Assembly (NCBI GenBank): GCA_001897525.1
Contig: MKTB01000018.1
Span: 62,001-126,000 of the forward strand
From: Bacteroidetes bacterium 43-16
GTDB lineage: Bacteria; Bacteroidota; Bacteroidia; Chitinophagales; Chitinophagaceae
Direction of reading: 5' to 3'
DNA: 64,000 bases
A program made the translations under genes and the position numbers. The notes beneath the pieces are model-generated. The model searched no databases. It was not told the origin of the DNA and saw only the letters and a list, made by a program, of their open reading frames with translations. Positions 1 through 64,000 of the stretch are shown here, one piece after another (the first letter of the stretch is position 1; every line of letters starts with the position of its first letter).

Positions 1-1116
1 TTCAAAAGTTGAAATAGCTTCCAGTATTTCTGATAATTTGCGGTCTTTGGGAATCTCCATCAAAAATTGTTCTTTCGATAAATTAGAAGGATAAATGATC
101 TCAACGTCATACCACCTTTCCAGATTTTTAAAGATTTGACCGAGCGTCATATTATTGAAAACAAATAGATTCTTTGACCATGCGATTGCTTCCTCAGCAT
201 TAACTTGTCTGGTTTCAAATTTGTTTTTGTAAAACGTACTCTGCTGGCCCGGATTCAGGATTGCTTTTGCATTAGTCCCATTGGACGATAGCGCTACTTT
301 ACCCTCCAATAAGGTAGTTTCAGTAACTTCTCCTGTATAAGACTTTATGTTAAAATGCGTTCCCAATACAGTAAGCAGTTGCCGGTCTGTTGTTTCCACT
401 TTAAAGGGATGCTTTATATCTTTAGCTACTTCAAAGTATCCCTCTCCAATTAATTTTACCAGACGTATGCTATCATCAAAACGAACCGGATAAGTAATAC
501 TTGAACCAGAGTTAAGGATTACTTTAGTGCCATCGCTTAATTTAAGTTCATAAAAACCTCCATTTGGAACATTTAGTGTTGCAGAACTTATTTTCTCAGT
601 TTTTGAAATAAGGTTTCCATTATTATACGTTATGGCATTCGCTCCAATTTCAACTCCCAGACTACTGCTGTCTAATTGTATCTGTTGCCCATCCGAAAGG
701 GTAAGGGTGGCTTTTGATGCACTGGGAGGGAGGACATCAGAACCATATATGCTGCTCAATTTTGTTGAACTTATTTCCTGTTTGGTCATCAAATAATACA
801 TGGACACAAGTCCTATTCCGATCAAAAGTGCTGCTACAGTCGTCCATTTCTGCCATAATTTTTTAACCTTCTTATTGTTGCCAGTTTGGGCATATATGTT
901 ATTCCAGCGATTATTGACAATGTTTTCTACTTGTTTATTTTCGGAATTACTGGTGTTTTCAGTTTCTGATTCCAGGTGATCGTGAATCAGCCGTGATAAC
1001 CATTCTTCATTCTCATTAATGCCAAAATAGTCATACAGCTCTTGTAGTTCTTCCACATTGGTCTCGCCATCTATATACTTGTAAAATAATTGCTTGATAT
1101 ATTTGTTGTCTTCCAT
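1..1116 (-). CDS. FecR-family anti-sigma factor (3' end outside window)
   Basis: My translation of the minus strand from ATG at 1116 stays open to base 1, giving 372 residues with the C-terminus cut off by the window edge. The cytoplasmic N-terminus (about residues 1-85) is acidic and helical. A single membrane segment follows near residues 90-110 (WTTVAALLIGIGLVSMYYL). The periplasmic FecR domain is recognisable from NVPNGGFYELKLSDGTKV, then SITYPVRF, GEGYFEVAKD and LGTHFNIKSY. This family transmits a signal from a TonB-dependent receptor to an ECF sigma factor. The sigma gene lies just upstream on the same strand. The expected SusC-like receptor would lie left of position 1 and is not seen. 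Confidence 0.93.
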   Translation of the reverse strand, partial: MEDNKYIKQLFYKYIDGETNVEELQELYDYFGINENEEWLSRLIHDHLESETENTSNSENKQVENIVNNRWNNIYAQTGNNKKVKKLWQKWTTVAALLIGIGLVSMYYLMTKQEISSTKLSSIYGSDVLPPSASKATLTLSDGQQIQLDSSSLGVEIGANAITYNNGNLISKTEKISSATLNVPNGGFYELKLSDGTKVILNSGSSITYPVRFDDSIRLVKLIGEGYFEVAKDIKHPFKVETTDRQLLTVLGTHFNIKSYTGEVTETTLLEGKVALSSNGTNAKAILNPGQQSTFYKNKFETRQVNAEEAIAWSKNLFVFNNMTLGQIFKNLERWYDVEIIYPSNLSKEQFLMEIPKDRKLSEILEAISTFE

Positions 1117-1222
1117 AGCCGTAAATTTGACCTTTTAATAATATTACATTCCAGTGCCGAAAAGTAATAGGGTGAAAATGTTTTTTTTTGAATTGATTTT
1201 AAAGAATAGATCCATACTTAAT

Positions 1223-1255
1223 AAGCCAGCCCATGTTTAGTCATGGAACTGGCTT
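1223..1255. terminator. Hairpin between the sigma and FecR genes
   Basis: Arms AAGCCAG (1223-1229) and CTGGCTT (1249-1255) enclose a second inner stem CCATG/CATGG. It sits in the 168-base gap between the sigma stop and the FecR start, with only a weak T-run. It could reduce read-through so that FecR is made at a different level from sigma, or it may be a processing hairpin. Confidence 0.4.
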
Positions 1256-1284
1256 AAATGTTTTATTTAGTGAACATACGGTTT

Positions 1285-1875
1285 CTAATGTGTTACATCA
1301 AATAGGACAATGCAAAGAAAAAGATAGCTATGCGGTTGCAAATATTCACGCATCTTTTTTCCCGCTTCCTGGATCAAGCGATTGACCGCCGGTTTACTGA
1401 TCCCCAATCGTTCCTGTATCTCCTTATAAGATAGTCCTTCAATTTTGTAAAGAGAATAAACCTCTCTTTGTCGGGCTGGTAGCCTGGCAAGTGCCTGATC
1501 GATTGCAATTTGCATTTCCCTCTGGTCAACAAATCTGGAAACGCTATCAAATCCTTCTTCATTCGCAGGAAGTGACTCGAAATATATTTGGCGATGAAGG
1601 GCTTTGGCGAATTTATTTTTTGCCATATTCGAGGCTATCGTGTACAGATATCCACGTAACGACTGTGTGGTATCTATATCTGCTCTTCGTTCCCACACTT
1701 TTAGAAAAAGATCTTGTAATACATCTCCGGCAAGCTCTTCATCACGAAGTAGGTGTAACAACTTTACAGTAAGCTGGCGCGCATATTTGTTATAAAGCTG
1801 CTCAAAGGCGAAATGATCACCTTGCTTTAATTGCTGTAGCAATTCCTGCTCACTAAATTCCTCACGAGATTTCAT
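1285..1875 (-). CDS. ECF RNA polymerase sigma factor, FecI-like
   Basis: 196-residue sigma-70 family protein of extracytoplasmic-function size. Region 2 spans about residues 24-90 (FEQLYNKYARQLTVKLLHLLRDEELAGDVLQDLFLKVWE...LRGYLYTIASNMAKNKF). Region 4 spans about 125-180 (LPARQREVYSLYKIEGLSYKEIQERLGISKPAVNRLIQEA), a helix-turn-helix that reads the -35 element. It is expected to be held inactive by the FecR protein encoded next on the same strand. An unknown small protein gene ends 12 bases upstream, so the two may share a transcript. The hydrophobic last 15 residues (SYLFLCIVLFDVTH) are a common feature of Bacteroidota ECF factors. Confidence 0.93.
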   Translation of the reverse strand: MKSREEFSEQELLQQLKQGDHFAFEQLYNKYARQLTVKLLHLLRDEELAGDVLQDLFLKVWERRADIDTTQSLRGYLYTIASNMAKNKFAKALHRQIYFESLPANEEGFDSVSRFVDQREMQIAIDQALARLPARQREVYSLYKIEGLSYKEIQERLGISKPAVNRLIQEAGKKMREYLQPHSYLFLCIVLFDVTH

Positions 1876-1887
1876 GACTCTATTCTT

Positions 1888-2283
1888 TTAATGTGTGTAC
1901 CTAAATTCATAGATCAGCTCACCGGTTGCAGTAACAGGCGCACCGGGCGTATTTGAAGCTGCAATTGTACTGGAATCTAAGAACCATTTCCCCCTGCCTT
2001 CACTTGCAGTTACAGTGCTATAATCATCTGGCAATACCAGGTTGAGTGGCAACCTATTCATAAAGGCAATTGAAGCATTGGATGCCAGCGAAGCTATAAA
2101 TATGGGGTCTAAATCTTGTAAATAACTAAGCTGTTGTGTCGTTAAAATAACATGATTATTTACCCAGTTGATATAATCCGAAAGGACAGCATGAGCTTCT
2201 ACAATTAGCGAATTGTCATCTAATACATAGAGTTGGGATTCTAAGTGTTTAAAGCCTAGCGGGCTAAATTCGACTTTCTCCAT
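1888..2283 (-). CDS. Unknown small protein, copy A of a paralogous pair
   Basis: 131 residues, acidic, no signal peptide or membrane segment. I do not recognise the family. It is clearly related to the protein at 3542-3925: LYVLDDNSLIVEAHAVLSDY aligns with LYTLSDSALLLEANAVANDF, followed by W.NN...LT..Q..Y in both, and both end in a beta-like EF segment. Each copy is divergent from a membrane LytTR regulator, so the pair looks like a duplicated cassette. This copy also ends 12 bases before the ECF sigma gene on the same strand and may be co-transcribed with it. Function unknown; a ligand, cargo or modulator of the LytTR protein is only inferred from position. Confidence 0.75.
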   Translation of the reverse strand: MEKVEFSPLGFKHLESQLYVLDDNSLIVEAHAVLSDYINWVNNHVILTTQQLSYLQDLDPIFIASLASNASIAFMNRLPLNLVLPDDYSTVTASEGRGKWFLDSSTIAASNTPGAPVTATGELIYEFRYTH

Positions 2284-2377
2284 AGTGTTGATATTTAGTG
2301 TACTAAAAATTACTGAATGTTCAGCGGTTAAAATTGGATATCCTTGTTGGAATTAGGATACTATATTAATAGTATTA

Positions 2378-2394
2378 CTAATATATGAATTTTA
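2378..2394. promoter_or_regulatory. Shared AT-rich motif in divergent intergenic region A
   Basis: CTAATATATGAATTTTA here matches CTAATATATTAATTTTT at 3957-3973 in 15 of 17 positions. Both lie between a small-protein gene and its divergent LytTR gene. It could be a LytTR-regulator site or a conserved promoter part. The AT-rich background limits confidence. Confidence 0.35.
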
Positions 2395-2451
2395 TTTAAT
2401 ATATTTAAGTTTAAAAGATATGTAGGGCCTAATTATGATAAGGGAGGCGTA

Positions 2452-3495
2452 TTGGAAAGAAAAAAACATAAACCAGTTATAAATTATAAAGATCTTTTGT
2501 TTCGTGGCATTGCTTGTCTACTGGCTGCTCACTACATCGTAATGATGGGAAGACCTGATCTAAGTACCTTTCAGGCATTGATGATCCCATCTTACTACCC
2601 CACACTTCTGGTCAATTATGCTATTGCGCTCATAGTAGGGATGGGGGTGAAACGGGTAACCATTTCATTGGACCGATACCACGATTGGTACCGTGACATT
2701 TGGCGCAGAGCCATGTTGCAATTCATTTTTGGCGTGATCGGCGTATCCATTCTTTCGTTTTTTTTGGTCTGGCTCTATTTTATTGCTTTTGACCAGAACC
2801 TTATTGATTCCGGTTACCTGGATTATGAACTCCCTTTTTCGATTGCACTAATAACGATTTTGAACTTCTATTATGTCGCATACTATTTTTATATGTATCC
2901 AAGACCTGTTGACAGATCGACTTCGGAGCCTATGGAAGAAAGGCAAATGAATCAGGTACACTTTAGTTCACAGGATGAAAGTAGGATAATTGAGAGGTTG
3001 CCTTTTGAATATATAGAACAGGTGGATGATAAGGATTTTGAAACGAACGGAAACTATGAAGATATAAAGATGCTTCCTAAAGAATTTATTGAACCGGAAC
3101 AAAAGAAAGAGGCCAAAGAAATTCTTATCGTGGATACACCGTTAAGGAGTATACCGATCAGGCTTAAAGATGTAGCGATGTTCTTCATCTTTAATAAGAC
3201 CCTATTTATCGGAATTAAGGGAGTGAAAAATCTCGGTGATTGTTATCAATATTCAGGTACACTCACCGAGTTAATGGAGTACTTGGATGAAAGAGACTTC
3301 TTCAGGATCAATAGACAGTGCATAGTGAACTTTAGGATGATTGATGCATTTGAAAATTCAGGGGAAAAAGGATTACGGGTATTACTTAAATCGGAATTTG
3401 TTATGCTGGATGATATTGAAGCGAATGTATTCGAAAAAACGTGTATGGTCAGTGGTGATAAGGTTTCAAGCTTTAAGGAATGGATGAATAGGTAA
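2452..3495 (+). CDS. Membrane-anchored LytTR transcriptional regulator, copy A
   Basis: 347 residues. Four hydrophobic segments lie at about 15-35, 45-65, 83-107 and 122-143; a charged linker (150-230) and a C-terminal LytTR DNA-binding domain (about 238-347; DFFRINRQCIVN is the typical core) follow. The family binds direct-repeat promoter sites. Fusion to a membrane bundle suggests a one-component sensor. The start is TTG at 2452, supported by AGGGAGG just upstream, a strong ribosome site that is unusual in this phylum. It is paralogous to the protein at 4009-4866 in layout and sequence, with a longer linker here. It is divergent from small protein A across 168 bases. Confidence 0.87.
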   Translation: MERKKHKPVINYKDLLFRGIACLLAAHYIVMMGRPDLSTFQALMIPSYYPTLLVNYAIALIVGMGVKRVTISLDRYHDWYRDIWRRAMLQFIFGVIGVSILSFFLVWLYFIAFDQNLIDSGYLDYELPFSIALITILNFYYVAYYFYMYPRPVDRSTSEPMEERQMNQVHFSSQDESRIIERLPFEYIEQVDDKDFETNGNYEDIKMLPKEFIEPEQKKEAKEILIVDTPLRSIPIRLKDVAMFFIFNKTLFIGIKGVKNLGDCYQYSGTLTELMEYLDERDFFRINRQCIVNFRMIDAFENSGEKGLRVLLKSEFVMLDDIEANVFEKTCMVSGDKVSSFKEWMNR

Positions 3496-3541
3496 CTAAT
3501 TTGCTGCACAAGCATGTTTAGCTCATGCAGCAAGAAATTGT

Positions 3542-3925
3542 TTAAAGCAAAGCAAATTCAACATTTACTTCAACTGTTCCTTCAAGTTCATTGTCATTGT
3601 CGTTATAGCTTACATTTCCAAAAAGATTAGCACGTGTCTCTTTTATGCGTCTGGGGGCAGGATTGGCAGGGATCGCTGGAAAAATTATTGGACCACGGGT
3701 CAAAAAAGCTGCGGCAAATAGGTAACCATAGAACTTGTTGACCTTATCCGGATAAGTAGCGATATAGGTAACTTGTTCAGGTGTAAGCGCAAATTTGTTG
3801 GTTAACCAGGATGAGAAATCATTAGCGACAGCATTCGCTTCTAATAAAAGCGCGCTATCCGAAAGCGTGTAAAGTACATCAATCTCTGCAGTTACATCAT
3901 TAGGTGTTAGCGTTGGTTTTGGCAT
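3542..3925 (-). CDS. Unknown small protein, copy B of a paralogous pair
   Basis: 127 residues, soluble, no export signal, family not recognised. It is a paralogue of the 1888-2283 product over its N-terminal 65 residues (LYTLSDSALLLEANAVANDFSSWLTNKFALTPEQVTYI). The C-terminal parts diverge but both finish in a likely beta strand. It is convergent with LytTR copy A (46 bases apart) and divergent from LytTR copy B (83 bases apart). Repeated pairing with a LytTR membrane regulator is the only clue to its role. Confidence 0.75.
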   Translation of the reverse strand: MPKPTLTPNDVTAEIDVLYTLSDSALLLEANAVANDFSSWLTNKFALTPEQVTYIATYPDKVNKFYGYLFAAAFLTRGPIIFPAIPANPAPRRIKETRANLFGNVSYNDNDNELEGTVEVNVEFALL

Positions 3926-3956
3926 AAGGTTTATCGTTTAGAGTTTATGATATATT

Positions 3957-3973
3957 CTAATATATTAATTTTT
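3957..3973. promoter_or_regulatory. Shared AT-rich motif in divergent intergenic region B
   Basis: CTAATATATTAATTTTT is the partner of the motif at 2378-2394 (15 of 17 identical). It lies between small protein B and LytTR copy B. Possible common regulator site; weak because the region is AT-rich. Confidence 0.35.
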
Positions 3974-4008
3974 AAAGAAAATTAAAAACAAATTATTCAA
4001 TTCGTCAT

Positions 4009-4866
4009 ATGGAAATGGAAAATTTATTGGACAAATTCTGGTTCAGGATGATACTGGTAATGGTAGCTTCAGTATATATAACTGAACTGGGTAGTATGGA
4101 TTCTTTAGCTACACGACTACGCACTCAAGAATTTTATAAGGAATATATAGCTACCGTACTGATTAGCCTTTCAATTGTTGAGTTGGTGCATTTTACAAAT
4201 AATCGTTTGGATAGGAAGCTTACCTGGCATGGGCATGTGCTTTATCGCTTATTGCTCCAGGTATTGCTCGGATGGATGTTACCCCTTATTCTGGTATTCG
4301 CCATGGCAACACTCTATTTTTATGCTTATGATGTTGATATTTTCCGCACGGACTATCTCTATTACGGTTTTCCATTTGTAGTTCTATTGATTCTCTTGCT
4401 CAACATCGTTTTTATAATGACTCCCTATTGTTTACTCGGCATTCAGCATTTGAAAGGTAATCATGGGGTTGCTATCCTACTACAAGTCCCAGATGAACCT
4501 GTACAGGAGTGTCAGCCAGCCATTCGTATTAAGGTTCAGGATGGAATTAGTGCCCTCTATTTAATGCCGGAACAGATAGCTGGCGCTTATATTGTCGATG
4601 GGAGAGTAATCATACGAAATAAGGATGAAAAGGAATATCTGACCGATTTAACGCTGGATGAGCTGGAAAAGGAGTATTTGCCAATGGATATTTTTTTTCG
4701 TATCAACAGGCAACTGATCACTTCACGCTGTTCTTGTTCAGCATACAAACCACTGGAATACGGAAAAATTGAAGTAGACCTGTCTATTCCAGTTCCGGTG
4801 AACACAGTAGTAAGCCAGTTGAAAGCCAGGCACTTTAAAGGTTGGCTGGAAAATAAGCAGGGGTAG
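4009..4866 (+). CDS. Membrane-anchored LytTR transcriptional regulator, copy B
   Basis: 285 residues with four hydrophobic segments (about 10-28, 45-62, 82-105, 118-142) and a C-terminal LytTR domain (about 175-285; IFFRINRQLITSR). It has the same architecture as the 2452-3495 product but a much shorter linker. It is probably a membrane-bound one-component regulator acting on nearby promoters. The gene is divergent from small protein B; no histidine kinase gene accompanies it, unlike classical LytS/LytR systems. Confidence 0.87.
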   Translation: MEMENLLDKFWFRMILVMVASVYITELGSMDSLATRLRTQEFYKEYIATVLISLSIVELVHFTNNRLDRKLTWHGHVLYRLLLQVLLGWMLPLILVFAMATLYFYAYDVDIFRTDYLYYGFPFVVLLILLLNIVFIMTPYCLLGIQHLKGNHGVAILLQVPDEPVQECQPAIRIKVQDGISALYLMPEQIAGAYIVDGRVIIRNKDEKEYLTDLTLDELEKEYLPMDIFFRINRQLITSRCSCSAYKPLEYGKIEVDLSIPVPVNTVVSQLKARHFKGWLENKQG

Positions 4867-5040
4867 TTATTAAAAATGGTTTTTTATTGCGTAAATTCTT
4901 ATATTAGAGTATAATAAAAGGTTTGCAAATACAGAAGAGCATGGCATATTAACTTTTTCTAGTTCTACATACGAATAGTTAATTGATAAATAGACTAATT
5001 GAAACACTTTTGAAAGTGGAACTTTAATAACAGTTTAGGT

Positions 5041-5622
5041 ATGAAAATAATAACAATAATTATACTGCTGATTTTAAGCATCCCGGTAGTCAAAGCTCAA
5101 TCTCCGAATACCATAAACATCAACAGTCAATCGGCAGATGTAATTTATAAGCGGGTTTCACCTCTCCATAAAGAATTTCACAAAGGCATACATGTGTTTA
5201 TTTTCTCGGACAAAGCTATAACGCTGGCCTATGATACCACCGCTATATTAGGGATAAGCAATAAAAATGGCTTTGATCTCTACCGTGAAGCTTTTGACTT
5301 GGATCTTGGAGAAATAACATGTGACCGTTTTGACCATGAAGATCAAGAGGTAATCCTAGTTGCACTAAAGGAAGATCGGCAAGTGATATACAACCTGTTC
5401 CAGATTAAAGCAGATCGTGTATATTATTTGGGCAATACAGAGATGACCTTGCCGGATAAGGCAGACGAAGCGATATTAAACCTCGCTATTGTGAATAAAT
5501 TAATGGTTATTTCATTATCGGACAACCAGGGCATGCAGCTTGCTTCTTCGACATTGGCAATAAATAAAAAGGCTCTTGAACCTGTTCGGAGTTTACCGAA
5601 TATGGAAAGTTATATAAACTGA
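5041..5622 (+). CDS. Secreted hypothetical protein
   Basis: 193 residues starting with a clear Sec signal peptide (MKIITIIILLILSIPVVKAQ, cleavage expected after VKA). The mature part alternates short beta-like stretches (HVFIFSDKAITLAYD, EVILVALKEDRQVIYNLFQIKADRVYYLGN), suggesting a beta-propeller fragment or beta sandwich. Family not recognised. It is the first of three small exported proteins in a row (next start 5 bases after this stop), probably one operon. Confidence 0.7.
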   Translation: MKIITIIILLILSIPVVKAQSPNTININSQSADVIYKRVSPLHKEFHKGIHVFIFSDKAITLAYDTTAILGISNKNGFDLYREAFDLDLGEITCDRFDHEDQEVILVALKEDRQVIYNLFQIKADRVYYLGNTEMTLPDKADEAILNLAIVNKLMVISLSDNQGMQLASSTLAINKKALEPVRSLPNMESYIN

Positions 5623-5626
5623 TACC

Positions 5627-6064
5627 ATGAAAACTAGGATACTTTTAATGATAACATGGACTCTTTTTGCTTGCGGAAGTGGCGATAACACACATATTGC
5701 CAATAATCAGAGGAAAGAACCTTGCCACTGTGAAAAGACATTTGGAACTGACAGTATTGTATTTGCTACAAATGTCCAATTAAAAAACGAAGTAGATGGA
5801 AAGGTATTACGGTTTCATTGCTCATCTATCGAAAGAGGTATAGCATCCATAAGCAATGAAAATGAGCAATATATTTATGATATTAATTGTGTTTCAACAG
5901 TAGAGCATAGCCTGGAATTATCCAAAGATTTCAAATATTTTACCGAAGCGATGCAATCACAAGAAGATTTCTTCAAAGTATTAAAAGGAGGGGAAAAGCT
6001 CTTTTTCGAATTTACTCTGGAAGATAGAAAGATCAGATCGGTACTGAAATTGAATATAGATTGA
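5627..6064 (+). CDS. Hypothetical lipoprotein
   Basis: 145 residues with a lipoprotein signal: hydrophobic MKTRILLMITWTLFACGSG, lipid-bearing Cys expected in the LFAC box. The mature part has two more cysteines near its start (PCHCEKTF) and mixed charge. No known domain recognised. It begins 5 bases after the upstream secreted-protein gene, so the two are probably co-transcribed. Confidence 0.68.
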   Translation: MKTRILLMITWTLFACGSGDNTHIANNQRKEPCHCEKTFGTDSIVFATNVQLKNEVDGKVLRFHCSSIERGIASISNENEQYIYDINCVSTVEHSLELSKDFKYFTEAMQSQEDFFKVLKGGEKLFFEFTLEDRKIRSVLKLNID

Positions 6065-6112
6065 TTAAGGGATTCAAACATGTAGAGGAAAGGACATCAA
6101 AAAACAGAAAGG

Positions 6113-6520
6113 ATGAGACAGTTATTATTAGTTTTGCTGCTGCTTCCAAAAGCAACTACCGCTCAGACTTATCAAATTGTCGAAAATAATGTCAGGCTAG
6201 CATTTGAAGGCACCTGGCAAGAGAAAGAAAAACAGTTCATAAATACGATTAAAATACACTTTGAGCCGGGTGAAGATGATGCTATTTTTACAGATGTAGG
6301 AAATGGGGTTGCTCCATCCAAAACATTTAAGGTGTCATTAAAAGGGAATCGATTGGTTTTGCCTGTATTTAGGAACCAAAACGATTATCTTGAAATGGAA
6401 GTTAAAAAATGGAAGCTGTACTTAAGGACCATGCCGGGGCAATGGGATTCAAACGGCATGCTTATTAGATTGGATATTGCCCACCGGGAACAAAAGATTT
6501 TTATTCGTATTGAAAAGTAA
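6113..6520 (+). CDS. Secreted hypothetical protein
   Basis: 135 residues with a signal peptide (MRQLLLVLLLLPKATTAQ). The mature part looks like a small beta-barrel (RLAFEGTWQEKEKQFINTIKIHFEPGED...RLVLPVFRNQNDYLEMEVKKWKLYLRT), resembling lipocalin-like or DUF-type small export proteins, but I cannot name the family. It is the last of three small exported proteins on this strand. Confidence 0.65.
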   Translation: MRQLLLVLLLLPKATTAQTYQIVENNVRLAFEGTWQEKEKQFINTIKIHFEPGEDDAIFTDVGNGVAPSKTFKVSLKGNRLVLPVFRNQNDYLEMEVKKWKLYLRTMPGQWDSNGMLIRLDIAHREQKIFIRIEK

Positions 6521-6541
6521 ACAAGCTATTGACGGTTCTCA

Positions 6542-6733
6542 CTAGCATTCTTCCTCGTCCACATTCCTTATATTATACTTTTCTAGCCAAATTTTAAAGC
6601 ATTCAGCATCTTTAGGTTCAAAGCGAATGATTTCATTCGATATTAAAGAAATAACGAAAATACCAACAGCCAGACTGTACGCGGACAGTTCAGCTATTGG
6701 ATATTTTAGATCAGGATAGAATGTATTTTTCAT
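6542..6733 (-). CDS. Small hypothetical protein
   Basis: 63 residues. The C-terminal half (NEIIRFEPKDAECFKIWLEKYNIRNVDEE) resembles a small Bacteroidota family that I know only as hypothetical, with a pattern of the form IIRF.P.D...F..WL...NIR. No signal peptide. It stands alone, convergent with the secreted protein at 6113-6520. Confidence 0.55.
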   Translation of the reverse strand: MKNTFYPDLKYPIAELSAYSLAVGIFVISLISNEIIRFEPKDAECFKIWLEKYNIRNVDEEEC

Positions 6734-6948
6734 TGGTTTTATTTAATGTAAAGTTACACCCGGATCAAAATCTCTACAATACTGGATTTCCCGTAAATAC
6801 CTGCCTAAATACACTAAAATCTGGAGTGTTTGCTAAACGTTAGCCATTCTTCTAGCTCAAACACGTTCATTTTCCCTGCTCTTTTTTTAGCAAATATATT
6901 TCCGAGGACGATAAAACATCCCCTTCTCTGTTCTTGCTCTCAAAAAGC

Positions 6949-7902
6949 ATGGAAAAGAACATTACATTATTAGCCTTCGGAGCTGGTCAAGACAGTACCG
7001 CAATTCTTTACAAAATAGTTCTGGATAAAACATTTCGCGAATACTACATAAAAGGCAAATTGATCGTCTTAATGTCAGATACCGGAAATGAACACCCGGG
7101 AACATATCAGCATGTCCAGTTTATAAAAACGTTCTGTGAATTCCACAGAATCGAATTTTACTTGATTACATATCATCAGGGCTATCACCCAAAAAATTGG
7201 GATACCCTTCAGCACAATTTCCAGATACATAGTACGGTGATGTCGGTTGCTTTTCCCAAGACCTGTACTGACAACCTCAAGATAAAACCGCTTTATAATT
7301 TCCTCGATCATTACCTTGCCAAACATTATTACAACTACAATGAACCGAACCGTCCGAAAGGAAAGCGCTTCATCAAACATTTCTGTAAACAATATGGCAA
7401 AATCAATGTCCTGTTAGGAATCGCTGCCGGAGAAGAATCCCGTATTGCCAAAAGCAATAAGCCAACGGAGCATACTACCCAGTTTGACCTTTTCGGCCAA
7501 GTTATTATTACTAAATCCACTTGGATGGAGCATTGTCTGCAGAAGTTGTATCCATTAGTCGATCTACAGATGGACAGAGCGGCTTGCCAAACCTATATAC
7601 GCCAAACAGGATTACCATTACCGCCACCTTCCAACTGCATGATGTGTCCATTCCTGAGCAAGCAGGAAGTTCTTTGGCTTTATCGGAATTATCCAGAAGT
7701 ATATTACGAATGGCAAGCCTACGAAAAAGCGAAGTTGCAAAAATTCAGCAATGCCGAAATTTCAAGAAACCTCGGTGTTAAAGGTGAATTGACCTTAGCG
7801 CAATTTCTCGATCAGGCTATAACCGAATATGGACACTGGACCGACGAACAACTCAACGAATATAAAATGAGCCACGGCCATTGTGTCAAATCTGCTTATT
7901 GA
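6949..7902 (+). CDS. PP-loop ATPase of the PAPS reductase/DndC-like family
   Basis: 317 residues from ATG 6949 (a TTG at 6934 would add five). The N-terminal PP-loop is present as LLAFGAGQDSTAIL, a variant of SGGxDS, followed by the strand LIVLMSDTGNEHPGT. KTCTDNLKIKPL and NCMMCPFLSKQE supply three cysteines that may act in sulfur transfer or hold an Fe-S cluster, as in DndC- and TtcA-like relatives. Family members adenylate a substrate before sulfur chemistry or reduction. No cysteine biosynthesis genes or other dnd genes are beside it, so assimilatory PAPS reduction is unlikely; nucleic acid or nucleotide modification is an inference. It overlaps the convergent next gene by 7 bases. Confidence 0.78.
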   Translation: MEKNITLLAFGAGQDSTAILYKIVLDKTFREYYIKGKLIVLMSDTGNEHPGTYQHVQFIKTFCEFHRIEFYLITYHQGYHPKNWDTLQHNFQIHSTVMSVAFPKTCTDNLKIKPLYNFLDHYLAKHYYNYNEPNRPKGKRFIKHFCKQYGKINVLLGIAAGEESRIAKSNKPTEHTTQFDLFGQVIITKSTWMEHCLQKLYPLVDLQMDRAACQTYIRQTGLPLPPPSNCMMCPFLSKQEVLWLYRNYPEVYYEWQAYEKAKLQKFSNAEISRNLGVKGELTLAQFLDQAITEYGHWTDEQLNEYKMSHGHCVKSAY

Positions 7903-9440
7903 TTGACTCCTTTAAATTCCTGATACCATTCCCTTGCAGCCTGATGAAAAGGAATGCCTCTTTCAATCGCATCAAACCAAATGAGGTATCTCGTATAGTG
8001 CTCCTGAAATTTTATTGTTCCTTTTAGTTTCGAAATATAATCATTTACGGTATTCCGGCATTTGGAAAGTAGCATGGGCAATACCTTCTTATCCTCATAA
8101 TTATAAGCTTTTGATAGGAGCAGGGCTATTGGCATTTCCACCTCAAAAACCATTTGAGCATCTTCATTTTTCCTAAAAAACCGTAATGCGGATTCTGCTG
8201 CCGGCTTTATGAGATCATAAGATTTTGCTTGCATTAACATAAACAATTGAAAGAAATAAACGTCAGTCAGGATATCCAGTCGGATATTGATCTTCTTTTT
8301 TAAATCAAGCAGACGCTTTCTAACTTCAGCGGCTTTGTCCAGAAGATCTAAACCCATATAGCTCACCATTAAATTTGCAAAAATAATCTGAAGAGCATCC
8401 GCGGGAATTGTCTTTCCGGAATCTCTTAATCGAAGCTCTACTTTTTGAATAAAATCCTTTAGCTGCTTTTGACTCCCCATATAGTTTAATACAATCATCT
8501 TGTAATTGACGTGATAAGCAAACAGAATACCGGAAAAAGGTAATGACTGGTTGAGCCGGTATTGGCTCGTAAATGCCTCCGCCAAAGCTATACCATTTAA
8601 TGTATCACTAAATAGGCCCAGACAAACACTGGAGGTGATGTGCTGGAAGATACCATGAATATAATCGTTCGGTTGAATATTATGTTGATCATAATCAATA
8701 AGCCGCCTGCTATGATTATAGGCTTCTTTATGGTTAAAGGTCATCCAGTAGTAAATGGCATAAATGTAATGACGATAGAATCTGGCATTATTGCTCATGC
8801 ATTCACTTTCTTTAGGCATTAAAGCGCTCTTGATCGTAGCATTTTCAACCCTTTGTTTATCTCTTCCTTTTGCATAACCGATCTCTCTTTTAAGTTCCAG
8901 GATATGACTGTACATACTTTCCATATCCAATTGCTGAGAAAATTTTTTCAATATTTCTCTTTCCTCTTTCTTGATTTCAGATAAAGTTCTTGTTGGAGTT
9001 GGCAAAACAATATTTAATCTTTTCTCCCATTCCAGCAGTTGCAGCATTAGTCCAAACTTTTCAAATTTCTGAGCTTCACCATATGCCTTATTCAGCTCCA
9101 GCACGCTTTGCTCAGGCAAGCTATGATTATAAAGTAATTCTACGTTAGTGAGTTTGTTCTGGATGAAGATATCAGTGGAAGAATCCTCGTTCATATCCCT
9201 TAATGTGCGCAATAAGTTGTTATAAAGCCGCCTTTTGGCTGAGGTAACAGAAGTAGCTTCAACAGGTATATTATTTTTGTAAAGGTCATTTTTCCCACTT
9301 TCGTAAACCGAATACAACTGATAGAACAAAGGAGGCTCAACCCCTTTAGATGAATCTCCGTAAAGTATTGTAAACTGGCGTTTTTCATCTTTATTCAGCG
9401 CTAAGACAAGGTCTGAAACGAAGTCTTTCTTCTTGTACAT
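7896..9440 (-). CDS. Unknown 514-residue helical-repeat protein
   Basis: 514 residues, nearly all alpha-helical by composition, with TPR-like spacing of hydrophobic residues (for example FQLFMLMQAKSYDLIKPAAESALRFFRKNEDAQ). No signal peptide, membrane segment or catalytic motif. The N-terminus (FVSDLVLALNKDEKRQFTIL) resembles a set of Bacteroidota proteins known only as hypothetical. It is convergent with the PP-loop ATPase gene (7-base overlap) and divergent from the SBBP-repeat gene. Scaffold or interaction role inferred only from the helical repeats. Confidence 0.65.
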   Translation of the reverse strand: MYKKKDFVSDLVLALNKDEKRQFTILYGDSSKGVEPPLFYQLYSVYESGKNDLYKNNIPVEATSVTSAKRRLYNNLLRTLRDMNEDSSTDIFIQNKLTNVELLYNHSLPEQSVLELNKAYGEAQKFEKFGLMLQLLEWEKRLNIVLPTPTRTLSEIKKEEREILKKFSQQLDMESMYSHILELKREIGYAKGRDKQRVENATIKSALMPKESECMSNNARFYRHYIYAIYYWMTFNHKEAYNHSRRLIDYDQHNIQPNDYIHGIFQHITSSVCLGLFSDTLNGIALAEAFTSQYRLNQSLPFSGILFAYHVNYKMIVLNYMGSQKQLKDFIQKVELRLRDSGKTIPADALQIIFANLMVSYMGLDLLDKAAEVRKRLLDLKKKINIRLDILTDVYFFQLFMLMQAKSYDLIKPAAESALRFFRKNEDAQMVFEVEMPIALLLSKAYNYEDKKVLPMLLSKCRNTVNDYISKLKGTIKFQEHYTRYLIWFDAIERGIPFHQAAREWYQEFKGVNQ

Positions 9441-9512
9441 AATTATGGCATTTACTGCAATTTATGCCAATTAAATCACATTTGTAGCGTTCACAATCGG
9501 CAAATAATCGAA

Positions 9513-9543
9513 TTGTTTAATAATTGATAAGGTTTTTACTTTG
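9513..9543 (+). promoter_or_regulatory. Candidate promoter for the SBBP-repeat gene
   Basis: TTG at 9513-9515 and TTACTTTG at 9536-9543 are 20 bases apart, close to the Bacteroidota form TTG-N19/20-TAnnTTTG, and lie about 48 bases before the start codon. Confidence 0.4.
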
Positions 9544-9590
9544 GACAAAGAATAATTTCCAACCATTTATTAACCAGTAAATTAAACATC

Positions 9591-12353
9591 ATGACATTCA
9601 GATACATTACTATTTTAACGGCTATTGTGGCAATACTTGCACAGGGTTTTAAAGTATTTTCCAAAGGATCTTTTATTGAAAATATCGGACAGGTAACCGA
9701 TCAGAACCTGCAACAACGATCTGATATTATTGCAAAATATCAGACAGGAAATGGACTTAATATATTTCTTTCTAAGAACGGGATTCACTATCAATGGTCA
9801 TCTGAAGATCAACTTTACAGGATGGATGTAAAATTGTTAAAAGCGAACCCCAATCCGCGGATAAGTAAAGATCAGTGTACAGGTTTTAGGGAACAATATC
9901 AATTGGCAGGAGTAAAAGAAACCGCATACAGTTACAATCGGATTACATACCATGATATTTATCCGGGAATAGATTGGACATTCTACTTTAATGCGAAAGG
10001 ACAATTAGAGCATGACTTTATTGTAAAACCTGGTGCCAAAATTTCGGATATCAGGTTGGAGTATTCGGGAGCGGACAATATTACCATTGACCGAAAGGGC
10101 AATTTGGTCGTTGTCACCGAATTTGGAAGCATTACTGAACCAGCACCTTATAGTTATGAACAGCTAAGCAGGAAACAAATTATGTCAGAATATCTGTTAA
10201 ATGGCAATGTGATCACCTTTAAAACAGCTATTTATAAGGGTTCTTTGATAATCGACCCAGTGATTGATTGGGCGACTTACCTCGGGGGAAGCGAATATGA
10301 TGAGATACGCGATGTAAAAGTCGGTAAGGATGGCTTTGTGTATGTTGTTGGTTCTACCAATAGTACCAGCAATATAGCTACCACAGGTGCACATTTAGTA
10401 ATGTTTCAAGGAGGCAATAATGCGATTGGTGCAGATGCTTTCCTGTCCAAATTTGATTCGGATGGGAATTGTATTTGGTCAACCTATTATGGCGGTACCA
10501 ATATAGATGTGGGCTTAGCATTAGCGATTGATACAGCAGGCGACTTGTACATGGCAGGGCGAACCAACAGCCAGACAGGAATATCAACGCAAGGAAGCCA
10601 TCAGCAAGTAAAAGCAGGTACATCATCCGGATATGATATATTCCTTGTAAAGTTCGATACTTCGGGAGCACCGGTTTGGGGAACCTACTACGGTGGGACA
10701 GGTTCCGATGGCACACAATCGGTAGCACTTGTTTCGGATAGCGCTAATGATCTTTATTTAGCTGGTAACACACAAAGTCCAAATGGCATTGCCACAACAG
10801 GAGCATTTCAAACAACCAGGCCCGGAAGTGAAGACGGCTTTATTGCCAAATTTGATTCAAACGGCATTTTGATATGGGGTACCTATTTTGGTACACCTTC
10901 CATAGATTGGATCAACGGAATAGCTATAGACAATTTCGGGGATATGGTCGTAACCGGAGAAACGATGAGTACAACAGGGCTTTCAACAACAGGAACCTAT
11001 CTTGAAATCGGAAATGGGGGACGTGACGGCTTTATAGCCAAATTTGATTCCGCTGGACAGCGGTTATGGGGAACTTATTTTGGTGGTAGCGGATATGACA
11101 AATTGGAACGGTTGTCAATTGATAGCGTTAATGGAATTTACGCTGTTGGCATTACAGAAAGTCTTGGAGATATTGCCTCTGCTATTGCATATCAAACCAC
11201 TAATGGTGGTTCACAAGATTTTTGTCTAGTTAAACTGAATGCCTCAGGAAACTTAGCATGGAGCACCTATTATGGGGGAATTCAAAACGAATATAATCCT
11301 GCCTTGATTTTCAAAAACGGAAATCTTTATCTGACAGGAGAAACAGGAAGTCCAAATAACCTGACTACACCTGATGGAATTAACCCTACTTACAATAACT
11401 CATATTCCGAAGGAGTACTTTCTATATTCAATCCAAATGGTGGACTTACGTGGGCAACTTATCTCGGTGGTGATGTGACTGATGGAGGAAGGGCAATCGA
11501 CATTTTAGGGAATGAGACAGTAATTATAGGAGGAAAAACGTCAAGTGTGATGGGAGCCAGTACTGCAGGGGCACACCAGACTGTTCTTGGTGGAATTGAT
11601 GATGGTTGGCTTTTAAAAATAAAAATGTGCAATTTGCCCGAAACGCCCGTTGCCATTGAAGGCAGTTCAATTGTTTGTGAAAACTCGGAGCAACAATATA
11701 CATTAACTACTGTAGCCGGAGCCAATATTTACAATTGGATATTGCCTATAGGTTGGTCAGGAACAAGTACCACAGATACAATTAACGTTACTACAGGTGC
11801 AGTTGATGGAACAATTAAAGCTGTTGCTATTAATTCTTGTGGAATAAGTGATACGATATCTTTAGCAATCTCCGTTAATCCAGTTCCCCAGGCAGGTATC
11901 AGTAGAAATGGCAATATATTAAGTGTATCCCAGACTTTTAGCACATATCAATGGTTGCTCAATGGAAATCCAATACCCGGAGCAACCAATCCAACATACA
12001 TCATTACGCAGAACGGCGCATTTTCTTTACAAGTTACAGGAGATAACGGATGTATAGGAAATTCTAATGAAATTATAGTCACAGACCATGTATCAATAAA
12101 TGAATTGGATAATATCGGAATAAGAATTTATCCTAATCCATTTAGAGAAAAGTTGACAATAACTGTACCTTTTGAAATTACACTGGTTATTTATGATCTG
12201 ACTGGAAAGGTCATCTGCCATGTTTATGTTTCAAAAGGAGAAAATGAAATTGATATGAGTCAGCTTAAAACGGGAAATTATCTACTTCAGGCGCATAGTG
12301 TTGACAACGGGAAAGTGTTAGGGGTAATGTCATTAGTAAAATTATCAAATTAA
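9591..12353 (+). CDS. SBBP-repeat secreted protein with T9SS type A sorting tail
   Basis: 920 residues. A signal peptide (residues 1-26) is followed by an N-terminal domain common to SBBP proteins (FIENIGQVTDQN, YHDIYPGIDWTFYFN). About eight tandem SBBP-like repeats of 50-55 residues follow (about 235-680), each with a DAFLSKFDSDGNCIWSTYYGG-like core; they probably form a beta-propeller. An Ig/PKD-like stretch (about 690-840) precedes a Por-type tail (IRIYPNPFREKLTI...VIYDLTGKV...LKTGNYLL) that directs export through the type IX system and cell-surface attachment. It is probably co-transcribed with the next T9SS gene, 20 bases downstream. Role likely surface adhesion or binding; substrate unknown. 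Confidence 0.88.
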   Translation: MTFRYITILTAIVAILAQGFKVFSKGSFIENIGQVTDQNLQQRSDIIAKYQTGNGLNIFLSKNGIHYQWSSEDQLYRMDVKLLKANPNPRISKDQCTGFREQYQLAGVKETAYSYNRITYHDIYPGIDWTFYFNAKGQLEHDFIVKPGAKISDIRLEYSGADNITIDRKGNLVVVTEFGSITEPAPYSYEQLSRKQIMSEYLLNGNVITFKTAIYKGSLIIDPVIDWATYLGGSEYDEIRDVKVGKDGFVYVVGSTNSTSNIATTGAHLVMFQGGNNAIGADAFLSKFDSDGNCIWSTYYGGTNIDVGLALAIDTAGDLYMAGRTNSQTGISTQGSHQQVKAGTSSGYDIFLVKFDTSGAPVWGTYYGGTGSDGTQSVALVSDSANDLYLAGNTQSPNGIATTGAFQTTRPGSEDGFIAKFDSNGILIWGTYFGTPSIDWINGIAIDNFGDMVVTGETMSTTGLSTTGTYLEIGNGGRDGFIAKFDSAGQRLWGTYFGGSGYDKLERLSIDSVNGIYAVGITESLGDIASAIAYQTTNGGSQDFCLVKLNASGNLAWSTYYGGIQNEYNPALIFKNGNLYLTGETGSPNNLTTPDGINPTYNNSYSEGVLSIFNPNGGLTWATYLGGDVTDGGRAIDILGNETVIIGGKTSSVMGASTAGAHQTVLGGIDDGWLLKIKMCNLPETPVAIEGSSIVCENSEQQYTLTTVAGANIYNWILPIGWSGTSTTDTINVTTGAVDGTIKAVAINSCGISDTISLAISVNPVPQAGISRNGNILSVSQTFSTYQWLLNGNPIPGATNPTYIITQNGAFSLQVTGDNGCIGNSNEIIVTDHVSINELDNIGIRIYPNPFREKLTITVPFEITLVIYDLTGKVICHVYVSKGENEIDMSQLKTGNYLLQAHSVDNGKVLGVMSLVKLSN

Positions 12354-12373
12354 CCTCTTTAATTTTTTAAGCC

Positions 12374-14671
12374 ATGAAAGTGTATTTATTTGTGATAGTG
12401 ATTTTATTGAGCTTTATGAACAACATACATGCCCAAGGTGAAAATAGCATCTGGATGTTTGGGCGCAATTACTCACTAGACTTTAACCAATTGCCACCTC
12501 TGCTACGTGATGACAGGTATATAAACGGCACCTTGATGGCAAATACCTCCCAGACGGTGATGCCTAATATTGAACATTTTTATGATTATGCACAAGCTGT
12601 TTGTGATGCCAATGGTAGTATTCTGTTTATGGTAAAGAAGCATGTTTATCGAAATTCAGGGTTGGGTTATTCCATTCCTGCTCCCAATATTTTTGACAGG
12701 AATGAACAGCCTATCGAGGGAACTGAGTTTCTTCCGCCTTCAGATATGCAAGAGGATAGACCCATTGTTATTCCCCATCCGGGAAATATCAATCAATACT
12801 ACGTTTTCTATGTTCGCAATGGAGGATTACTCTACTGTTTGTTTGATATGACGCTAAATAATGGAAGGGGAAATATTGTTCCTGGATTTAAAAACATACT
12901 TCACTACGGTTATAACTCAATAGTAGGAAGGTCCATGGTAGCAATTCAGGATTGTGATGGTATTTGGCTTGTGCTTAGGCACAAAACACAAAATCAGTTC
13001 CTGAGCTTTAAACTTGATATAGCAGGTTTACATGCTAACCCTACGACTTCTCAAACCGGTCTGATGCAGATCGCAGAATATGCTTCATTAAATGAATTTG
13101 TGGCTTCTCCAGACGGCAAATTAATTGCTGTAGTAAAAGGTGAAGTTCAGCATCTTAATCAACCCGGAGGTATTGAATTATTTGATTTCGAAAAATGTAG
13201 CGGAAAAATAAATAACGCAAGATTGTTCGAAATGAACCAACAAGTTTATGGTGTAGGATTTTCTCCGGATAACAATAAATTATATGCCGCTTATACAGAA
13301 TACAATCCATTACTTACTCCAATGGCATCTTGGTGGCGAGATCAGAATCTTTACCAATTCGACTTATCATTGAATGAAGTATCTGCAATTGTAAATAGCA
13401 AAACATTAGTAATGACAAACCCTACTATACAAAGAAATATGACTTTTTGCCCATTAGAAACCCCGGCATTAGGTTCTATGCGGATTGGCAAAGACGGTAA
13501 AATGTATTTTACTAATGGTTCACCAAGCGTATGTATTGGCACTTCAGGAGTCGGATTGGCTATTCATATAATTAACAATCCAAATTTACCTGGTCTAGCT
13601 TGCAATCCTACTATCAATGCAATATTTAATACGGTGAACGGAATGGTAGCAGGAAACAGGGCAAGTTTTAGAACTGATTTTTCCTATGAAATTGTCTTAC
13701 CCCCAAATTTTACTCCAGATACAATTATAAATGAGCCAATACACGTACATGTATGCTATAGAGCTGATACAGTTTTAAAAGCACCCATTGGTGTTGGTTG
13801 TGTTACGTGGTCCAATGGTTTAACAGACAGTAATATCACGGTTTCAGTATCAGGAAAATACTGGGTAAGATATACAAAAGACTGTACCATATACATTGAT
13901 ACTTTTGATGTAAGTTTTTCAAAATTACCTAAAGTCTTACCGGTTCAATATGGATGCCCAGGTTACATTCTCTTAACCGCAGGAGAAATCGATGGGCCTA
14001 AATTTGAATTGGAAGTTTACAATGAAAATGGCGGAAAGATATATGGAGGACATTTACAATCACTTCACCATGTATTTAATCTCATCGAAGGAAATTATCT
14101 AATTAAAGTTAGTACGGAATCAGCATGTGATACCTTTTTAAAGGTTGAACTGAAAGCTTACCCCACAGAAGAAATTAGTATAGATCCACCGTTTGCCATT
14201 GTAAAATATGGCGAACAGATACAATTAACCGCATACGGTGGCATCAGCTATATCTGGACCCCTGCTACCTCGCTGAATACCAGAACAGGACACTTAGTAA
14301 TAGCCACCCCAGAAGTAGATACAGAATACGAAATAATAGGGGTTAATGATTATGGTTGTCGCGATACTGCCTACGCAACTATAAAAGTCGATTTCAATAA
14401 ACAGATACAAATGCCTAACGCTTTTAGTCCAAACGGCGACGGCCTCAATGATATATTTACTATTCCTAGTGGCAAATGGAATATTTTAAAGTTTGAAGTT
14501 TACAACAGATATGGACAATTGATTTACCAGAAGAATAACCTTTCTGAAGGCTGGAATGGAATGTTCAACGGTAAAACCTGTGATGCAGGAGTATATTTTT
14601 ATGCAATTGTATTAAGTATGCCAGACAAAACTAATTATAAACTTTCCGGAGAGGTTCATCTGATCAAATAA
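12374..14671 (+). CDS. T9SS type B sorting (gliding-associated C-terminal) surface protein
   Basis: 765 residues with a signal peptide (MKVYLFVIVILLSFMNNIHAQ). The middle contains propeller-like repeats with short motifs such as VASPDGKLIAVVKGE, VGFSPDNNKLYAAY and MRIGKDGKMYFTNG. Two beta-sandwich segments follow. The C-terminal 85 residues are a classic CHU_C/gliding-motility-associated domain (MPNAFSPNGDGLNDIFTIP...FEVYNRYGQLIYQ...GWNGMFNGKTCDAGVYFYAI), a type B signal for type IX export. It starts 20 bases after the SBBP gene. This pairing of a type A and a type B substrate suggests two interacting surface proteins. Confidence 0.9.
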   Translation: MKVYLFVIVILLSFMNNIHAQGENSIWMFGRNYSLDFNQLPPLLRDDRYINGTLMANTSQTVMPNIEHFYDYAQAVCDANGSILFMVKKHVYRNSGLGYSIPAPNIFDRNEQPIEGTEFLPPSDMQEDRPIVIPHPGNINQYYVFYVRNGGLLYCLFDMTLNNGRGNIVPGFKNILHYGYNSIVGRSMVAIQDCDGIWLVLRHKTQNQFLSFKLDIAGLHANPTTSQTGLMQIAEYASLNEFVASPDGKLIAVVKGEVQHLNQPGGIELFDFEKCSGKINNARLFEMNQQVYGVGFSPDNNKLYAAYTEYNPLLTPMASWWRDQNLYQFDLSLNEVSAIVNSKTLVMTNPTIQRNMTFCPLETPALGSMRIGKDGKMYFTNGSPSVCIGTSGVGLAIHIINNPNLPGLACNPTINAIFNTVNGMVAGNRASFRTDFSYEIVLPPNFTPDTIINEPIHVHVCYRADTVLKAPIGVGCVTWSNGLTDSNITVSVSGKYWVRYTKDCTIYIDTFDVSFSKLPKVLPVQYGCPGYILLTAGEIDGPKFELEVYNENGGKIYGGHLQSLHHVFNLIEGNYLIKVSTESACDTFLKVELKAYPTEEISIDPPFAIVKYGEQIQLTAYGGISYIWTPATSLNTRTGHLVIATPEVDTEYEIIGVNDYGCRDTAYATIKVDFNKQIQMPNAFSPNGDGLNDIFTIPSGKWNILKFEVYNRYGQLIYQKNNLSEGWNGMFNGKTCDAGVYFYAIVLSMPDKTNYKLSGEVHLIK

Positions 14672-14703
14672 TTACTTTTTCATGGTTTCTAATTTGGTTT
14701 AGG

Positions 14704-14738
14704 AAGGGCAGTTTCCTGTTTAGGATGCTGCCCTTTTA
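14704..14738 (+). terminator. Intrinsic terminator of the T9SS gene pair
   Basis: AAGGGCAG (14704-14711) pairs with CTGCCCTT (14728-14735), followed by T-rich sequence, 33 bases after the stop of the gene ending at 14671. Confidence 0.75.
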
Positions 14739-14821
14739 AAATTTTAATTTCATTAATAAAACATTCTATATCTTCACATGGATAAACAATGTCAGTTGTT
14801 TTCATAGATATGAGAAATAAA

Positions 14822-14851
14822 GTGGCCGGATTCTTTTTAGTTTCCGGCCAC
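14822..14851 (-). terminator. Intrinsic terminator of the beta-helix lipoprotein gene
   Basis: GTGGCCGGA (14822-14830) pairs with TCCGGCCAC (14843-14851); read on the minus strand it ends in TTTATTT, 27 bases beyond the lipoprotein stop. Confidence 0.75.
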
Positions 14852-14877
14852 CCTTATATTAACCCTTACAGCCTAAT

Positions 14878-16347
14878 TTACTCGCAATAATTACGCGTAA
14901 GCATACAGAAGTCAACCCATGTACTTTTCAGCCACGTGTTTGCCGAAGTTTGTAATGCCCCACGAAAAGCCGGTTGATCGAAGAATCCGCTCAACATTCC
15001 ATAATCTGGTGCTTCAAGGTCAGTTGTTGATTCATTAATAAACAAATTCGGGAATGTGCTGCATTTGTCTCCACATAAGCTGTTTTTATAATAGCCAGTC
15101 GCCAACAGTGAAAATTGGTTTCCTGTTTGGTTACAACTTGAAAGTGCCGTTCCCTCAATCCAGTTTTGCATCGTGCCCGAAGGATTTAACCTACATCCGT
15201 CAGCAGCAGCCCATGATGCATGTGGGCTTGTAAATTGTTGGGAATATTCAGGACTTCCCAGGTCATGTAAGGAATTATTAGAAAAAATCAATTGATCTGT
15301 ACCGGATTTTGTTTTAGCAATTATATTTGAACCCTCAAGAAATAGACCATATCTATTAAATCCTTCAACTACCGTATTGTAAATTTGAGCACTACCATTT
15401 TTTCGAATTGCAATTGCGTCCTCATAACCAATATCGCTATTTTCGCAAAAAGTTCCGCCCATTAAACTTACATTGGATATTACCGGATAAGTATAAGGCG
15501 CATTATCTGCTCCGACTAAATTATTTGTAATGTCGATACCATAAGATTCTACAATGTGGAATATAGCATTATCTTTAAAACCCAATATATTTTGAATATT
15601 TCCTCTATAGCCTTGGCTAATGGCAAGGTCTGTTCTACCTGATTTATAAGAAAATACTTCCTTGATACCAACTTGACCTCCCCATACCCCAAGGCCATCA
15701 AATTTGGATTCCGAAATCTGAACATCCTTTATGGTCATTCCATTTCCTACAGAACCCAGGATTAACGCGCTTTGAGTTAAACGGTCACCTGTTGCCGAAC
15801 CTTTGCCAGCGAAATTAATTTGAACGTATTCTAGAGTACCGGCGCTACTGCTTACAGAAGTTCCTCCTGCAGTATAACTATTTGAGGCGAAACTAAAGCC
15901 CAAAGCATTACTTTGATTGTTAGGCGCATTGCCCATTATCGCTAACCCAATCCAGTCACCCGGAGCCCTTGCCCCTGGAGCCTTATCCGATGTAAAGACA
16001 ATGGGATTTGTAGACGTACCCACCGCATTGATTTGTGCAGTTTTGTCAATCACAAGTCCAGAAGCAACAGAAGTTTTCGCTTCAATCAATGTTCCGGGTT
16101 GAATCGTTAACGTTGCATTTTTAACATCAACAATTCCGTCAAGGATGTATCTCTTACCGGATAACAAGGTTGTATTCGTGTTAATAGTACCAGAAAGGGA
16201 TATTGGAGTACAATCCACGACAACATTTCTCAAACCAGCATTTTCTCCAAGCTGGTCATGATTCAATTGGTTGTCAGTTAGGTTTTTTTGACAACCTGTT
16301 GCTGCAATCAAAACTATGATCGCAAGCTTTAAAAAGTTCCTTTTCAT
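14878..16347 (-). CDS. Secreted beta-helix lipoprotein
   Basis: 489 residues with a lipoprotein signal (MKRNFLKLAIIVLIAATGCQ). The mature protein opens with LSGTINTNTTLLSGKRYILDGIVDVKNATLTIQPGTLIEAK and continues with GTSTNPIVFTSDKAPGARAPGDWIGLAIMGNAP and LEYVQINFAGKG. This is the pattern of Bacteroidota right-handed beta-helix surface lipoproteins related to pectate-lyase-like folds. Several turns are visible to about residue 350; the C-terminal 130 residues are unlike known domains. No catalytic residues can be assigned. It is convergent with the T9SS gene pair. Confidence 0.8.
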   Translation of the reverse strand: MKRNFLKLAIIVLIAATGCQKNLTDNQLNHDQLGENAGLRNVVVDCTPISLSGTINTNTTLLSGKRYILDGIVDVKNATLTIQPGTLIEAKTSVASGLVIDKTAQINAVGTSTNPIVFTSDKAPGARAPGDWIGLAIMGNAPNNQSNALGFSFASNSYTAGGTSVSSSAGTLEYVQINFAGKGSATGDRLTQSALILGSVGNGMTIKDVQISESKFDGLGVWGGQVGIKEVFSYKSGRTDLAISQGYRGNIQNILGFKDNAIFHIVESYGIDITNNLVGADNAPYTYPVISNVSLMGGTFCENSDIGYEDAIAIRKNGSAQIYNTVVEGFNRYGLFLEGSNIIAKTKSGTDQLIFSNNSLHDLGSPEYSQQFTSPHASWAAADGCRLNPSGTMQNWIEGTALSSCNQTGNQFSLLATGYYKNSLCGDKCSTFPNLFINESTTDLEAPDYGMLSGFFDQPAFRGALQTSANTWLKSTWVDFCMLTRNYCE

Positions 16348-16719
16348 AAGAATAAAATTTAGAATTAGTAAAATAAGTAAGGGTTAAGCATTGCACTTAT
16401 AACATCAATACATTAAGGTGGAAAAAGTCTGAAGAGTAATAAATCCATTTTCATATCCGGTCATTTTAGAATTCATGTTCTACTTTTAGTATCGGCAACT
16501 AAAAATTATTCTGATTTTCGGGCTAATAATTGGGCTTTTAAACTATACCAAATTTAAGCACGCTAATAGGGGGAACGCAATATTCAGATTAGGCAAAAGG
16601 TTGAATCATCTGAATTCGTTGTTGAGCATGCTGATTTAGGTTCTGAATAGTGCGTTTCCGGAAGTGATTTTTTGTAACTAATTAATATATCTGTAATTTC
16701 AGAATTGCTTGAATTTCTT
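16348..16719. other. 372-base gap with no gene seen
   Basis: AT-rich stretch between the lipoprotein start and the recombinase stop, both on the minus strand. It must contain the lipoprotein promoter. I see no open frame of coding character, no tRNA and no strong hairpin in it. Confidence 0.6.
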
Positions 16720-17931
16720 TTAATACTTCAATTTTATCATATTCATATCATCACTTATTTTCTTATCAACTATTTTAGCATAATGTTGAGTTTGTTTAAT
16801 GGATCTATGTCCTAACATTCTCGAAACTGTTTCAATTGGAATACCATTTGTTAATGTAACAGTCGTTGCAAATGTATGTCGTGCCATATGAAAAGTTAAG
16901 TTTTTCTTAATTGAACATATATCACCAATTTCCTTTAGATATGCGTTCATTTTTTGATTTGAAAAGCATGGAAATACTTTTTCAGTCAACCGACACTCGT
17001 TGAATCCATCATATTTTCTGATTAAATATAAAGCTTGGGGAAGAAGTGGAATCTTTGTCAGGCTGTCCGTTTTTTTTCTCTTGTAGGAAATCCATGTTTT
17101 TTCGTCAATACCAGTAAAAAATTGTGAAGAGGTTAATCCGAAAACATCTATATAGGCCATACCTGTAAAACACGAGAAAATGAAAATATCTCTCACCAAC
17201 GAAAGACGTTCAATTGAAAACTTTTTATTCAACAAGACTTGCAACTCGTCTTCGGTCAGGAATTCACGAATAACTTCCTTTTTAAGTAGTTTGAATTGGC
17301 TAAATGGATCTTTTTTAATCCATCCTAATTTAACACACTTTAATACAATTTTTTTGAAATTACCTAGATACTTAGACGTAGTGTTCTGACTGCAGTTTCT
17401 AACAGTTTTTAACCAAAAGTCATATTCTTGGATAAATTCATAATCTAGTTTCCTAAGCTCTAAATCTTCTAAATTATATTTCCATTTAATGAATTCCCTG
17501 GTGTGCGAAAGGCTTGTTTCATACCTTTGAATTGTCCCAGAAGCAAAATCTTTGCCCTCCAAACTTTTCATTTTATCATTTTCATCTTTAAAAATTTGAA
17601 GGATAAATTTTCTATCATCTTTTTTTCCGAAAAGTAGTTGAAATAAATTCTCTGTTGAAATGTCCTCCCCAGATGTTATAAGTTCGCGTTTTGCATCATA
17701 GACTTTTGAAACTAAAGCGTCCAAATATTGATTTATCGTTTTACTATCCTCTTTATTTCCAATTGCTCGATTTGCATTTTGATCCCAACGATCTTTAAAC
17801 CAAGTTCTTTTCGTAGAGAATTCCTTAGCAATGCCGTTAACGGTAATTCTTCCATACAATTTTCGTTTCAATCCATCACTGCTGTCTGTTTTCTTTAAAA
17901 AGAACAGCAATCCAAAACTTTTTTCTAGCAT
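16720..17931 (-). CDS. Tyrosine recombinase/integrase, Bacteroidota type
   Basis: 403 residues. Arm-type DNA-binding N-terminus (about 1-95, LYGRITVNGIAKEFSTKRTW), SAM-like core-binding domain (about 105-205) and a catalytic domain (about 215-403). Visible catalytic features are the lysine in SYKRKKTDS, HMARHTFAT (HxxR), MLGHRSIKQTQHYAKI (second His and nucleophile Tyr). The first Arg, normally in TGLR, is replaced: the segment reads CFTGMAYIDV. IntDOT-like enzymes of this phylum also lack it. The gene starts about 290 bases from the 3' end of tRNA-Ser, the usual position for an element integrated at a tRNA. No excisionase or conjugation genes are visible here. Confidence 0.92.
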   Translation of the reverse strand: MLEKSFGLLFFLKKTDSSDGLKRKLYGRITVNGIAKEFSTKRTWFKDRWDQNANRAIGNKEDSKTINQYLDALVSKVYDAKRELITSGEDISTENLFQLLFGKKDDRKFILQIFKDENDKMKSLEGKDFASGTIQRYETSLSHTREFIKWKYNLEDLELRKLDYEFIQEYDFWLKTVRNCSQNTTSKYLGNFKKIVLKCVKLGWIKKDPFSQFKLLKKEVIREFLTEDELQVLLNKKFSIERLSLVRDIFIFSCFTGMAYIDVFGLTSSQFFTGIDEKTWISYKRKKTDSLTKIPLLPQALYLIRKYDGFNECRLTEKVFPCFSNQKMNAYLKEIGDICSIKKNLTFHMARHTFATTVTLTNGIPIETVSRMLGHRSIKQTQHYAKIVDKKISDDMNMIKLKY

Positions 17932-18033
17932 AATTAATAATTTTTATGGTTATACAAAGTTCGGATTGGTGCACCTTCAATACAAGATGTAAATTCATTT
18001 AACTAGTTGGTATTCATTTAAATACATCATTAG

Positions 18034-18082
18034 TCGTGGCAGTTTTTAAGTCAAAAGTAAACTGCCACGATTACGGCAGTTT
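18034..18082. promoter_or_regulatory. Inverted repeat with an extra half-site upstream of the integrase
   Basis: TCGTGGCAGTTT (18034-18045) and AAACTGCCACGA (18059-18070) are perfect 12-base arms with a 13-base spacer. A third GGCAGTTT follows at 18075-18082. It lies 100-150 bases upstream of the integrase start. Likely an integrase arm site, attachment region or autoregulatory operator. Confidence 0.55.
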
Positions 18083-18188
18083 ATTCTTGAGTTTTTTTGT
18101 AATTTTTGTTGTTTCGCAAAAATAAAAATGCCTGCAAATAGTGTATTTACAAGCATTTTGTATTTAAGTAATATCGTCTGAGAATGAA

Positions 18189-18220
18189 AAAGGCGATATT
18201 CTATAAAGAATATCGCCTTT
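18189..18220 (-). terminator. Intrinsic terminator of tRNA-Ser
   Basis: Perfect 14-base arms (18189-18202 and 18207-18220; core AAAGGCGATATTCT) with a 4-base loop, followed on the minus strand by T-rich sequence directly downstream of the tRNA. Confidence 0.85.
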
Positions 18221-18223
18221 GAG

Positions 18224-18308
18224 CGGAGAGAGAGGGATTCGAACCCCCGGACCTGTGACAGTCAACAGTTTTCAAGACTGCCGCATTCGACCACTCTGCC
18301 ATCTCTCC
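18224..18308 (-). tRNA. tRNA-Ser(UGA)
   Basis: 85 nt on the minus strand. Acceptor stem GGAGAGA (18308-18302) pairs with TCTCTCC (18231-18225); discriminator G. The anticodon loop CTTGAAA gives anticodon TGA. A long variable arm marks a class II tRNA, and the T-loop TTCGAAT is present. No CCA is encoded. The integrase gene lies beyond its 3' end. Confidence 0.95.
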
Positions 18309-18473
18309 GGGTGCAAAATAAGGGCATTCATTTTTTATAACCAAAAAAAATTGCTTCCTGATTCCATATTTTTTTTTAGAATACCATAAAACACAATACA
18401 GTATTGCATTTCCATTGATTTATTTAGCAAAAGTTTATTTATTTCCTTAATTTTTTGGGCTTAATTTTACTAT

Positions 18474-19151
18474 ATGAACGATTTTAAAGTATTTTTCTGG
18501 TTTGTTTGTTGCTCCCTGTTCTTTGGAGCATGTAGCAGCAATACATCCGTAAGCCAAACTCCTTCAAAGACAATTAAATCCATGATAGACAACAAAGACA
18601 ACTTGACTAAAGAACAAAAAACAGATACCGCCATCTTCGCTGCAGGCTGCTTTTGGTGTGTAGAAGGCCAATTCAAATATTTAGACGGTGTGCAAAGTGT
18701 AAAAAGCGGCTATATCGGTGGCACAACCCAAAACCCTACCTACGAGCAGGTATGCTCAGGCAGCACAGGACATGCAGAAGCGGTAAGGGTAATCTTCGAT
18801 GCCAATAAAATCTCCTACGATCAGCTATTGGCTGCCTTTTTCGTCTCACATGATCCTACCCAATTAAACAGACAGGGCAATGACATCGGCACGCAATACA
18901 GAAGCGCCATTTTTCCTTTAAATGACACACAGAAAGAAAAGGCTAAATACTACATCAGCCAGTTGAACCTGGAGCAGGCTTATCCCGCCCCTATTGTGAC
19001 CAGTATAGAGCCCATGAGCACCTTTTATGATGCAGAGGCCTACCACGATAACTATTTTGAACTAAACCCCCAAAACAGCTATTGTCAGCTAGTGGTCAAA
19101 CCAAAAATTGAAAAATTCAAAAAAGTATTTGCTGAGCAGCTCAAGAAATAA
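18474..19151 (+). CDS. msrA: Peptide methionine sulfoxide reductase A, lipoprotein form
   Basis: 225 residues. An N-terminal lipoprotein signal (FVCCSLFFGACSSN, lipid Cys about residue 20) precedes the MsrA domain (about 55-215). The active-site motif AAGCFWCVEGQF carries the nucleophilic Cys. GYIGGTTQNPTYEQVCSGSTGHAEAVRV and FFVSHDPTQLNRQGNDIGTQYRS are family signatures. It reduces methionine-S-sulfoxide in proteins; the lipoprotein signal places it in the envelope. It is a single gene with a shared terminator against guaB. Confidence 0.96.
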   Translation: MNDFKVFFWFVCCSLFFGACSSNTSVSQTPSKTIKSMIDNKDNLTKEQKTDTAIFAAGCFWCVEGQFKYLDGVQSVKSGYIGGTTQNPTYEQVCSGSTGHAEAVRVIFDANKISYDQLLAAFFVSHDPTQLNRQGNDIGTQYRSAIFPLNDTQKEKAKYYISQLNLEQAYPAPIVTSIEPMSTFYDAEAYHDNYFELNPQNSYCQLVVKPKIEKFKKVFAEQLKK

Positions 19152-19180
19152 AAAATGCCCCTGTAGATCAGGGGCATTTT
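19152..19180. terminator. Bidirectional terminator between msrA and guaB
   Basis: AAAATGCCCCTG (19152-19163) pairs with CAGGGGCATTTT (19169-19180), A-run on one side and T-run on the other, serving both convergent genes. Confidence 0.88.
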
Positions 19181-19205
19181 CATGCACTTATTATTTCCAA
19201 ATAGT

Positions 19206-20678
19206 TTATCTGCTGTAATTCGGCGCTTCTTTAGTAATTACCACACCATGAGGATGACTCTCGGCCATACTGGCACTGGTAATTTTAATAAATTGAGCCT
19301 CGTCCTGTAAACGTTTGATGGTATCTGTACCGCAATAGCCCATACCTGCTTTCAAGCCACCTACGAACTGCTGTACAATTTCACTAACCGTACCTTTATA
19401 AGGCACACGGCCTACAATACCTTCCGGAACCAGTTTTTTCACATCATCTTCTGCATCCTGGAAGTAACGGTCTTTCGAGCCGCTTTGCATGGCATCCAGG
19501 GAACCCATACCACGATAAGCCTTAAACTTACGGCCTTCGTAAATGATGGTATCACCAGGGCTTTCCTCTGTACCGGCAAAGACAGAACCTGCCATGATAC
19601 AGGAAGCTCCTGCAGCAATTGCTTTCACCAGGTCACCCGTGTAGCGGATACCGCCATCAGCGATTACCGGAATACCTTTTTTCTTTAAAGCCGTTGATGC
19701 CTCCAATACTGCCGTTAACTGTGGCGCGCCTATACCGGTAACGATACGGGTAGTACAGATAGATCCCGGACCGATACCCACTTTTACCGCATCTGCACCG
19801 GCATCTGCCAATGCCAATGCACCTGCAGCCGTAGCAATATTACCGCCAATCACCGGTAGTTTTTTGAAATTCTTCTTCACATTACGCAAAGCATCCAGGA
19901 TGCCTTTTGAATGCCCGTGTGCACTGTCTAGGGTCACGATGTCAACACCCGACTGGATCAATGCATCTACCCGGTCCAGGATATCGGCAGTAACCCCGAT
20001 CGCAGCACCTGCCAGTAAGCGGCCATAATCATCTTTACAGGAATTAGGATAGCTGGAGTGCTGTAATATATCTCTATAGGTAATCAGACCCATCAACTTT
20101 CCGGATTTGTCTACTATAGGTAATTTTTCAATTTTATGCTGTTGCAGGATCTTCTCAGCCTTTTGTAAATTAGTACCATGAGGGGCAGTAACAAGATTGG
20201 AGCTTGTCATGATCTCACTTACTTTTTTACGGGAATTCTTTTCAAAACGCAGATCCCTGTTGGTCAGGATACCCACCAGTACTTTGTTGCTGTCGATGAT
20301 GGGAATACCACCGATCTTGTTTTCGCGCATCAGCTTTAAAGCCTCGCTGATCGTCTGGTCGGGGTGCAAAGTGATCGGATCAAGGATCAGGCCGCTTTCA
20401 GAGCGCTTTACCTTTCTCACCTGCTCGGCCTGCTGCTCAATACTCATGTTCTTATGCAAGATCCCGAGACCGCCCTCCCTGGCAATAGCAATAGCCAGAG
20501 TAGCTTCAGTTACGGTATCCATTGCAGCAGAGACAATAGGTACGTTTAAAGTAATATCTTTAGTAAGCTTTGTGGAAATATTTACTTCTCTCGGAAGTAC
20601 TTCTGAATAGGCAGGCACGAGTAAAACATCGTCAAATGTTAAGCCTTCGCCATAGAATTTGTTAGATTTTGTAGCCAT
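19206..20678 (-). CDS. guaB: IMP dehydrogenase
   Basis: 490 residues from ATG 20678 (an in-frame TTG at 20684 is an alternative). It oxidises IMP to XMP with NAD, the committed step of GMP synthesis. The TIM-barrel catalytic domain is split by two CBS domains (about 95-205: [36 protein letters not shown]). The catalytic cysteine lies in [39 protein letters not shown] and the flap [12 protein letters not shown] are typical. TATCTTTG on the minus strand (20699-20692) would start transcription only a few bases before the ATG, giving a very short leader. Confidence 0.97.
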
Positions 20679-20691
20679 GTGCAAAGATAGG

Positions 20692-20699
20692 TACAGAAA
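20692..20699 (-). promoter_or_regulatory. guaB -7 promoter element
   Basis: TATCTTTG on the minus strand matches TAnnTTTG and lies 14 bases before the guaB ATG. No good -33 TTTG is present at the expected spacing. Confidence 0.5.
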
Positions 20700-20905
20700 T
20701 ACTATATTTCAAAATAAAATCATTGTTTAGCTTTTTTTTATGAGAAAAAAAGGGTCACTATTTATGGAATGCCTTATAAACAGGCATCATAAAGACATAG
20801 AAAGCCGGGTGACATTAACAATTAAATAGAATAAAAACGCTATTTGTAAAGCCAGGCTTTGTATCTTTGTCCATTAAATTTTTAATCAAAACAAAACAGA
20901 TAAAA

Positions 20906-21394
20906 ATGAAAAAGTCCATCTTAATCTTATCAGCTATTGCAGGTATTGTATACTTAAGTTCTTGTGGAGGTGACGAGAAGCCAGTAGATAACACACAATT
21001 CACTCAATTCCAGTTAGACTCTATTAAGAAAGCTACAGAAGATTCTATTGCAGCAGCTAACGCCCTGGCTAAAGATTCTTTATTAAATAAAATGGCGGAA
21101 GATTCTATCGCAGCAGCTAATGCAGCAGCCGCGGCAGCAGCTAATGCTAATGCAAAACCAACATCTGGCAGCAAACCGGCTACTAAACCTGGTACTACCA
21201 AGCCAACCACAAAACCAGAGCCTAAACCTACAGAAAAACCGCCTGTAGATAAAGGAAGCACTACAAATAGACCTGGAGCGAAAAATAACAGCAATGAAGA
21301 GAATAAATCAACATCTGACAGACCAGGATCTAAAAATAACAGCAATGAAGAAAACAAGTCAACATCTGACAGGCCTGGTGCTAAAAACAAATAA
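20906..21394 (+). CDS. Repeat-rich hypothetical lipoprotein
   Basis: 162 residues from ATG 20906 (the in-frame TTG at 20867 overlaps a TATCTTTG promoter element at 20862-20869 and is rejected). Lipoprotein signal MKKSILILSAIAGIVYLSSCGG. The mature chain has two EDSIAAAN helical repeats, an Ala-rich stretch, a Lys/Pro/Thr-rich linker (TKPTTKPEPKPTEKP) and 2.4 copies of a 17-residue repeat (RPG[AS]KNNSNEENKSTSD). No globular domain. It looks like a flexible outer-membrane-anchored or wall-spanning protein; function unknown. Confidence 0.75.
   Translation: MKKSILILSAIAGIVYLSSCGGDEKPVDNTQFTQFQLDSIKKATEDSIAAANALAKDSLLNKMAEDSIAAANAAAAAAANANAKPTSGSKPATKPGTTKPTTKPEPKPTEKPPVDKGSTTNRPGAKNNSNEENKSTSDRPGSKNNSNEENKSTSDRPGAKNK
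21269..21391 (+). repeat. Coding tandem repeat, 51-base unit
   Basis: Units at 21269-21319 and 21320-21370 plus a partial third at 21371-21391, in frame. The third-position differences between units show the protein sequence is conserved under selection rather than a fresh DNA duplication. Confidence 0.85.
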
Positions 21395-21415
21395 GTCGAA
21401 ATAAATTATATACAG

Positions 21416-21456
21416 AGAGGCATTGCATAATATTACAGCAATGCCTCTTTATTTTT
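21416..21456 (+). terminator. Terminator after the repeat lipoprotein
   Basis: AGAGGCATTGC (21416-21426) pairs with GCAATGCCTCT (21438-21448), followed by a T-rich tract. Confidence 0.85.
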
Positions 21457-21490
21457 GCCAAAATTACCATTCTTTTTTATGTAACAAATG

Positions 21491-21520
21491 AAAAGAGCTT
21501 CAGATGACTGAAGCTCTTTT
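21491..21520. terminator. Bidirectional hairpin between convergent lipoprotein genes
   Basis: Perfect 13-base arms AAAAGAGCTTCAG (21491-21503) and CTGAAGCTCTTTT (21508-21520) with a 4-base loop. It serves the minus-strand gene ending at 21546 and backs up the plus-strand terminator. Confidence 0.85.
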
Positions 21521-21545
21521 CATTACTCAAATGCTGAATACAGAA

Positions 21546-21992
21546 TTATTTTTTTGTATAAGCTCCGTTACAAACATCGCTACCATTTGTTCCTTGTACT
21601 GTATATTGTAAAGTCAATTGGTTTCCACTTACGTTCATATTTCCGGAAAGCGTTCTACCACCACCTACAGATTGAGATGCAATAGAAAGAGAGTTAGTTC
21701 CGGTCATAACACCTTTAACAGATACAGTACCACCAAAACCACCAAGATTAGCAATATTTACAGTTACTTCGTCAACAGATGATGTGGAAACTGCGATATC
21801 AATATCATAAGAACCAGAAGAACATTGATCTGTACCTTCCCAGTCACCAATGAATTTCTCACGGCTTAAAGTTTTACAGTTAGATCCTTCATATCCTACC
21901 TCACAATCTTTAGTACAAGACATAAAAGTCATAGTACCGATTGAAAGTAAACCCAACATTGCAGCCGATGTAATTACACGTACTTTTTTCAT
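21546..21992 (-). CDS. Hypothetical lipoprotein
   Basis: 148 residues with a lipoprotein signal ending GTMTFMSCTKDCEVGYEGSNC. The first mature residues CEVGYEGSNC look like a minimal EGF-type cysteine loop, frequent in small Bacteroidota lipoproteins. REKFIGDWEGTDQC follows, then a beta-rich Ser/Gly/Thr body like lipocalin-type domains. No enzyme motif. Stands alone on the minus strand. Confidence 0.75.
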   Translation of the reverse strand: MKKVRVITSAAMLGLLSIGTMTFMSCTKDCEVGYEGSNCKTLSREKFIGDWEGTDQCSSGSYDIDIAVSTSSVDEVTVNIANLGGFGGTVSVKGVMTGTNSLSIASQSVGGGRTLSGNMNVSGNQLTLQYTVQGTNGSDVCNGAYTKK

Positions 21993-22290
21993 AATCTAAT
22001 TTTTATTTGTTTTAAAGTTTAAAGTTATTCCTGATTGTTGATACTCTTTCTTTATAAGACGATATATCTAACTTATAAAAGACAAAAGTAATAGAAAATT
22101 AATAATACCTTAGAATAATTGGGCAAATTAACAATTACTTCAAAAATACATTCAACTGGACAATTATCCGTTTATTCAGAAATCATGCCTAATGAAAGCA
22201 ATAATTGAAAACCAGATTGCTAAGTTCGAGAATAGGTATAAATACCAGCACATAAGAAAAGACCTTTATAAGCTCTATGATCAACCTTTA
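21993..22290. other. 298-base gap with no gene seen
   Basis: AT-rich spacer between the lipoprotein start and the smpB stop, both on the minus strand. It must hold the lipoprotein promoter. No coding frame, RNA gene or strong hairpin was found. Confidence 0.5.
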
Positions 22291-22752
22291 CTACCAATCT
22301 TTTTGTTTCAAACTGCGCTCCGCATCCCGGTTCTTGATAGATTCCCGTTTATCATGTAATTTCTTACCTTTTCCAAGCCCTATCTCTACCTTGGCATAGC
22401 CATTATCATTGATAAACATGGAAAGCGGGACAATGGTAAATCCTTTCTCTTTTATTTTCTGTGCCCACTTCTTCAGTTCTTTCCGGTTCAGCAACAGCTT
22501 TCTTTCTCTCGTAGGGTCATGGCCTACATAACCCGCATTTACATATTGTGCAATATGCAAACTCCGGATCCAAAGTTCGTCCTTATGAAAAAAACAATAA
22601 CTGTCATTGAAGCTTACCTTACCGGCACGGACAGATTTTATCTCGGAGCCGGTCAACATGATACCGGCATTCAGGCGATCTTCAATTGCATACTCAAAAG
22701 TAGCAGGCCTGTTCTTTATATATACTTTCGTTTGTTTACTGTGCTTGCTCAT
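22291..22752 (-). CDS. smpB: SsrA-binding protein
   Basis: 153 residues, the usual length. SmpB binds tmRNA and brings it to stalled ribosomes for trans-translation. Signatures: NRPATFEYAIEDRLNAGIMLTGSEIKSVRAGKVSFNDSYCFF, RERKLLLNRKELKKW, and the basic tail KLHDKRESIKNRDAERSLKQ, which enters the decoding centre. No tmRNA gene is seen in this window. It begins just before the four-helix-bundle cassette on the same strand. Confidence 0.97.
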   Translation of the reverse strand: MSKHSKQTKVYIKNRPATFEYAIEDRLNAGIMLTGSEIKSVRAGKVSFNDSYCFFHKDELWIRSLHIAQYVNAGYVGHDPTRERKLLLNRKELKKWAQKIKEKGFTIVPLSMFINDNGYAKVEIGLGKGKKLHDKRESIKNRDAERSLKQKDW

Positions 22753-22754
22753 TC

Positions 22755-23253
22755 AATTACAAATCGCTCAATTATAAATTACAAATCAATTAACCCCCAA
22801 TTTAAAACAATTTAATTATCTTTTTTGGCTTTAATTGTTTTTTGAATTGCACCAATAATTTTGCAGATTTCTTCAATCTCTTTAATAGACTTTCGGCTTC
22901 TTTTTTATTAAAATAATCGGTTGCAAATAATAAATTTATCCAATAACGGGCTTCTCTCGCTTCCTTATTAGCGATGGTTAATTTCGCATAAAAATCTCTT
23001 TCACATTGCCCTCCTATTGCCTCTTCCACATTTGCGCCAATAGAAGTGCCACATCTTAGCAATTGCTTACTCAAAATAAACTCATGCATCTCCTCCTGTA
23101 AATATTTAAAAATATTCACAATTCTTACAGCAAACGCAAAACTTTTATATTGGATAATATTATCCTGTTTCATTGCAAACTACAAATTCGACAATCATTC
23201 CTTACAAATATAATTTTCAATTTGTAATTGTCCATTTGTAATTGCTAATTAAT
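22755..23253. repeat. Four-helix-bundle gene flanked by inverted AATTACAAAT-rich ends
   Basis: The left flank (about 22757-22797) reads AATTACAAAT twice in variant form. The right flank (about 23211-23253), reverse-complemented, gives the same motif twice (AATTACAAATGGACAATTACAAATTG). The two ends thus form imperfect inverted repeats around the gene at 22802-23173. This may be a small mobile or repeat-borne cassette. Confidence 0.5.
22802..23173 (-). CDS. Four-helix-bundle protein (23S rRNA IVS/Avd-like family)
   Basis: 123 residues, all helical. Typical features are YKSFAFAVRIVNIFKYL at the start, the turn LLRCGTSIGANVEEAIGG and ARYWINLLFATDYF. The family was first found inside rRNA intervening sequences and also includes Avd from diversity-generating retroelements; it assembles as a pentameric, positively charged barrel. 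Here there is no rRNA, reverse transcriptase or variable repeat. Function unknown. Flanking inverted repeats suggest it travels as a unit. Confidence 0.88.
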   Translation of the reverse strand: MKQDNIIQYKSFAFAVRIVNIFKYLQEEMHEFILSKQLLRCGTSIGANVEEAIGGQCERDFYAKLTIANKEAREARYWINLLFATDYFNKKEAESLLKRLKKSAKLLVQFKKQLKPKKIIKLF

Positions 23254-23256
23254 TAA

Positions 23257-23288
23257 AAAAAGCATCACTTTTATCTGTGATGCTTTTA
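23257..23288 (-). terminator. Intrinsic terminator of tRNA-Cys
   Basis: AGCATCAC (23261-23268) pairs with GTGATGCT (23277-23284), with an A-run on the left that is a T-tract on the minus strand, just downstream of the tRNA. Confidence 0.85.
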
Positions 23289-23297
23289 TCTTTGCTG

Positions 23298-23368
23298 AGG
23301 TACCAAGCAGATTCGAACTGCTGTAAACGGTTTTGCAGACCGGTGCCTAACCGCTCGGCCATGGTACC
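23298..23368 (-). tRNA. tRNA-Cys(GCA)
   Basis: 71 nt on the minus strand. Acceptor GGTACCA (23368-23362) pairs with TGGTACC (23305-23299); discriminator U is characteristic for tRNA-Cys. The anticodon loop CTGCAAA gives GCA. The T-loop TTCGAAT is present. CCA is not encoded. Confidence 0.95.
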
Positions 23369-23450
23369 TTATTTTGCTTTGCGATTAAAGGACAGCAAAG
23401 GTAACTATTAAATTGTGTAATTTCAAAAATTATTTTCATCTCAAAAAACT

Positions 23451-24338
23451 ATGATTCCTAATCAACCCATCGGAGCTTCTGAACTGATCATTACGGACAA
23501 AGGCTGTATTTACCATTTAGATGTACACCCGGACGAGATTGCCCCTACCATCATCACCGTTGGCGACCCCGGACGTGTAGCTACTGTTTCCAAATATTTT
23601 GACCGTATAGAAACCAAAAAAGCCCACCGGGAATTTGTCACCCATACCGGCTACATTGGCAATAAAAGACTTTCGGTAGTCTCTACCGGCATTGGCCCGG
23701 ATAATATAGACATTACCCTGAACGAACTGGATGCCCTGGTCAATATTGATTTCAATACAAGGCTAGCCAAAGAAGAGCATACAAGCCTGGAAATTGTAAG
23801 AATGGGCACTTCCGGAGCCTTACAGGCAGACATCCCGGTAGATACTCTGGTGGTAAGCACCTTTGGCATAGGCCTCGACAACCTGCTCCATTATTACAAC
23901 TACGAAGAAAATGCAGAAGTATCCTTTATCCGGAATGCATTTGTACAGCATACAGCATTGGAAAACGCTGCTATAAAACCCTATATGGCAGAAGCTTCCA
24001 TCCACCTGGTCAATAAATTTCCTGCACGGGAAGGCTATGTGCATGGCATTACCGTCACCTGCCCGGGATTTTATGCCCCGCAAGGCCGGCAACTACGCCT
24101 GGCCCCCGCATTTCCCAACCTGATCGATGCTTTATCAGGCTTCACCAGCGGGCAACATCGCATTACAAATTTTGAAATGGAAACATCTGCCATTTATGGT
24201 TTAGGCAAATTACTGGGCCATCAATGCTTGTCCATAAGCACCATAGTGGCCAATCGCCAAAATAAAACCTTCTCCAATGACGGTGCTGCATCAGTCGAAA
24301 ACCTGATCAAAACCTCCCTGGAATTACTGGTACAATAG
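23451..24338 (+). CDS. Nucleoside phosphorylase, uridine phosphorylase-like
   Basis: 295 residues of the PNP/UDP family. Phosphate-binding ITVGDPGRVATVSKYFD, the Gly-rich RMGTSGALQADIPVDTLVV and the ribose-binding ITNFEMETSAIYGLGKLLGH are visible. The family splits nucleosides with phosphate into base and ribose-1-phosphate; the closest group I know in this phylum is called uridine phosphorylase, which fits the carB gene next door, but substrate cannot be proven from sequence. It has its own terminator. Confidence 0.88.
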   Translation: MIPNQPIGASELIITDKGCIYHLDVHPDEIAPTIITVGDPGRVATVSKYFDRIETKKAHREFVTHTGYIGNKRLSVVSTGIGPDNIDITLNELDALVNIDFNTRLAKEEHTSLEIVRMGTSGALQADIPVDTLVVSTFGIGLDNLLHYYNYEENAEVSFIRNAFVQHTALENAAIKPYMAEASIHLVNKFPAREGYVHGITVTCPGFYAPQGRQLRLAPAFPNLIDALSGFTSGQHRITNFEMETSAIYGLGKLLGHQCLSISTIVANRQNKTFSNDGAASVENLIKTSLELLVQ

Positions 24339-24350
24339 AATTATCCCCAG

Positions 24351-24387
24351 GCGGCAGATTTAAAGTGTAAAAAGTCTGCCGCTTTTT
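24351..24387 (+). terminator. Terminator of the nucleoside phosphorylase gene
   Basis: GCGGCAGA (24351-24358) pairs with TCTGCCGC (24375-24382), followed by TTTTT. Confidence 0.85.
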
Positions 24388-24400
24388 ACCTCTTTTTACA

Positions 24401-24408
24401 TAATTTTG
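24401..24408 (+). promoter_or_regulatory. carB -7 promoter element
   Basis: TAATTTTG matches TAnnTTTG. It is the only match between the upstream terminator and the carB ATG. The expected transcript start (about 24414) falls in the first arm of the next hairpin. Confidence 0.55.
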
Positions 24409-24412
24409 CACT

Positions 24413-24434
24413 TCGGGCACCAGCCCGATTTTTT
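24413..24434 (+). terminator. Leader terminator/attenuator of carB
   Basis: TCGGGC (24413-24418), loop ACCA, GCCCGA (24423-24428), then six T. It lies directly downstream of the -7 element and 90 bases before the carB ATG. It could be a second terminator of the upstream gene, but no other promoter is seen between it and carB, so I read it as an attenuator. Confidence 0.6.
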
Positions 24435-24524
24435 GTATACTAAGGTTCCGTTGATTGAATCGCAACGAATAGCAAAAATCGTGGCAGGCTGTTACCCAAC
24501 AAATTTTCAAATCAAAGAAAAAAA

Positions 24525-27368
24525 ATGCCTTTAGACACTTCCATTAAATCTGTTTTAATTATCGGCTCCGGCCCTATTGTTATCGGTCAAGCATGTGAAT
24601 TTGACTACTCCGGCTCCCAGGCAGCAAGAAGCCTTAGAGAAGAAGGTATCAAAGTAACTTTGATCAACAGCAACCCGGCGACAATTATGACCGACCCTAT
24701 TGTTGCAGATAAAGTTTACCTGCTGCCCTTAACCGCTGAGAGCATCGAGCAAATTCTAAAAGAAAATGAAATTGATGCCATATTGCCTACGATGGGAGGA
24801 CAAACAGCGCTGAACCTTTGTAAAGAAGTAGAGGAATTAGGCATCTGGGAACAATACAACGTCCGGTTGATCGGTGTGGATATTAAAGCCATTGATAAAG
24901 CAGAAGACCGGGATCTCTTCAGGGAGTGGATGATCGAAATGAACATTCCCGTAGCTCCGGCAAGAGTGGCCAACTCGCTGCTGGAAGGTAAAGAATTTGC
25001 ACAGGAAATAGGCATCCCCTTAGTAATACGCCCTTCTTTTACGCTGGGTGGTACCGGGGGCGGTTTCGTAAAACATAAAGATGAGCTGGAAGCTGCCTTA
25101 AATGCAGGTCTGAATGCCTCTCCGATACATGAAGTACTGGTAGAACAAGCCGTACTGGGATGGAAAGAATTTGAACTGGAACTCTTACGTGACCAGGCAG
25201 ACAACGTGGTGATCATCTGTACCGTTGAGAACTTCGACCCTATGGGTATCCACACCGGGGACAGCATCACCGTTGCACCGGCTATGACCTTAAGTGATAC
25301 AGCCTACCAGTTGATGCGGAACACGGCTGTACGCATGATGCGTGACCTGGGTAATTTTGCAGGTGGCTGTAATGTGCAGTTTGCATTAAACCCCGAGACA
25401 GAAGAGATCATCGCTATTGAGATCAATCCACGCGTAAGCCGCTCCTCTGCATTAGCGTCAAAAGCAACCGGCTACCCGATTGCAAAAATTGCTGCGAAAT
25501 TAGCAGTAGGCTATACCCTGGACGAATTAAAGAATCAAATTACACAAACCACATCTGCATACTTCGAACCGGCACTGGACTACGTAATCGTCAAAATGCC
25601 GCGCTGGAACTTTGATAAATTCAAAGGCGCTGATGATACTTTAGGCCTGCAGATGAAATCTGTAGGAGAGGTAATGTCCATCGGGCGTACCTTCCCGGAA
25701 GCCTTACAGAAAGCTTGCCAGAGCCTGGAAAATAATGCTACCGGCCTGACCTCCATCAGCCGTAGCCGTATGCGCCCGGATGAGCTGATCGAATACCTGA
25801 AACGTCCGACCTGGGATCGTGTTTTCAGGATCAAAGAAGCCCTGGAAGTAGGTGTTTCTATCAAGACCTTAAGAGAAGCTACGCAGATCGACCGTTGGTT
25901 TTTATACCAGATCCAGGAAATCGTAGCACTGGAGCAAAAATTAGCTACTTATAAGCATTTAAATAAAATATCCAAGTCGCTTTTGTTTGAAGCGAAGAAA
26001 ATGGGCTTCAGCGATGACCAACTGGCGGAGATCTTAGGCAACTGTACCGCAGATGAGGTCTATGAATACCGCAAAGCATTAGGCATTACCCGTGTTTACA
26101 AAATGGTAGATACCTGTAGCGCTGAGTTTGAAGCTAAAACCCCTTACTTCTACAGCACTTTTGAAGAAAAGTCCATCAGCAGCGATACCTTCCAGAATGA
26201 ATCTGTGGTAACAGATAAAAAGAAAGTCATCGTCTTAGGTTCCGGTCCAAACCGTATCGGTCAGGGTATAGAATTTGATTACTGCTGTACGCATGGTCTT
26301 ATTGCGATCAAAGAATGTGGCTATGAAGCGATCATGATCAACTGTAACCCGGAAACCGTTTCTACCGATTTCGACATTGCAGATAAATTATACTTTGAAC
26401 CGGTATACTGGGAGCACCTCTGGGAGATCATCGAGCATGAAAAACCAGAAGGCGTTATCGTTCAGTTAGGCGGACAAACAGCCCTGAAGCTGGCTAAACG
26501 CCTGAGCGAAAAAGGCATCAAGATAATCGGCACCTCTTTTGACAATATGGACATTGCAGAAGACCGCGGCCGCTTCTCCGACCTATTAAAAGAATTAAAA
26601 ATACCTTATCCGAAATACGGAACAGCCTACACTACCGATGAGGCTATGGAAGTAGCTAACCAGGTAGGCTACCCTGTTCTGGTACGTCCTTCTTATGTAT
26701 TGGGCGGACAGGCCATGCGTATCGTCATTAACGATGAAGAGCTGGAACAAAGTGTGGTAAGCCTGCTGAAAATACTTCCGGGCAATACCATACTTATCGA
26801 CCACTTCTTAGACCGTTGCCAGGAAGCCGAGATCGATGCGATCTGTGATGGCGAAGAGGTACATATCATGGGCATCATGGAGCATATTGAACCTGCCGGT
26901 ATCCACTCCGGGGACAGCCACTCTGTACTGCCGGTATTCAACCTCGGAAAATTAGAGGTAGAAGAAATGGTAGATATCGCCAAAAAACTTGCATTAAAAC
27001 TGAATGTAAAAGGGCTGATCAATATCCAGTTTGCCATTAAAGACGGAAAGGTATATGTGATCGAGGCCAACCCAAGGGCAAGCCGTACCACTCCATTCAT
27101 CGCCAAAGCTTATGGTGTGCCATTCCTGAATATCGCAACCAAAGTCATGCTGGGTGCCAACAAGCTCAAGGATTTCACCATTGAGAAAAAACTGGAAGGC
27201 TATGCCATCAAAGAACCGGTCTTCAGCTTCAACAAATTCCCTAATGTAAATAAGGAATTAGGCCCTGAAATGAAAAGTACAGGAGAGGCCATACGCTTTA
27301 TCAAAAACTTAAAAGATCCTTACTTCCGTAATTTATATAAAGAAAGAAGTATGCACTTAAGCAAGTAA
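24525..27368 (+). CDS. carB: Carbamoyl-phosphate synthase large subunit, lacking the allosteric domain
   Basis: 947 residues. It makes carbamoyl phosphate for pyrimidines and arginine. Two homologous ATP-grasp halves are visible: SVLIIGSGPIVIGQACEFDYSGSQA at about 8 and KVIVLGSGPNRIGQGIEFDYCC at about 565; each is followed by NP.T / NPET and metal-binding EINPRVSRSSALASKATGYP and EANPRASRTTPFIAKA motifs. The protein stops after SMHLSK, so the roughly 120-residue C-terminal MGS-like domain that binds UMP/IMP/ornithine is missing; shorter CarB proteins of this kind also occur in other Bacteroidota. No carA is adjacent. Control by UMP at the protein level would be lost, which may relate to the leader hairpin. 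Confidence 0.97.
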   Translation: MPLDTSIKSVLIIGSGPIVIGQACEFDYSGSQAARSLREEGIKVTLINSNPATIMTDPIVADKVYLLPLTAESIEQILKENEIDAILPTMGGQTALNLCKEVEELGIWEQYNVRLIGVDIKAIDKAEDRDLFREWMIEMNIPVAPARVANSLLEGKEFAQEIGIPLVIRPSFTLGGTGGGFVKHKDELEAALNAGLNASPIHEVLVEQAVLGWKEFELELLRDQADNVVIICTVENFDPMGIHTGDSITVAPAMTLSDTAYQLMRNTAVRMMRDLGNFAGGCNVQFALNPETEEIIAIEINPRVSRSSALASKATGYPIAKIAAKLAVGYTLDELKNQITQTTSAYFEPALDYVIVKMPRWNFDKFKGADDTLGLQMKSVGEVMSIGRTFPEALQKACQSLENNATGLTSISRSRMRPDELIEYLKRPTWDRVFRIKEALEVGVSIKTLREATQIDRWFLYQIQEIVALEQKLATYKHLNKISKSLLFEAKKMGFSDDQLAEILGNCTADEVYEYRKALGITRVYKMVDTCSAEFEAKTPYFYSTFEEKSISSDTFQNESVVTDKKKVIVLGSGPNRIGQGIEFDYCCTHGLIAIKECGYEAIMINCNPETVSTDFDIADKLYFEPVYWEHLWEIIEHEKPEGVIVQLGGQTALKLAKRLSEKGIKIIGTSFDNMDIAEDRGRFSDLLKELKIPYPKYGTAYTTDEAMEVANQVGYPVLVRPSYVLGGQAMRIVINDEELEQSVVSLLKILPGNTILIDHFLDRCQEAEIDAICDGEEVHIMGIMEHIEPAGIHSGDSHSVLPVFNLGKLEVEEMVDIAKKLALKLNVKGLINIQFAIKDGKVYVIEANPRASRTTPFIAKAYGVPFLNIATKVMLGANKLKDFTIEKKLEGYAIKEPVFSFNKFPNVNKELGPEMKSTGEAIRFIKNLKDPYFRNLYKERSMHLSK

Positions 27369-27375
27369 AAAGAAT

Positions 27376-27423
27376 ACATATTAAAGGGCCGCCAGACAAC
27401 AGTCTGGTGGCCCTTTAATATGT
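27376..27423 (+). terminator. Long hairpin terminator of carB
   Basis: 22-base arms (27376-27397 and 27402-27423; core AAAGGGCCGCCAGAC / GTCTGGTGGCCCTTT) with one wobble pair and loop AACA, 8 bases after the carB stop. Confidence 0.88.
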
Positions 27424-27501
27424 ACCGATATCACGAAATATAGCATCAAAGCCGACTCGTTAAAAATCACTATCTTAGATTTCTTTTAAAAATCAAGCAG
27501 A

Positions 27502-27978
27502 ATGAATGTTTATTTTTCCCGCCAATTATCAAAGTCAATGATCAGTTTTTTGATCATTTCTATACTCAGCGTTTCCGCTACATGGGCACAGGCAGAAGCC
27601 AAGCAGGACCATAGCCCGAAAGCCGTTTCAGACACGGGTATTTACCGGGCAGTGAACACCAAGGCTGAATTTCCCTCAGACTGGCAAAAATACCTGAAGG
27701 AATCCCTTAAATTCCCGAAACAATTTAGAGAAGATAGTGTCGCTATAAGAGTTATTATAGAATTTATTATTGAAAAAGATGGTAGCCTGAGCAGACCCAG
27801 GGCATTAAGAAGTGAGGGACATATCAATGGTGTGCAGGTAGCTGCAGAACAATTAAAACCCTTTGCAGAGGAAGCTATAAGGGTAATATTAATGGCCCCG
27901 AAATGGCAACCGGCACTCAATAATGGCATTACAGTCCGTTCTTACTTTACGCTTCCCATAAAGTTCCGGACCGATTAG
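27502..27978 (+). CDS. Secreted TonB C-terminal-like protein
   Basis: 158 residues. An N-terminal signal/anchor (SMISFLIISILSVSATWAQ) precedes a single TonB_C-like domain (about 60-155): VIIEFIIEKDGSLSRPRALRSEG...EEAIRVILMAPKWQPALNNGITVRSYFTLPIKF. Real TonB proteins have a membrane anchor and a long Pro-rich linker; this one lacks both, so it is probably a periplasmic or exported partner protein rather than an energy transducer. A paralogue lies at 29281-29775. Confidence 0.8.
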   Translation: MNVYFSRQLSKSMISFLIISILSVSATWAQAEAKQDHSPKAVSDTGIYRAVNTKAEFPSDWQKYLKESLKFPKQFREDSVAIRVIIEFIIEKDGSLSRPRALRSEGHINGVQVAAEQLKPFAEEAIRVILMAPKWQPALNNGITVRSYFTLPIKFRTD

Positions 27979-27994
27979 CAAAAAGCACGTAAAC

Positions 27995-28026
27995 AAAAAA
28001 CGCAGCATTAATGCTGCGTTTTTTGT
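27995..28026. terminator. Bidirectional terminator
   Basis: Palindromic hairpin with core ACGCAGCATTAATGCTGCGT flanked by an A-run and a T-run, between the convergent genes ending at 27978 and 28052. Confidence 0.88.
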
Positions 28027-28051
28027 TTGTCTCTATATTACCAGGCTATAT

Positions 28052-29086
28052 TTATTCTTTTACCAATTTAAATACACCTGTTTTTGTTTTGCTCTGGATC
28101 TTACCAATGTATTGTCCGGCTGATAAATGAGCCAGCTCTAGTGTACTGTACTGTGCATTTACAGGCTTTGTGTACACCACTTTACCGGTAATGTCATAGA
28201 TGGAAATTACTGCATCCTGCAACTGCTCTTTTAATTGTACATTAAAACGACCATCTTTACTCGGGTTCGGGTAAATGGATGCCAGGTTAAAATCAACCTT
28301 ACCAATATTTACACCACCGGCTTTAGGTACAAAACGAATGATAGAACCTTCTGCCGGATAAGCACCATAAATCAAATAATCAACATAGGCCTCAAAATCA
28401 TCTTCTATATCGGCAATCCAGAAAGCAGTATCCGTAACCTGTGCTCCGGCAGCTTTCACTGAATGAAAAAAGGCCGAGTCAGAAGAAGTGGCCAGAGAAT
28501 CGCCCTTATTACCTGTCAGGCCAAGGAGGATAACGTCTTTACCTTGTACTATATCTGCAACATTCTGAGCAAAGATAGCATCAGGCACGTTCTTGTAACC
28601 CGCCCTGTACTCAATGGCATTATCAGATTCATGCAACCAGATCTGGTAGTTCAGGGTATCATTGCCCGTTCCATCATTAGCTCTGCCCATATTCCTGTAT
28701 TCCACTTTAAAAATGCGGTTACCTGCTGTTCCTGTAAGTTCATACAGCACCTTGGCACGGCCCTGGCTGGCATAATTCATTACAATACCCATGATATGCC
28801 CCACCTCATCAATTTGCGCACCGTTCATCGTCAAAGCACCCAGAGATTCAATAGAAATGGTATTAATCGGCGTACGCTGGTATTCAAAATCCATAGCCAA
28901 GTTGATGGGCGCACTGATGGTATCTTCCCAGTTAGCGTCAAAAGGGATCTCTGTAGCGGTAGCTCCCAAAGGCTGATAAGTATTTCCAGTACTAAAGGTT
29001 ACATCATAACGGCGCTCCGGCATTTGCGCATACATCGTTCCGGCAAGTCCAAGCAAGCCGGCAAATAGTAAAATTGTTTTTTTCAT
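28052..29086 (-). CDS. Secreted protein with T9SS type A sorting tail
   Basis: 344 residues. Signal peptide MKKTILLFAGLLGLAGTMYAQ. The body (about 25-250) is a beta-rich domain (RRYDVTFSTGNTYQPLG, KVEYRNMGRANDGTGNDTLNYQIWLHESDNAIEYRAG), of a kind often found on Bacteroidota surface proteins. The C-terminal 80 residues form a Por-type tail (LASIYPNPSKDGRFNVQL...ISIYDITGKVVYTK...LSAGQYIGKI) for type IX export. Partner or ligand unknown. Confidence 0.88.
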   Translation of the reverse strand: MKKTILLFAGLLGLAGTMYAQMPERRYDVTFSTGNTYQPLGATATEIPFDANWEDTISAPINLAMDFEYQRTPINTISIESLGALTMNGAQIDEVGHIMGIVMNYASQGRAKVLYELTGTAGNRIFKVEYRNMGRANDGTGNDTLNYQIWLHESDNAIEYRAGYKNVPDAIFAQNVADIVQGKDVILLGLTGNKGDSLATSSDSAFFHSVKAAGAQVTDTAFWIADIEDDFEAYVDYLIYGAYPAEGSIIRFVPKAGGVNIGKVDFNLASIYPNPSKDGRFNVQLKEQLQDAVISIYDITGKVVYTKPVNAQYSTLELAHLSAGQYIGKIQSKTKTGVFKLVKE

Positions 29087-29280
29087 GATTCAAATATTTA
29101 TGTTACAATAGCTTAGACGGAAAAACCAACTGGAAAGTTAAAAAAAGCACGAATTTTTATTTAAAACATACTTCAAAAAGATAATTTTTGACCTATAATA
29201 TAATTTTCCACAACAATGATTTAAAAATTACCGTTTCAATATTTAGCATTAATTTTAAAACCTTACTATACGTCAACAGC

Positions 29281-29775
29281 ATGAAAAACATTTTTACTAG
29301 CCTATTATTATTTACTACAGTTTCCTTTCCTTGTATTGCTCAAAAGACAAAAGTTGCTCCTCCTAAACAAGAGCCGATACTTGTAAATGCAGCTCCTAAA
29401 AGTGAGCACACAATAACTGAAGATACCGCAGCAGTAAGATTTGCAGACAAACAGGCAGTAAGCGGATTCAACATCACTCAATATGTGGCCAGCAATTTCC
29501 AATACCCGCCTGAGGTATTAGATGATTCAAATTTCATTTCGGTAAGGATCATGGTCGAATTCATTGTAGAAAAGGATGCCAGCATCTCATCGGTCAACAT
29601 AAAAAAAGTGACCAATAATGCCAGGACCACCCTGCTACCCAATACAGAAAGATTGCTGAAATATGAAGTACTGCGGGTCGTGCGTCGTATGCCAGCCTGG
29701 CAAAGCCCTGCTTACCAAAATGGACAAGCTGTAAGAAGTTATTTTAATCTACCCCTTTTATTAAAATTAGACTAA
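29281..29775 (+). CDS. Secreted TonB C-terminal-like protein
   Basis: 164 residues from ATG 29281, which gives a clean signal peptide (MKNIFTSLLLFTTVSFPCIAQ); an upstream ATG at 29188 would bury it. TonB_C-like domain: RIMVEFIVEKDASISSVNIKKV...VLRVVRRMPAWQSPAYQNGQAVRSYFNLPLLL. Paralogue of the 27502-27978 product, both beside the T9SS gene on the other strand. No transmembrane anchor or Pro-rich linker. Confidence 0.8.
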   Translation: MKNIFTSLLLFTTVSFPCIAQKTKVAPPKQEPILVNAAPKSEHTITEDTAAVRFADKQAVSGFNITQYVASNFQYPPEVLDDSNFISVRIMVEFIVEKDASISSVNIKKVTNNARTTLLPNTERLLKYEVLRVVRRMPAWQSPAYQNGQAVRSYFNLPLLLKLD

Positions 29776-29785
29776 ACAAACTAAT

Positions 29786-29810
29786 AAAAATAGATAATTA
29801 ATCTATTTTT
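29786..29810 (+). terminator. Terminator of the TonB-like gene
   Basis: AAAAATAGAT (29786-29795) pairs with ATCTATTTTT (29801-29810), loop AATTA. AT-only stem apart from one G-C pair, so moderate strength. Confidence 0.6.
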
Positions 29811-29877
29811 AAACCAAACAACAGGATTATTATTATTTTGAATTAATTTCGCATCATTATTTTTTAAAACCATTAAA

Positions 29878-31077
29878 ATGATCGACAGCGAATTACTTAT
29901 GATGGCCAAAGAATTTGGCACTCCCCTGTATGTGTACAACACAGAAAGCATCCAGACTCAGTTTCAAAAGCTCAAGCAGGGACTCAAGAAGAACACCCGT
30001 TTTTTTTATGCCTGTAAGGCGCTGTCCAATATTAATATTTTAAAATATATCAATAAGCTCGGAGCAGGCCTGGATTGTGTCAGCATCAACGAAGTGCACC
30101 TGGGTATTAAAGCCGGTTTCGAGCCCCAAAATATTTTATTCACGCCTAACTGTATCGACCTGGCCGAAATTGAAGCAGCCATGGCCTTTGGTGTGCATAT
30201 CAATATAGACAACATATCCATACTTGAGCAATTCGGCAACAAATATGCCGGCAGCTACCCTATTTTTATCCGGATCAACCCGCACATTTTTGCCGGAGGA
30301 AATTATAAAATCTCTACCGGGCATATCGACAGTAAATTCGGCATCTCCATACACCAGATGAGGCATATCGAACGCATCATTAAGTCTACCGGTATCCGCG
30401 TAGAAGGTCTGCACATGCATACCGGCAGTGAGATCAAAGATGTTGAAGTATTTGTACAGGGACTGGAGATCATGTTTGAGCTGGCCAGCCAGTTTCCCGA
30501 TCTCAAATACCTGGATATGGGCTCCGGTTTTAAAGTACCTTATTCTGACGAGGAGATTGCTACCGATGTGGCCTTACTGGGCAAAAAAGTGTCCAAAGCC
30601 ATTGAGACCTTCGAAAAAGAACAAAATAAAAGCTTTGAACTCTGGTTTGAACCCGGCAAATACCTGGTTTCTGAAAGTGGCAGCTTCCTGGTGAAAGCCA
30701 ATGTGATCAAACAAACGACTGCTACGGTCTTTGTGGGGGTCAATTCAGGCTTCAATCACCTCATCCGCCCTATGTTTTATGATGCCTATCATAAAATAGA
30801 GAACCTGAGCAACCCTAAAGGCAACCAGAGAATCTACACCGTTGTAGGCAATATCTGCGAAACCGATACTTTTGCCTGGGACCGCAAGATCAACGAAGTA
30901 AGGGAAAACGACATCCTGGTCTTCAGAAATGCCGGTGCCTACGGCTTTGAGATGAGCTCTAATTTCAATAGCCGCCTAAAGCCTGCAGAGGTGATGTGGC
31001 ATGAAGGAAAGCCGCACCTGATCCGCAAAAGAGATGTATTCGAAGATTTATTGAGAAATCAGGTGGAAGTTTTATAA
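29878..31077 (+). CDS. lysA: Diaminopimelate decarboxylase
   Basis: 399 residues. It decarboxylates meso-diaminopimelate to L-lysine, the last step of lysine synthesis, with PLP. The fold-III barrel carries the PLP lysine in FFYACKALSNINILKYI (about residue 47). HIDSKFGI, GLHMHTGSEI and LDMGSGFKVPY (phosphate-binding glycine loop) follow. The C-terminal VVGNICETDTF holds the active-site Cys, and NAGAYGFEMSSNFNSRLKPAEV closes the active site. Monocistronic, with a strong terminator. Confidence 0.95.
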   Translation: MIDSELLMMAKEFGTPLYVYNTESIQTQFQKLKQGLKKNTRFFYACKALSNINILKYINKLGAGLDCVSINEVHLGIKAGFEPQNILFTPNCIDLAEIEAAMAFGVHINIDNISILEQFGNKYAGSYPIFIRINPHIFAGGNYKISTGHIDSKFGISIHQMRHIERIIKSTGIRVEGLHMHTGSEIKDVEVFVQGLEIMFELASQFPDLKYLDMGSGFKVPYSDEEIATDVALLGKKVSKAIETFEKEQNKSFELWFEPGKYLVSESGSFLVKANVIKQTTATVFVGVNSGFNHLIRPMFYDAYHKIENLSNPKGNQRIYTVVGNICETDTFAWDRKINEVRENDILVFRNAGAYGFEMSSNFNSRLKPAEVMWHEGKPHLIRKRDVFEDLLRNQVEVL

Positions 31078-31090
31078 TGTGTTAAATAGA

Positions 31091-31122
31091 AAAAATGTCA
31101 AAATTATTTTTGACATTTTTTT
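31091..31122 (+). terminator. Terminator of lysA
   Basis: AAAAATGTCAAAA (31091-31103) pairs with TTTTGACATTTTT (31108-31120), followed by further T, 13 bases after the lysA stop. Confidence 0.85.
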
Positions 31123-31320
31123 GTTGTTAAACATATTTAGCAATAATCTTATTGTCAAATACACTTAACAACAAAACTATTGCCAAATGAATTCATCCGG
31201 GGAAAGCCCTGAAATAAAATGTAGCAGAAGTAGCCAATATAAGGCTATCGCAAGGATTAGATTCGTAACAACAGGATAATCCAGACTTATGCCCATAATC
31301 AAAAAGAAGTTTTGTAATTT

Positions 31321-31350
31321 TAAAGCCTGACTAATCAAAGTCAGGCTTTA
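31321..31350 (+). terminator. Hairpin just before the 111-residue protein gene
   Basis: TAAAGCCTGAC (31321-31331) pairs with GTCAGGCTTTA (31340-31350), 14 bases before the next ATG. TAATTTTA at 31315-31322 resembles a -7 element with the last base changed. It may be a leader hairpin rather than a terminator; the 240 bases between lysA and it hold no recognisable gene. Confidence 0.5.
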
Positions 31351-31364
31351 ATTAATAAACCAAT

Positions 31365-31700
31365 ATGAATCTTCAAAAAAAATACCCGCTACCTGAATTT
31401 GTTTTACTCGATGGCGACAATCACATCGGAGAACAATTATTAGAGCGTACAGTCCTTCTACATATTCCCAGCCAGTCCATATTTGAGGTGGTAGGTGCAG
31501 ACCCGGAAAATATGCAGGAGTTCAAAGACACCAACCACTTTCCTTTCGTATTTACCAACATAGATGGCGAAGACGAACACAATGTATTACTCCTTCATGC
31601 AAGCAATGCAAACGATAAGCTGGCAGATATTTATGTATCAGCAGCAAACTGGTACGGCAATTACGCCAACTGGATCGACGGAGAAATAGACAACCTCTAA
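31365..31700 (+). CDS. Hypothetical protein
   Basis: 111 residues, acidic, no signal or membrane segment; pattern of alternating beta strands (EFVLLDGDNHIGEQLLERTVLLHIPSQSIFEVVG, HNVLLLHASNANDKLADIYVSAANWYGNYANWID). Family not recognised. Ends 30 bases before the ParA-like gene and is probably co-transcribed with it. Confidence 0.65.
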   Translation: MNLQKKYPLPEFVLLDGDNHIGEQLLERTVLLHIPSQSIFEVVGADPENMQEFKDTNHFPFVFTNIDGEDEHNVLLLHASNANDKLADIYVSAANWYGNYANWIDGEIDNL

Positions 31701-31730
31701 GTACTTTAACTTCGCCAAACTGATTTTGCT

Positions 31731-32471
31731 ATGACGACAATTGCTTTATACAACTTGAAAGGTGGCGTAGGCAAGACTGCCGGCTGTGTGAACCTGGCTT
31801 ATCTTGCCGCACAAGAACAATACCGTTGCCTGGTATGGGACGTAGACCCCCAGGGAGCAGCGGGCTTTTATTTCAATGCCACTGCCGAATCGGATAAATT
31901 GAGTAAAAAGCTCATTGGCGGTCAGCTGGACATCGAAGAGCTGATCCTGAGTACAGGTTATGATAACCTGGACGTGATCCCTGCCGATTTTTCAAGTCGC
32001 AAACTCGACCTCTTTATAGAAGAGCAAAAGAATAGCAAAAAAGTATTGAAGCAAATCCTGAAACCATTAAAACAGGAATACGATCTTATCTTTATTGATT
32101 GCCCCCCGGGATTTTCTGCCCTGGCAGAAAGTATCTTTAATGCAGCAGACATTGTGCTCCTGCCCACTATCCCGACCACCCTGTCTTTACGCACCTTTGA
32201 TGCGGTCAAGCATTTCTTTGAAGAAAAACAAATAGACGGGTCAAAACTGATGTGCTATTTCTCGATGGTGGACAGCAGGAAAGTGTTGCATAATGAGGTC
32301 ATAGAAAGATTCTCGGAACAAAGAAAATTCTTCCAGTCTTCCATACCCTACCTCTCTGATGTAGAAAAAATGGGATTGCACCAGGCACCGCTGCCTTATT
32401 TTGCACCCAATTCAAGAGGTACTAAAGCTTATGAAGCACTTTGGGAAGAGATCAAAGAAGGTATTTTTTAG
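31731..32471 (+). CDS. ParA-family ATPase
   Basis: 246 residues. Deviant Walker A KGGVGKTAG (residues 10-18, signature Lys at 10 and 15), switch motif DVDPQGAAGFYF and DLIFIDCPPGF. These place it in the ParA/MinD/Soj group that positions cargo such as chromosomes, plasmids or large complexes by ATP-driven patterning. No ParB or parS-like site is beside it, so it is probably not the chromosomal Soj; the cargo could involve the small protein encoded just before it. C-terminal half (STMVDSRKVLHNEVIERF-like region) is typical. Confidence 0.9.
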   Translation: MTTIALYNLKGGVGKTAGCVNLAYLAAQEQYRCLVWDVDPQGAAGFYFNATAESDKLSKKLIGGQLDIEELILSTGYDNLDVIPADFSSRKLDLFIEEQKNSKKVLKQILKPLKQEYDLIFIDCPPGFSALAESIFNAADIVLLPTIPTTLSLRTFDAVKHFFEEKQIDGSKLMCYFSMVDSRKVLHNEVIERFSEQRKFFQSSIPYLSDVEKMGLHQAPLPYFAPNSRGTKAYEALWEEIKEGIF

Positions 32472-32517
32472 TAGAAAAAAATTAAAATAACATTAATCAC
32501 AAATTTCTCAAATAATC

Positions 32518-33297
32518 ATGTATCAAACCATTTTGACTGAATTATCGGATAACATTTTAACCATTACCATTAATCGTCCTGATAAAATGAATGCTTTAAA
32601 CAAAGATGTCATTGCAGAATTAGGCAAGGCTTTGGATGAAGTATACAACAATGAAGCAATCAAAGCTGCGATCATCACCGGAGCAGGTGCAAAAGCATTT
32701 GTAGCCGGGGCTGATATTTCTGAATTTACAGATTTAGATGGCAAAGGCGGAGCAGCATTGGCACAGGTGGGCCAGGATGGTGTATTCAACAAAATTGAAA
32801 ACTGTCCTAAACCGATCGTTGCTGCAGTAAATGGCTTCTCCCTGGGTGGCGGATGCGAACTGGCTATGGCTTGTCATTTCCGTACAGCCAGCGAAAATGC
32901 AAAATTTGGTCAGCCGGAAGTAAACCTGGGCCTGATCCCGGGCTATGGTGGTACACAACGCCTGGTACAATTAATCGGCAAAGGCAAAGCCATGGAACTG
33001 TTGATGACAGCAGATATGATCAAAGCTGATGAGGCCAAAACTTTAGGCCTGGTGAACCATATTTTTGCTGCTGAAGAATTAGTAGAAAAAACAAAAGACA
33101 TCCTTAAAAAGATCAATACCAAAGCTCCTTTGGCCATCAGCAAAATCATCAGCCTGGTTAATGAAGCCGCTACCGTAAGCCCTACAGGACTCAGCAACGA
33201 GATCATCGCTTTCGGTGCCTCTTTTGACACCGCAGATAAGCGTGAAGGCACAAGTGCTTTCCTGGAAAAAAGAGCTGCCGTATTCACCGGTAAATAA
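32518..33297 (+). CDS. Enoyl-CoA hydratase/isomerase family protein
   Basis: 259 residues, normal for a crotonase. Oxyanion-hole loop GAGAKAFVAGADISEF, and the substrate loop NGFSLGGGCELAMACHFRTASENAKFGQPEVNLGLIPGYGGTQRL containing both typical glutamates (in the GGCE and QPEV positions), as in true hydratases. C-terminal FLEKRAAVFTGK is typical. It probably hydrates short-chain enoyl-CoA in fatty acid or butanoate metabolism. Monocistronic, followed by a terminator. Confidence 0.94.
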   Translation: MYQTILTELSDNILTITINRPDKMNALNKDVIAELGKALDEVYNNEAIKAAIITGAGAKAFVAGADISEFTDLDGKGGAALAQVGQDGVFNKIENCPKPIVAAVNGFSLGGGCELAMACHFRTASENAKFGQPEVNLGLIPGYGGTQRLVQLIGKGKAMELLMTADMIKADEAKTLGLVNHIFAAEELVEKTKDILKKINTKAPLAISKIISLVNEAATVSPTGLSNEIIAFGASFDTADKREGTSAFLEKRAAVFTGK

Positions 33298-33319
33298 AAG
33301 CTTATTACATAACCTATAG

Positions 33320-33368
33320 AGCTGCTATCAAAGCTTATACTTTAAGTGGATATAGCAGCTTATTTTTT
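33320..33368 (+). terminator. Terminator of the crotonase gene
   Basis: AGCTGCTAT (33320-33328) pairs with ATAGCAGCT (33352-33360), then TATTTTTT. Confidence 0.65.
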
Positions 33369-33391
33369 CACAAAACAAAAAACAAAAAAGC

Positions 33392-34261
33392 ATGAAAAAG
33401 ACACTTCAATTGAGCGCTATGGCCGCAATGCTGTTCGCAACAGCCACCATGAGCTGTAACAATGCATCTGACAGCAAAAGCGAGTCCGGTACCGCTGCAA
33501 CAGGTGGAAGCCATAACCTTAAGTTCAACCTGAAACCAGGCACTGCTTATAGTTATGACATGGATGTGCTGCAAAAAATAGAAGCTGCAGGCACTACCTC
33601 TACCAATAACCTGTATTCCAAATACACCTTCAATGTAAAAGAAGCTACAGAAGGCAATGCAAAAATGGAAGTGGTGTATGACTTAATGAGAATGGAGGTC
33701 AAATCTGCGGGCAATACCATGAAAATGAGCTCTGAAGATCAGACTCCGGAATCTCAGGCGTTCAGGGATATGGTGAACAAACCATTTTCTATGATCGTAA
33801 GCCCGGAAGGAAAAGTAGTGAGCATCGAAGGATGGGAAAGCATTGACAAGACCGGTACTATGAAGTCTGAAGACTTAAAGCAAACCATGGAAACTTCCCT
33901 GAACATCTTCCCCGACAAACCGGTAAAAGTAGGTGATACCTGGAAAAAAGACATGAACACCACCATGCAGATGTTTAAAATGAATATCTCCAGCACTTAT
34001 ACCCTGACAGAAGTAAAAGATAATGTAGCTACGATTAGTTTAAATTCAGACATTAGTATGCTGCAAGGCGATGCCCCTTCTAATGGAATGGACATGAACA
34101 TGAAAGGCACACAAAAAGGTAAAATGGAAGTGGACATCAATACAGGTATGACCCTCTCCGGTACCATTACCCAGGACATCAAAGGAGAGATGAAAGCCCA
34201 AGGCCAAACCATGCCTATGAGCATCACAAGTGATATAAAAATTACCGGTAAGCAAAAATAA
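33392..34261 (+). CDS. DUF6263-like lipoprotein
   Basis: 289 residues. Lipoprotein signal MKKTLQLSAMAAMLFATATMSC. The mature domain starts with LKFNLKPGTAYSYDMDVLQ, then alternates long beta strands (NAKMEVVYDLMRMEVKSAG, NVATISLNSDIS) and ends with a repeated MSGTITQDIKGEMKAQGQTMPMSITSDIKITG pattern. This matches my memory of the Bacteroidota DUF6263 family. Function unknown; probably outer-membrane-attached in the periplasm. Confidence 0.78.
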   Translation: MKKTLQLSAMAAMLFATATMSCNNASDSKSESGTAATGGSHNLKFNLKPGTAYSYDMDVLQKIEAAGTTSTNNLYSKYTFNVKEATEGNAKMEVVYDLMRMEVKSAGNTMKMSSEDQTPESQAFRDMVNKPFSMIVSPEGKVVSIEGWESIDKTGTMKSEDLKQTMETSLNIFPDKPVKVGDTWKKDMNTTMQMFKMNISSTYTLTEVKDNVATISLNSDISMLQGDAPSNGMDMNMKGTQKGKMEVDINTGMTLSGTITQDIKGEMKAQGQTMPMSITSDIKITGKQK

Positions 34262-34290
34262 AATCGCTGCCCGTATCATACATACACATC

Positions 34291-34325
34291 AATGCTGTCC
34301 CGGGATCCGGGGCAGCATTTTTCAT
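34291..34325 (+). terminator. Terminator of the DUF6263-like gene
   Basis: AATGCTGTCCCGG and CCGGGGCAGCATT form a 13-base stem with one wobble, followed by TTTT. Confidence 0.85.
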
Positions 34326-34390
34326 GGAAGCGATCAACCTATAACTCCCGGCCGGGAAAGTCCAACATGACGCAGGCTAAAAAATTTTAA

Positions 34391-34422
34391 TTCAAAATGT
34401 AAAGTATAGTTTACATTTTGAA
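34391..34422. promoter_or_regulatory. Palindromic operator of the XRE/membrane-protein operon
   Basis: TTCAAAATGTAAA (34391-34403) and TTTACATTTTGAA (34410-34422) are perfect 13-base arms with a 6-base spacer, 36 bases before the first gene. Probable binding site for the XRE-type regulator encoded in the same operon (autoregulation inferred). Confidence 0.65.
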
Positions 34423-34458
34423 TACTTTGCTTTACTTTTACAAAAAGATTCAATTTAC

Positions 34459-34860
34459 ATGAAGGTCAGCATGGTATTTCCCCGTTTTTTTAAATGGCTC
34501 GGCTTGTTATTATTTATACTGGGCGCAGCGATTCCTTATGAGGGGGATGTAGATGATATTACTCAACCGCTCGGTTTACTGATACAGGTAGCCACCTTTA
34601 CGGGCTTACTTTTCATGGCAGGGTCCAGGTTAAAAGAAGAAGATGAATGGAGCCAGCACATAAGGCTCAACAGCATTCAGTGGGCCTTACTAGTGTATAT
34701 GGCGATCAGGATCGGGATGAAAGCAATCGCATTCTATACCCGCGACCCGGACTGGCTGCCGGTCAGCTTCCAGGTCAATATGCTGCTCATCATTTTCATT
34801 GTGCTTTTTTATAGCAGAACCAAATTAATCCCTTTCTTATCCCGTAAGCACCAAGAATAG
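34459..34860 (+). CDS. Four-TM membrane protein paired with an XRE regulator
   Basis: 133 residues with four hydrophobic segments (about 12-25, 42-58, 80-95, 108-125). The motif SRLKEEDEWSQHIRLNSIQWALL between TM2 and TM3 resembles a conserved EDE...IRL.S.Q pattern of Bacteroidota membrane proteins that always come with a small helix-turn-helix protein. No transporter signature. Stop codon is 2 bases before the regulator's start, so translation is probably coupled. Confidence 0.75.
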   Translation: MKVSMVFPRFFKWLGLLLFILGAAIPYEGDVDDITQPLGLLIQVATFTGLLFMAGSRLKEEDEWSQHIRLNSIQWALLVYMAIRIGMKAIAFYTRDPDWLPVSFQVNMLLIIFIVLFYSRTKLIPFLSRKHQE

Positions 34861-34862
34861 AT

Positions 34863-35063
34863 ATGCAGAATTCAATCAAAGTAGAACGGGCCAGGAAGGA
34901 CATTACACAGGAAGCGCTGGCGCAGGCTGTAGGCGTATCGCGCCAGACCATCATTTCTGTAGAATCAGGGAAATATATCCCTTCCACCATACTAGCCCTG
35001 AAGATCGCGCGATTTTTTCATACAAACGTAGAAACCATTTTCACTTTAGACCCAAAAGATTAA
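34863..35063 (+). CDS. XRE-family helix-turn-helix regulator
   Basis: 66 residues, essentially one Cro/CI-type domain: RARKDITQEALAQAVGVSRQTIISVESGKYIPSTILALKIARFF. This short form is the typical partner of a membrane protein encoded just upstream. It presumably binds the palindrome at 34391-34422. 11 bases before the serine hydrolase gene. Confidence 0.92.
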   Translation: MQNSIKVERARKDITQEALAQAVGVSRQTIISVESGKYIPSTILALKIARFFHTNVETIFTLDPKD

Positions 35064-35074
35064 ACAAGCATTTT

Positions 35075-36457
35075 ATGATCAAAAAATTATTCACCCTGAT
35101 CAGCTTTTTATGGGCTTGCCAAGCTGCTTATGCACAAAACCCGCAAGCATTCTGGCTGCAGTTTAAAAAACTGTATAATGCCGATCAATATACCACGATG
35201 TATGATCTGCTCGCCCCTTCTTTTAAAGCGCAGATGAGCCTGAAGGAACATACTGCCTTTTTTAAAAACAACATAAAGCAGGGCGCTGGTAAAATGAACA
35301 GCGCCGTATTACTACAATACGGGGATGAAGGAAATACGTTCCTGCTTTCTTTTGAAAAGATGCAACTGGAAGTGCTCCTGGTACTGGACCAAAAGGATAA
35401 AGTCCTGGGATGGATGTGGCAGCCTTATAAAGCGATCAAGACTCCAACGATTAGCATCCGCTACGACAATCCTTTAAAGACTAAAACCGACAGCACCATT
35501 GATCAGGAGGCCCGGAGGTATATAGCACAATATCCAAAGGCCAGGCTTAGCTTTGCCATCGTAAGTCCGGCAAAAACCGATTATTACTATTACGCAGCCG
35601 ATGAACTACCCGATGCGCAAAGCGTTTATGAATTGGGATCGATCACCAAGACCTATATAGGATGGCTTGTAGCCCGGGCGGTAACAGAAGGCAAGCTGGA
35701 TCTGGCAACAGACATCCGGCAATATCTTAAAGGTCCTTACAAAAACCTGGAACGGAATGGCCGACCCATTTTGATCAAACATTTGCTGAACCACAGCTCA
35801 GGACTACCGAGGCTACCGGAAGATTACATGAGTTTTATAAAAGACAACTATAATCCTTATGAAAGCTATAGCAATGAAGACCTGTTGAAAAGCCTGCAGA
35901 AAAGTAAATTATCAGCGGCACCAGGAACACAATCTGTCTATTCTAATTATGGTTACGGCATCCTGGGATACCTACTGGAGCAGGTGTATCAACAACCCCT
36001 GGAACAATTGCTTAATCACAAACTTCAATCCGTTTTACAACTGGACAGCATTACCTTTAAACCCACACCTCCATTGATCCAGGGGTATGATGAAGGCATG
36101 GAACCCGTTCCTGCCTGGACCTTTAAAGCAATGGCGGGTGCAGGTGCCCTGAAGACAACCCTTAAAGCCACTGCAGCTTTTCTGCAACAGCAGATCAATG
36201 AACAAGACAAAGCGATAAAGCTCAGCCACACGGTTATTGATCCCCATATACAACCACTCATCGCCTATGCCTGGCAGGTTGCGCCCTTCAAAAAGCAGGC
36301 AGATACCCTGATCTGGCACAATGGTATGACCGGAGGCTTCAGTAGCTTTTACGGATTCTTTACACAGCAAAAAACAGGACTGGTGATACTAAGCAATGTT
36401 GCACAACCTACAGATGCTTATGCAAATGAAATTTTAAAGAGTTTACAGGAGCAATAA
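35075..36457 (+). CDS. Serine hydrolase, class C beta-lactamase family
   Basis: 460 residues. Signal peptide (MIKKLFTLISFLWACQAAYAQ), a small N-terminal alpha+beta domain (about 22-115, resembling DUF3887), then the beta-lactamase-like domain. Active-site Ser and Lys lie in SITKTYIGWL (SxxK), the Tyr in YSNYGYGILG (YxN) and the third motif in HNGMTGGFSSF (HxG). Family members are penicillin-binding carboxypeptidases, esterases or D-amino-acid peptidases. It sits third in an operon with the XRE and membrane proteins, suggesting induction by a cell-envelope signal. Confidence 0.88.
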   Translation: MIKKLFTLISFLWACQAAYAQNPQAFWLQFKKLYNADQYTTMYDLLAPSFKAQMSLKEHTAFFKNNIKQGAGKMNSAVLLQYGDEGNTFLLSFEKMQLEVLLVLDQKDKVLGWMWQPYKAIKTPTISIRYDNPLKTKTDSTIDQEARRYIAQYPKARLSFAIVSPAKTDYYYYAADELPDAQSVYELGSITKTYIGWLVARAVTEGKLDLATDIRQYLKGPYKNLERNGRPILIKHLLNHSSGLPRLPEDYMSFIKDNYNPYESYSNEDLLKSLQKSKLSAAPGTQSVYSNYGYGILGYLLEQVYQQPLEQLLNHKLQSVLQLDSITFKPTPPLIQGYDEGMEPVPAWTFKAMAGAGALKTTLKATAAFLQQQINEQDKAIKLSHTVIDPHIQPLIAYAWQVAPFKKQADTLIWHNGMTGGFSSFYGFFTQQKTGLVILSNVAQPTDAYANEILKSLQEQ

Positions 36458-36481
36458 CCTATAAGCCTAAAGATTCAAAAT

Positions 36482-36521
36482 AAACAGCCCGTGACTGCGA
36501 ACACAAGTTACCGGCTGTTTA
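36482..36521. terminator. Convergent hairpin terminator
   Basis: AACAGCC near 36482 pairs with GGCTGTT near 36515, with T-rich ends both ways, between two convergent genes. Confidence 0.6.
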
Positions 36522-37076
36522 TTTCCTTCCCGGAGCAAAGCTAAAGCCTACATTCAGCCCCACATGAGCAGGCGTTCTTTTCACATTTATAGCAGGGTCG
36601 TTTTTTACCGTATTCATATCTTCTTCAAACTTGTCAGACCAGAAGGCATATTGCAGGCCTACAAAAATACGGTTGGCATTACGCCCTACCTTGAAGAAAG
36701 AACCGATACCGGCACCCGGTCCGTTATAAACCTTATTATAGTGAGCCGCTCCTACTACCTTGATTACAGAATTGGTCCCGAAAAGCCCGTAAACCACAGG
36801 GTTCACTTTCTTGTCTGCCAGGAAGCGGTAGTACAGCATTCCATTATAGCCTAGCCCGGAGAGATAATAACCCACACCGGCACTCAATCCTAAACCTTTC
36901 ACCGGCTCGTAGGCAAGGTTAACCCCTACCACACCGCCATATACATTCCCCGTACCAAATCCCAGGTAGGCTTTAGGCCGGTAAGCCTGCTCCTTGACTG
37001 CGATCTCGTTTTGTGCGTAACCAAAGCTTATGCCTGAAAGGGCATATACCATAAACAGTAAACATTTCTTTTTCAT
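36519..37076 (-). CDS. Secreted hypothetical protein, outer-membrane beta-barrel-like
   Basis: 185 residues from ATG 37076, which gives the signal peptide MKKKCLLFMVYALSGISFGYAQ (an upstream in-frame start at 37202 would run into the SRP RNA terminator and is rejected). Repeating glycine-rich strands (AYLGFGTGNVYGGVVGVNLAYEPVKGLGLSAGVGYYLSG, RIFVGLQYAF, HVGLNVGFSFAPGRK) suggest an eight-strand outer membrane barrel. No family name assigned. Confidence 0.75.
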   Translation of the reverse strand: MKKKCLLFMVYALSGISFGYAQNEIAVKEQAYRPKAYLGFGTGNVYGGVVGVNLAYEPVKGLGLSAGVGYYLSGLGYNGMLYYRFLADKKVNPVVYGLFGTNSVIKVVGAAHYNKVYNGPGAGIGSFFKVGRNANRIFVGLQYAFWSDKFEEDMNTVKNDPAINVKRTPAHVGLNVGFSFAPGRK

Positions 37077-37219
37077 GCTGTATCCATTATACCTGGGCGC
37101 AATAATAGCACATTCATCCAGGATGAGACCATCAAATATAAAAATTAAAGGAGAAAAAAACCGCAAAAGAAGGCAGGTAAACAAATCTATTAAAGGCGGC
37201 ACTTAGGGGCACAAAAAAA

Positions 37220-37313
37220 GGCAAGTTACTTATATCGCACCGCTCAACCATCTATCCTTGCTGCATTCCTGCCCTGGGGAGGTTCAATAGGAGCTGGTCG
37301 TATAAGACTTGCC
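37220..37313 (-). ncRNA. ffs: Signal recognition particle RNA (4.5S type)
   Basis: About 94 nt on the minus strand. The conserved apical part is visible as CCAGGGCAGGAATGCAGCAAGG (the SRP core with GGAA-type tetraloop and GCAGC). Outer stem: GGCAAGTC...TATA at the 5' end pairs with TATA...ACTTGCC at the 3' end. A T7 tract (37219-37213 on the minus strand) ends transcription. With Ffh it targets membrane proteins to the translocon. Confidence 0.93.
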
Positions 37314-37318
37314 GGCTG

Positions 37319-37349
37319 CAAAGGTAGGTATTTTGATTAAAAAAACAAA
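37319..37349 (-). promoter_or_regulatory. ffs promoter, perfect Bacteroidota form
   Basis: On the minus strand TTTG (37349-37346), 19 bases, TACCTTTG (37326-37319). The expected start, about 6 bases on, coincides with the 5' end of the RNA at 37313. Confidence 0.85.
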
Positions 37350-39259
<1,910 letters not shown>

Positions 39260-39356
39260 TTCTTTGTAGCGGATTTCTGTTTTAACCGTCTTTTTATTAA
39301 CTTCGCCCAGCATTTTTGCTGAAAAATTATATTCAAAAACATAAAAACGATATACA

Positions 39357-40229
39357 ATGGCTGTATTAGTCAACAAAGATTCTAAAGTAATCGTACAAGG
39401 TTTTACCGGTACAGAAGGTACGTTCCATGCAACGCAAATGATTGAATATGGAACTAATGTGGTAGGTGGTGTAACACCTAACAAAGGTGGTACTACACAC
39501 CTGGATCGTCCGGTTTTCAATACAGTAAAAGATGCCGTAACTACAACAGGTGCTGATACTTCTATTATATTTGTACCCCCTGCATTTGCTGCTGACGCTA
39601 TTATGGAAGCTTCTGATGCCGGCATTAAAGTGATCATTTGTATCACGGAAGGTATCCCGGTTCAGGATATGGTAAAAGCACGTGAATACATCAATGGTAA
39701 AGATGCCCGCCTGATCGGTCCTAACTGTCCTGGTGTGATCACTGCAGGAGAAGCGAAAGTAGGTATCATGCCTGGTTTTGTATTTGAAAAAGGCAGGATC
39801 GGTATCGTTTCCAAATCAGGTACTTTGACTTATGAAGCAGCAGACCAGGTGGTAAAAGCAGGTCTGGGTGTGTCTACAGCAATCGGTATTGGAGGAGATC
39901 CTATCATCGGTACTACGACTAAAGAAGCGGTTGAAATGCTGATGAACGATCCTGAAACCGATGGTATCATCATGATCGGTGAGATCGGTGGTAACATGGA
40001 AGCGGAAGCTGCAAAATGGTTGAAAGACAATATGCGCAAACCAGTGGTTGGTTTCATCGCAGGTCAGACAGCGCCTCCGGGCCGCCGTATGGGCCATGCC
40101 GGTGCGATCATCGGCGGTGCTGATGATACAGCCGCTGCAAAAATGAAGATCATGGGCGAATGTGGTATCCATGTTGTCGACAGCCCTGCCAATATCGGAA
40201 GAACAATGGCAGACGTTATTAAAAAATAA
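39357..40229 (+). CDS. sucD: Succinate-CoA ligase, ADP-forming, alpha subunit
   Basis: 290 residues. Rossmann CoA-binding domain ([42 protein letters not shown]) and ligase domain with the phosphorylated His in [44 protein letters not shown] is characteristic. It converts succinyl-CoA to succinate in the TCA cycle with SucC, which is not adjacent here. Monocistronic with a strong terminator. Confidence 0.96.
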
Positions 40230-40241
40230 TCAATTCTCACG

Positions 40242-40267
40242 AAACCCGCTGAAAAGCGGGTTTTTTT
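40242..40267 (+). terminator. Terminator of sucD
   Basis: AAACCCGCT, loop GAAA, AGCGGGTTT then T-run, 13 bases after the stop. Confidence 0.92.
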
Positions 40268-40372
40268 ATACCCTTGACCCTCCATTATACCCAACACGTA
40301 GAACCGGTCTGAAATTTTATTTCTGCCTGTCACCGAAATTATATTAAAATATTTCATAATTTCATCATACCT

Positions 40373-41479
40373 ATGAATGAAGAAATATTTTACCTTTTGG
40401 GCCTGTACCATACAGAAGGGATCGGGCCTTTACTCGGCCGGAAGCTCTTAACGCATTTCGGCGCAGCCAAAGCCTTATTCCAGGCTTCCGCCAAAGAGCT
40501 TAAAATGGTGGAAGGCATTGATCATTCCCGGATCGCCTTTATCAAAAAAGGATTTGACACTAAAGTCGTTGAAAAGACACTACAGCTTATCGAAAAACAT
40601 AAGATAAAAGTGCATAGCCTTTTATCGGATACCTATCCCTACCGGCTTAAAGAGATCAGCGATGCCCCCTGTGTATTATTTTCAAAAGGAAATGCAGACC
40701 TGAACCGGGCAAGACCTGTAGCCATCATCGGTTCCCGGCACAATACCGCACAGGGCAGACAATTCACCGAAGAGCTGGTACAAACACTCAAAGCACATCA
40801 TGTATTTATCATCAGCGGGCTGGCCTATGGTATCGACATCATTGCACACCGGGCGGCCATAGCAGCCGGTATCCCCACCCTTGCGGTATTGGCCCATGGC
40901 CTGGATACGATATACCCTGCGGCTCACCTGAAGACCGTAGACCAAATGCTGCAACAGGATGGCGGCATCATTTCGGAATATCCTCCCGGCACTGTACTGA
41001 AAAAACAAAACTTCCCCGCCAGGAACCGCATCGTTGCCGGTATGACGGATGCTACCATCGTGATAGAGACCGACATCAAAGGTGGCGCTATGATCACGGC
41101 AAAACTGGCTTTAAACTATAACAGGGAAGTCTTTGCCCTGCCCGGCCGCTATAATGACCCGCGCTCCGGAGGCTGCAATTACCTCATCAAAACGAATATA
41201 GCTCAACTCATCACCCAGGGAGCAGACATTATCTCCTTTATGAACTGGGAAGAAGACCTGAAACAGAAGACCACAAGCCTGCAAACTAAATTATTTGACA
41301 CTATTTCCACAGCAGAGCAATCCCTGCTCGGGCTCATCAGCGACAAGGAAAACATTCATATAGATGAACTGCAGATAAAGTCAGGACTGAGCAACTCCGG
41401 GCTGGCCAACCTTTTACTACAATTAGAATTCATGAATCTAATCATTTCACTACCCGGGAAAAGGTACAAACTGGCTTAA
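40373..41479 (+). CDS. dprA: DNA-processing protein DprA
   Basis: 368 residues. N-terminal HhH/SAM-like region (LGLYHTEGIGPLLGRKLLTHFG), then the Rossmann DprA core (about 105-300): VAIIGSRHNTAQG, FIISGLAYGIDIIAHRAA, FPARNRIVAGMTDATIVIET, and a C-terminal winged helix (STAEQSLLGLISDKENIHIDELQIKSGLSNSGLANLLLQLE). It loads RecA on incoming single-stranded DNA during natural transformation. 21 bases before radC-like gene region on the same strand. Confidence 0.95.
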   Translation: MNEEIFYLLGLYHTEGIGPLLGRKLLTHFGAAKALFQASAKELKMVEGIDHSRIAFIKKGFDTKVVEKTLQLIEKHKIKVHSLLSDTYPYRLKEISDAPCVLFSKGNADLNRARPVAIIGSRHNTAQGRQFTEELVQTLKAHHVFIISGLAYGIDIIAHRAAIAAGIPTLAVLAHGLDTIYPAAHLKTVDQMLQQDGGIISEYPPGTVLKKQNFPARNRIVAGMTDATIVIETDIKGGAMITAKLALNYNREVFALPGRYNDPRSGGCNYLIKTNIAQLITQGADIISFMNWEEDLKQKTTSLQTKLFDTISTAEQSLLGLISDKENIHIDELQIKSGLSNSGLANLLLQLEFMNLIISLPGKRYKLA

Positions 41480-41539
41480 GGGCAAACAAAACTACCCTGA
41501 ATGGCATTATACTATATTCCACCAAACACCGCCGATAAG

Positions 41540-42232
41540 ATGAATCAAAACAAACCAATCAGAGACTGGGCCGCGGACGACAAACCCAGGGAGAAAATGC
41601 TGAACAAAGGTGCCCCTGCACTCTCCGATGCCGAACTGATCGGCATACTATTGGGAACGGGAGCAAAAAACAAATCGGCAATAGACCTGGGCCGGGAAAT
41701 TATGACCATAGCTCATAATAACCTGCATACCCTGAGCAAATTCAACCTGAAACAATTGCAGCAGATCAAAGGTATAGGACTGGCCAAAGCAGTAACACTG
41801 ACTGCGGCACTGGAACTGGGCAGAAGAAGACAGGCCGCCAATATCCTGGAGCGGAAAAAATTTGGCAGCAGTAAAGAAGCGGCCCTATTCCTCATCCCCC
41901 TGATGCAGGATTTCGAAACGGAAAAATTCTGTGTTTTATACCTCAACCATGCCAACAAACTAATAGGCTACGAGTTCATTAGCCACGGCAGCCTGAACGC
42001 AACCCTTGTAGACATTAAAGTGATCCTGCGGAATGCCCTGCACCACCTGGCCAGTAAAATTATTTTAGCACACAACCACCCCTCCGGCAACCCTAAAGCT
42101 TCCCCTTCAGATATACAGTTGACCAATAAGATAAAACAGGCGGCTAAACTCATGGATATTGATTTGCTGGACCACATCATCGTTGCGGAGAATACCTATA
42201 CCAGCCTTAAAGATGAGGCATTGATCCAATAA
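41540..42232 (+). CDS. radC: RadC/JAB-domain protein
   Basis: 230 residues from ATG 41540 (an in-frame ATG at 41501 would add 13 non-conserved residues). N-terminal helix-hairpin-helix region (DKPREKMLNKGAPALSDAELIGILLGTG), then a JAB1/MPN-type metal site HNHPSGNPKASPSD (His, His, Asp). Traditionally called a DNA repair protein; the true role is uncertain. Follows dprA closely and may share its transcript. Confidence 0.92.
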   Translation: MNQNKPIRDWAADDKPREKMLNKGAPALSDAELIGILLGTGAKNKSAIDLGREIMTIAHNNLHTLSKFNLKQLQQIKGIGLAKAVTLTAALELGRRRQAANILERKKFGSSKEAALFLIPLMQDFETEKFCVLYLNHANKLIGYEFISHGSLNATLVDIKVILRNALHHLASKIILAHNHPSGNPKASPSDIQLTNKIKQAAKLMDIDLLDHIIVAENTYTSLKDEALIQ

Positions 42233-42387
42233 TGTGGAAATGGGCATAACTTTTGACGGGTATTACAGTACATTCCGTCCAGATAAATTATTTTGCAAAA
42301 CAATTACATCACCCCCTTTTGTGAAATAACCTGAACAACTCGGCCAACATATCAGTCACTATCGGTTTAATAGGTACCCCGGCAGCC

Positions 42388-43206
42388 ATGGAGCAGCGTA
42401 TAGCACTATGGGCGCAGGTCCCGGGATTCAGCTTTAAATTTTTATGTCTCAGCCATATCCCTCCTTCTCACCAAGAAGCAGAGGTGTCCCTTGTTGAGGA
42501 CATAGACGAAGTGATCCTGCAAAGCGACTGTATCGACCTGGTAGAGGAGTCGCCCCAGGTCTATGAATATTTTCAAAAAGCGGTAAAAGCACATAAAGAT
42601 GTGTTTTTTGCCAACCCATTTGTACTTAGCTCAGAACAGTTGAGGCAATGCAGTCTCCTGGTTAAAGAATCCGGGATCAGATGTCAGCCCGGCCTCTACC
42701 TCAGGTACCAGGAAGATATCGCAGCAAGCAGTAAGTATGTATTTAAGTTCCTGGAGTCCGGCATTTCCCTGACCGGTAACCAGTCGATCAGCTACAATAA
42801 ATGGCTGGCTTTGGTCAATAACCATGTCGATCTCCTGTCCTTCCTGGCCCATGCACCTATAAAACGTATCGCAGCCTTTTCGCTGCCGGTGAACAATATA
42901 GAACATGCACTGCTCAATTTCCGGATCCAGTTTGATAACCGCTCCGTGGGCAATTGCACCATCAACATCAATGCATTGGTAGAAGAGCAGATCAGTTGCC
43001 TGTACAATGAGGCACAGCAAAAACTGATCTTGTGGTCAAAAAACAACACCGCTCCGAATGATATTTTTGATCAAAGTTGCGTTATTAGTGCAATGGAGGA
43101 CTTTATTCATCATTCCGTTGAAAAGATAGGCACTAAAGTCACTATCTTTGATGCCTTGAATACAGTAGAACTCACAAAAGATATCTTAAACCAAATTGAG
43201 GCATAG
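42388..43206 (+). CDS. Gfo/Idh/MocA-like protein with start codon in doubt
   Basis: 272 residues from ATG 42388. The same frame stays open upstream to 42325 and encodes VTIGLIGTPAAMEQRIALWAQVPGF, which is the Rossmann strand and glycine loop expected at the true N-terminus of this family. Only a CTG (42331) or ATA is available there as start, so the gene may use a rare start or have lost it. Later parts fit the family in degenerate form (AVKAHKDVFFANPF for the GKHVFxEKP motif, without its catalytic Lys-Pro). It ends 6 bases before the sugar-phosphate transferase gene, suggesting a polysaccharide role. Confidence 0.65.
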   Translation: MEQRIALWAQVPGFSFKFLCLSHIPPSHQEAEVSLVEDIDEVILQSDCIDLVEESPQVYEYFQKAVKAHKDVFFANPFVLSSEQLRQCSLLVKESGIRCQPGLYLRYQEDIAASSKYVFKFLESGISLTGNQSISYNKWLALVNNHVDLLSFLAHAPIKRIAAFSLPVNNIEHALLNFRIQFDNRSVGNCTININALVEEQISCLYNEAQQKLILWSKNNTAPNDIFDQSCVISAMEDFIHHSVEKIGTKVTIFDALNTVELTKDILNQIEA

Positions 43207-43212
43207 TTAGCT

Positions 43213-44646
43213 TTGGACATTAAATCAAAACGTACATCAGCAAAATTAAAATTGATCAGCATCGATGTTATCACGGCAATGATAGCATGGTTGATATTCT
43301 GGCTGCACCGGCACGAAGTGCTTAAGGTGAAATTTCCCGATATTTACTATAGTGATCGGTTCACCGCCAGGGATTATGTGATCATCCTGGTGGCCATTCC
43401 TCTATTCTGGTTTGCCATCTATACCCTTTCCGGTACCTATTTTAATGTTTATAAAAAATCAAGGCTGCAGGAGGCTTTCCGGAGTTTTATCTCTTCTTTT
43501 ATAGGCGTTACCATCATAGGTTTATTTGTTTTTGCCGATGATACCGGCAGTTTCAAATACTTTTTTGAGATCACCTCCTGGTATTTCCTGGTACATTTCG
43601 GCATCCTGGTTACCTGCAGGAGCATTTACCTGGGCAGCACCAAAAAGAAACTCAAAAACAAAGAAATATGGTTCAATACCATAATTGTAGGCAATAACGG
43701 CAAAGCCAAAGATGTCTTTTACAAGATCAACAACACGCCCAAGACCGCAGGATATAAAGTGGTGGGACTCGTAAGCCCCGATACCCATCAGCTGACCCCT
43801 AATGAGCAGATCGCCGGCCTTGATTACCTGGGAGAACTCAATAATATTGAACAGATCATCGACCAATATGAAGTAGACCAGGTCGTGCTGGCCCTCGACA
43901 CCTCTGAGCGTAAGCTGATCGAGTCGATCCTGGTAAAACTGAGCTATAAGCAGGTAGAAGTAAAGGTAATGCCCGAATTGTATGATATCATTTCCGGTAT
44001 GGTACGCACCTCCAATGTCTTTGACAATGTGATGCTCAGCATCTCGCCGGAGCTGATCCCCGACTGGCAGAAAGTGATCAAAAGAACCATTGACATAGGA
44101 GCCTCTGCTTTTGCACTCATCCTCCTAAGTCCTGTCTACCTTTTAAATGCCATTATGGTACGCCGCTCCTCCTCCGGGCCTATATTCTATTTCCAGGAAA
44201 GGATCGGCTTAAGCGGCAAACCCTTTAAGATCATAAAATTCCGCTCCATGTATATGGACTCCGAAGCGCAGGGACCCGCATTATCCAGCGATAAAGATCC
44301 CCGTATTACCCCCTGGGGACGCATCATGCGCAAGTGGCGCTTTGATGAATTGCCCCAGTTTTACAATGTGCTCAAAGGAGAAATGTCACTGGTAGGACCA
44401 AGGCCGGAGCGCAAACACTTTATAGATATCATCAGTGAAAAACATCCCCACTACAAATACCTCCACCGGGTAAAACCGGGTATTACCTCCTGGGGCATGG
44501 TAAAATTCGGCTATGCAGAAAATGTAGACCAGATGGTGGAACGTATGAAGTACGACCTGCTTTATGTAGAGAACTGCTCCCTGATGCTGGATTTTAAGAT
44601 CATGATATTCACCCTTATTGTACTGTTCCAGGGGCGCGGAAAATAG
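43213..44646 (+). CDS. Polyprenyl-phosphate sugar-phosphate transferase (WcaJ/EpsL-like)
   Basis: 477 residues starting at TTG 43213. Four N-terminal membrane segments (about 12-30, 50-72, 90-108, 118-136), a Rossmann-like CoA-binding-type domain (about 150-270), a fifth segment (FALILLSPVYLLNAIMV) and the catalytic bacterial sugar transferase domain (PIFYFQERIGLSGKPFKIIKFRSM, FDELPQFYNVLKGEMSLVGPRPERKHF, HRVKPGITSWGMVKFGY). It links the first sugar-1-phosphate to undecaprenyl phosphate at the inner membrane for exopolysaccharide or O-antigen. The upstream Gfo/Idh-like gene is 6 bases away. Confidence 0.94.
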   Translation: MDIKSKRTSAKLKLISIDVITAMIAWLIFWLHRHEVLKVKFPDIYYSDRFTARDYVIILVAIPLFWFAIYTLSGTYFNVYKKSRLQEAFRSFISSFIGVTIIGLFVFADDTGSFKYFFEITSWYFLVHFGILVTCRSIYLGSTKKKLKNKEIWFNTIIVGNNGKAKDVFYKINNTPKTAGYKVVGLVSPDTHQLTPNEQIAGLDYLGELNNIEQIIDQYEVDQVVLALDTSERKLIESILVKLSYKQVEVKVMPELYDIISGMVRTSNVFDNVMLSISPELIPDWQKVIKRTIDIGASAFALILLSPVYLLNAIMVRRSSSGPIFYFQERIGLSGKPFKIIKFRSMYMDSEAQGPALSSDKDPRITPWGRIMRKWRFDELPQFYNVLKGEMSLVGPRPERKHFIDIISEKHPHYKYLHRVKPGITSWGMVKFGYAENVDQMVERMKYDLLYVENCSLMLDFKIMIFTLIVLFQGRGK

Positions 44647-44711
44647 CAAGAGATATATTTGCTTTTCCATATATTTTAATTAATATTGTATCTCACACAA
44701 AACGAAAAAAT

Positions 44712-45095
44712 ATGGAAAATCAAAACATGATCGGCTACTTCAAAAGAGGTCTTCAGAATTATGCAAATTTTAATGGCAGGGATACCAGGCCTCAATTCTG
44801 GTGGTATTATTTAGCTGTTATTATTATCAGTTTTATCGCAGGATTTGTTTCCGGATTGATCCAGGTTGAAATTTTAAGTACAATAGTTTCCCTTGTTTTT
44901 TTGATCCCTAACATTGCTGCCGGTGTAAGAAGAGTCCATGATGTGGGCAAAAGCGGTTGGTATATTTTAATTCCGATCTACAACATTATACTTTTAGCTA
45001 CAGAAGGAGAAGAGCAGGACAATGAATATGGTCCTAACCCGAGAAGAACAGATAAAAACACGTTTGACTTCGAAAACCAACAATTCCAGCAATAA
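44712..45095 (+). CDS. DUF805 membrane protein
   Basis: 127 residues. Signature GYFKRGLQNYANFNGRDTRPQFWWYYLAV at the start, two to three membrane segments, then the conserved AAGVRRVHDVGKSGWYILIPIYNIILL and GEEQDNEYGPNPR tail. DUF805 proteins are small inner-membrane proteins of unknown function. Single gene with a strong terminator. Confidence 0.93.
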   Translation: MENQNMIGYFKRGLQNYANFNGRDTRPQFWWYYLAVIIISFIAGFVSGLIQVEILSTIVSLVFLIPNIAAGVRRVHDVGKSGWYILIPIYNIILLATEGEEQDNEYGPNPRRTDKNTFDFENQQFQQ

Positions 45096-45110
45096 TCAAT
45101 ACCCTATAAA

Positions 45111-45146
45111 ACAATACCGGCCGGGAATAGTCCCGGCCGGTATTGT
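45111..45146. terminator. Strong bidirectional terminator
   Basis: Perfect 16-base arms (45111-45126, core ATACCGGCCGGGA; 45131-45146) with loop ATAG and T-run, between the DUF805 gene and the convergent dehydratase gene. Confidence 0.92.
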
Positions 45147-45165
45147 TTTACTAGAAACTTGCTCT

Positions 45166-45522
45166 TTATTGAAAGATTCCGCTCATTTTCATGATCGTTT
45201 GCTCCCCTTCTTTTAAACTTGCATTAAAGCTAAGTCCAGTTTTCCATTCTATATTCAGGTCCACAGCAGCTCCTGCTACAGGAACCAATACCTGCAAATA
45301 TTTAATCTGTGCCGCCTCCTGCAAGAACAAAGACCTGCTTAGAGCCTTTTCTGCCACCTCTTTGATCATTTGCAGCATACATACGCCCGGCACCACAGGC
45401 TGCCCGGGAAAATGTCCTTCAAAAATAGTATGGCCGGGATTGATTTCCAAGAGCGCTGCTATTCCCTTTTCTTCTTGTTTTATATGCTTTATCGTAAAAA
45501 AACTACTCTTCTGTAATATCAT
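45166..45522 (-). CDS. FabZ/ApeI-like hotdog-fold dehydratase
   Basis: 118 residues from ATG 45522. Hotdog core with the catalytic His loop GHTIFEGHFPGQPVVPGVCMLQMIKEVAEKAL. In FabZ the second catalytic residue is a Glu in PGVLxxEA; here the position reads Gln, so the active site is atypical, as in dehydratases of aryl-polyene or flexirubin pathways. It overlaps the lipoprotein gene before it by 20 bases and ends a three-gene transcript with LolA. Confidence 0.8.
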   Translation of the reverse strand: MILQKSSFFTIKHIKQEEKGIAALLEINPGHTIFEGHFPGQPVVPGVCMLQMIKEVAEKALSRSLFLQEAAQIKYLQVLVPVAGAAVDLNIEWKTGLSFNASLKEGEQTIMKMSGIFQ

Positions 45523-46195
45523 CAACAGTATTATTTTCTTCTTGAATCTTGCTTAAATCAATGCTGAAATTAGCTCTTAAATGTTTGATCCGGATGCGTT
45601 CTGCCAGGGTGTTGCTCCCTTTTGCCTGCTCCAGGTCTATGGTCACTACTTTACGCTTATCATCTGCATTTTCGATCTGCACAATATTGCCTTGATCAAA
45701 AATATAATATACAAAACCTTTCTCCAGCTCATACTTCAGGTAATCCATCCCCGAAGGATTATAATACAAACCAGCAGCAGGAGTTTTCAGGTTCCTGTAT
45801 AATAAAAATTCAAAATCCTTTTTCAAAGTCTTGATCAAAGCAGGTTTATTCATCTGGTCCATCACCTGGTAAACCGTAAACTTACCCGCTGTATCCCAGC
45901 CAAAATCAAAGAAAGAAACCCCCATCTGATTCTGGAATACCACCCGCTGCCCCCCGTCTTCCATCTGCTTGAAAAACAAAAGACCCGAGAGATGAAAACG
46001 TTTACCCAATGGCGTTTTTCCATACACCTGGCCACTGTAGAGCAAGCGATCAAAATGTACCTTCAACTGTTCCGGATCTGAAAACGAGTGCAGCTTTTCT
46101 GTACTGGTCTGCACTTGCAGGTTACGGTATAATTTAGGCCTGCAGGCAACCAAAGCGGCCAGGAATAATAAACTAACGTACAGAAAATAGCGCAT
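45503..46195 (-). CDS. Hypothetical lipoprotein in the LolA/dehydratase transcript
   Basis: 230 residues from ATG 46195. Lipoprotein signal MRYFLYVSLLFLAALVACRPK. Mature domain of long beta strands (VHFDRLLYSGQVYGKTPLGKRFHLSGLLFFKQMEDGGQRVVFQNQMGVSFFDFGWD), resembling a LolA/LolB-type half barrel, but I cannot assign a family. It overlaps both neighbours (23 bases with the LolA gene, 20 with the dehydratase gene), so the three products are translated together. Confidence 0.75.
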   Translation of the reverse strand: MRYFLYVSLLFLAALVACRPKLYRNLQVQTSTEKLHSFSDPEQLKVHFDRLLYSGQVYGKTPLGKRFHLSGLLFFKQMEDGGQRVVFQNQMGVSFFDFGWDTAGKFTVYQVMDQMNKPALIKTLKKDFEFLLYRNLKTPAAGLYYNPSGMDYLKYELEKGFVYYIFDQGNIVQIENADDKRKVVTIDLEQAKGSNTLAERIRIKHLRANFSIDLSKIQEENNTVDDITEE

Positions 46196-46814
46196 CAGCA
46201 AGATTAGTATTTAATTTCCGGTTGGAGAAACTCATTTCCGTATAATCTCCGCCGTTCTCTGTCATGATCAGTTTTACAACCTGGTTATCTGCTTTATTTA
46301 TGTACACATCTATGTTTTTAAACAAGCCTTTCACCGCGCTGCTCACCGGGCTCAGCGTCAGCAAATACTGTGCAGAAGAACCATAGGCTTTCACGCTAAA
46401 GTCTTTGTTGTTAAACACCGTCCCGCGCATACAATCCATCATGATCTTATTGACCGATTGCATGGTCAGGCTGTTGCGCGTATTGATCTTGGACACCTTA
46501 CCGTTTTCTTTTACCGAGATCATGCCCCCGTTCATCACCAGCAGATAGCTGAACGGGCTGGTGTACTCGATCCGCACCTTATCTGATTGCTTATAGTAAA
46601 ATTTACCTTTTGAACTTACCTTATCATTCAGCATTTTCATATGCTTCACCTGGCCAAAGTCGCTGCTGATACTCTGTGTAGCCTGGGCATTTTTTGCCAG
46701 GGCCTGCTGCAACGCACTTGTATTGGCCATCACCGAAAAACCTGCTTTTTGTGCCCGGACATTTAAGCTAAACGCCAGCAGCAATAAAACCACTATACCA
46801 ATTCTGTATTTCAT
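46173..46814 (-). CDS. LolA-like outer membrane lipoprotein carrier
   Basis: 213 residues with a signal peptide (MKYRIGIVVLLLLAFSLNVRAQ). LolA-like half barrel: SISSDFGQVKHMKMLNDKVSSKGKFYYKQSDKVRIEYTSPFSYLLVMNGG, where the family pattern is ..F.Q.K....L...S.G.F.......RI.Y..P..... It ferries a lipid or lipoprotein across the periplasm. In a cluster with a lipoprotein and a hotdog dehydratase it is more likely to carry an aryl-polyene-type lipid than to be the housekeeping LolA (inference). Confidence 0.87.
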   Translation of the reverse strand: MKYRIGIVVLLLLAFSLNVRAQKAGFSVMANTSALQQALAKNAQATQSISSDFGQVKHMKMLNDKVSSKGKFYYKQSDKVRIEYTSPFSYLLVMNGGMISVKENGKVSKINTRNSLTMQSVNKIMMDCMRGTVFNNKDFSVKAYGSSAQYLLTLSPVSSAVKGLFKNIDVYINKADNQVVKLIMTENGGDYTEMSFSNRKLNTNLADALFSVR

Positions 46815-46994
46815 TATATTGTATCTATTTATGAATCATCAAACTCTTGCAAAAGTAAAGCAATTCCAAAACTGTATCCGGTAGACGGTACACTTTAACA
46901 ATGCTATAATGCACATTTGATGAATTTAAGATTTCATTTTAAACCTAAAGTTTAATTTTATATCTAATATTTAACCATTAAAATATTTCGAACC

Positions 46995-47327
46995 TTGAAA
47001 AGTAAAGTATTCACACCTTTTAAGCGCCTGCGTAGTATGTTCAATGTGATCACAAAAGCACACATCATACTGCCCATGTTTAAAGATGTATTTGCCGGAA
47101 AATATAAATTACCCATAGGAAGGCTGTTGCTCTTCATCATCGCATTAGCTTATATGATATGGCCTATAGACATCATACCTGATTACATCGTTGTATTGGG
47201 CTGGCTTGACGACCTGATCATCTTTGGCTATGTGGCTAAATTCCTGGACGAAGAGCTCCGGAAATACAAGGAAGCCAAACTCCGTATGGAAGGAAAACCT
47301 GTGGTGCTTCCCGGAAAATGGAAGTAA
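46995..47327 (+). CDS. DUF1232 (YkvA-like) membrane protein
   Basis: 110 residues starting at TTG 46995 (ATG at 47037 is the alternative). DUF1232 signature: KYKLPIGRLLLFIIALAYMIWPIDIIPDYIVVLGWLDDLIIFGYVAKFLDEEL, with two short membrane helices and the DxIPD loop. Unknown function. Confidence 0.9.
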   Translation: MKSKVFTPFKRLRSMFNVITKAHIILPMFKDVFAGKYKLPIGRLLLFIIALAYMIWPIDIIPDYIVVLGWLDDLIIFGYVAKFLDEELRKYKEAKLRMEGKPVVLPGKWK

Positions 47328-47341
47328 TGTATTTAATTGAT

Positions 47342-47349
47342 TAAATTTG
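47342..47349 (+). promoter_or_regulatory. -7 element for the FAD oxidoreductase gene
   Basis: TAAATTTG, 24 bases before the ATG at 47374. A hairpin (TGCCG/CGGCA, 47348-47365, then T7) overlaps the expected start site and probably ends the upstream DUF1232 transcript. Confidence 0.5.
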
Positions 47350-47373
47350 CCGGCACTAAGTCGGCATTTTTTT

Positions 47374-48387
47374 ATGCAATCACCATACCCTATTCTTATT
47401 ATCGGACAAGGCATCGCAGGCACGCTGTTAAGCTATGAATTGCTTCAAAACAAGATTCCGTTCCGGGTGATCGACCATATCGATGACCGCTGTGCCAGCC
47501 GGGCCTCAGGCGCGGTGCTCAACCCCTACTCCGGCAGAACGATCAAGGGAATAAGCCGCAGAAGCCAGATGTACCAGGTAGCAAGGGCAAAGTACGAAGC
47601 CCTGCAACAGCTTATAGGCACACAAATACTGCACCATAACCCGCTTTTAGTATTTGATGGAGATGAACCTGGGAACTTCAATATGCCGGGAGCACTGCAG
47701 GCTTTCCGCGAGCAGGACCATGTACAGGCCTTTGAGGAAGTGGCCCTGGTAGACAATCTAATCCTTTTAAAAGAATGGCGTACCTTCCTGGAAACAAAGG
47801 GCTGTATCGAGGATCATTTATTTGACCCCGAGTTTTTACATTACACATCAGGTCCATTGAGCTATCGCGACCAGCAATACAGCAAAATCATTTTCTGTAC
47901 CGGTGTTGCGGCCCGTTCCCAGCCCTTCTTTTCCAACCTGCGTTTTACAGAAAACCGGGGCGATGTATTGATGCTGCAATCCGATCAACTGGACCAGGAC
48001 TATATTTATCAAAAAGATAAAATAAGATTGCTGCCCCGTGGTCACCATACATTTTGGTGTGGCAGTAATTACTTATGGGACTATGAAAATATGATCCCCA
48101 ACCAGGAATGGGCAGAACAAACCATCCGGCAACTCCAGGACTGGCTGGCCGTACCGGTAAATATCCTGGACCATTTTTGTGCCAAAAGGCCTACTACAGC
48201 CGGGCAGATCCCCTTCATCGGCTGGCATCCGCAGCTTCCCGGCATCGGCATTTGCAATGGCCTGGGCACAAAAGGCTTTTCTGCAGGGCCTATGTGGATC
48301 GAGAACTTTGTGCAGGAATCCGTTTTAAATGGACAAGCGGCTATGTTCCAATATGTATTAGACAAGTGGTGTCCACAGGTAATTTAA
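47374..48387 (+). CDS. FAD-dependent oxidoreductase, DAO family
   Basis: 337 residues from ATG 47374; an in-frame TTG at 47347 lies on the promoter element and is rejected. FAD-binding Rossmann motif YPILIIGQGIAGTLLSYELLQNKIPFRVID, then ASGAVLNPYSGR and, near the C-terminus, CAKRPTTAGQIPFIGWHPQLPGIGICNGLGTKGFSAGP, typical of D-amino-acid-oxidase-like and MnmC-type enzymes. Substrate unknown. Confidence 0.87.
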   Translation: MQSPYPILIIGQGIAGTLLSYELLQNKIPFRVIDHIDDRCASRASGAVLNPYSGRTIKGISRRSQMYQVARAKYEALQQLIGTQILHHNPLLVFDGDEPGNFNMPGALQAFREQDHVQAFEEVALVDNLILLKEWRTFLETKGCIEDHLFDPEFLHYTSGPLSYRDQQYSKIIFCTGVAARSQPFFSNLRFTENRGDVLMLQSDQLDQDYIYQKDKIRLLPRGHHTFWCGSNYLWDYENMIPNQEWAEQTIRQLQDWLAVPVNILDHFCAKRPTTAGQIPFIGWHPQLPGIGICNGLGTKGFSAGPMWIENFVQESVLNGQAAMFQYVLDKWCPQVI

Positions 48388-48420
48388 GAAATGTACAACG
48401 TCTGCTTGATACAAATCCAT

Positions 48421-48428
48421 TATATTTG
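48421..48428 (+). promoter_or_regulatory. -7 element for the DUF4175 gene
   Basis: TATATTTG, 25 bases before the ATG; no good -33 match. Confidence 0.4.
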
Positions 48429-48452
48429 AACTCAGATGACTTTTAAAGCCCG

Positions 48453-51400
48453 ATGAGCCATTACGATATAATCATACAAAAATTAGATGCATTTATCAGG
48501 AAATATTACCTCAACCAGTTAATCAGGGGGAGCTTAATATTTTTGGCGACCATTTTGCTCTATGTATTACTGGTCACCGTCGGCGAATACTTTTTCTATT
48601 TTTCGATACAGGTAAAATGGACCCTATTGAGCTTTTTCCTGGGCTTAGGTGCCCTGGCCCTGGTGATCTGGGTCATTATACCCCTGCTTAAGATCCGCAA
48701 GCTGGGCAAGGTCATCAGCCATGAGCAGGCAGCAACTATAGTTGGTGATTTTTTCCCGGAAATAGAAGACAAATTACTGAACGTACTACAATTAAAAAAG
48801 CAGCCCTCCAGCGCATTTGAAAGCCGGGAGCTGATAGAAGCCAGTATTGACCAGAGGGCGGGCAAGATCTCTGTATTGTCTTTTGGCAATGCCGTAGAAC
48901 TGCGCAAAAACAAGAAATATCTTCCTTACCTGGCCATCCCGGTCATCTCCGGCATCCTGATCTTTATCTTCGCCCCTAAAATATTTACCGAAGGCGGTTA
49001 CCGCCTGGCACAGCCTTCTGTCCTGTTTGCCAAACCGGCCCCTTTTTCTTTTGAAATTTTAAATAAAAACTTCGACCTCATACAAGGACAATCGTTCACC
49101 CTGCAGGCCAAATTCACCGGGAACAAATTGCCGCAGCAAATGTTCCTGGAAATAGAAGGCGAGCGCATAGCCATGCAGCAGGAAAAGACGAACCTGTACA
49201 CCTATACCTTTGACAAAGTCTATAAAAGCACCAAATTCAGGCTATACGCGGCAGACTATTACACCGAAACATACATCTTAAAGGTAAAACTGAAACCCGA
49301 ACTGCAGCAGATGCAGATGACCCTGACTTATCCTGCCTACACGGGCAAGACGAGCGAGGTCTTGCAGGGCCTTTCAGACATCAGCGTTCCGGCAGGTACT
49401 ACCATTACCTGGAATCTGCAGGCCGCTCACACCGACGGGATACGCATCCAGGCAGGAAGTATTGACCAGGCTTTTGTACAAAACGGCAATAAGTTTTCAT
49501 CTTCCGTAAAATTCATGTCCGGACTGCCTTATTACCTGTTACTATCCAATGAGCAGCAGGCCCAGGTGGATACTCTGAAATATAATGTACAGGTCATAGA
49601 AGATCAATACCCGCAGGTGGATATACAGGTCTTGAAAGACTCCACCCTCTCGCAGCAGATACTGATTACCGGCACAGCAGGTGATGACTACCTCGTGCGG
49701 CAAAATCTCTTTGTGTACCAGGTGCTGGACCAGAACCAGAAAGTGATCAAAACAGGTAATGTAGCCCTGAAATCCGGGGCACAGGTGGTACAGTTCACCC
49801 ACTATTTTGATGTAGGCACCTTACGCCTGGCACCGGGCCAGCAGGTAAACTATTTTGTGGAAGTATGGGATAATGATGCCGTGAATGGCAGCAAAAGCAG
49901 GCGCAGCCAGGTCATGAGCTGGAAAGCCCCGGCCCTGTACGAGATGGACAAGGCTATGACCGAGAATGCCGAAAAAATGAATGCCAGCATGAGTACCAGT
50001 GCCGCACAGGCAGAGGCTTTACGCGAAGAATTCAAAGACATGCAGAAAGAACTGATGGACCAGAACAGCTCGAGCTGGGAACGGAACCAGAAAATGCAGT
50101 CTATGCTGGATAAAAATCTACAGATCAAAAAAAATCTTGAAAACTTAAAGAAACGCCTGGAAGAACAGGAGAAGCAGGCAGATGCCAAAGAACTGAGCGA
50201 AGACTTTAAAGAAAAACAGGAAGCCATTAAAGAGCAGATCGACAACCTGAAGGATAAGCAACTGGAAGAACAAATGCAAAAATTGCAGGAAATGCTGCAA
50301 CAGAAAAACCAGCAAAACCAGATGCAACAGATGCAGCAAATGGAGCAGAACAACAAACTGTTCCAGATGGACATGGAGCGGCTGCAGGAGCTGATGAAAA
50401 AGCTGGAAATGCAACTGAACATGGAAAATGTTGCGAAAAAGCTGGAACAACTGGCGGCACAGCAAGAGAAAATAGAACAGGCAACAGAAAAAGGCGACCA
50501 ATCTAATGAAGCGCTGAAAAAAGAGCAGGATGCCCTGAAAAAAGAACTCGAAAAACTGATGAAGGAGAGTTCCGAAAAAATTGCGGAGCAGAACGAAAAG
50601 CTGGAAAAGCCCCAGGACCTTAAAGATATGGAAGAGGTGAAAGAGCAAGGCAATGAGGCAGGAAAGGATATGCAGCAAAGCAGTGAAGAGCTACAGAAAG
50701 ACAATAAATCATCCGCTAAAAAATCACAGCAACAAGCCAAAAACAAATTGGCAGAAATGAGTAAAAAGATGATGAATATGTCCTCCGGTATGGATATGGA
50801 ACAGATAGAACTGGACATAAAGGCTACCCGCCAACTGTTGACCAATCTCATCCGCTTCTCTTTTGACCAGGAAGAGCTGATGAATAAATTGCGCAGAACA
50901 AATACAAATAGTCCTCAGTACATAAGCCTGACCAAGGAGCAAAACAGGCTCAAGAACAATACGGCCATGATCAAGGATAGCCTGTTCTCGCTCAGCAAAA
51001 GGATATTCCAGATCGCTGCAACGATCAATAAAGAAACTTCCGACCTCGATAACAGGATCGCATTGGCCCTCCGTACCCTTGAAGCAAAAAGGACAGGCGA
51101 AGTGCTTACCCACCAGCAGTATGCCATGACGGCCGCCAACAATTTAGCTTTATTGCTCAATGAGTTATTGGCTAACCTGATGCAGCAGTCCTCTGCAGGC
51201 TCAGGAAGCGGGTCTTCCGGTAAGCCACAAAAAGGCAAAGGGCAGAGCTCCGGCTCCGGTATGATGAAAGACATCATCAGCGGGCAACAGGAAATGGGCA
51301 AAGGGCTTAATGGCCTGAAACAAGGCCAGGAAGGCAGCGGACAGCAGCAGGGAGGACAACCTGGTGGCGATAGCCAGGGGCAAGGCAGCAGCTCCTCCGG

Positions 51401-51851
51401 CGGTTCAGAAGGACAAGCGGAGCAGGTAGCGCGCCTGGCGCAGCAACAGGCTATGCTACGGAAAAAAGTGCAGGACCTGAACAATTTACTGAACAGCAAA
51501 GGCATGGGCGGCGGTGCCCTGTCAAAAGAAATCAGGGATATACAGGCTGCCATGGATAAAATGGAAACAGACCTCGTTTACCGTAAAGATGCCGGGGAGC
51601 TGCAGCGCCGCAACAAAGAGATCTTAACCCGGATGCTGGAAGCCGAGAAAGCCATCCAGGAGCAGGAGGAAGACAACAAGCGCAGTGCCGAGGCCGGCAA
51701 AGATGCTCCGAGGCCTATTCCTTCTGAATTATCAGAACATTTAAGACAACAGCAACAACTGTTCGAACAATATAAAAAAGGAATACCTGCCCTTAAACCA
51801 TTCTACCAGAAAATGGCGGAAGAATACTTACGTAAAGTACAACAGCCCTAA
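48453..51851 (+). CDS. DUF4175 coiled-coil membrane protein
   Basis: 1132 residues. Three N-terminal membrane segments (about 24-45, 55-77, 155-173), beta-rich Ig-like domains outside the membrane (about 185-480), then a long coiled coil with Gln/Lys/Glu repeats (about 495-790; NQQNQMQQMQQMEQNNK) and a Gly/Ser/Gln-rich linker (about 905-1000). DUF4175 is a widespread Bacteroidota family of unknown function. The Q/E/K bias creates long open frames on the opposite strand that are not genes. Confidence 0.9.
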   Translation: MSHYDIIIQKLDAFIRKYYLNQLIRGSLIFLATILLYVLLVTVGEYFFYFSIQVKWTLLSFFLGLGALALVIWVIIPLLKIRKLGKVISHEQAATIVGDFFPEIEDKLLNVLQLKKQPSSAFESRELIEASIDQRAGKISVLSFGNAVELRKNKKYLPYLAIPVISGILIFIFAPKIFTEGGYRLAQPSVLFAKPAPFSFEILNKNFDLIQGQSFTLQAKFTGNKLPQQMFLEIEGERIAMQQEKTNLYTYTFDKVYKSTKFRLYAADYYTETYILKVKLKPELQQMQMTLTYPAYTGKTSEVLQGLSDISVPAGTTITWNLQAAHTDGIRIQAGSIDQAFVQNGNKFSSSVKFMSGLPYYLLLSNEQQAQVDTLKYNVQVIEDQYPQVDIQVLKDSTLSQQILITGTAGDDYLVRQNLFVYQVLDQNQKVIKTGNVALKSGAQVVQFTHYFDVGTLRLAPGQQVNYFVEVWDNDAVNGSKSRRSQVMSWKAPALYEMDKAMTENAEKMNASMSTSAAQAEALREEFKDMQKELMDQNSSSWERNQKMQSMLDKNLQIKKNLENLKKRLEEQEKQADAKELSEDFKEKQEAIKEQIDNLKDKQLEEQMQKLQEMLQQKNQQNQMQQMQQMEQNNKLFQMDMERLQELMKKLEMQLNMENVAKKLEQLAAQQEKIEQATEKGDQSNEALKKEQDALKKELEKLMKESSEKIAEQNEKLEKPQDLKDMEEVKEQGNEAGKDMQQSSEELQKDNKSSAKKSQQQAKNKLAEMSKKMMNMSSGMDMEQIELDIKATRQLLTNLIRFSFDQEELMNKLRRTNTNSPQYISLTKEQNRLKNNTAMIKDSLFSLSKRIFQIAATINKETSDLDNRIALALRTLEAKRTGEVLTHQQYAMTAANNLALLLNELLANLMQQSSAGSGSGSSGKPQKGKGQSSGSGMMKDIISGQQEMGKGLNGLKQGQEGSGQQQGGQPGGDSQGQGSSSSGGSEGQAEQVARLAQQQAMLRKKVQDLNNLLNSKGMGGGALSKEIRDIQAAMDKMETDLVYRKDAGELQRRNKEILTRMLEAEKAIQEQEEDNKRSAEAGKDAPRPIPSELSEHLRQQQQLFEQYKKGIPALKPFYQKMAEEYLRKVQQP

Positions 51852-52020
51852 AGGAAAGAAAAAATCCCCCGGCTGAGCAACAAAGCAGCATCCCATATTT
51901 GTTGCATATAAGTTCGCCAAAAGCTGATCAGGGAAATAATCTGCCCGAATTTCTATTTACAGGATTCATTTTGTAAATTGCAGATAAGGCAATATCACAC
52001 AAACTTAAACCGGAAATTTC

Positions 52021-54495
52021 ATGCCCAAAATAGCTCCAAGATGGAAGAAGATCATACTCTATAGCCTGAGCAGTATAATAATACTGTTAATTGCGATATG
52101 GGGTATCTTATACTGGTATGTAAGCACTCATAAACAAGAACTGATCGCTAAAATAGAAACAGCCGCCGGAGAAAAGATAGAAGGCAAAGTGATCATAAAA
52201 GATATACAACCCGATTTCTTCAAAGACTTCCCCCTAATGTCTTTCCGGATCGACAGCGTAAGCCTGCAGGACAGTCTTTACTCCACGCACCATATCAAAC
52301 TGCTTGAAGTGGAGCATGCTTATGCACGTCTTAACTTCTTTTCTGTGCTCAAGGGCAGCCCCAGCTTTTCCAAGATAACGATTGAAAACGGGCATTTCAA
52401 TATATTCGTAGACAGCAGCGGGTACAGCAATAATTACTTATTGAGGTCTAAGGATACTACAGACAAAAAGAAAAACAAAAAAGGCATGGAAATTAGTGAT
52501 TTTGAGATCAATAATTTCTCGCTTAGTATCGACAATAAGCCTATGGATAAAAAGTTTGCCTTTACGGTAAACAAACTACAAGGCAATTATGCGACTACCA
52601 AAACCGGGACCATGATCAAATTCTTTGTTGAAGCCGGGTTCAAACAATTAGGCTTCAACCTGGAACTGGGCTCTTTCCTGAAAAACTCAACCATCAAAGG
52701 GGATTTCAAAGTAGCTTTTGATACTGCAGCCAAAACATTCAAAATTCAAAAAACACCCCTCGACATTGACGGGGAGACCGTTTATTATGAAGCCTCCCTC
52801 TCTTTAGACAAAGAAAAAGACATTCCCTTCAGAATGAACTTTGAAGCTAAAAATGTCAATTATAATGTGGGGGTGAACTGGCTCTCGGAAAATATCTACA
52901 ATAAACTCTCCAAACTAAAATTCAAAAAGCCCTTAAACCTCTATGCTCAGATAAATGGCGGATTTATGGAGCGCGGCACCAATCCGCACATTACCTTACA
53001 ATATGATACAAAGGATAATGTCGTAGACCTGATGGGCTACAGTTTTGATAAAGTATTTTTCAAAGGCCGGTTTGACAATGAAGTCATCAAGGGCATTGCC
53101 CGCCATGACAGCAACTCCGTAGTCACCTTAGACACCCTGTCTGCCGATTTTTCTTCCCTGCCGGTCAGGGGCAAGAATATCAGTCTCACCAACCTGAAAC
53201 ATCCTTTTGCCAAAGCCGAGCTGGCAGCCTCATTTAATGCCAATGGGCTGAATAATATCTTTGGGGAACAGTTTAACTTTTCAAAAGGCACCTGCTCTTA
53301 CAACCTCAGGTATAATGGCGAGCTCTTCCTCAATACCCTGATCGCAGATGAAATATACGGAGATGTCAACCTCAACAATGTTGACTTCGTCTACCAGGAC
53401 AGAAACCTGCGCTTTACGCGAGGAAATGTGATCCTTAAATTTAATGGGAACGACCTCGGCATTAATAAATTCCAGGTTTTCTCTAATAACAGCGACATCA
53501 ATATTACCGGCCTTTCCAAAGATTTCCTGACCGCATTTATGCAACTTCCCGGCAAGGCGATGATGGACCTTAAACTCAAGTCCAACAATATTGATTTCGG
53601 CGCTTTTGAAACTTATTTTATTCAGAAGAGGACCAACAAAACCCCTGTCAGCACCGGAACAGCCATCAAAACAGCCTCCAGTAAGCTGGAAGACTTTCTG
53701 ACCAATAGTTCTGTGACACTTAATATGGATATCAATAAAGCGGTGTATAAAAAACTGCAGATCTCCAATTTCAATGCCCTCATGCTCTTTAGGGAAGCGG
53801 GTATTAACATAGACCACTTAAACCTCCGGGCAGCAGATGGCAGCATATCACTGAAAGCCGGCATTAACCAGTCTGCTCCTAACAATCCTTTCTTCGCCTC
53901 TGTAAATGTGAATAATGTGAAGGTGGATAAATTCTTCTATGCCTTCAATAATTTCGGTTTCAAGGGCCTTACCGATAAAAATGTTGAAGGACTGTTTTCC
54001 GTAAACGGAGACCTGAAGGGCAATATTACCGACAGGGGAACTATATTGGAAAATACCCTGGACGGCAAACTCAATTATAAGTTAACCAATGCCGCCTTGA
54101 AAAATTTCGGCTTCTTTGATAAGATCAAACGCTTTTTCAGGAACAGGAAACTGGAACAACTCGAAATTCCTCATTTTGCCGGAAGCGTAAGCATCAGTAA
54201 CGGTACCATCACCATACCGCAGACCAAGCTGGAGACCAGCGCACTCAACCTGTCTTTTGTAGGCAAATACGGGGTAGGCAGCGGCAGACCAACAGCTATA
54301 GACCTGCGGGTACCTTTAAGAAACCCGCAGATAGATAAGAAAAGAGAAGAAGAGGGCCGGAAAAAACGCAAAGGAGAAGGTATTGTGCTCAATTTCAAAG
54401 CGACCTCCGACAAAGAAGGGAAAATAAATATCGGCATCGGTAAAACAGAGGGCGCGAAAGATGAAGGCATGGATTGGTCTGAAGAGGAAGAATAA
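52021..54495 (+). CDS. AsmA-family protein
   Basis: 824 residues. One N-terminal membrane segment (about 9-30, KIILYSLSSIIILLIAIWGILYW). The early region (VIIKDIQPDFFKDFPLMSFRIDSVSLQDS...IKLLEVEHAYARLNFFSVLKG) and repeated beta strands (VTLNMDINKAVYKKLQISNFNALMLF) are AsmA/YhdP-like; the C-terminal AsmA segment (LDGKLNYKLTNAALKNFGFFDKIKRFF...GSVSISNGTITIPQTKLETSALNLSFVGKYGV) is clear. Such proteins bridge the envelope and move phospholipid to the outer membrane. Confidence 0.9.
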   Translation: MPKIAPRWKKIILYSLSSIIILLIAIWGILYWYVSTHKQELIAKIETAAGEKIEGKVIIKDIQPDFFKDFPLMSFRIDSVSLQDSLYSTHHIKLLEVEHAYARLNFFSVLKGSPSFSKITIENGHFNIFVDSSGYSNNYLLRSKDTTDKKKNKKGMEISDFEINNFSLSIDNKPMDKKFAFTVNKLQGNYATTKTGTMIKFFVEAGFKQLGFNLELGSFLKNSTIKGDFKVAFDTAAKTFKIQKTPLDIDGETVYYEASLSLDKEKDIPFRMNFEAKNVNYNVGVNWLSENIYNKLSKLKFKKPLNLYAQINGGFMERGTNPHITLQYDTKDNVVDLMGYSFDKVFFKGRFDNEVIKGIARHDSNSVVTLDTLSADFSSLPVRGKNISLTNLKHPFAKAELAASFNANGLNNIFGEQFNFSKGTCSYNLRYNGELFLNTLIADEIYGDVNLNNVDFVYQDRNLRFTRGNVILKFNGNDLGINKFQVFSNNSDINITGLSKDFLTAFMQLPGKAMMDLKLKSNNIDFGAFETYFIQKRTNKTPVSTGTAIKTASSKLEDFLTNSSVTLNMDINKAVYKKLQISNFNALMLFREAGINIDHLNLRAADGSISLKAGINQSAPNNPFFASVNVNNVKVDKFFYAFNNFGFKGLTDKNVEGLFSVNGDLKGNITDRGTILENTLDGKLNYKLTNAALKNFGFFDKIKRFFRNRKLEQLEIPHFAGSVSISNGTITIPQTKLETSALNLSFVGKYGVGSGRPTAIDLRVPLRNPQIDKKREEEGRKKRKGEGIVLNFKATSDKEGKINIGIGKTEGAKDEGMDWSEEEE

Positions 54496-54510
54496 GCCAC
54501 AATTTTAAAC

Positions 54511-54518
54511 TAAATTTG
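54511..54518 (+). promoter_or_regulatory. -7 element of tsaD
   Basis: TAAATTTG ends 4 bases before the GTG start, so the transcript would be leaderless or the true start slightly downstream. Confidence 0.5.
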
Positions 54519-54522
54519 CAGG

Positions 54523-55539
54523 GTGAAAGAGCAAATAGGACCAACCATATTAGCCATTGAGAGCTCCTGCGACGAGACCTCTGCCGCCATCATTAGCGAT
54601 GGCAAAGTGTTAAGTAATATTATAGCCACGCAAAGTGTCCATGAGCAATATGGCGGTGTAGTACCGGAAATTGCCTCCAGGGCCCACCTGCAGCACATTG
54701 TTCCCGTAGTACACCAGGCATTACAGGAGGCCGGAATATCTAAATCAGGTCTTGAGGCCATCGCCTTTACCCAGGCCCCCGGCCTGTTAGGGTCCTTACT
54801 GGTGGGTGCCAGCTTTGCCAAAGGTATGGCCCAGGCACTGGATATACCGTTGATCGGAGTCCATCATATGCAGGCCCATGTTTTGGCACATTTAATAGAA
54901 GATCCCAAGCCACAGTTCCCTTTTCTATGCCTGACGGTCTCCGGCGGGCATACCCAGATCGTACTCGTACGCAGTCCGCTTGAAATGGAGATCCTGGGCG
55001 AGACCATCGATGATGCGGCAGGAGAAGCTTTTGATAAAGTAGCCAAAATGCTGGACCTCCCCTACCCGGGCGGACCACTCATCGATAAGTATGCACAGAC
55101 GGGTAATCCTTTGGCTTATGAATTCCCGATACCCAATATCCCGGAACTGAATTTCAGTTTTAGCGGGATCAAAACAGCCGTGCTCTATTTCTTACAAAAA
55201 CAGGTAAAGCTCAATCCTGAATTTATCCGTGAAAACATCAGCGACATTGCAGCTTCCGTTCAATACACCATTGTAAAAACGCTCCTTAAAAAATTTGAGA
55301 AAGCCGCCAAACAATATAAGATCAAACAGATCGGCGTAGCCGGAGGCGTATCTGCCAATAGCGGCTTAAGAAAAGCATTAGAAGACTTAGGACATAAAAA
55401 TGGCTGGGAAGTATTCCTGCCCAAATTTGAATACTGTACCGACAATGCAGCGATGATAGCCATCACAGCACATTACAAAATGCTGCATAAAGAATTTACA
55501 GACCTGCGTGCCATACCCTCTGCCAGGGCCGAATGGTAA
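54523..55539 (+). CDS. tsaD: tRNA threonylcarbamoyladenosine transferase subunit
   Basis: 338 residues starting at GTG. TsaD/Kae1/Gcp family: ILAIESSCDETSAAI, EYGG-like EQYGGVVPEIASRAHLQHI, metal-binding HHMQAHVLAHL (two His), FLCLTVSGGHTQIVLV and the C-terminal GVAGGVSANSGLR...DNAAMIAI. With TsaB/E and TsaC it makes t6A37 on ANN-decoding tRNAs. Confidence 0.97.
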   Translation: MKEQIGPTILAIESSCDETSAAIISDGKVLSNIIATQSVHEQYGGVVPEIASRAHLQHIVPVVHQALQEAGISKSGLEAIAFTQAPGLLGSLLVGASFAKGMAQALDIPLIGVHHMQAHVLAHLIEDPKPQFPFLCLTVSGGHTQIVLVRSPLEMEILGETIDDAAGEAFDKVAKMLDLPYPGGPLIDKYAQTGNPLAYEFPIPNIPELNFSFSGIKTAVLYFLQKQVKLNPEFIRENISDIAASVQYTIVKTLLKKFEKAAKQYKIKQIGVAGGVSANSGLRKALEDLGHKNGWEVFLPKFEYCTDNAAMIAITAHYKMLHKEFTDLRAIPSARAEW

Positions 55540-55595
55540 GCGATCTGTAAAGCACATAGTATCATCAAACGGGATTAATTCTGAATGCAATAAAA

Positions 55596-56321
55596 ATGGC
55601 CAATACTTATTTTCAATTTAAGCAATTCACCGTTCACCAGGACAAAGCTGCGATGAAAGTGAGTACAGATGCCTGTATCCAGGGAGCTATAGCGGCACAA
55701 TACTGGCAGAAAAAAAATCCGGGCAAGATCCTGGACATAGGTTCAGGTACCGGTTTGCTCTCCCTCATGCTTGCCCAGCATTTAACGAAAAGTGAACTTA
55801 CCGCCATCGACATCGAAGAGCAGGCCTTTATGCAGACCAGGGACAACTTCGCTCAAAGCCCCTGGCAGCAAAGGTTACAGGCATTACACAGCTCTTTGCA
55901 GTCATTTGGCAATGATACCTATTTTGATGCCATTATCTGCAATCCACCTTTTTTTCACAAACACCTGAACAGCCAGGAAAACAACCGGAATATGGCCCGG
56001 CATGATGAAGGATTGAACAAATCCGTACTGGCAAAAAGCATTCATGACCTGCTGCAGGAATCCGGTAGCTGTTGCCTGCTCTACCCGGCCACAGAATGGG
56101 CTGCATGGACCCTTGCGGCAAGGGAACAGGAACTATACCCGGAACATACAGTCTATATACAACCTTACGAGCATAAAGCGGCCAACAGAGTTATTGGCTT
56201 TTTTAGCAGGCATAAGCAAGCAGCGCCCACAACAGCACAATTGACCATTTATGCAGATACCGGGAAAACCTATACGCCACAATTTATCGCACTCCTGCAA
56301 ACCTATTATATGAATCTTTAG
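55596..56321 (+). CDS. tRNA1(Val) (adenine37-N6)-methyltransferase-like
   Basis: 241 residues. Class I SAM-dependent methyltransferase: MKVSTDACIQGAIAA then motif I KILDIGSGTGLLSLML and the target-amine motif NPPFF (in DAIICNPPFF). These match the YfiC/TrmN6 group that methylates A37 of tRNA-Val. tsaD, another position-37 tRNA modifier, lies directly upstream. Confidence 0.9.
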   Translation: MANTYFQFKQFTVHQDKAAMKVSTDACIQGAIAAQYWQKKNPGKILDIGSGTGLLSLMLAQHLTKSELTAIDIEEQAFMQTRDNFAQSPWQQRLQALHSSLQSFGNDTYFDAIICNPPFFHKHLNSQENNRNMARHDEGLNKSVLAKSIHDLLQESGSCCLLYPATEWAAWTLAAREQELYPEHTVYIQPYEHKAANRVIGFFSRHKQAAPTTAQLTIYADTGKTYTPQFIALLQTYYMNL

Positions 56322-56336
56322 CGTATAAATAGTTCT

Positions 56337-56996
56337 ATGATACAACACAAGCCCGAAAAAATCTATGTACTAAGCGGCCTGAGTGTAGATCACCGGGTCT
56401 TTGCAGGCATTGACTTTGGCACGCTTGAAGTGGTACCTATAGCCTGGCTGCCACCGTTTGCTGATGAACCCTTAGCAGATTATGCACGGAGACTAAGTGC
56501 ACAGATTACTGAAGCACTCCCCATTATTCTCGGTCTTTCTTTTGGCGGGATCATGGCGCAGGAAATCGCGCGCATCATCCCCTGCCGCAAAATCATACTA
56601 CTTGCCTCCGCTCAGACCAAATATGAACTGCCCGTGCTTTATCGATTCTTCGGCAAACTCAACCTGCACAAACTGGTTCCCGGTTTTTTCTTCAAATATT
56701 CCTGGGCACTTACAGAATATTTTTTTGGGGTAAGTACTACCCGGGAAAAGAAACTCCTGGCCCAGATCTTAAAAGAAACAGACCCGGTTTTCAGGAACTG
56801 GGCAATCCATGCCTTACTTCATTGGGACCGCACACAAGCAATTGACAATAGTGTAGTTGTGCATGGAAGCAAAGATAAAATTATCCCCATAAGCAAGGTA
56901 CAAGCGGATTTCACGGTCCGGGATGCCGGCCATTTTATGACGGTGACCCATGCCGGAGTTCTGAGCGACCTCCTCAAAAAAATAGTGAAACATTAA
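56337..56996 (+). CDS. Alpha/beta hydrolase
   Basis: 219 residues, compact fold. Nucleophile elbow LGLSFGGIMAQEIA (GxSxG), acid in VVHGSKDKIIP and His in DAGHFMTV complete the triad. No lid insertion. Substrate unknown. Starts 15 bases after the methyltransferase gene and may be co-transcribed. Confidence 0.87.
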   Translation: MIQHKPEKIYVLSGLSVDHRVFAGIDFGTLEVVPIAWLPPFADEPLADYARRLSAQITEALPIILGLSFGGIMAQEIARIIPCRKIILLASAQTKYELPVLYRFFGKLNLHKLVPGFFFKYSWALTEYFFGVSTTREKKLLAQILKETDPVFRNWAIHALLHWDRTQAIDNSVVVHGSKDKIIPISKVQADFTVRDAGHFMTVTHAGVLSDLLKKIVKH

Positions 56997-57015
56997 ATAA
57001 AATTTCAAAAAAAAA

Positions 57016-57046
57016 TTTGGTATTTAAAATTCCTCCCCTACATTTG
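57016..57046 (+). promoter_or_regulatory. Promoter of the aromatic amino acid operon
   Basis: TTTG (57016-57019), 19 bases, TACATTTG (57039-57046): the same spacing as the ffs promoter. The expected start (about 57052) is just before the leader peptide ATG. Confidence 0.8.
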
Positions 57047-57053
57047 TCCTGAA

Positions 57054-57137
57054 ATGGCAAACATCAACCGCGCATATTACCACTTTTGGTTTTACTTCTT
57101 TAGCAAAGAAGCCGGGTATCATTTGTCTGAACTATAA
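57054..57137 (+). CDS. Aromatic-rich attenuator leader peptide
   Basis: 27 codons, ATG 57054 to TAA 57137. Residues 8-16 are YYHFWFYFF: three Tyr, four Phe, one Trp and a His in nine codons, with another Tyr at 22. The downstream operon makes exactly these aromatics. Ribosome stalling in 57075-57101 would cover the first arm of the hairpin at 57095-57111. The peptide has no other plausible role. Initiation would be almost leaderless. A charged tail (KEAGYHLSEL) follows the control codons. Confidence 0.85.
   Translation: MANINRAYYHFWFYFFSKEAGYHLSEL
57095..57116 (+). promoter_or_regulatory. Attenuator 1:2 hairpin and antiterminator segment
   Basis: CTTCTTT (57095-57101), loop AGC, AAAGAAG (57105-57111) form a 1:2 stem inside the leader peptide. 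The adjoining GCCGGG (57111-57116) can pair with CCCGGT (57168-57173) of the terminator 5' arm. A ribosome stalled on the aromatic codons opens the 1:2 stem and favours the antiterminator. Confidence 0.7.
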
Positions 57138-57166
57138 TTTTATTTTCTCAAGATTTTGACAATAGC

Positions 57167-57197
57167 TCCCGGTCCTTATGGCCGGGATTTTTTATTT
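57167..57197 (+). terminator. Attenuator terminator of the aromatic operon
   Basis: TCCCGGTC (57167-57174), loop CTTAT, GGCCGGGA (57080-57087 of this block, i.e. 57180-57187), then six T. It ends directly before the pheA start. Confidence 0.85.
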
Positions 57198-57198
57198 T

Positions 57199-58035
57199 AT
57201 GAACATTGCAATTCAAGGTTATCCGGGAAGCTTTCATCATGAAGCGGTACAAAAGTATTTTGGTACCGGGGCAAAAATCCTGCCCTGTGCCAGCTTCAGG
57301 GAATTGATCAAAGCAGCAGCAGACAGCAGGCTTACAGACGGAGGCTTAATGGCCATCGAAAATTCGATTGCCGGCAGCATCCTGCCCAATTACAGTTTAT
57401 TGCACAATAGCGATCTGCATATTGTGGGTGAAGTGTACCTGCTCATCAAGCAGCAACTGATGGTGCGCAAAGGTGTTCAACTAAAAGATATTACAGAAGT
57501 ACATTCCCATAATATGGCCCTCCTGCAATGCGGCACGTTCCTGGATCAGTATCCCTGGAAGCTGGTAGAGACCGAAGACACTGCCCTAAGCGCCAAAAAC
57601 ATTGCAACGCAGGAGATGCGCCATACCGCCGCTATAGCCAGCAAAGCTGCGGCCAGGCTATATGACCTCGACATCATTGCGCCTGATATCCAGGACCTGC
57701 ACAACAATTACACCCGTTTCCTGGTATTGAGCCGTGATGTCGCGGAACAAAGTACAGGTGATGCAGATAAAGGATCTTTAAGCTTTAGCGTGGCACATGA
57801 GACCGGCAGCTTATCAAAAGTCTTACAGATCATTAGCCTGGAAGGCCTTAACATGAGTAAACTACAGAGCATACCGGTACCCGGCGATGCATTCCGATAT
57901 CAATTCATTGCAGACCTCGAATTTGACCACGTTGACCAATTATACACTATGATAAAGAAAATTAAAACTTACACCAATACCTGTAAACTACACGGTATTT
58001 ACAAAAAAGCAATATGGAAACAGCAAACAGACTAA
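57199..58035 (+). CDS. pheA: Prephenate dehydratase
   Basis: 278 residues from ATG 57199; the in-frame ATG at 57178 lies inside the terminator and is rejected. It converts prephenate to phenylpyruvate. PDT domain: MNIAIQGYPGSFHHEAVQKYFG, MAIENSIAGSILPNYSLL, then the HNNYTRFLVLSR motif containing the catalytic Thr; ACT domain (about 195-270) GSLSKVLQIISLEGLNMSKLQSIPVPGDAFRYQFIADLEF binds Phe for feedback. No chorismate mutase domain: that activity is in the DAHP synthase fusion. First gene of the operon; overlaps the next by 22 bases. Confidence 0.96.
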   Translation: MNIAIQGYPGSFHHEAVQKYFGTGAKILPCASFRELIKAAADSRLTDGGLMAIENSIAGSILPNYSLLHNSDLHIVGEVYLLIKQQLMVRKGVQLKDITEVHSHNMALLQCGTFLDQYPWKLVETEDTALSAKNIATQEMRHTAAIASKAAARLYDLDIIAPDIQDLHNNYTRFLVLSRDVAEQSTGDADKGSLSFSVAHETGSLSKVLQIISLEGLNMSKLQSIPVPGDAFRYQFIADLEFDHVDQLYTMIKKIKTYTNTCKLHGIYKKAIWKQQTD

Positions 58036-59177
58036 ACGGCATCCAGGAATACTACTTCTCTGCCAAGCTCAGGGAAATAGAAGCCATGAACCAGGCAGGC
58101 AAAGCGGTCATTAACCTGGGTATCGGAAGCCCGGACATGGCCCCCCACCCTTCGGTCATTGAAGCATTACATGAAAACAGCCTTTCGCCCAAAAACCATG
58201 CCTACCAAAGCTATAAAGGCATCCTGCCACTACGACAAGCTGTGGCGGACTGGTACCATGACCATTATGCAGCAGTCATCGACCCGGAAACAGAGATCCT
58301 GCCTATGATGGGAAGTAAAGAAGCCCTTACCCACATCTGCATGACCTATCTTAACCCCGGCGACAAGGTATTGATCCCTAACCCCGGCTACCCTACCTAT
58401 AGAAGTGCGGTAAGTCTTGCCGGTGGCATCTGCGTAGAATATACCCTCACAGACACCGGGAATTCGGGGATAGATCTACAACAATTGAATGCTATTGAAA
58501 AAGGCACGGTTAAACTCATGTTCCTTAATTTCCCGCATATGCCTACCGGCAAGCGAATGGGTAAAGAAGGCTTTGAACAAATAATCCGCTTCGCAAAAGA
58601 AAAGGAAATCTTATTAATTCATGACAACCCGTATAGCTTCATCCTGAACGATCAGCCGCTCAGCATACTGAGTATAGAGGGCGCTAAAGACTGCGCCATA
58701 GAATTAAACTCATTAAGCAAATCCCATAATATGGCAGGATGGAGAATGGGCTTTATGATAAGTGTAGCAGCACATATACAGGACGTGCTCAGGTTCAAAT
58801 CGAATATGGACAGCGGTATGTTCCTGCCCCTGCAAATGGCCGCGATCAAAGCGCTTAACCTGGACCAGGAATGGTATGAAGGCCTGAATAAGGAATACAG
58901 TAAACGCAGGGTGCAGGCTAAGGAGATCTTTGACAGCTTGCAGTGCACCTATACAGAAGACCAGGCAGGCCTGTTTTTATGGGCACGCATACCCGGGCAT
59001 TATGAAGATGCATTCCGGATAAGTGAGGACATTTTACACAAGCATAATGTCTTTATTACTCCCGGTGGCATCTTTGGCAGCGAAGGCAATCAATACCTGC
59101 GGATAAGCCTGTGTAGCCCGGTAAATGTACTCGCAACAGCACTTAAAAGGATCAGTGTACATGAAACAGTTCAGTAA
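58014..59177 (+). CDS. Class I/II aminotransferase, probably aromatic
   Basis: 387 residues of PLP fold type I. PLP lysine in ELNSLSKSHNMAGWRMGFM; MNQAGKAVINLGIGSPDMAPHPSV at the N-terminus, NPGYPTYRSAV, and HDNPYSFIL are typical. Position between pheA and tyrA, with overlaps on both sides, points to transamination of phenylpyruvate and 4-hydroxyphenylpyruvate to Phe and Tyr. An aspartate or LL-DAP role cannot be excluded from sequence alone. Confidence 0.92.
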   Translation: METANRLNGIQEYYFSAKLREIEAMNQAGKAVINLGIGSPDMAPHPSVIEALHENSLSPKNHAYQSYKGILPLRQAVADWYHDHYAAVIDPETEILPMMGSKEALTHICMTYLNPGDKVLIPNPGYPTYRSAVSLAGGICVEYTLTDTGNSGIDLQQLNAIEKGTVKLMFLNFPHMPTGKRMGKEGFEQIIRFAKEKEILLIHDNPYSFILNDQPLSILSIEGAKDCAIELNSLSKSHNMAGWRMGFMISVAAHIQDVLRFKSNMDSGMFLPLQMAAIKALNLDQEWYEGLNKEYSKRRVQAKEIFDSLQCTYTEDQAGLFLWARIPGHYEDAFRISEDILHKHNVFITPGGIFGSEGNQYLRISLCSPVNVLATALKRISVHETVQ

Positions 59178-60021
59178 GAAAAACATAGCCATCATCGGCG
59201 TAGGCCTTATCGGCGGCTCTTTTGCCTTAAGATTGCATGAGAAAAAACTGGCCCATCAACTCATTGGTGTGGAAGCTGACGAACAGCATGCGCAACAAGC
59301 ATTAGAACTGGAATTGGTAGACCACATCTGTTCCCTGGAGGAGGCTATTAAGGAAGCAGATGTACTCCTGCTCACTATCCCGGTCAATGAAATATGTGAT
59401 CTGCTGCCCTCCATCCTGGATCAGATCTCCGGTCAGCAGATCGTGCTGGATGCCGGTTCCACAAAAGAAGCCATTACCAGGAGCATAAAGGACCATCCCA
59501 ACAGGAAAAGATTTGTCCCCACACACCCCATGTGGGGTACAGAACACAGGGGCCCGGGAGCTGCCGTACAAACGGCATTCCAATCCAAATCGGTGGTGAT
59601 CTGTGATACCGCAGACTGCGATACCGATGCCCTGGAATGGGTTATACATATGTATGAGAAGATAGGAATGCAGGTACTGGAAATGACGGCAAAAGAACAT
59701 GATATACATACGGCCTACATTTCGCATATATCGCATATCACTTCATTTGCCCTGGCCAACACGGTTTTAGCAAAAGAGCAGGAGGCTAAGACTATTTTCG
59801 ACCTCGCCAGTTCCGGTTTCGAAAGCACGGTAAGGCTGGCCAAAAGTAACCCGGGTATGTGGCTGCCCATCCTGCTGCAGAATAAAGATAATATCACTGA
59901 GGTCTTAGATGAACATATCAAACAGCTCCATGCATTCAGAACAGCTATTACAGGAGCAGAATCAGAACAGCTGTTACAACTCATACTAAAAGCGAACCAG
60001 ATTAAAAAAATATTAAAATAG
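59161..60021 (+). CDS. tyrA: Prephenate dehydrogenase
   Basis: 286 residues from ATG 59161. NAD-binding KNIAIIGVGLIGGSFALRL, the substrate-binding THPMWGTEHRGPGAAVQTAF and the helical HDIHTAYISHISHITSFALA with catalytic His. It oxidatively decarboxylates prephenate to 4-hydroxyphenylpyruvate. No ACT domain, unlike some relatives. It overlaps the aminotransferase gene by 17 bases. Confidence 0.95.
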   Translation: MKQFSKKNIAIIGVGLIGGSFALRLHEKKLAHQLIGVEADEQHAQQALELELVDHICSLEEAIKEADVLLLTIPVNEICDLLPSILDQISGQQIVLDAGSTKEAITRSIKDHPNRKRFVPTHPMWGTEHRGPGAAVQTAFQSKSVVICDTADCDTDALEWVIHMYEKIGMQVLEMTAKEHDIHTAYISHISHITSFALANTVLAKEQEAKTIFDLASSGFESTVRLAKSNPGMWLPILLQNKDNITEVLDEHIKQLHAFRTAITGAESEQLLQLILKANQIKKILK

Positions 60022-60045
60022 CACTAACTTTGAACATACAATTTC

Positions 60046-61140
60046 ATGGAAAACACTATAAAAGTACCTGAAAATACAATAGAAAGCATATGGCAGCAAA
60101 AACCACTGATCATTAGTGGCCCCTGCAGTGCAGAAACAGAAGAACAAGTCATAAAAGGTGCAGAAGACCTGGCCGCCACCGGTAAAGTAAACGTCTTCCG
60201 GGCCGGGATATGGAAACCACGTACAAAGCCCGGTATGTTTGAAGGGGTAGGCGCAGCAGGACTTCCCTGGCTGCAGGAAGCCAAGAAACGCACCGGCTTG
60301 CCCATGGCCGTAGAAGTGGCTACCGCAAAGCAGGTGGAGCAGGCGCTGGCCCATGATGTGGATATGCTCTGGATAGGTGCGCGCACTACAGTCAATCCTT
60401 TCTCTGTGCAGGAAATAGCAGATGCCTTACAAGGAGCTAAAGTACCCGTATTCATCAAAAACCCGATCAATGCAGATATAGAACTATGGTCAGGCGCTAT
60501 GGAGCGGATCTCCCGGGCCTCTATCTCAAAGATCGGGCTCATACACCGGGGATTCAGCAGCTATGGCAATACCCAATACCGGAATGCACCCATGTGGCAC
60601 CTGGCAATTGACATGAAGCTCCGCTACCCGGATGCTGTAATGATCAATGACCCTTCGCATATCTGCGGCAGGAGAGATACCCTGCAAGCCGTGATGCAGA
60701 AGGCTGCCGACCTGGACTATGACGGACTGATGATCGAAAGCCATATTGATCCCGACAATGCCTGGAGCGATGCAGCACAGCAGATCACCGCAGAGCGGCT
60801 TAATGAACTGTTGGACCAGATCCAGTGGAGGAAAGAAGATGCTAATTCCGTCTCTTACCATACAGCACTGGAAGCCATACGTCAAAAGATCAATCAACTG
60901 GATGATGAACTGCTCCAGCTGTTGAGCCGGAGAATGATGTTTGCAGAAGAAATAGCCCAATACAAGAAAGCCAATAACATCACGATCCTCCAGGCAGGCA
61001 GATGGTCAGAGGTGCTCGACAATGCAATCAAAACCGGTGAAAAGAAAGGGCTGAGCAAGGATTTCATCACAAAATACTATGATGCTATTCACATTGAAAG
61101 CATCAATCATCAAAAGAAAATAATGGACGCACAGGACTAA
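60046..61140 (+). CDS. Bifunctional DAHP synthase/chorismate mutase
   Basis: 364 residues. The DAHP synthase part (about 1-265, KLIISGPCSAETEEQ, GIWKPRTKPGMFEGVG, EVATAKQVEQAL, WIGARTTVNPF, DPSHICGRRDT, ESHIDPDNAWSDA) is of the small KDO8P-like type. The C-terminal 90 residues form an AroQ chorismate mutase (EAIRQKINQLDDELLQLLSRRMMFAEEIAQYKKANN). The enzyme condenses PEP and erythrose-4-phosphate at the entry of the pathway and makes prephenate at the branch, linking both control points. Confidence 0.95.
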   Translation: MENTIKVPENTIESIWQQKPLIISGPCSAETEEQVIKGAEDLAATGKVNVFRAGIWKPRTKPGMFEGVGAAGLPWLQEAKKRTGLPMAVEVATAKQVEQALAHDVDMLWIGARTTVNPFSVQEIADALQGAKVPVFIKNPINADIELWSGAMERISRASISKIGLIHRGFSSYGNTQYRNAPMWHLAIDMKLRYPDAVMINDPSHICGRRDTLQAVMQKAADLDYDGLMIESHIDPDNAWSDAAQQITAERLNELLDQIQWRKEDANSVSYHTALEAIRQKINQLDDELLQLLSRRMMFAEEIAQYKKANNITILQAGRWSEVLDNAIKTGEKKGLSKDFITKYYDAIHIESINHQKKIMDAQD

Positions 61141-61152
61141 ACCATTTTATTC

Positions 61153-62184
61153 ATGCAGGTACAATCATTTAAAATTGCCGGCCAGCAGGTAGACTACTAT
61201 TTTGATGCAGCCTTTTCAGCGCTGCATCAAATAGCAGATACCAAGCGTGCGGTACTCATTACCGATAAAAATGTATTTAATGCCCATAAAGCCAAATTCA
61301 AAAACTGGCGCACCATTGTGATTGAGCCCGGTGAAAACCATAAAAATTTTGATACCGTTCAATACATTATCGGGGAACTTGCCGGCTATGAAGTGGACAG
61401 AAGCTGCACGCTGATTGGTGTGGGTGGTGGTGTCGTGACCGACATTACCGGTTTTGTAGCCAGCATTTATATGCGTGGCGTCCGCTTTGGTTTTGTACCC
61501 ACCAGCTTGCTCAATATGGTTGATGCTTCCCTGGGCGGAAAAAACGGGATTGACTTCGGCCTGTACAAAAATCTTGTCGGTAATATCACCCAACCCAAAT
61601 TTATCCTGCAGGATGTGAGCTTATTGCAAACACTACCACAAGAGGAATGGGAAAACGGTTTTGCCGAGATCATCAAACATGCCTGTATCAAAGATAAAAC
61701 GATGTTTGATGCACTGGCCAAGCACCAGCTCAGCGAATACATGGGAGACCGGGAGCTGCTGGAAGCACTCATCCGTAAAAATGTGTTTATTAAATTAAAG
61801 GTGGTACAAAAAGATGTGTATGAAACCGGCGACCGGAAGCTGCTCAATTTTGGCCATACCATCGGCCATGCTATAGAGAACATTTGCCAGATTGCTCATG
61901 GAAAAGCCATAGCTATAGGCATGGTGCTGGCCGCTAAAATAGCGGAGAAAGAAACCGGCTTCGATGGCACAGAAAAAATAAAAGCTGTGTTGAAGAACTA
62001 CAACCTGCCGCTTATGATCCCCTTTGATGCAGCAGCAGTATTTGAAGTGCTTAAGCTGGATAAGAAAAGGGCCGATCAGCAAATACATTTTATCCTATTA
62101 CAAAAAACAGGTAAGGCCCTGGTGCAAGCCATTAGTCTTACCCGGCTGAAGAGCTATTTAAAAATATTCGAAAAAGAAAGCTGA
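61153..62184 (+). CDS. aroB: 3-Dehydroquinate synthase
   Basis: 343 residues. NAD/Zn-dependent cyclisation of DAHP. Signatures: GVGGGVVTDITGFVASIYMRGVRFGFVPTSLLNMVDASLGGKNGIDFGLYKNLVG, the metal ligand EIIKHACI and NFGHTIGHAIE (Zn His). The stop codon overlaps the aroA start by one base (TGATG), so the two are translationally coupled. Confidence 0.96.
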   Translation: MQVQSFKIAGQQVDYYFDAAFSALHQIADTKRAVLITDKNVFNAHKAKFKNWRTIVIEPGENHKNFDTVQYIIGELAGYEVDRSCTLIGVGGGVVTDITGFVASIYMRGVRFGFVPTSLLNMVDASLGGKNGIDFGLYKNLVGNITQPKFILQDVSLLQTLPQEEWENGFAEIIKHACIKDKTMFDALAKHQLSEYMGDRELLEALIRKNVFIKLKVVQKDVYETGDRKLLNFGHTIGHAIENICQIAHGKAIAIGMVLAAKIAEKETGFDGTEKIKAVLKNYNLPLMIPFDAAAVFEVLKLDKKRADQQIHFILLQKTGKALVQAISLTRLKSYLKIFEKES

Positions 62185-63473
62185 TGCGTGTAGAGATCAA
62201 AGCTTCCGTACTTAATGGCAGTATAAATATCCCAAGTTCTAAAAGTGCCATGCAGCGCGCCTGTGCAGCAGCATTGCTCAATAAAGGCACAACTACGATC
62301 AGTCATCCCGGCATCAGCAAAGATGACCAGGCAGCGCTTTCCATCATCCGTCAACTGGGGGCAAGGATAGAAAAAAACAAGGAGCAGGTCATTGTACACA
62401 GCAATGGCCTGGAAAGCCTGAAGGCCGCACATCCCGGGCTACTGCACTGTGGCGAATCCGGGCTGAGCATTCGTATGTTTACTCCCATAGCAGCGATCAA
62501 TGCACAACCGATCACGATTGATGGTGAAGGTTCTTTAAAAAGCAGGCCCATGCATTTTTTTGAAACTGTACTGCCTGCTTTGGATGTAACCTTTCAATCA
62601 CAGCAATCCTGTATCCCGCTTCATATAAAAGGACCTTTGCAGCCCAGGGATATACAGGTAGACGGCAGCAAAAGTTCTCAATACATCACCGGGCTCATTA
62701 TGGCTTATGCAGGTATCACAACTGAAGAAACAAGAATCAGCATTACCGACCTTAAATCTAAACCATATGTAGACCTCACCCTGTCCATCATGCAGCATTT
62801 CGGGATGAACGTACCCCGTAATGAAAACTATGAACAATTAATTTTTCAGCCCGCCTTAGCACAGGTCAATAAAGACATTCATTATACAGTAGAAGCTGAC
62901 TGGAGCAGCGCCTCCTTCCTCCTGGTGGCAGCAGCCACTAATGGTGCTTTGACCCTTAAAGGCTTAGACCTGCACTCTACGCAGGCAGATAAAGCCATCC
63001 TTATAGCCCTAGATCATGCAGGGGCAAATATCCAACTGGATCAGGATAGCATAAGCATTACACCATCGGCATTACAGGCCTTTGAATTTGATGCAACAGA
63101 CTGCCCGGACCTCTTCCCTCCACTGGTAGCCCTCGCTGCTTGTTGCAAAGGCAATACCCGCATCAAAGGCGTAAGCAGGCTGGTGCACAAAGAAAGTAAC
63201 CGCAAAGAGAGCCTGGAAACAGAATTCAGAAAAATGGGCCTGCACCTCTACTCAGAGGATGATGAGATGATCATCGAAGGCGGAACGCCGTTAAAAGGTA
63301 ACCAGGTATCTTCCCATAACGACCATAGAATCGCTATGGCTTTAGCTATTGCCGCCTTAAACGCAGCCGGAACTACGACCATTAGAGGTGCTGATGCCAT
63401 AAAAAAATCTTACCCCGACTTTTTTACCGATTTACAACAATTGGGTGCAACACTGATCCAGACCAAGGAATGA
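62184..63473 (+). CDS. aroA: EPSP synthase, atypical PEP-site loop
   Basis: 429 residues. 3-phosphoshikimate 1-carboxyvinyltransferase. Substrate Ser/Lys region INIPSSKSAMQRACAAALLN, EADWSSASFLLVAAAT, RLVHKESNRKESLETEFRKMG (SKEsdR variant) and DHRIAMALAIAAL are all present. The loop that in E. coli reads GNAGTAMRP is here CGESGLSIRMF, keeping the Arg but changing Thr97/Pro101 equivalents. Last gene of the operon; its start overlaps the aroB stop. Confidence 0.94.
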   Translation: MRVEIKASVLNGSINIPSSKSAMQRACAAALLNKGTTTISHPGISKDDQAALSIIRQLGARIEKNKEQVIVHSNGLESLKAAHPGLLHCGESGLSIRMFTPIAAINAQPITIDGEGSLKSRPMHFFETVLPALDVTFQSQQSCIPLHIKGPLQPRDIQVDGSKSSQYITGLIMAYAGITTEETRISITDLKSKPYVDLTLSIMQHFGMNVPRNENYEQLIFQPALAQVNKDIHYTVEADWSSASFLLVAAATNGALTLKGLDLHSTQADKAILIALDHAGANIQLDQDSISITPSALQAFEFDATDCPDLFPPLVALAACCKGNTRIKGVSRLVHKESNRKESLETEFRKMGLHLYSEDDEMIIEGGTPLKGNQVSSHNDHRIAMALAIAALNAAGTTTIRGADAIKKSYPDFFTDLQQLGATLIQTKE

Positions 63474-63539
63474 TCCGGTTCCCGGCTTAATGGTCACCTT
63501 GCGCAACCAGCATTCATTCAATAAAAAATTAAAAAAAAT

Positions 63540-63561
63540 TGCGTAGTTAAATAACTACGCA
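63540..63561. promoter_or_regulatory. ArsR-family operator, 22-base palindrome
   Basis: TGCGTAGTTA (63540-63549), AA, TAACTACGCA (63552-63561): perfect 10-base arms. It lies between TTG (63539-63541) and the -7 element TATATTTG (63562-63569), so a bound regulator would block RNA polymerase. Confidence 0.8.
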
Positions 63562-63569
63562 TATATTTG
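63562..63569 (+). promoter_or_regulatory. -7 element of the ArsR/SRPBCC operon
   Basis: TATATTTG, 18 bases before the ATG, 20 bases after a TTG at the -33 position. Confidence 0.7.
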
Positions 63570-63587
63570 TAGTCAAATGACTTCACA

Positions 63588-63911
63588 ATGAACTTAAGAA
63601 GAGATGTATTCCAGGCCATAGCAGATCCTACACGCAGGGCGATACTTACCCTCGTGGCCACGCAAGCCATGACGGCCGGGGCCATAGCCGCCAACTTTGA
63701 TACAGCAAGACCTACGGTGTCTAAACACATACAGATCTTGAGCGAATGTGAACTGTTACAGGCAGCGCAAAACGGCAGGGAAATATACTATCACCTCAAC
63801 CCGGAAAAAATGAAAGAGATCGCAGACTTCATCGCCCCTTTTGCCAAACTCTGGGACGACCGTTTCAATACATTAGAAGCCATAATGAACAACTACAAAA
63901 ACAAAAAGTAA
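63588..63911 (+). CDS. ArsR-family winged-helix regulator
   Basis: 107 residues. [68 protein letters not shown] is the usual ArsR winged helix. No metal-binding cysteine motif is present, and it belongs to the group paired with SRPBCC/AHSA1 proteins. It should repress its own operon through the palindrome at 63540-63561. The next gene starts right at its stop. Confidence 0.94.
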
Positions 63912-64000
63912 ATGGAACTGAAAACAAAAATCCATGCAGAAGATAACAAGCAGGAAATTATCATTACCCGTACATTCGACCTGCCTCTTGAACTCTTGTT
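63912..64000 (+). CDS. SRPBCC/AHSA1-domain protein (5' end only)
   Basis: Open frame from ATG 63912 to the window end, 29 codons: MELKTKIHAEDNKQ then EIIITRTFDLPLELL, the typical first strand of an AHSA1/START-like fold. ArsR plus SRPBCC pairs are common; the SRPBCC protein binds a hydrophobic ligand. C-terminus not in the window. Confidence 0.82.
   Translation, partial: MELKTKIHAEDNKQEIIITRTFDLPLELL

Follow-up and report, generated by a model that had tools for sequence, protein, structure and literature searches.

We suggest that the operon running from pheA to aroA is controlled by a ribosome-mediated transcription attenuator which pools the supply of phenylalanine and tyrosine, and we put the probability of this reading at about 0.9. 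The attenuator would occupy the leader directly upstream of pheA, on the + strand of the window (the whole 64,000-nt stretch of DNA that was analysed, to which all positions refer). Leader-peptide attenuators of pheA (PheL) and of the trp and his operons are known from enterobacteria. Ribosome-stalling attenuation of the pheA operon had been proposed in the first-pass annotation, and the comparison of relatives speaks for it through the small frame, the spacing and the covarying folds. The elements of the leader and the genes behind it are as follows.

57016..57019, + strand: -33 type promoter box TTTG, 19 nt before the -7 box (from sequence)
57039..57046, + strand: -7 promoter box TACATTTG, of the form TAnnTTTG (from sequence)
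57051, + strand: predicted transcription start (+1), some 3 nt upstream of the leader AUG, placed by the promoter span given in PMC9723704
57054..57137, + strand: leader peptide ORF of 27 codons, MANINRAYYHFWFYFFSKEAGYHLSEL (from sequence), with equivalents in 110/110 family pheA loci examined
57075..57101, + strand: control codons YYHFWFYFF (from translation and comparison)
57095..57111, + strand: hairpin P1 over the last control codons, 57095-57101 with 57105-57111 (from codon-shuffle folding)
57111..57127, + strand: antiterminator 5' arm, GCCGGG at 57111-57116 plus inner TTGTC at 57123-57127 (from comparison)
57158..57173, + strand: antiterminator 3' arm, GACAA at 57158-57162 plus CCCGGT at 57168-57173 (from comparison)
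57167..57193, + strand: intrinsic terminator, stem 57167-57187 and T6 57188-57193 (from folding and comparison)
57199..58035, + strand: pheA, prephenate dehydratase (PF00800, 3.3e-56)
58014..59177, + strand: class I/II aminotransferase (PF00155, 1.9e-59)
59161..60021, + strand: tyrA, prephenate dehydrogenase (NF006307 over cut-off; start assumed, longest frame from 59125)
60046..61140, + strand: DAHP synthase fused to chorismate mutase (PF00793 and PF01817)
61153..62184, + strand: aroB, 3-dehydroquinate synthase (TIGR01357 over cut-off)
62184..63473, + strand: aroA, EPSP synthase (TIGR01356 over cut-off)

The promoter, the 27-codon frame with YYHFWFYFF, the hairpin, the 5' arm and the six-T terminator had all been annotated before and are read directly at these positions. 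The antiterminator segment had been given as 57111-57116. It is able to pair with 57168-57173, and the pairing is longer than was claimed, being extended by the inner helix TTGTC/GACAA. The CCCGGT of the antiterminator 3' arm overlaps the terminator 5' arm. By protein search the genome of the window holds a single pheA match.

The terminator stem folds with -14.4 kcal/mol (z -3.24), and 1 of 200 shuffles is equally stable. The stability of the whole leader is ordinary, with z -1.08 for single-sequence folding against shuffles, and a terminator scan of 55000-64000 stays at background, with 10 found and 10.4 expected. Thus, single-sequence statistics alone are no proof, and relatives were used instead. 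The weakness of these statistics is what would favour a constitutive terminator accompanied by a chance or otherwise non-regulatory small ORF.

In the family of the window, pheA was found in 204 of 294 sampled genomes. We examined 110 of these loci, namely the best 30 returned and 80 chosen from the places listed, and together with two Flavobacteriaceae loci (L031 and L032) and one Sphaerobacter locus they form a set of 113. An ORF with at least 7 aromatic residues in 9 stands upstream of pheA in 104 of the 113 loci; the reverse strand gives 0 of 113 and dinucleotide shuffles give 3 of 2260. The nine loci missed by the scan are the Sphaerobacter locus and eight family loci, and in those eight the element is visible by eye, weakly in L097 and L106. 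The leader device is found in all 110 family loci examined, 102 by scan and eight by eye. A terminator follows the aromatic ORF in 103 of the 104 loci, none being found in L070; this locus is left out of the family statistics for that reason, together with L031, L032 and L033. Conservation of the small frame and of the stems in relatives, on which the earlier proposal had been staked, thus holds in 110/110 family loci examined, with both folds covarying.

The antiterminator pairs CCGGG with CCCGG and adds an inner helix, usually UUUUGUUG with CAACAUAA and in the window UUGUC with GACAA. Its covariation was followed in alignment A1 of 76 sequences, from which 27 of 103 were dropped (L031, L032 and those at least 80% identical to one kept). 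In A1, 86.4% of the antiterminator cells are paired and 9 of the 13 pairs have changes on both sides, neither value being equalled in 500 shuffles; this and the following figures are not strict probabilities, as the shuffles and permutations keep shared ancestry and the pair scheme comes from the same alignment. For the terminator, the paired fraction is 96.0% (0 of 500 shuffles) and both-side changes occur in 5 of 8 pairs (2 of 500). When antiterminator arms are permuted among loci on non-overlapping segments, the own partners give -22.3 vs -18.7 kcal/mol for the permuted ones, the strongest of 5000 permutations reaching -19.6 (n=101). The inner helix alone gives -6.9 for own and -5.6 kcal/mol for permuted partners, with -6.1 for the strongest permutation (n=100). 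By comparison, the leader therefore holds a mutually exclusive antiterminator with covariation support, as leader-peptide attenuators do. The constitutive terminator is already contradicted by the conserved composition of the ORF, its conserved spacing and the two mutually exclusive covarying folds, and we give it practically no weight.

The same hairpin could also act in translation, by hiding the pheA start until the leader ribosome opens it, with no transcription termination involved. This suits the window, where the pheA ATG (57199) stands 12 nt past the terminator stem. It does not suit the T-tract placed directly behind the stem, nor the distance from the stem to the pheA homology, which ranges from 7 to 195 nt with a median of 42 (the true start distances are possibly shorter). 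We consider translational control highly improbable and retain transcription termination as the preferred reading.

The position of the antiterminator relative to the control codons is what a stalled ribosome would need. In a search limited to 5-20 nt past the last aromatic codon, the distance from that codon to the arm is 9-12 nt in 99 of 101 loci. A wide search for the longest complement of the terminator 5' arm began 60 nt ahead of where the run ends and reached almost to the terminator. There, this complement starts 5-15 nt past the run in 90 of 98 loci and elsewhere in 8 of 98; in 3 of 101 loci this search found no complement of at least 5 nt. The leading edge of the ribosome is estimated at about 16 nt from the P-site. 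If this value is assumed, a ribosome whose A-site is on the final Phe codon of the window leader has exactly C57112 as the first free base, and the control codons are so placed that a stalled ribosome would leave the arm free. The stop codon lies 5-30 nt past the arm start in 97 of 101 loci and before the arm in 4 of 101, so a terminating ribosome would usually cover the inner arm. The arm occurs in all three frames relative to the leader (72/17/12), hence its nucleotides are kept for the RNA and not for the peptide.

Hairpin P1, taken as the five codons to the last aromatic one plus 9 nt, has a mean of -2.7 kcal/mol in the 101 family loci vs -0.7 kcal/mol in synonymous-codon shuffles, and for 62 of 101 loci equal stability is reached by less than 10% of the shuffles. 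P1 is likely under selection beyond codon needs. The hairpin over the last codons (57095-57111) does not mask the antiterminator arm. Only the last base of P1 touches that arm, CCGGG itself lying at 57112-57116. As P1 ends just before CCGGG, it can coexist with the antiterminator and is thus not the classical 1:2 protector. Our guess is that it serves in pausing or in coaxial stacking.

The 12 residues up to the last aromatic one comprise, over 101 family leaders, 562 F, 343 Y and 18 W of 1212; F and Y together make up 905/1212, and W is present in 18 of the 101 runs. Judged from these codons, the conserved pheA leader is a predicted sensor of Phe plus Tyr and is best called a Phe/Tyr sensor. 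Of the three aromatic amino acids which the first-pass annotation had it sense, Phe and Tyr stand and Trp falls away, given the few runs with W and the separate WWW leader of trpE. The one Trp codon of the window leader may add little sensing in its genus. It is common to the window and L002, the only sampled congener with a pheA match; the congeners G031, G125 and G192 gave no pheA match at E 0.001.

Such a run might instead work as a peptide: the poly-aromatic chain would stall in the exit tunnel on a free ligand, in the manner of TnaC, and the reading of codons would be incidental. The run is indeed strongly aromatic, and 100 of 102 loci have F as its final residue. However, its order is loose, with 77 distinct 9-residue strings in the 102 loci and with F and Y largely interchangeable, and the residues past the run vary with the frame. 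The F/Y order is slightly more conserved than in shuffled runs (0.575 vs 0.517). In the same genome, WWW, HHHHH and YYY stand in the frames ahead of trpE, hisG and a tyrS-like gene, respectively, which is what codon sensing predicts. We therefore hold nascent-peptide arrest to be improbable and prefer the reading of codons by a stalling ribosome.

These other leaders are as follows. The trpE gene (L186, G000:C15) is preceded by a MQQFSQNMWWW leader, MQQFSQNMWWWQF.., in a frame ending MQQFSQNMWWWQFKSYGVRMAFSCIW, likely a Trp attenuator. The hisG gene (L187, G000:C17) is preceded by MFTNQLHHHHHIF.., with MFTNQLHHHHHIFAQAR, HHHHH, in its frame, likely a His attenuator. By eye, a GC-rich hairpin with a T-run comes after the trpE frame, and a hairpin with a T-run comes after the hisG frame. 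The third leader (L115, G000:C17:33631-33795, minus strand) is the second match in this genome (E 0.006) to R1, our model of the RNA element. It has a frame with STYYYG, whose start is uncertain, a CCCGGG arm and a CCCGGGC terminator before a tyrosyl-tRNA synthetase-like gene (PF00579, tRNA-synt_1b of the W and Y class, 1.1e-72). A third R1 match in this genome (L116, E 0.57) was set aside, no leader being seen there.

The TAnnTTTG box spans -12 to -5 according to the excerpted text of PMC9723704, where leaderless mRNAs are given as 5.5% of the mRNAs examined in the species of that study. Of 103 loci, 86 have an exact TAnnTTTG in the 40 nt preceding the leader ATG and 78 have it at 4-9 nt, and for the latter the promoter position predicts a 5' UTR of 0-5 nt (78/103). 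At the distance seen in the window, the -33 box reads T, T, T, G in 85, 90, 71 and 51% of the 83 TAnnTTTG-aligned loci, the window's own included. Outside the family, with the box taken as TAnnTT(T/A)G, a gap of 18 nt is more frequent than any other (8 of 53 loci), gaps of at most 10 nt are found in 8 of 53, and no such box was found in 19 of 53. Five loci of the same order have gaps of 7-8 nt (L146, L147 and L149) and of 27 and 35 nt (L148 and L184), and in the window's own genome the distance from box to leader ATG is 21 nt for trpE and 22 nt for hisG. The near-leaderless leader is a predicted feature of most of the window's family and is patchy elsewhere. The nearly leaderless initiation that had been noted for the window is upheld as a prediction.

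In the window, the antiterminator and terminator segments have equal stability (-14.3 vs -14.4 kcal/mol), and across the 101 loci the two folds are nearly equal as well (-18.7 vs -18.2 kcal/mol), the antiterminator being the stronger in 54. At equilibrium and in every ribosome state computed, the terminator of the window forms with P 0.92-0.98 and the antiterminator does not exceed 0.03. An equilibrium model of the ribosome states thus gives no switching, with the terminator dominant at every ribosome position. As the terminator always wins at equilibrium in the window, the choice must be kinetic and rest on the order of synthesis. We infer the following course of events, its kinetic steps and its response to supply, from the anatomy, conservation, covariation and spacing described above.

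In the first step, RNA polymerase would start about 3 nt before the leader AUG, and the ribosome would follow it and translate the aromatic run.

In the second step, the supply would decide. When charged tRNA-Phe or tRNA-Tyr is scarce, the ribosome would stall on the run with its estimated leading edge at or before CCGGG. The 5' arm (CCGGG with the inner UUGUC) could then pair with the emerging 3' arm (GACAA..CCCGG), and the antiterminator would occupy the terminator 5' arm, so that the operon is read.

When the supply is good, the ribosome would reach the stop codon and cover the antiterminator 5' arm. The terminator would then form, and transcription would probably end near 57193.

Related versions recur in many other Bacteroidota, mostly in the window's own class. 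R1 matches at E 0.01 or better are found in at least 71 of 395 genomes of the phylum, a lower bound owing to strict filters; the family accounts for 12 of these genomes, the remainder of the order for 1, the remainder of the class for 50 and the rest of the phylum for 8. pheA itself has matches in 340 of the 395 genomes, of which R1 covers a part. In the family part of this sample, 12 of 14 genomes have both pheA and the element, and the same other two have neither. Among the 29 best R1 loci (10 from the family, the window's own genome apart), pheA is downstream in 27 by tblastn, and in the remaining two (L138 and L143) the gene behind the element is not pheA and encodes a DAHP synthase-chorismate mutase. 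One R1 match among the 8 genomes from the rest of the phylum (G298, L181) was rejected as a tRNA cluster and not a leader, so R1 is not perfectly specific.

Twenty pheA loci with no R1 match, 17 from the order and class and 3 from the rest of the phylum, were also inspected. An ORF with at least 6 aromatic residues in 9 is present in 17 of the 20 and the full architecture in 13, and an aromatic leader was not seen in L159, L164 and L165. The aromatic ORF is present in 16 of the 17 order and class loci, all with strong pheA matches, which indicates that R1 is not fully sensitive; weaker class-level pheA matches (families f4 and f10, and G602) lie outside this sample. An automatic test for the full architecture is passed outside the family by 44 of 59 loci (39 of the 59 fetched on R1 matches), by 0 of 59 reversed and by 0 of 590 mononucleotide-shuffled sequences. 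The arms outside the family differ (CGAGAC, AACGAGG, GGCAGGA, CGAATCG and others) and have matching, compensated partners.

Other arrangements were seen as well. Three loci of family f9 (L154, L156 and L162) have two tandem aromatic frames before pheA, 73-95 nt apart. By script, a terminator lies behind the first frame in L156 and L162 and was not found in L154, and the stretch scanned past the second frame gave none; these loci may hold a double attenuator. In G540:C15 (L185), an aromatic leader with a terminator is on a different contig from pheA, and the gene behind it presumably begins as a DAHP synthase does.

The element resembles the enterobacterial pheA, trp and his leaders in the product-rich leader peptide, in the mutually exclusive antiterminator and terminator and in the U-tract before the structural gene. 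Unlike in those leaders, here Phe and Tyr are pooled in one run, the promoter is of another class, no hairpin is seen masking the antiterminator 5' arm, and the AUG is, by prediction, nearly leaderless.

The leader (R1 element) has no Rfam gathering match in the window. Control by a T-box or riboswitch was dropped, as neither has a gathering match there. A permissive search gave sub-threshold matches to other families, the best being anti-hemB with E 0.0096 and 21 bits vs a cut-off of 49.5. Bacteroid-trp (RF01692), whose name we take to point to trp genes, has no gathering match in the window and none at E 0.001 in the window's genome. The Rfam scan of the window also gave a small SRP RNA of Bacteroidales type at 37215-37321, which together with the promoter class and the relatives in Flavobacteriaceae points to Bacteroidota; for the family, our guess from these data would be Chitinophagaceae.

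In the excerpts of earlier work considered here, several reports come near to the present one. A structured 5' element upstream of pheA, again with no Rfam hit, was described in 2021 for Flavobacteriaceae including Flavobacterium psychrophilum, and the same study saw clues to attenuation by leader peptides ahead of amino-acid operons (PMC9723704). It concerns the same gene in the same phylum. An equivalent leader is present in the Flavobacteriaceae loci L031 and L032 and is perhaps the same element. Beyond what the excerpted pheA account holds, we describe the anatomy and codons, the spacing rule, the Phe/Tyr specificity, the near-leaderless start and the spread outside Flavobacteriaceae. RF01692 is, in the text cited, a cis-regulatory candidate of Bacteroidetes (PMC2864571). 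To the knowledge of the authors of PMC2965389, in the passage concerned, no bacteria other than Proteobacteria and Actinobacteria had been shown by 2010 to use leader peptides, ermC apart. The survey of Lopatovskaya, Seliverstov and Lyubetsky (2010; cited in PMC4833913), by its title a comparative analysis of attenuation in amino-acid and aminoacyl-tRNA operons, may already include Bacteroidetes cases. The polycysteine leaderless small ORFs of mycobacteria (Canestrari 2020, as cited in PMC9031893) are alike in that the leader ORF is leaderless and contains a run of the codons whose amino acid is sensed, and differ in phylum and amino acid.

The statement of the first-pass annotation that such a leader is not known to have been described for this phylum thus needs narrowing: the PMC9723704 excerpt flags a pheA 5' element, giving no anatomy or codons for it, and RF01692 is a Bacteroidetes candidate. 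In the excerpts considered here, we found no account from Bacteroidota of a leader that pools Phe and Tyr, of the rule of spacing or of a start so nearly leaderless.

A bolder reading, which we offer tentatively and at somewhat less than even odds, is that a distinct one-step attenuator design is common in one class of Bacteroidota. It would combine, in the window's family, leaderless loading of the ribosome onto the very first nucleotides of the nascent RNA, gating by the footprint at a near-fixed 9-12 nt, a Phe/Tyr pool and pausing or stacking by P1. In this design the ribosome footprint, and not a protector hairpin, would gate the antiterminator, and P1 would keep ribosome and polymerase in step. 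If this is true, the leaderless form would be a local refinement, as other groups have the switch mostly with a longer 5' UTR.

Leader-peptide attenuation is best known from Proteobacteria. In the large group concerned here, which does without typical Shine-Dalgarno initiation, it looks like a standard part of the aromatic pathway, and it would require ribosome and polymerase to be closely coupled there. With its near-fixed spacing, the leader offers a natural ruler for the position of the ribosome on the nascent RNA, and more than 100 natural variants allow quantitative tests. Annotators gain a short gene and an RNA element, represented by model R1.
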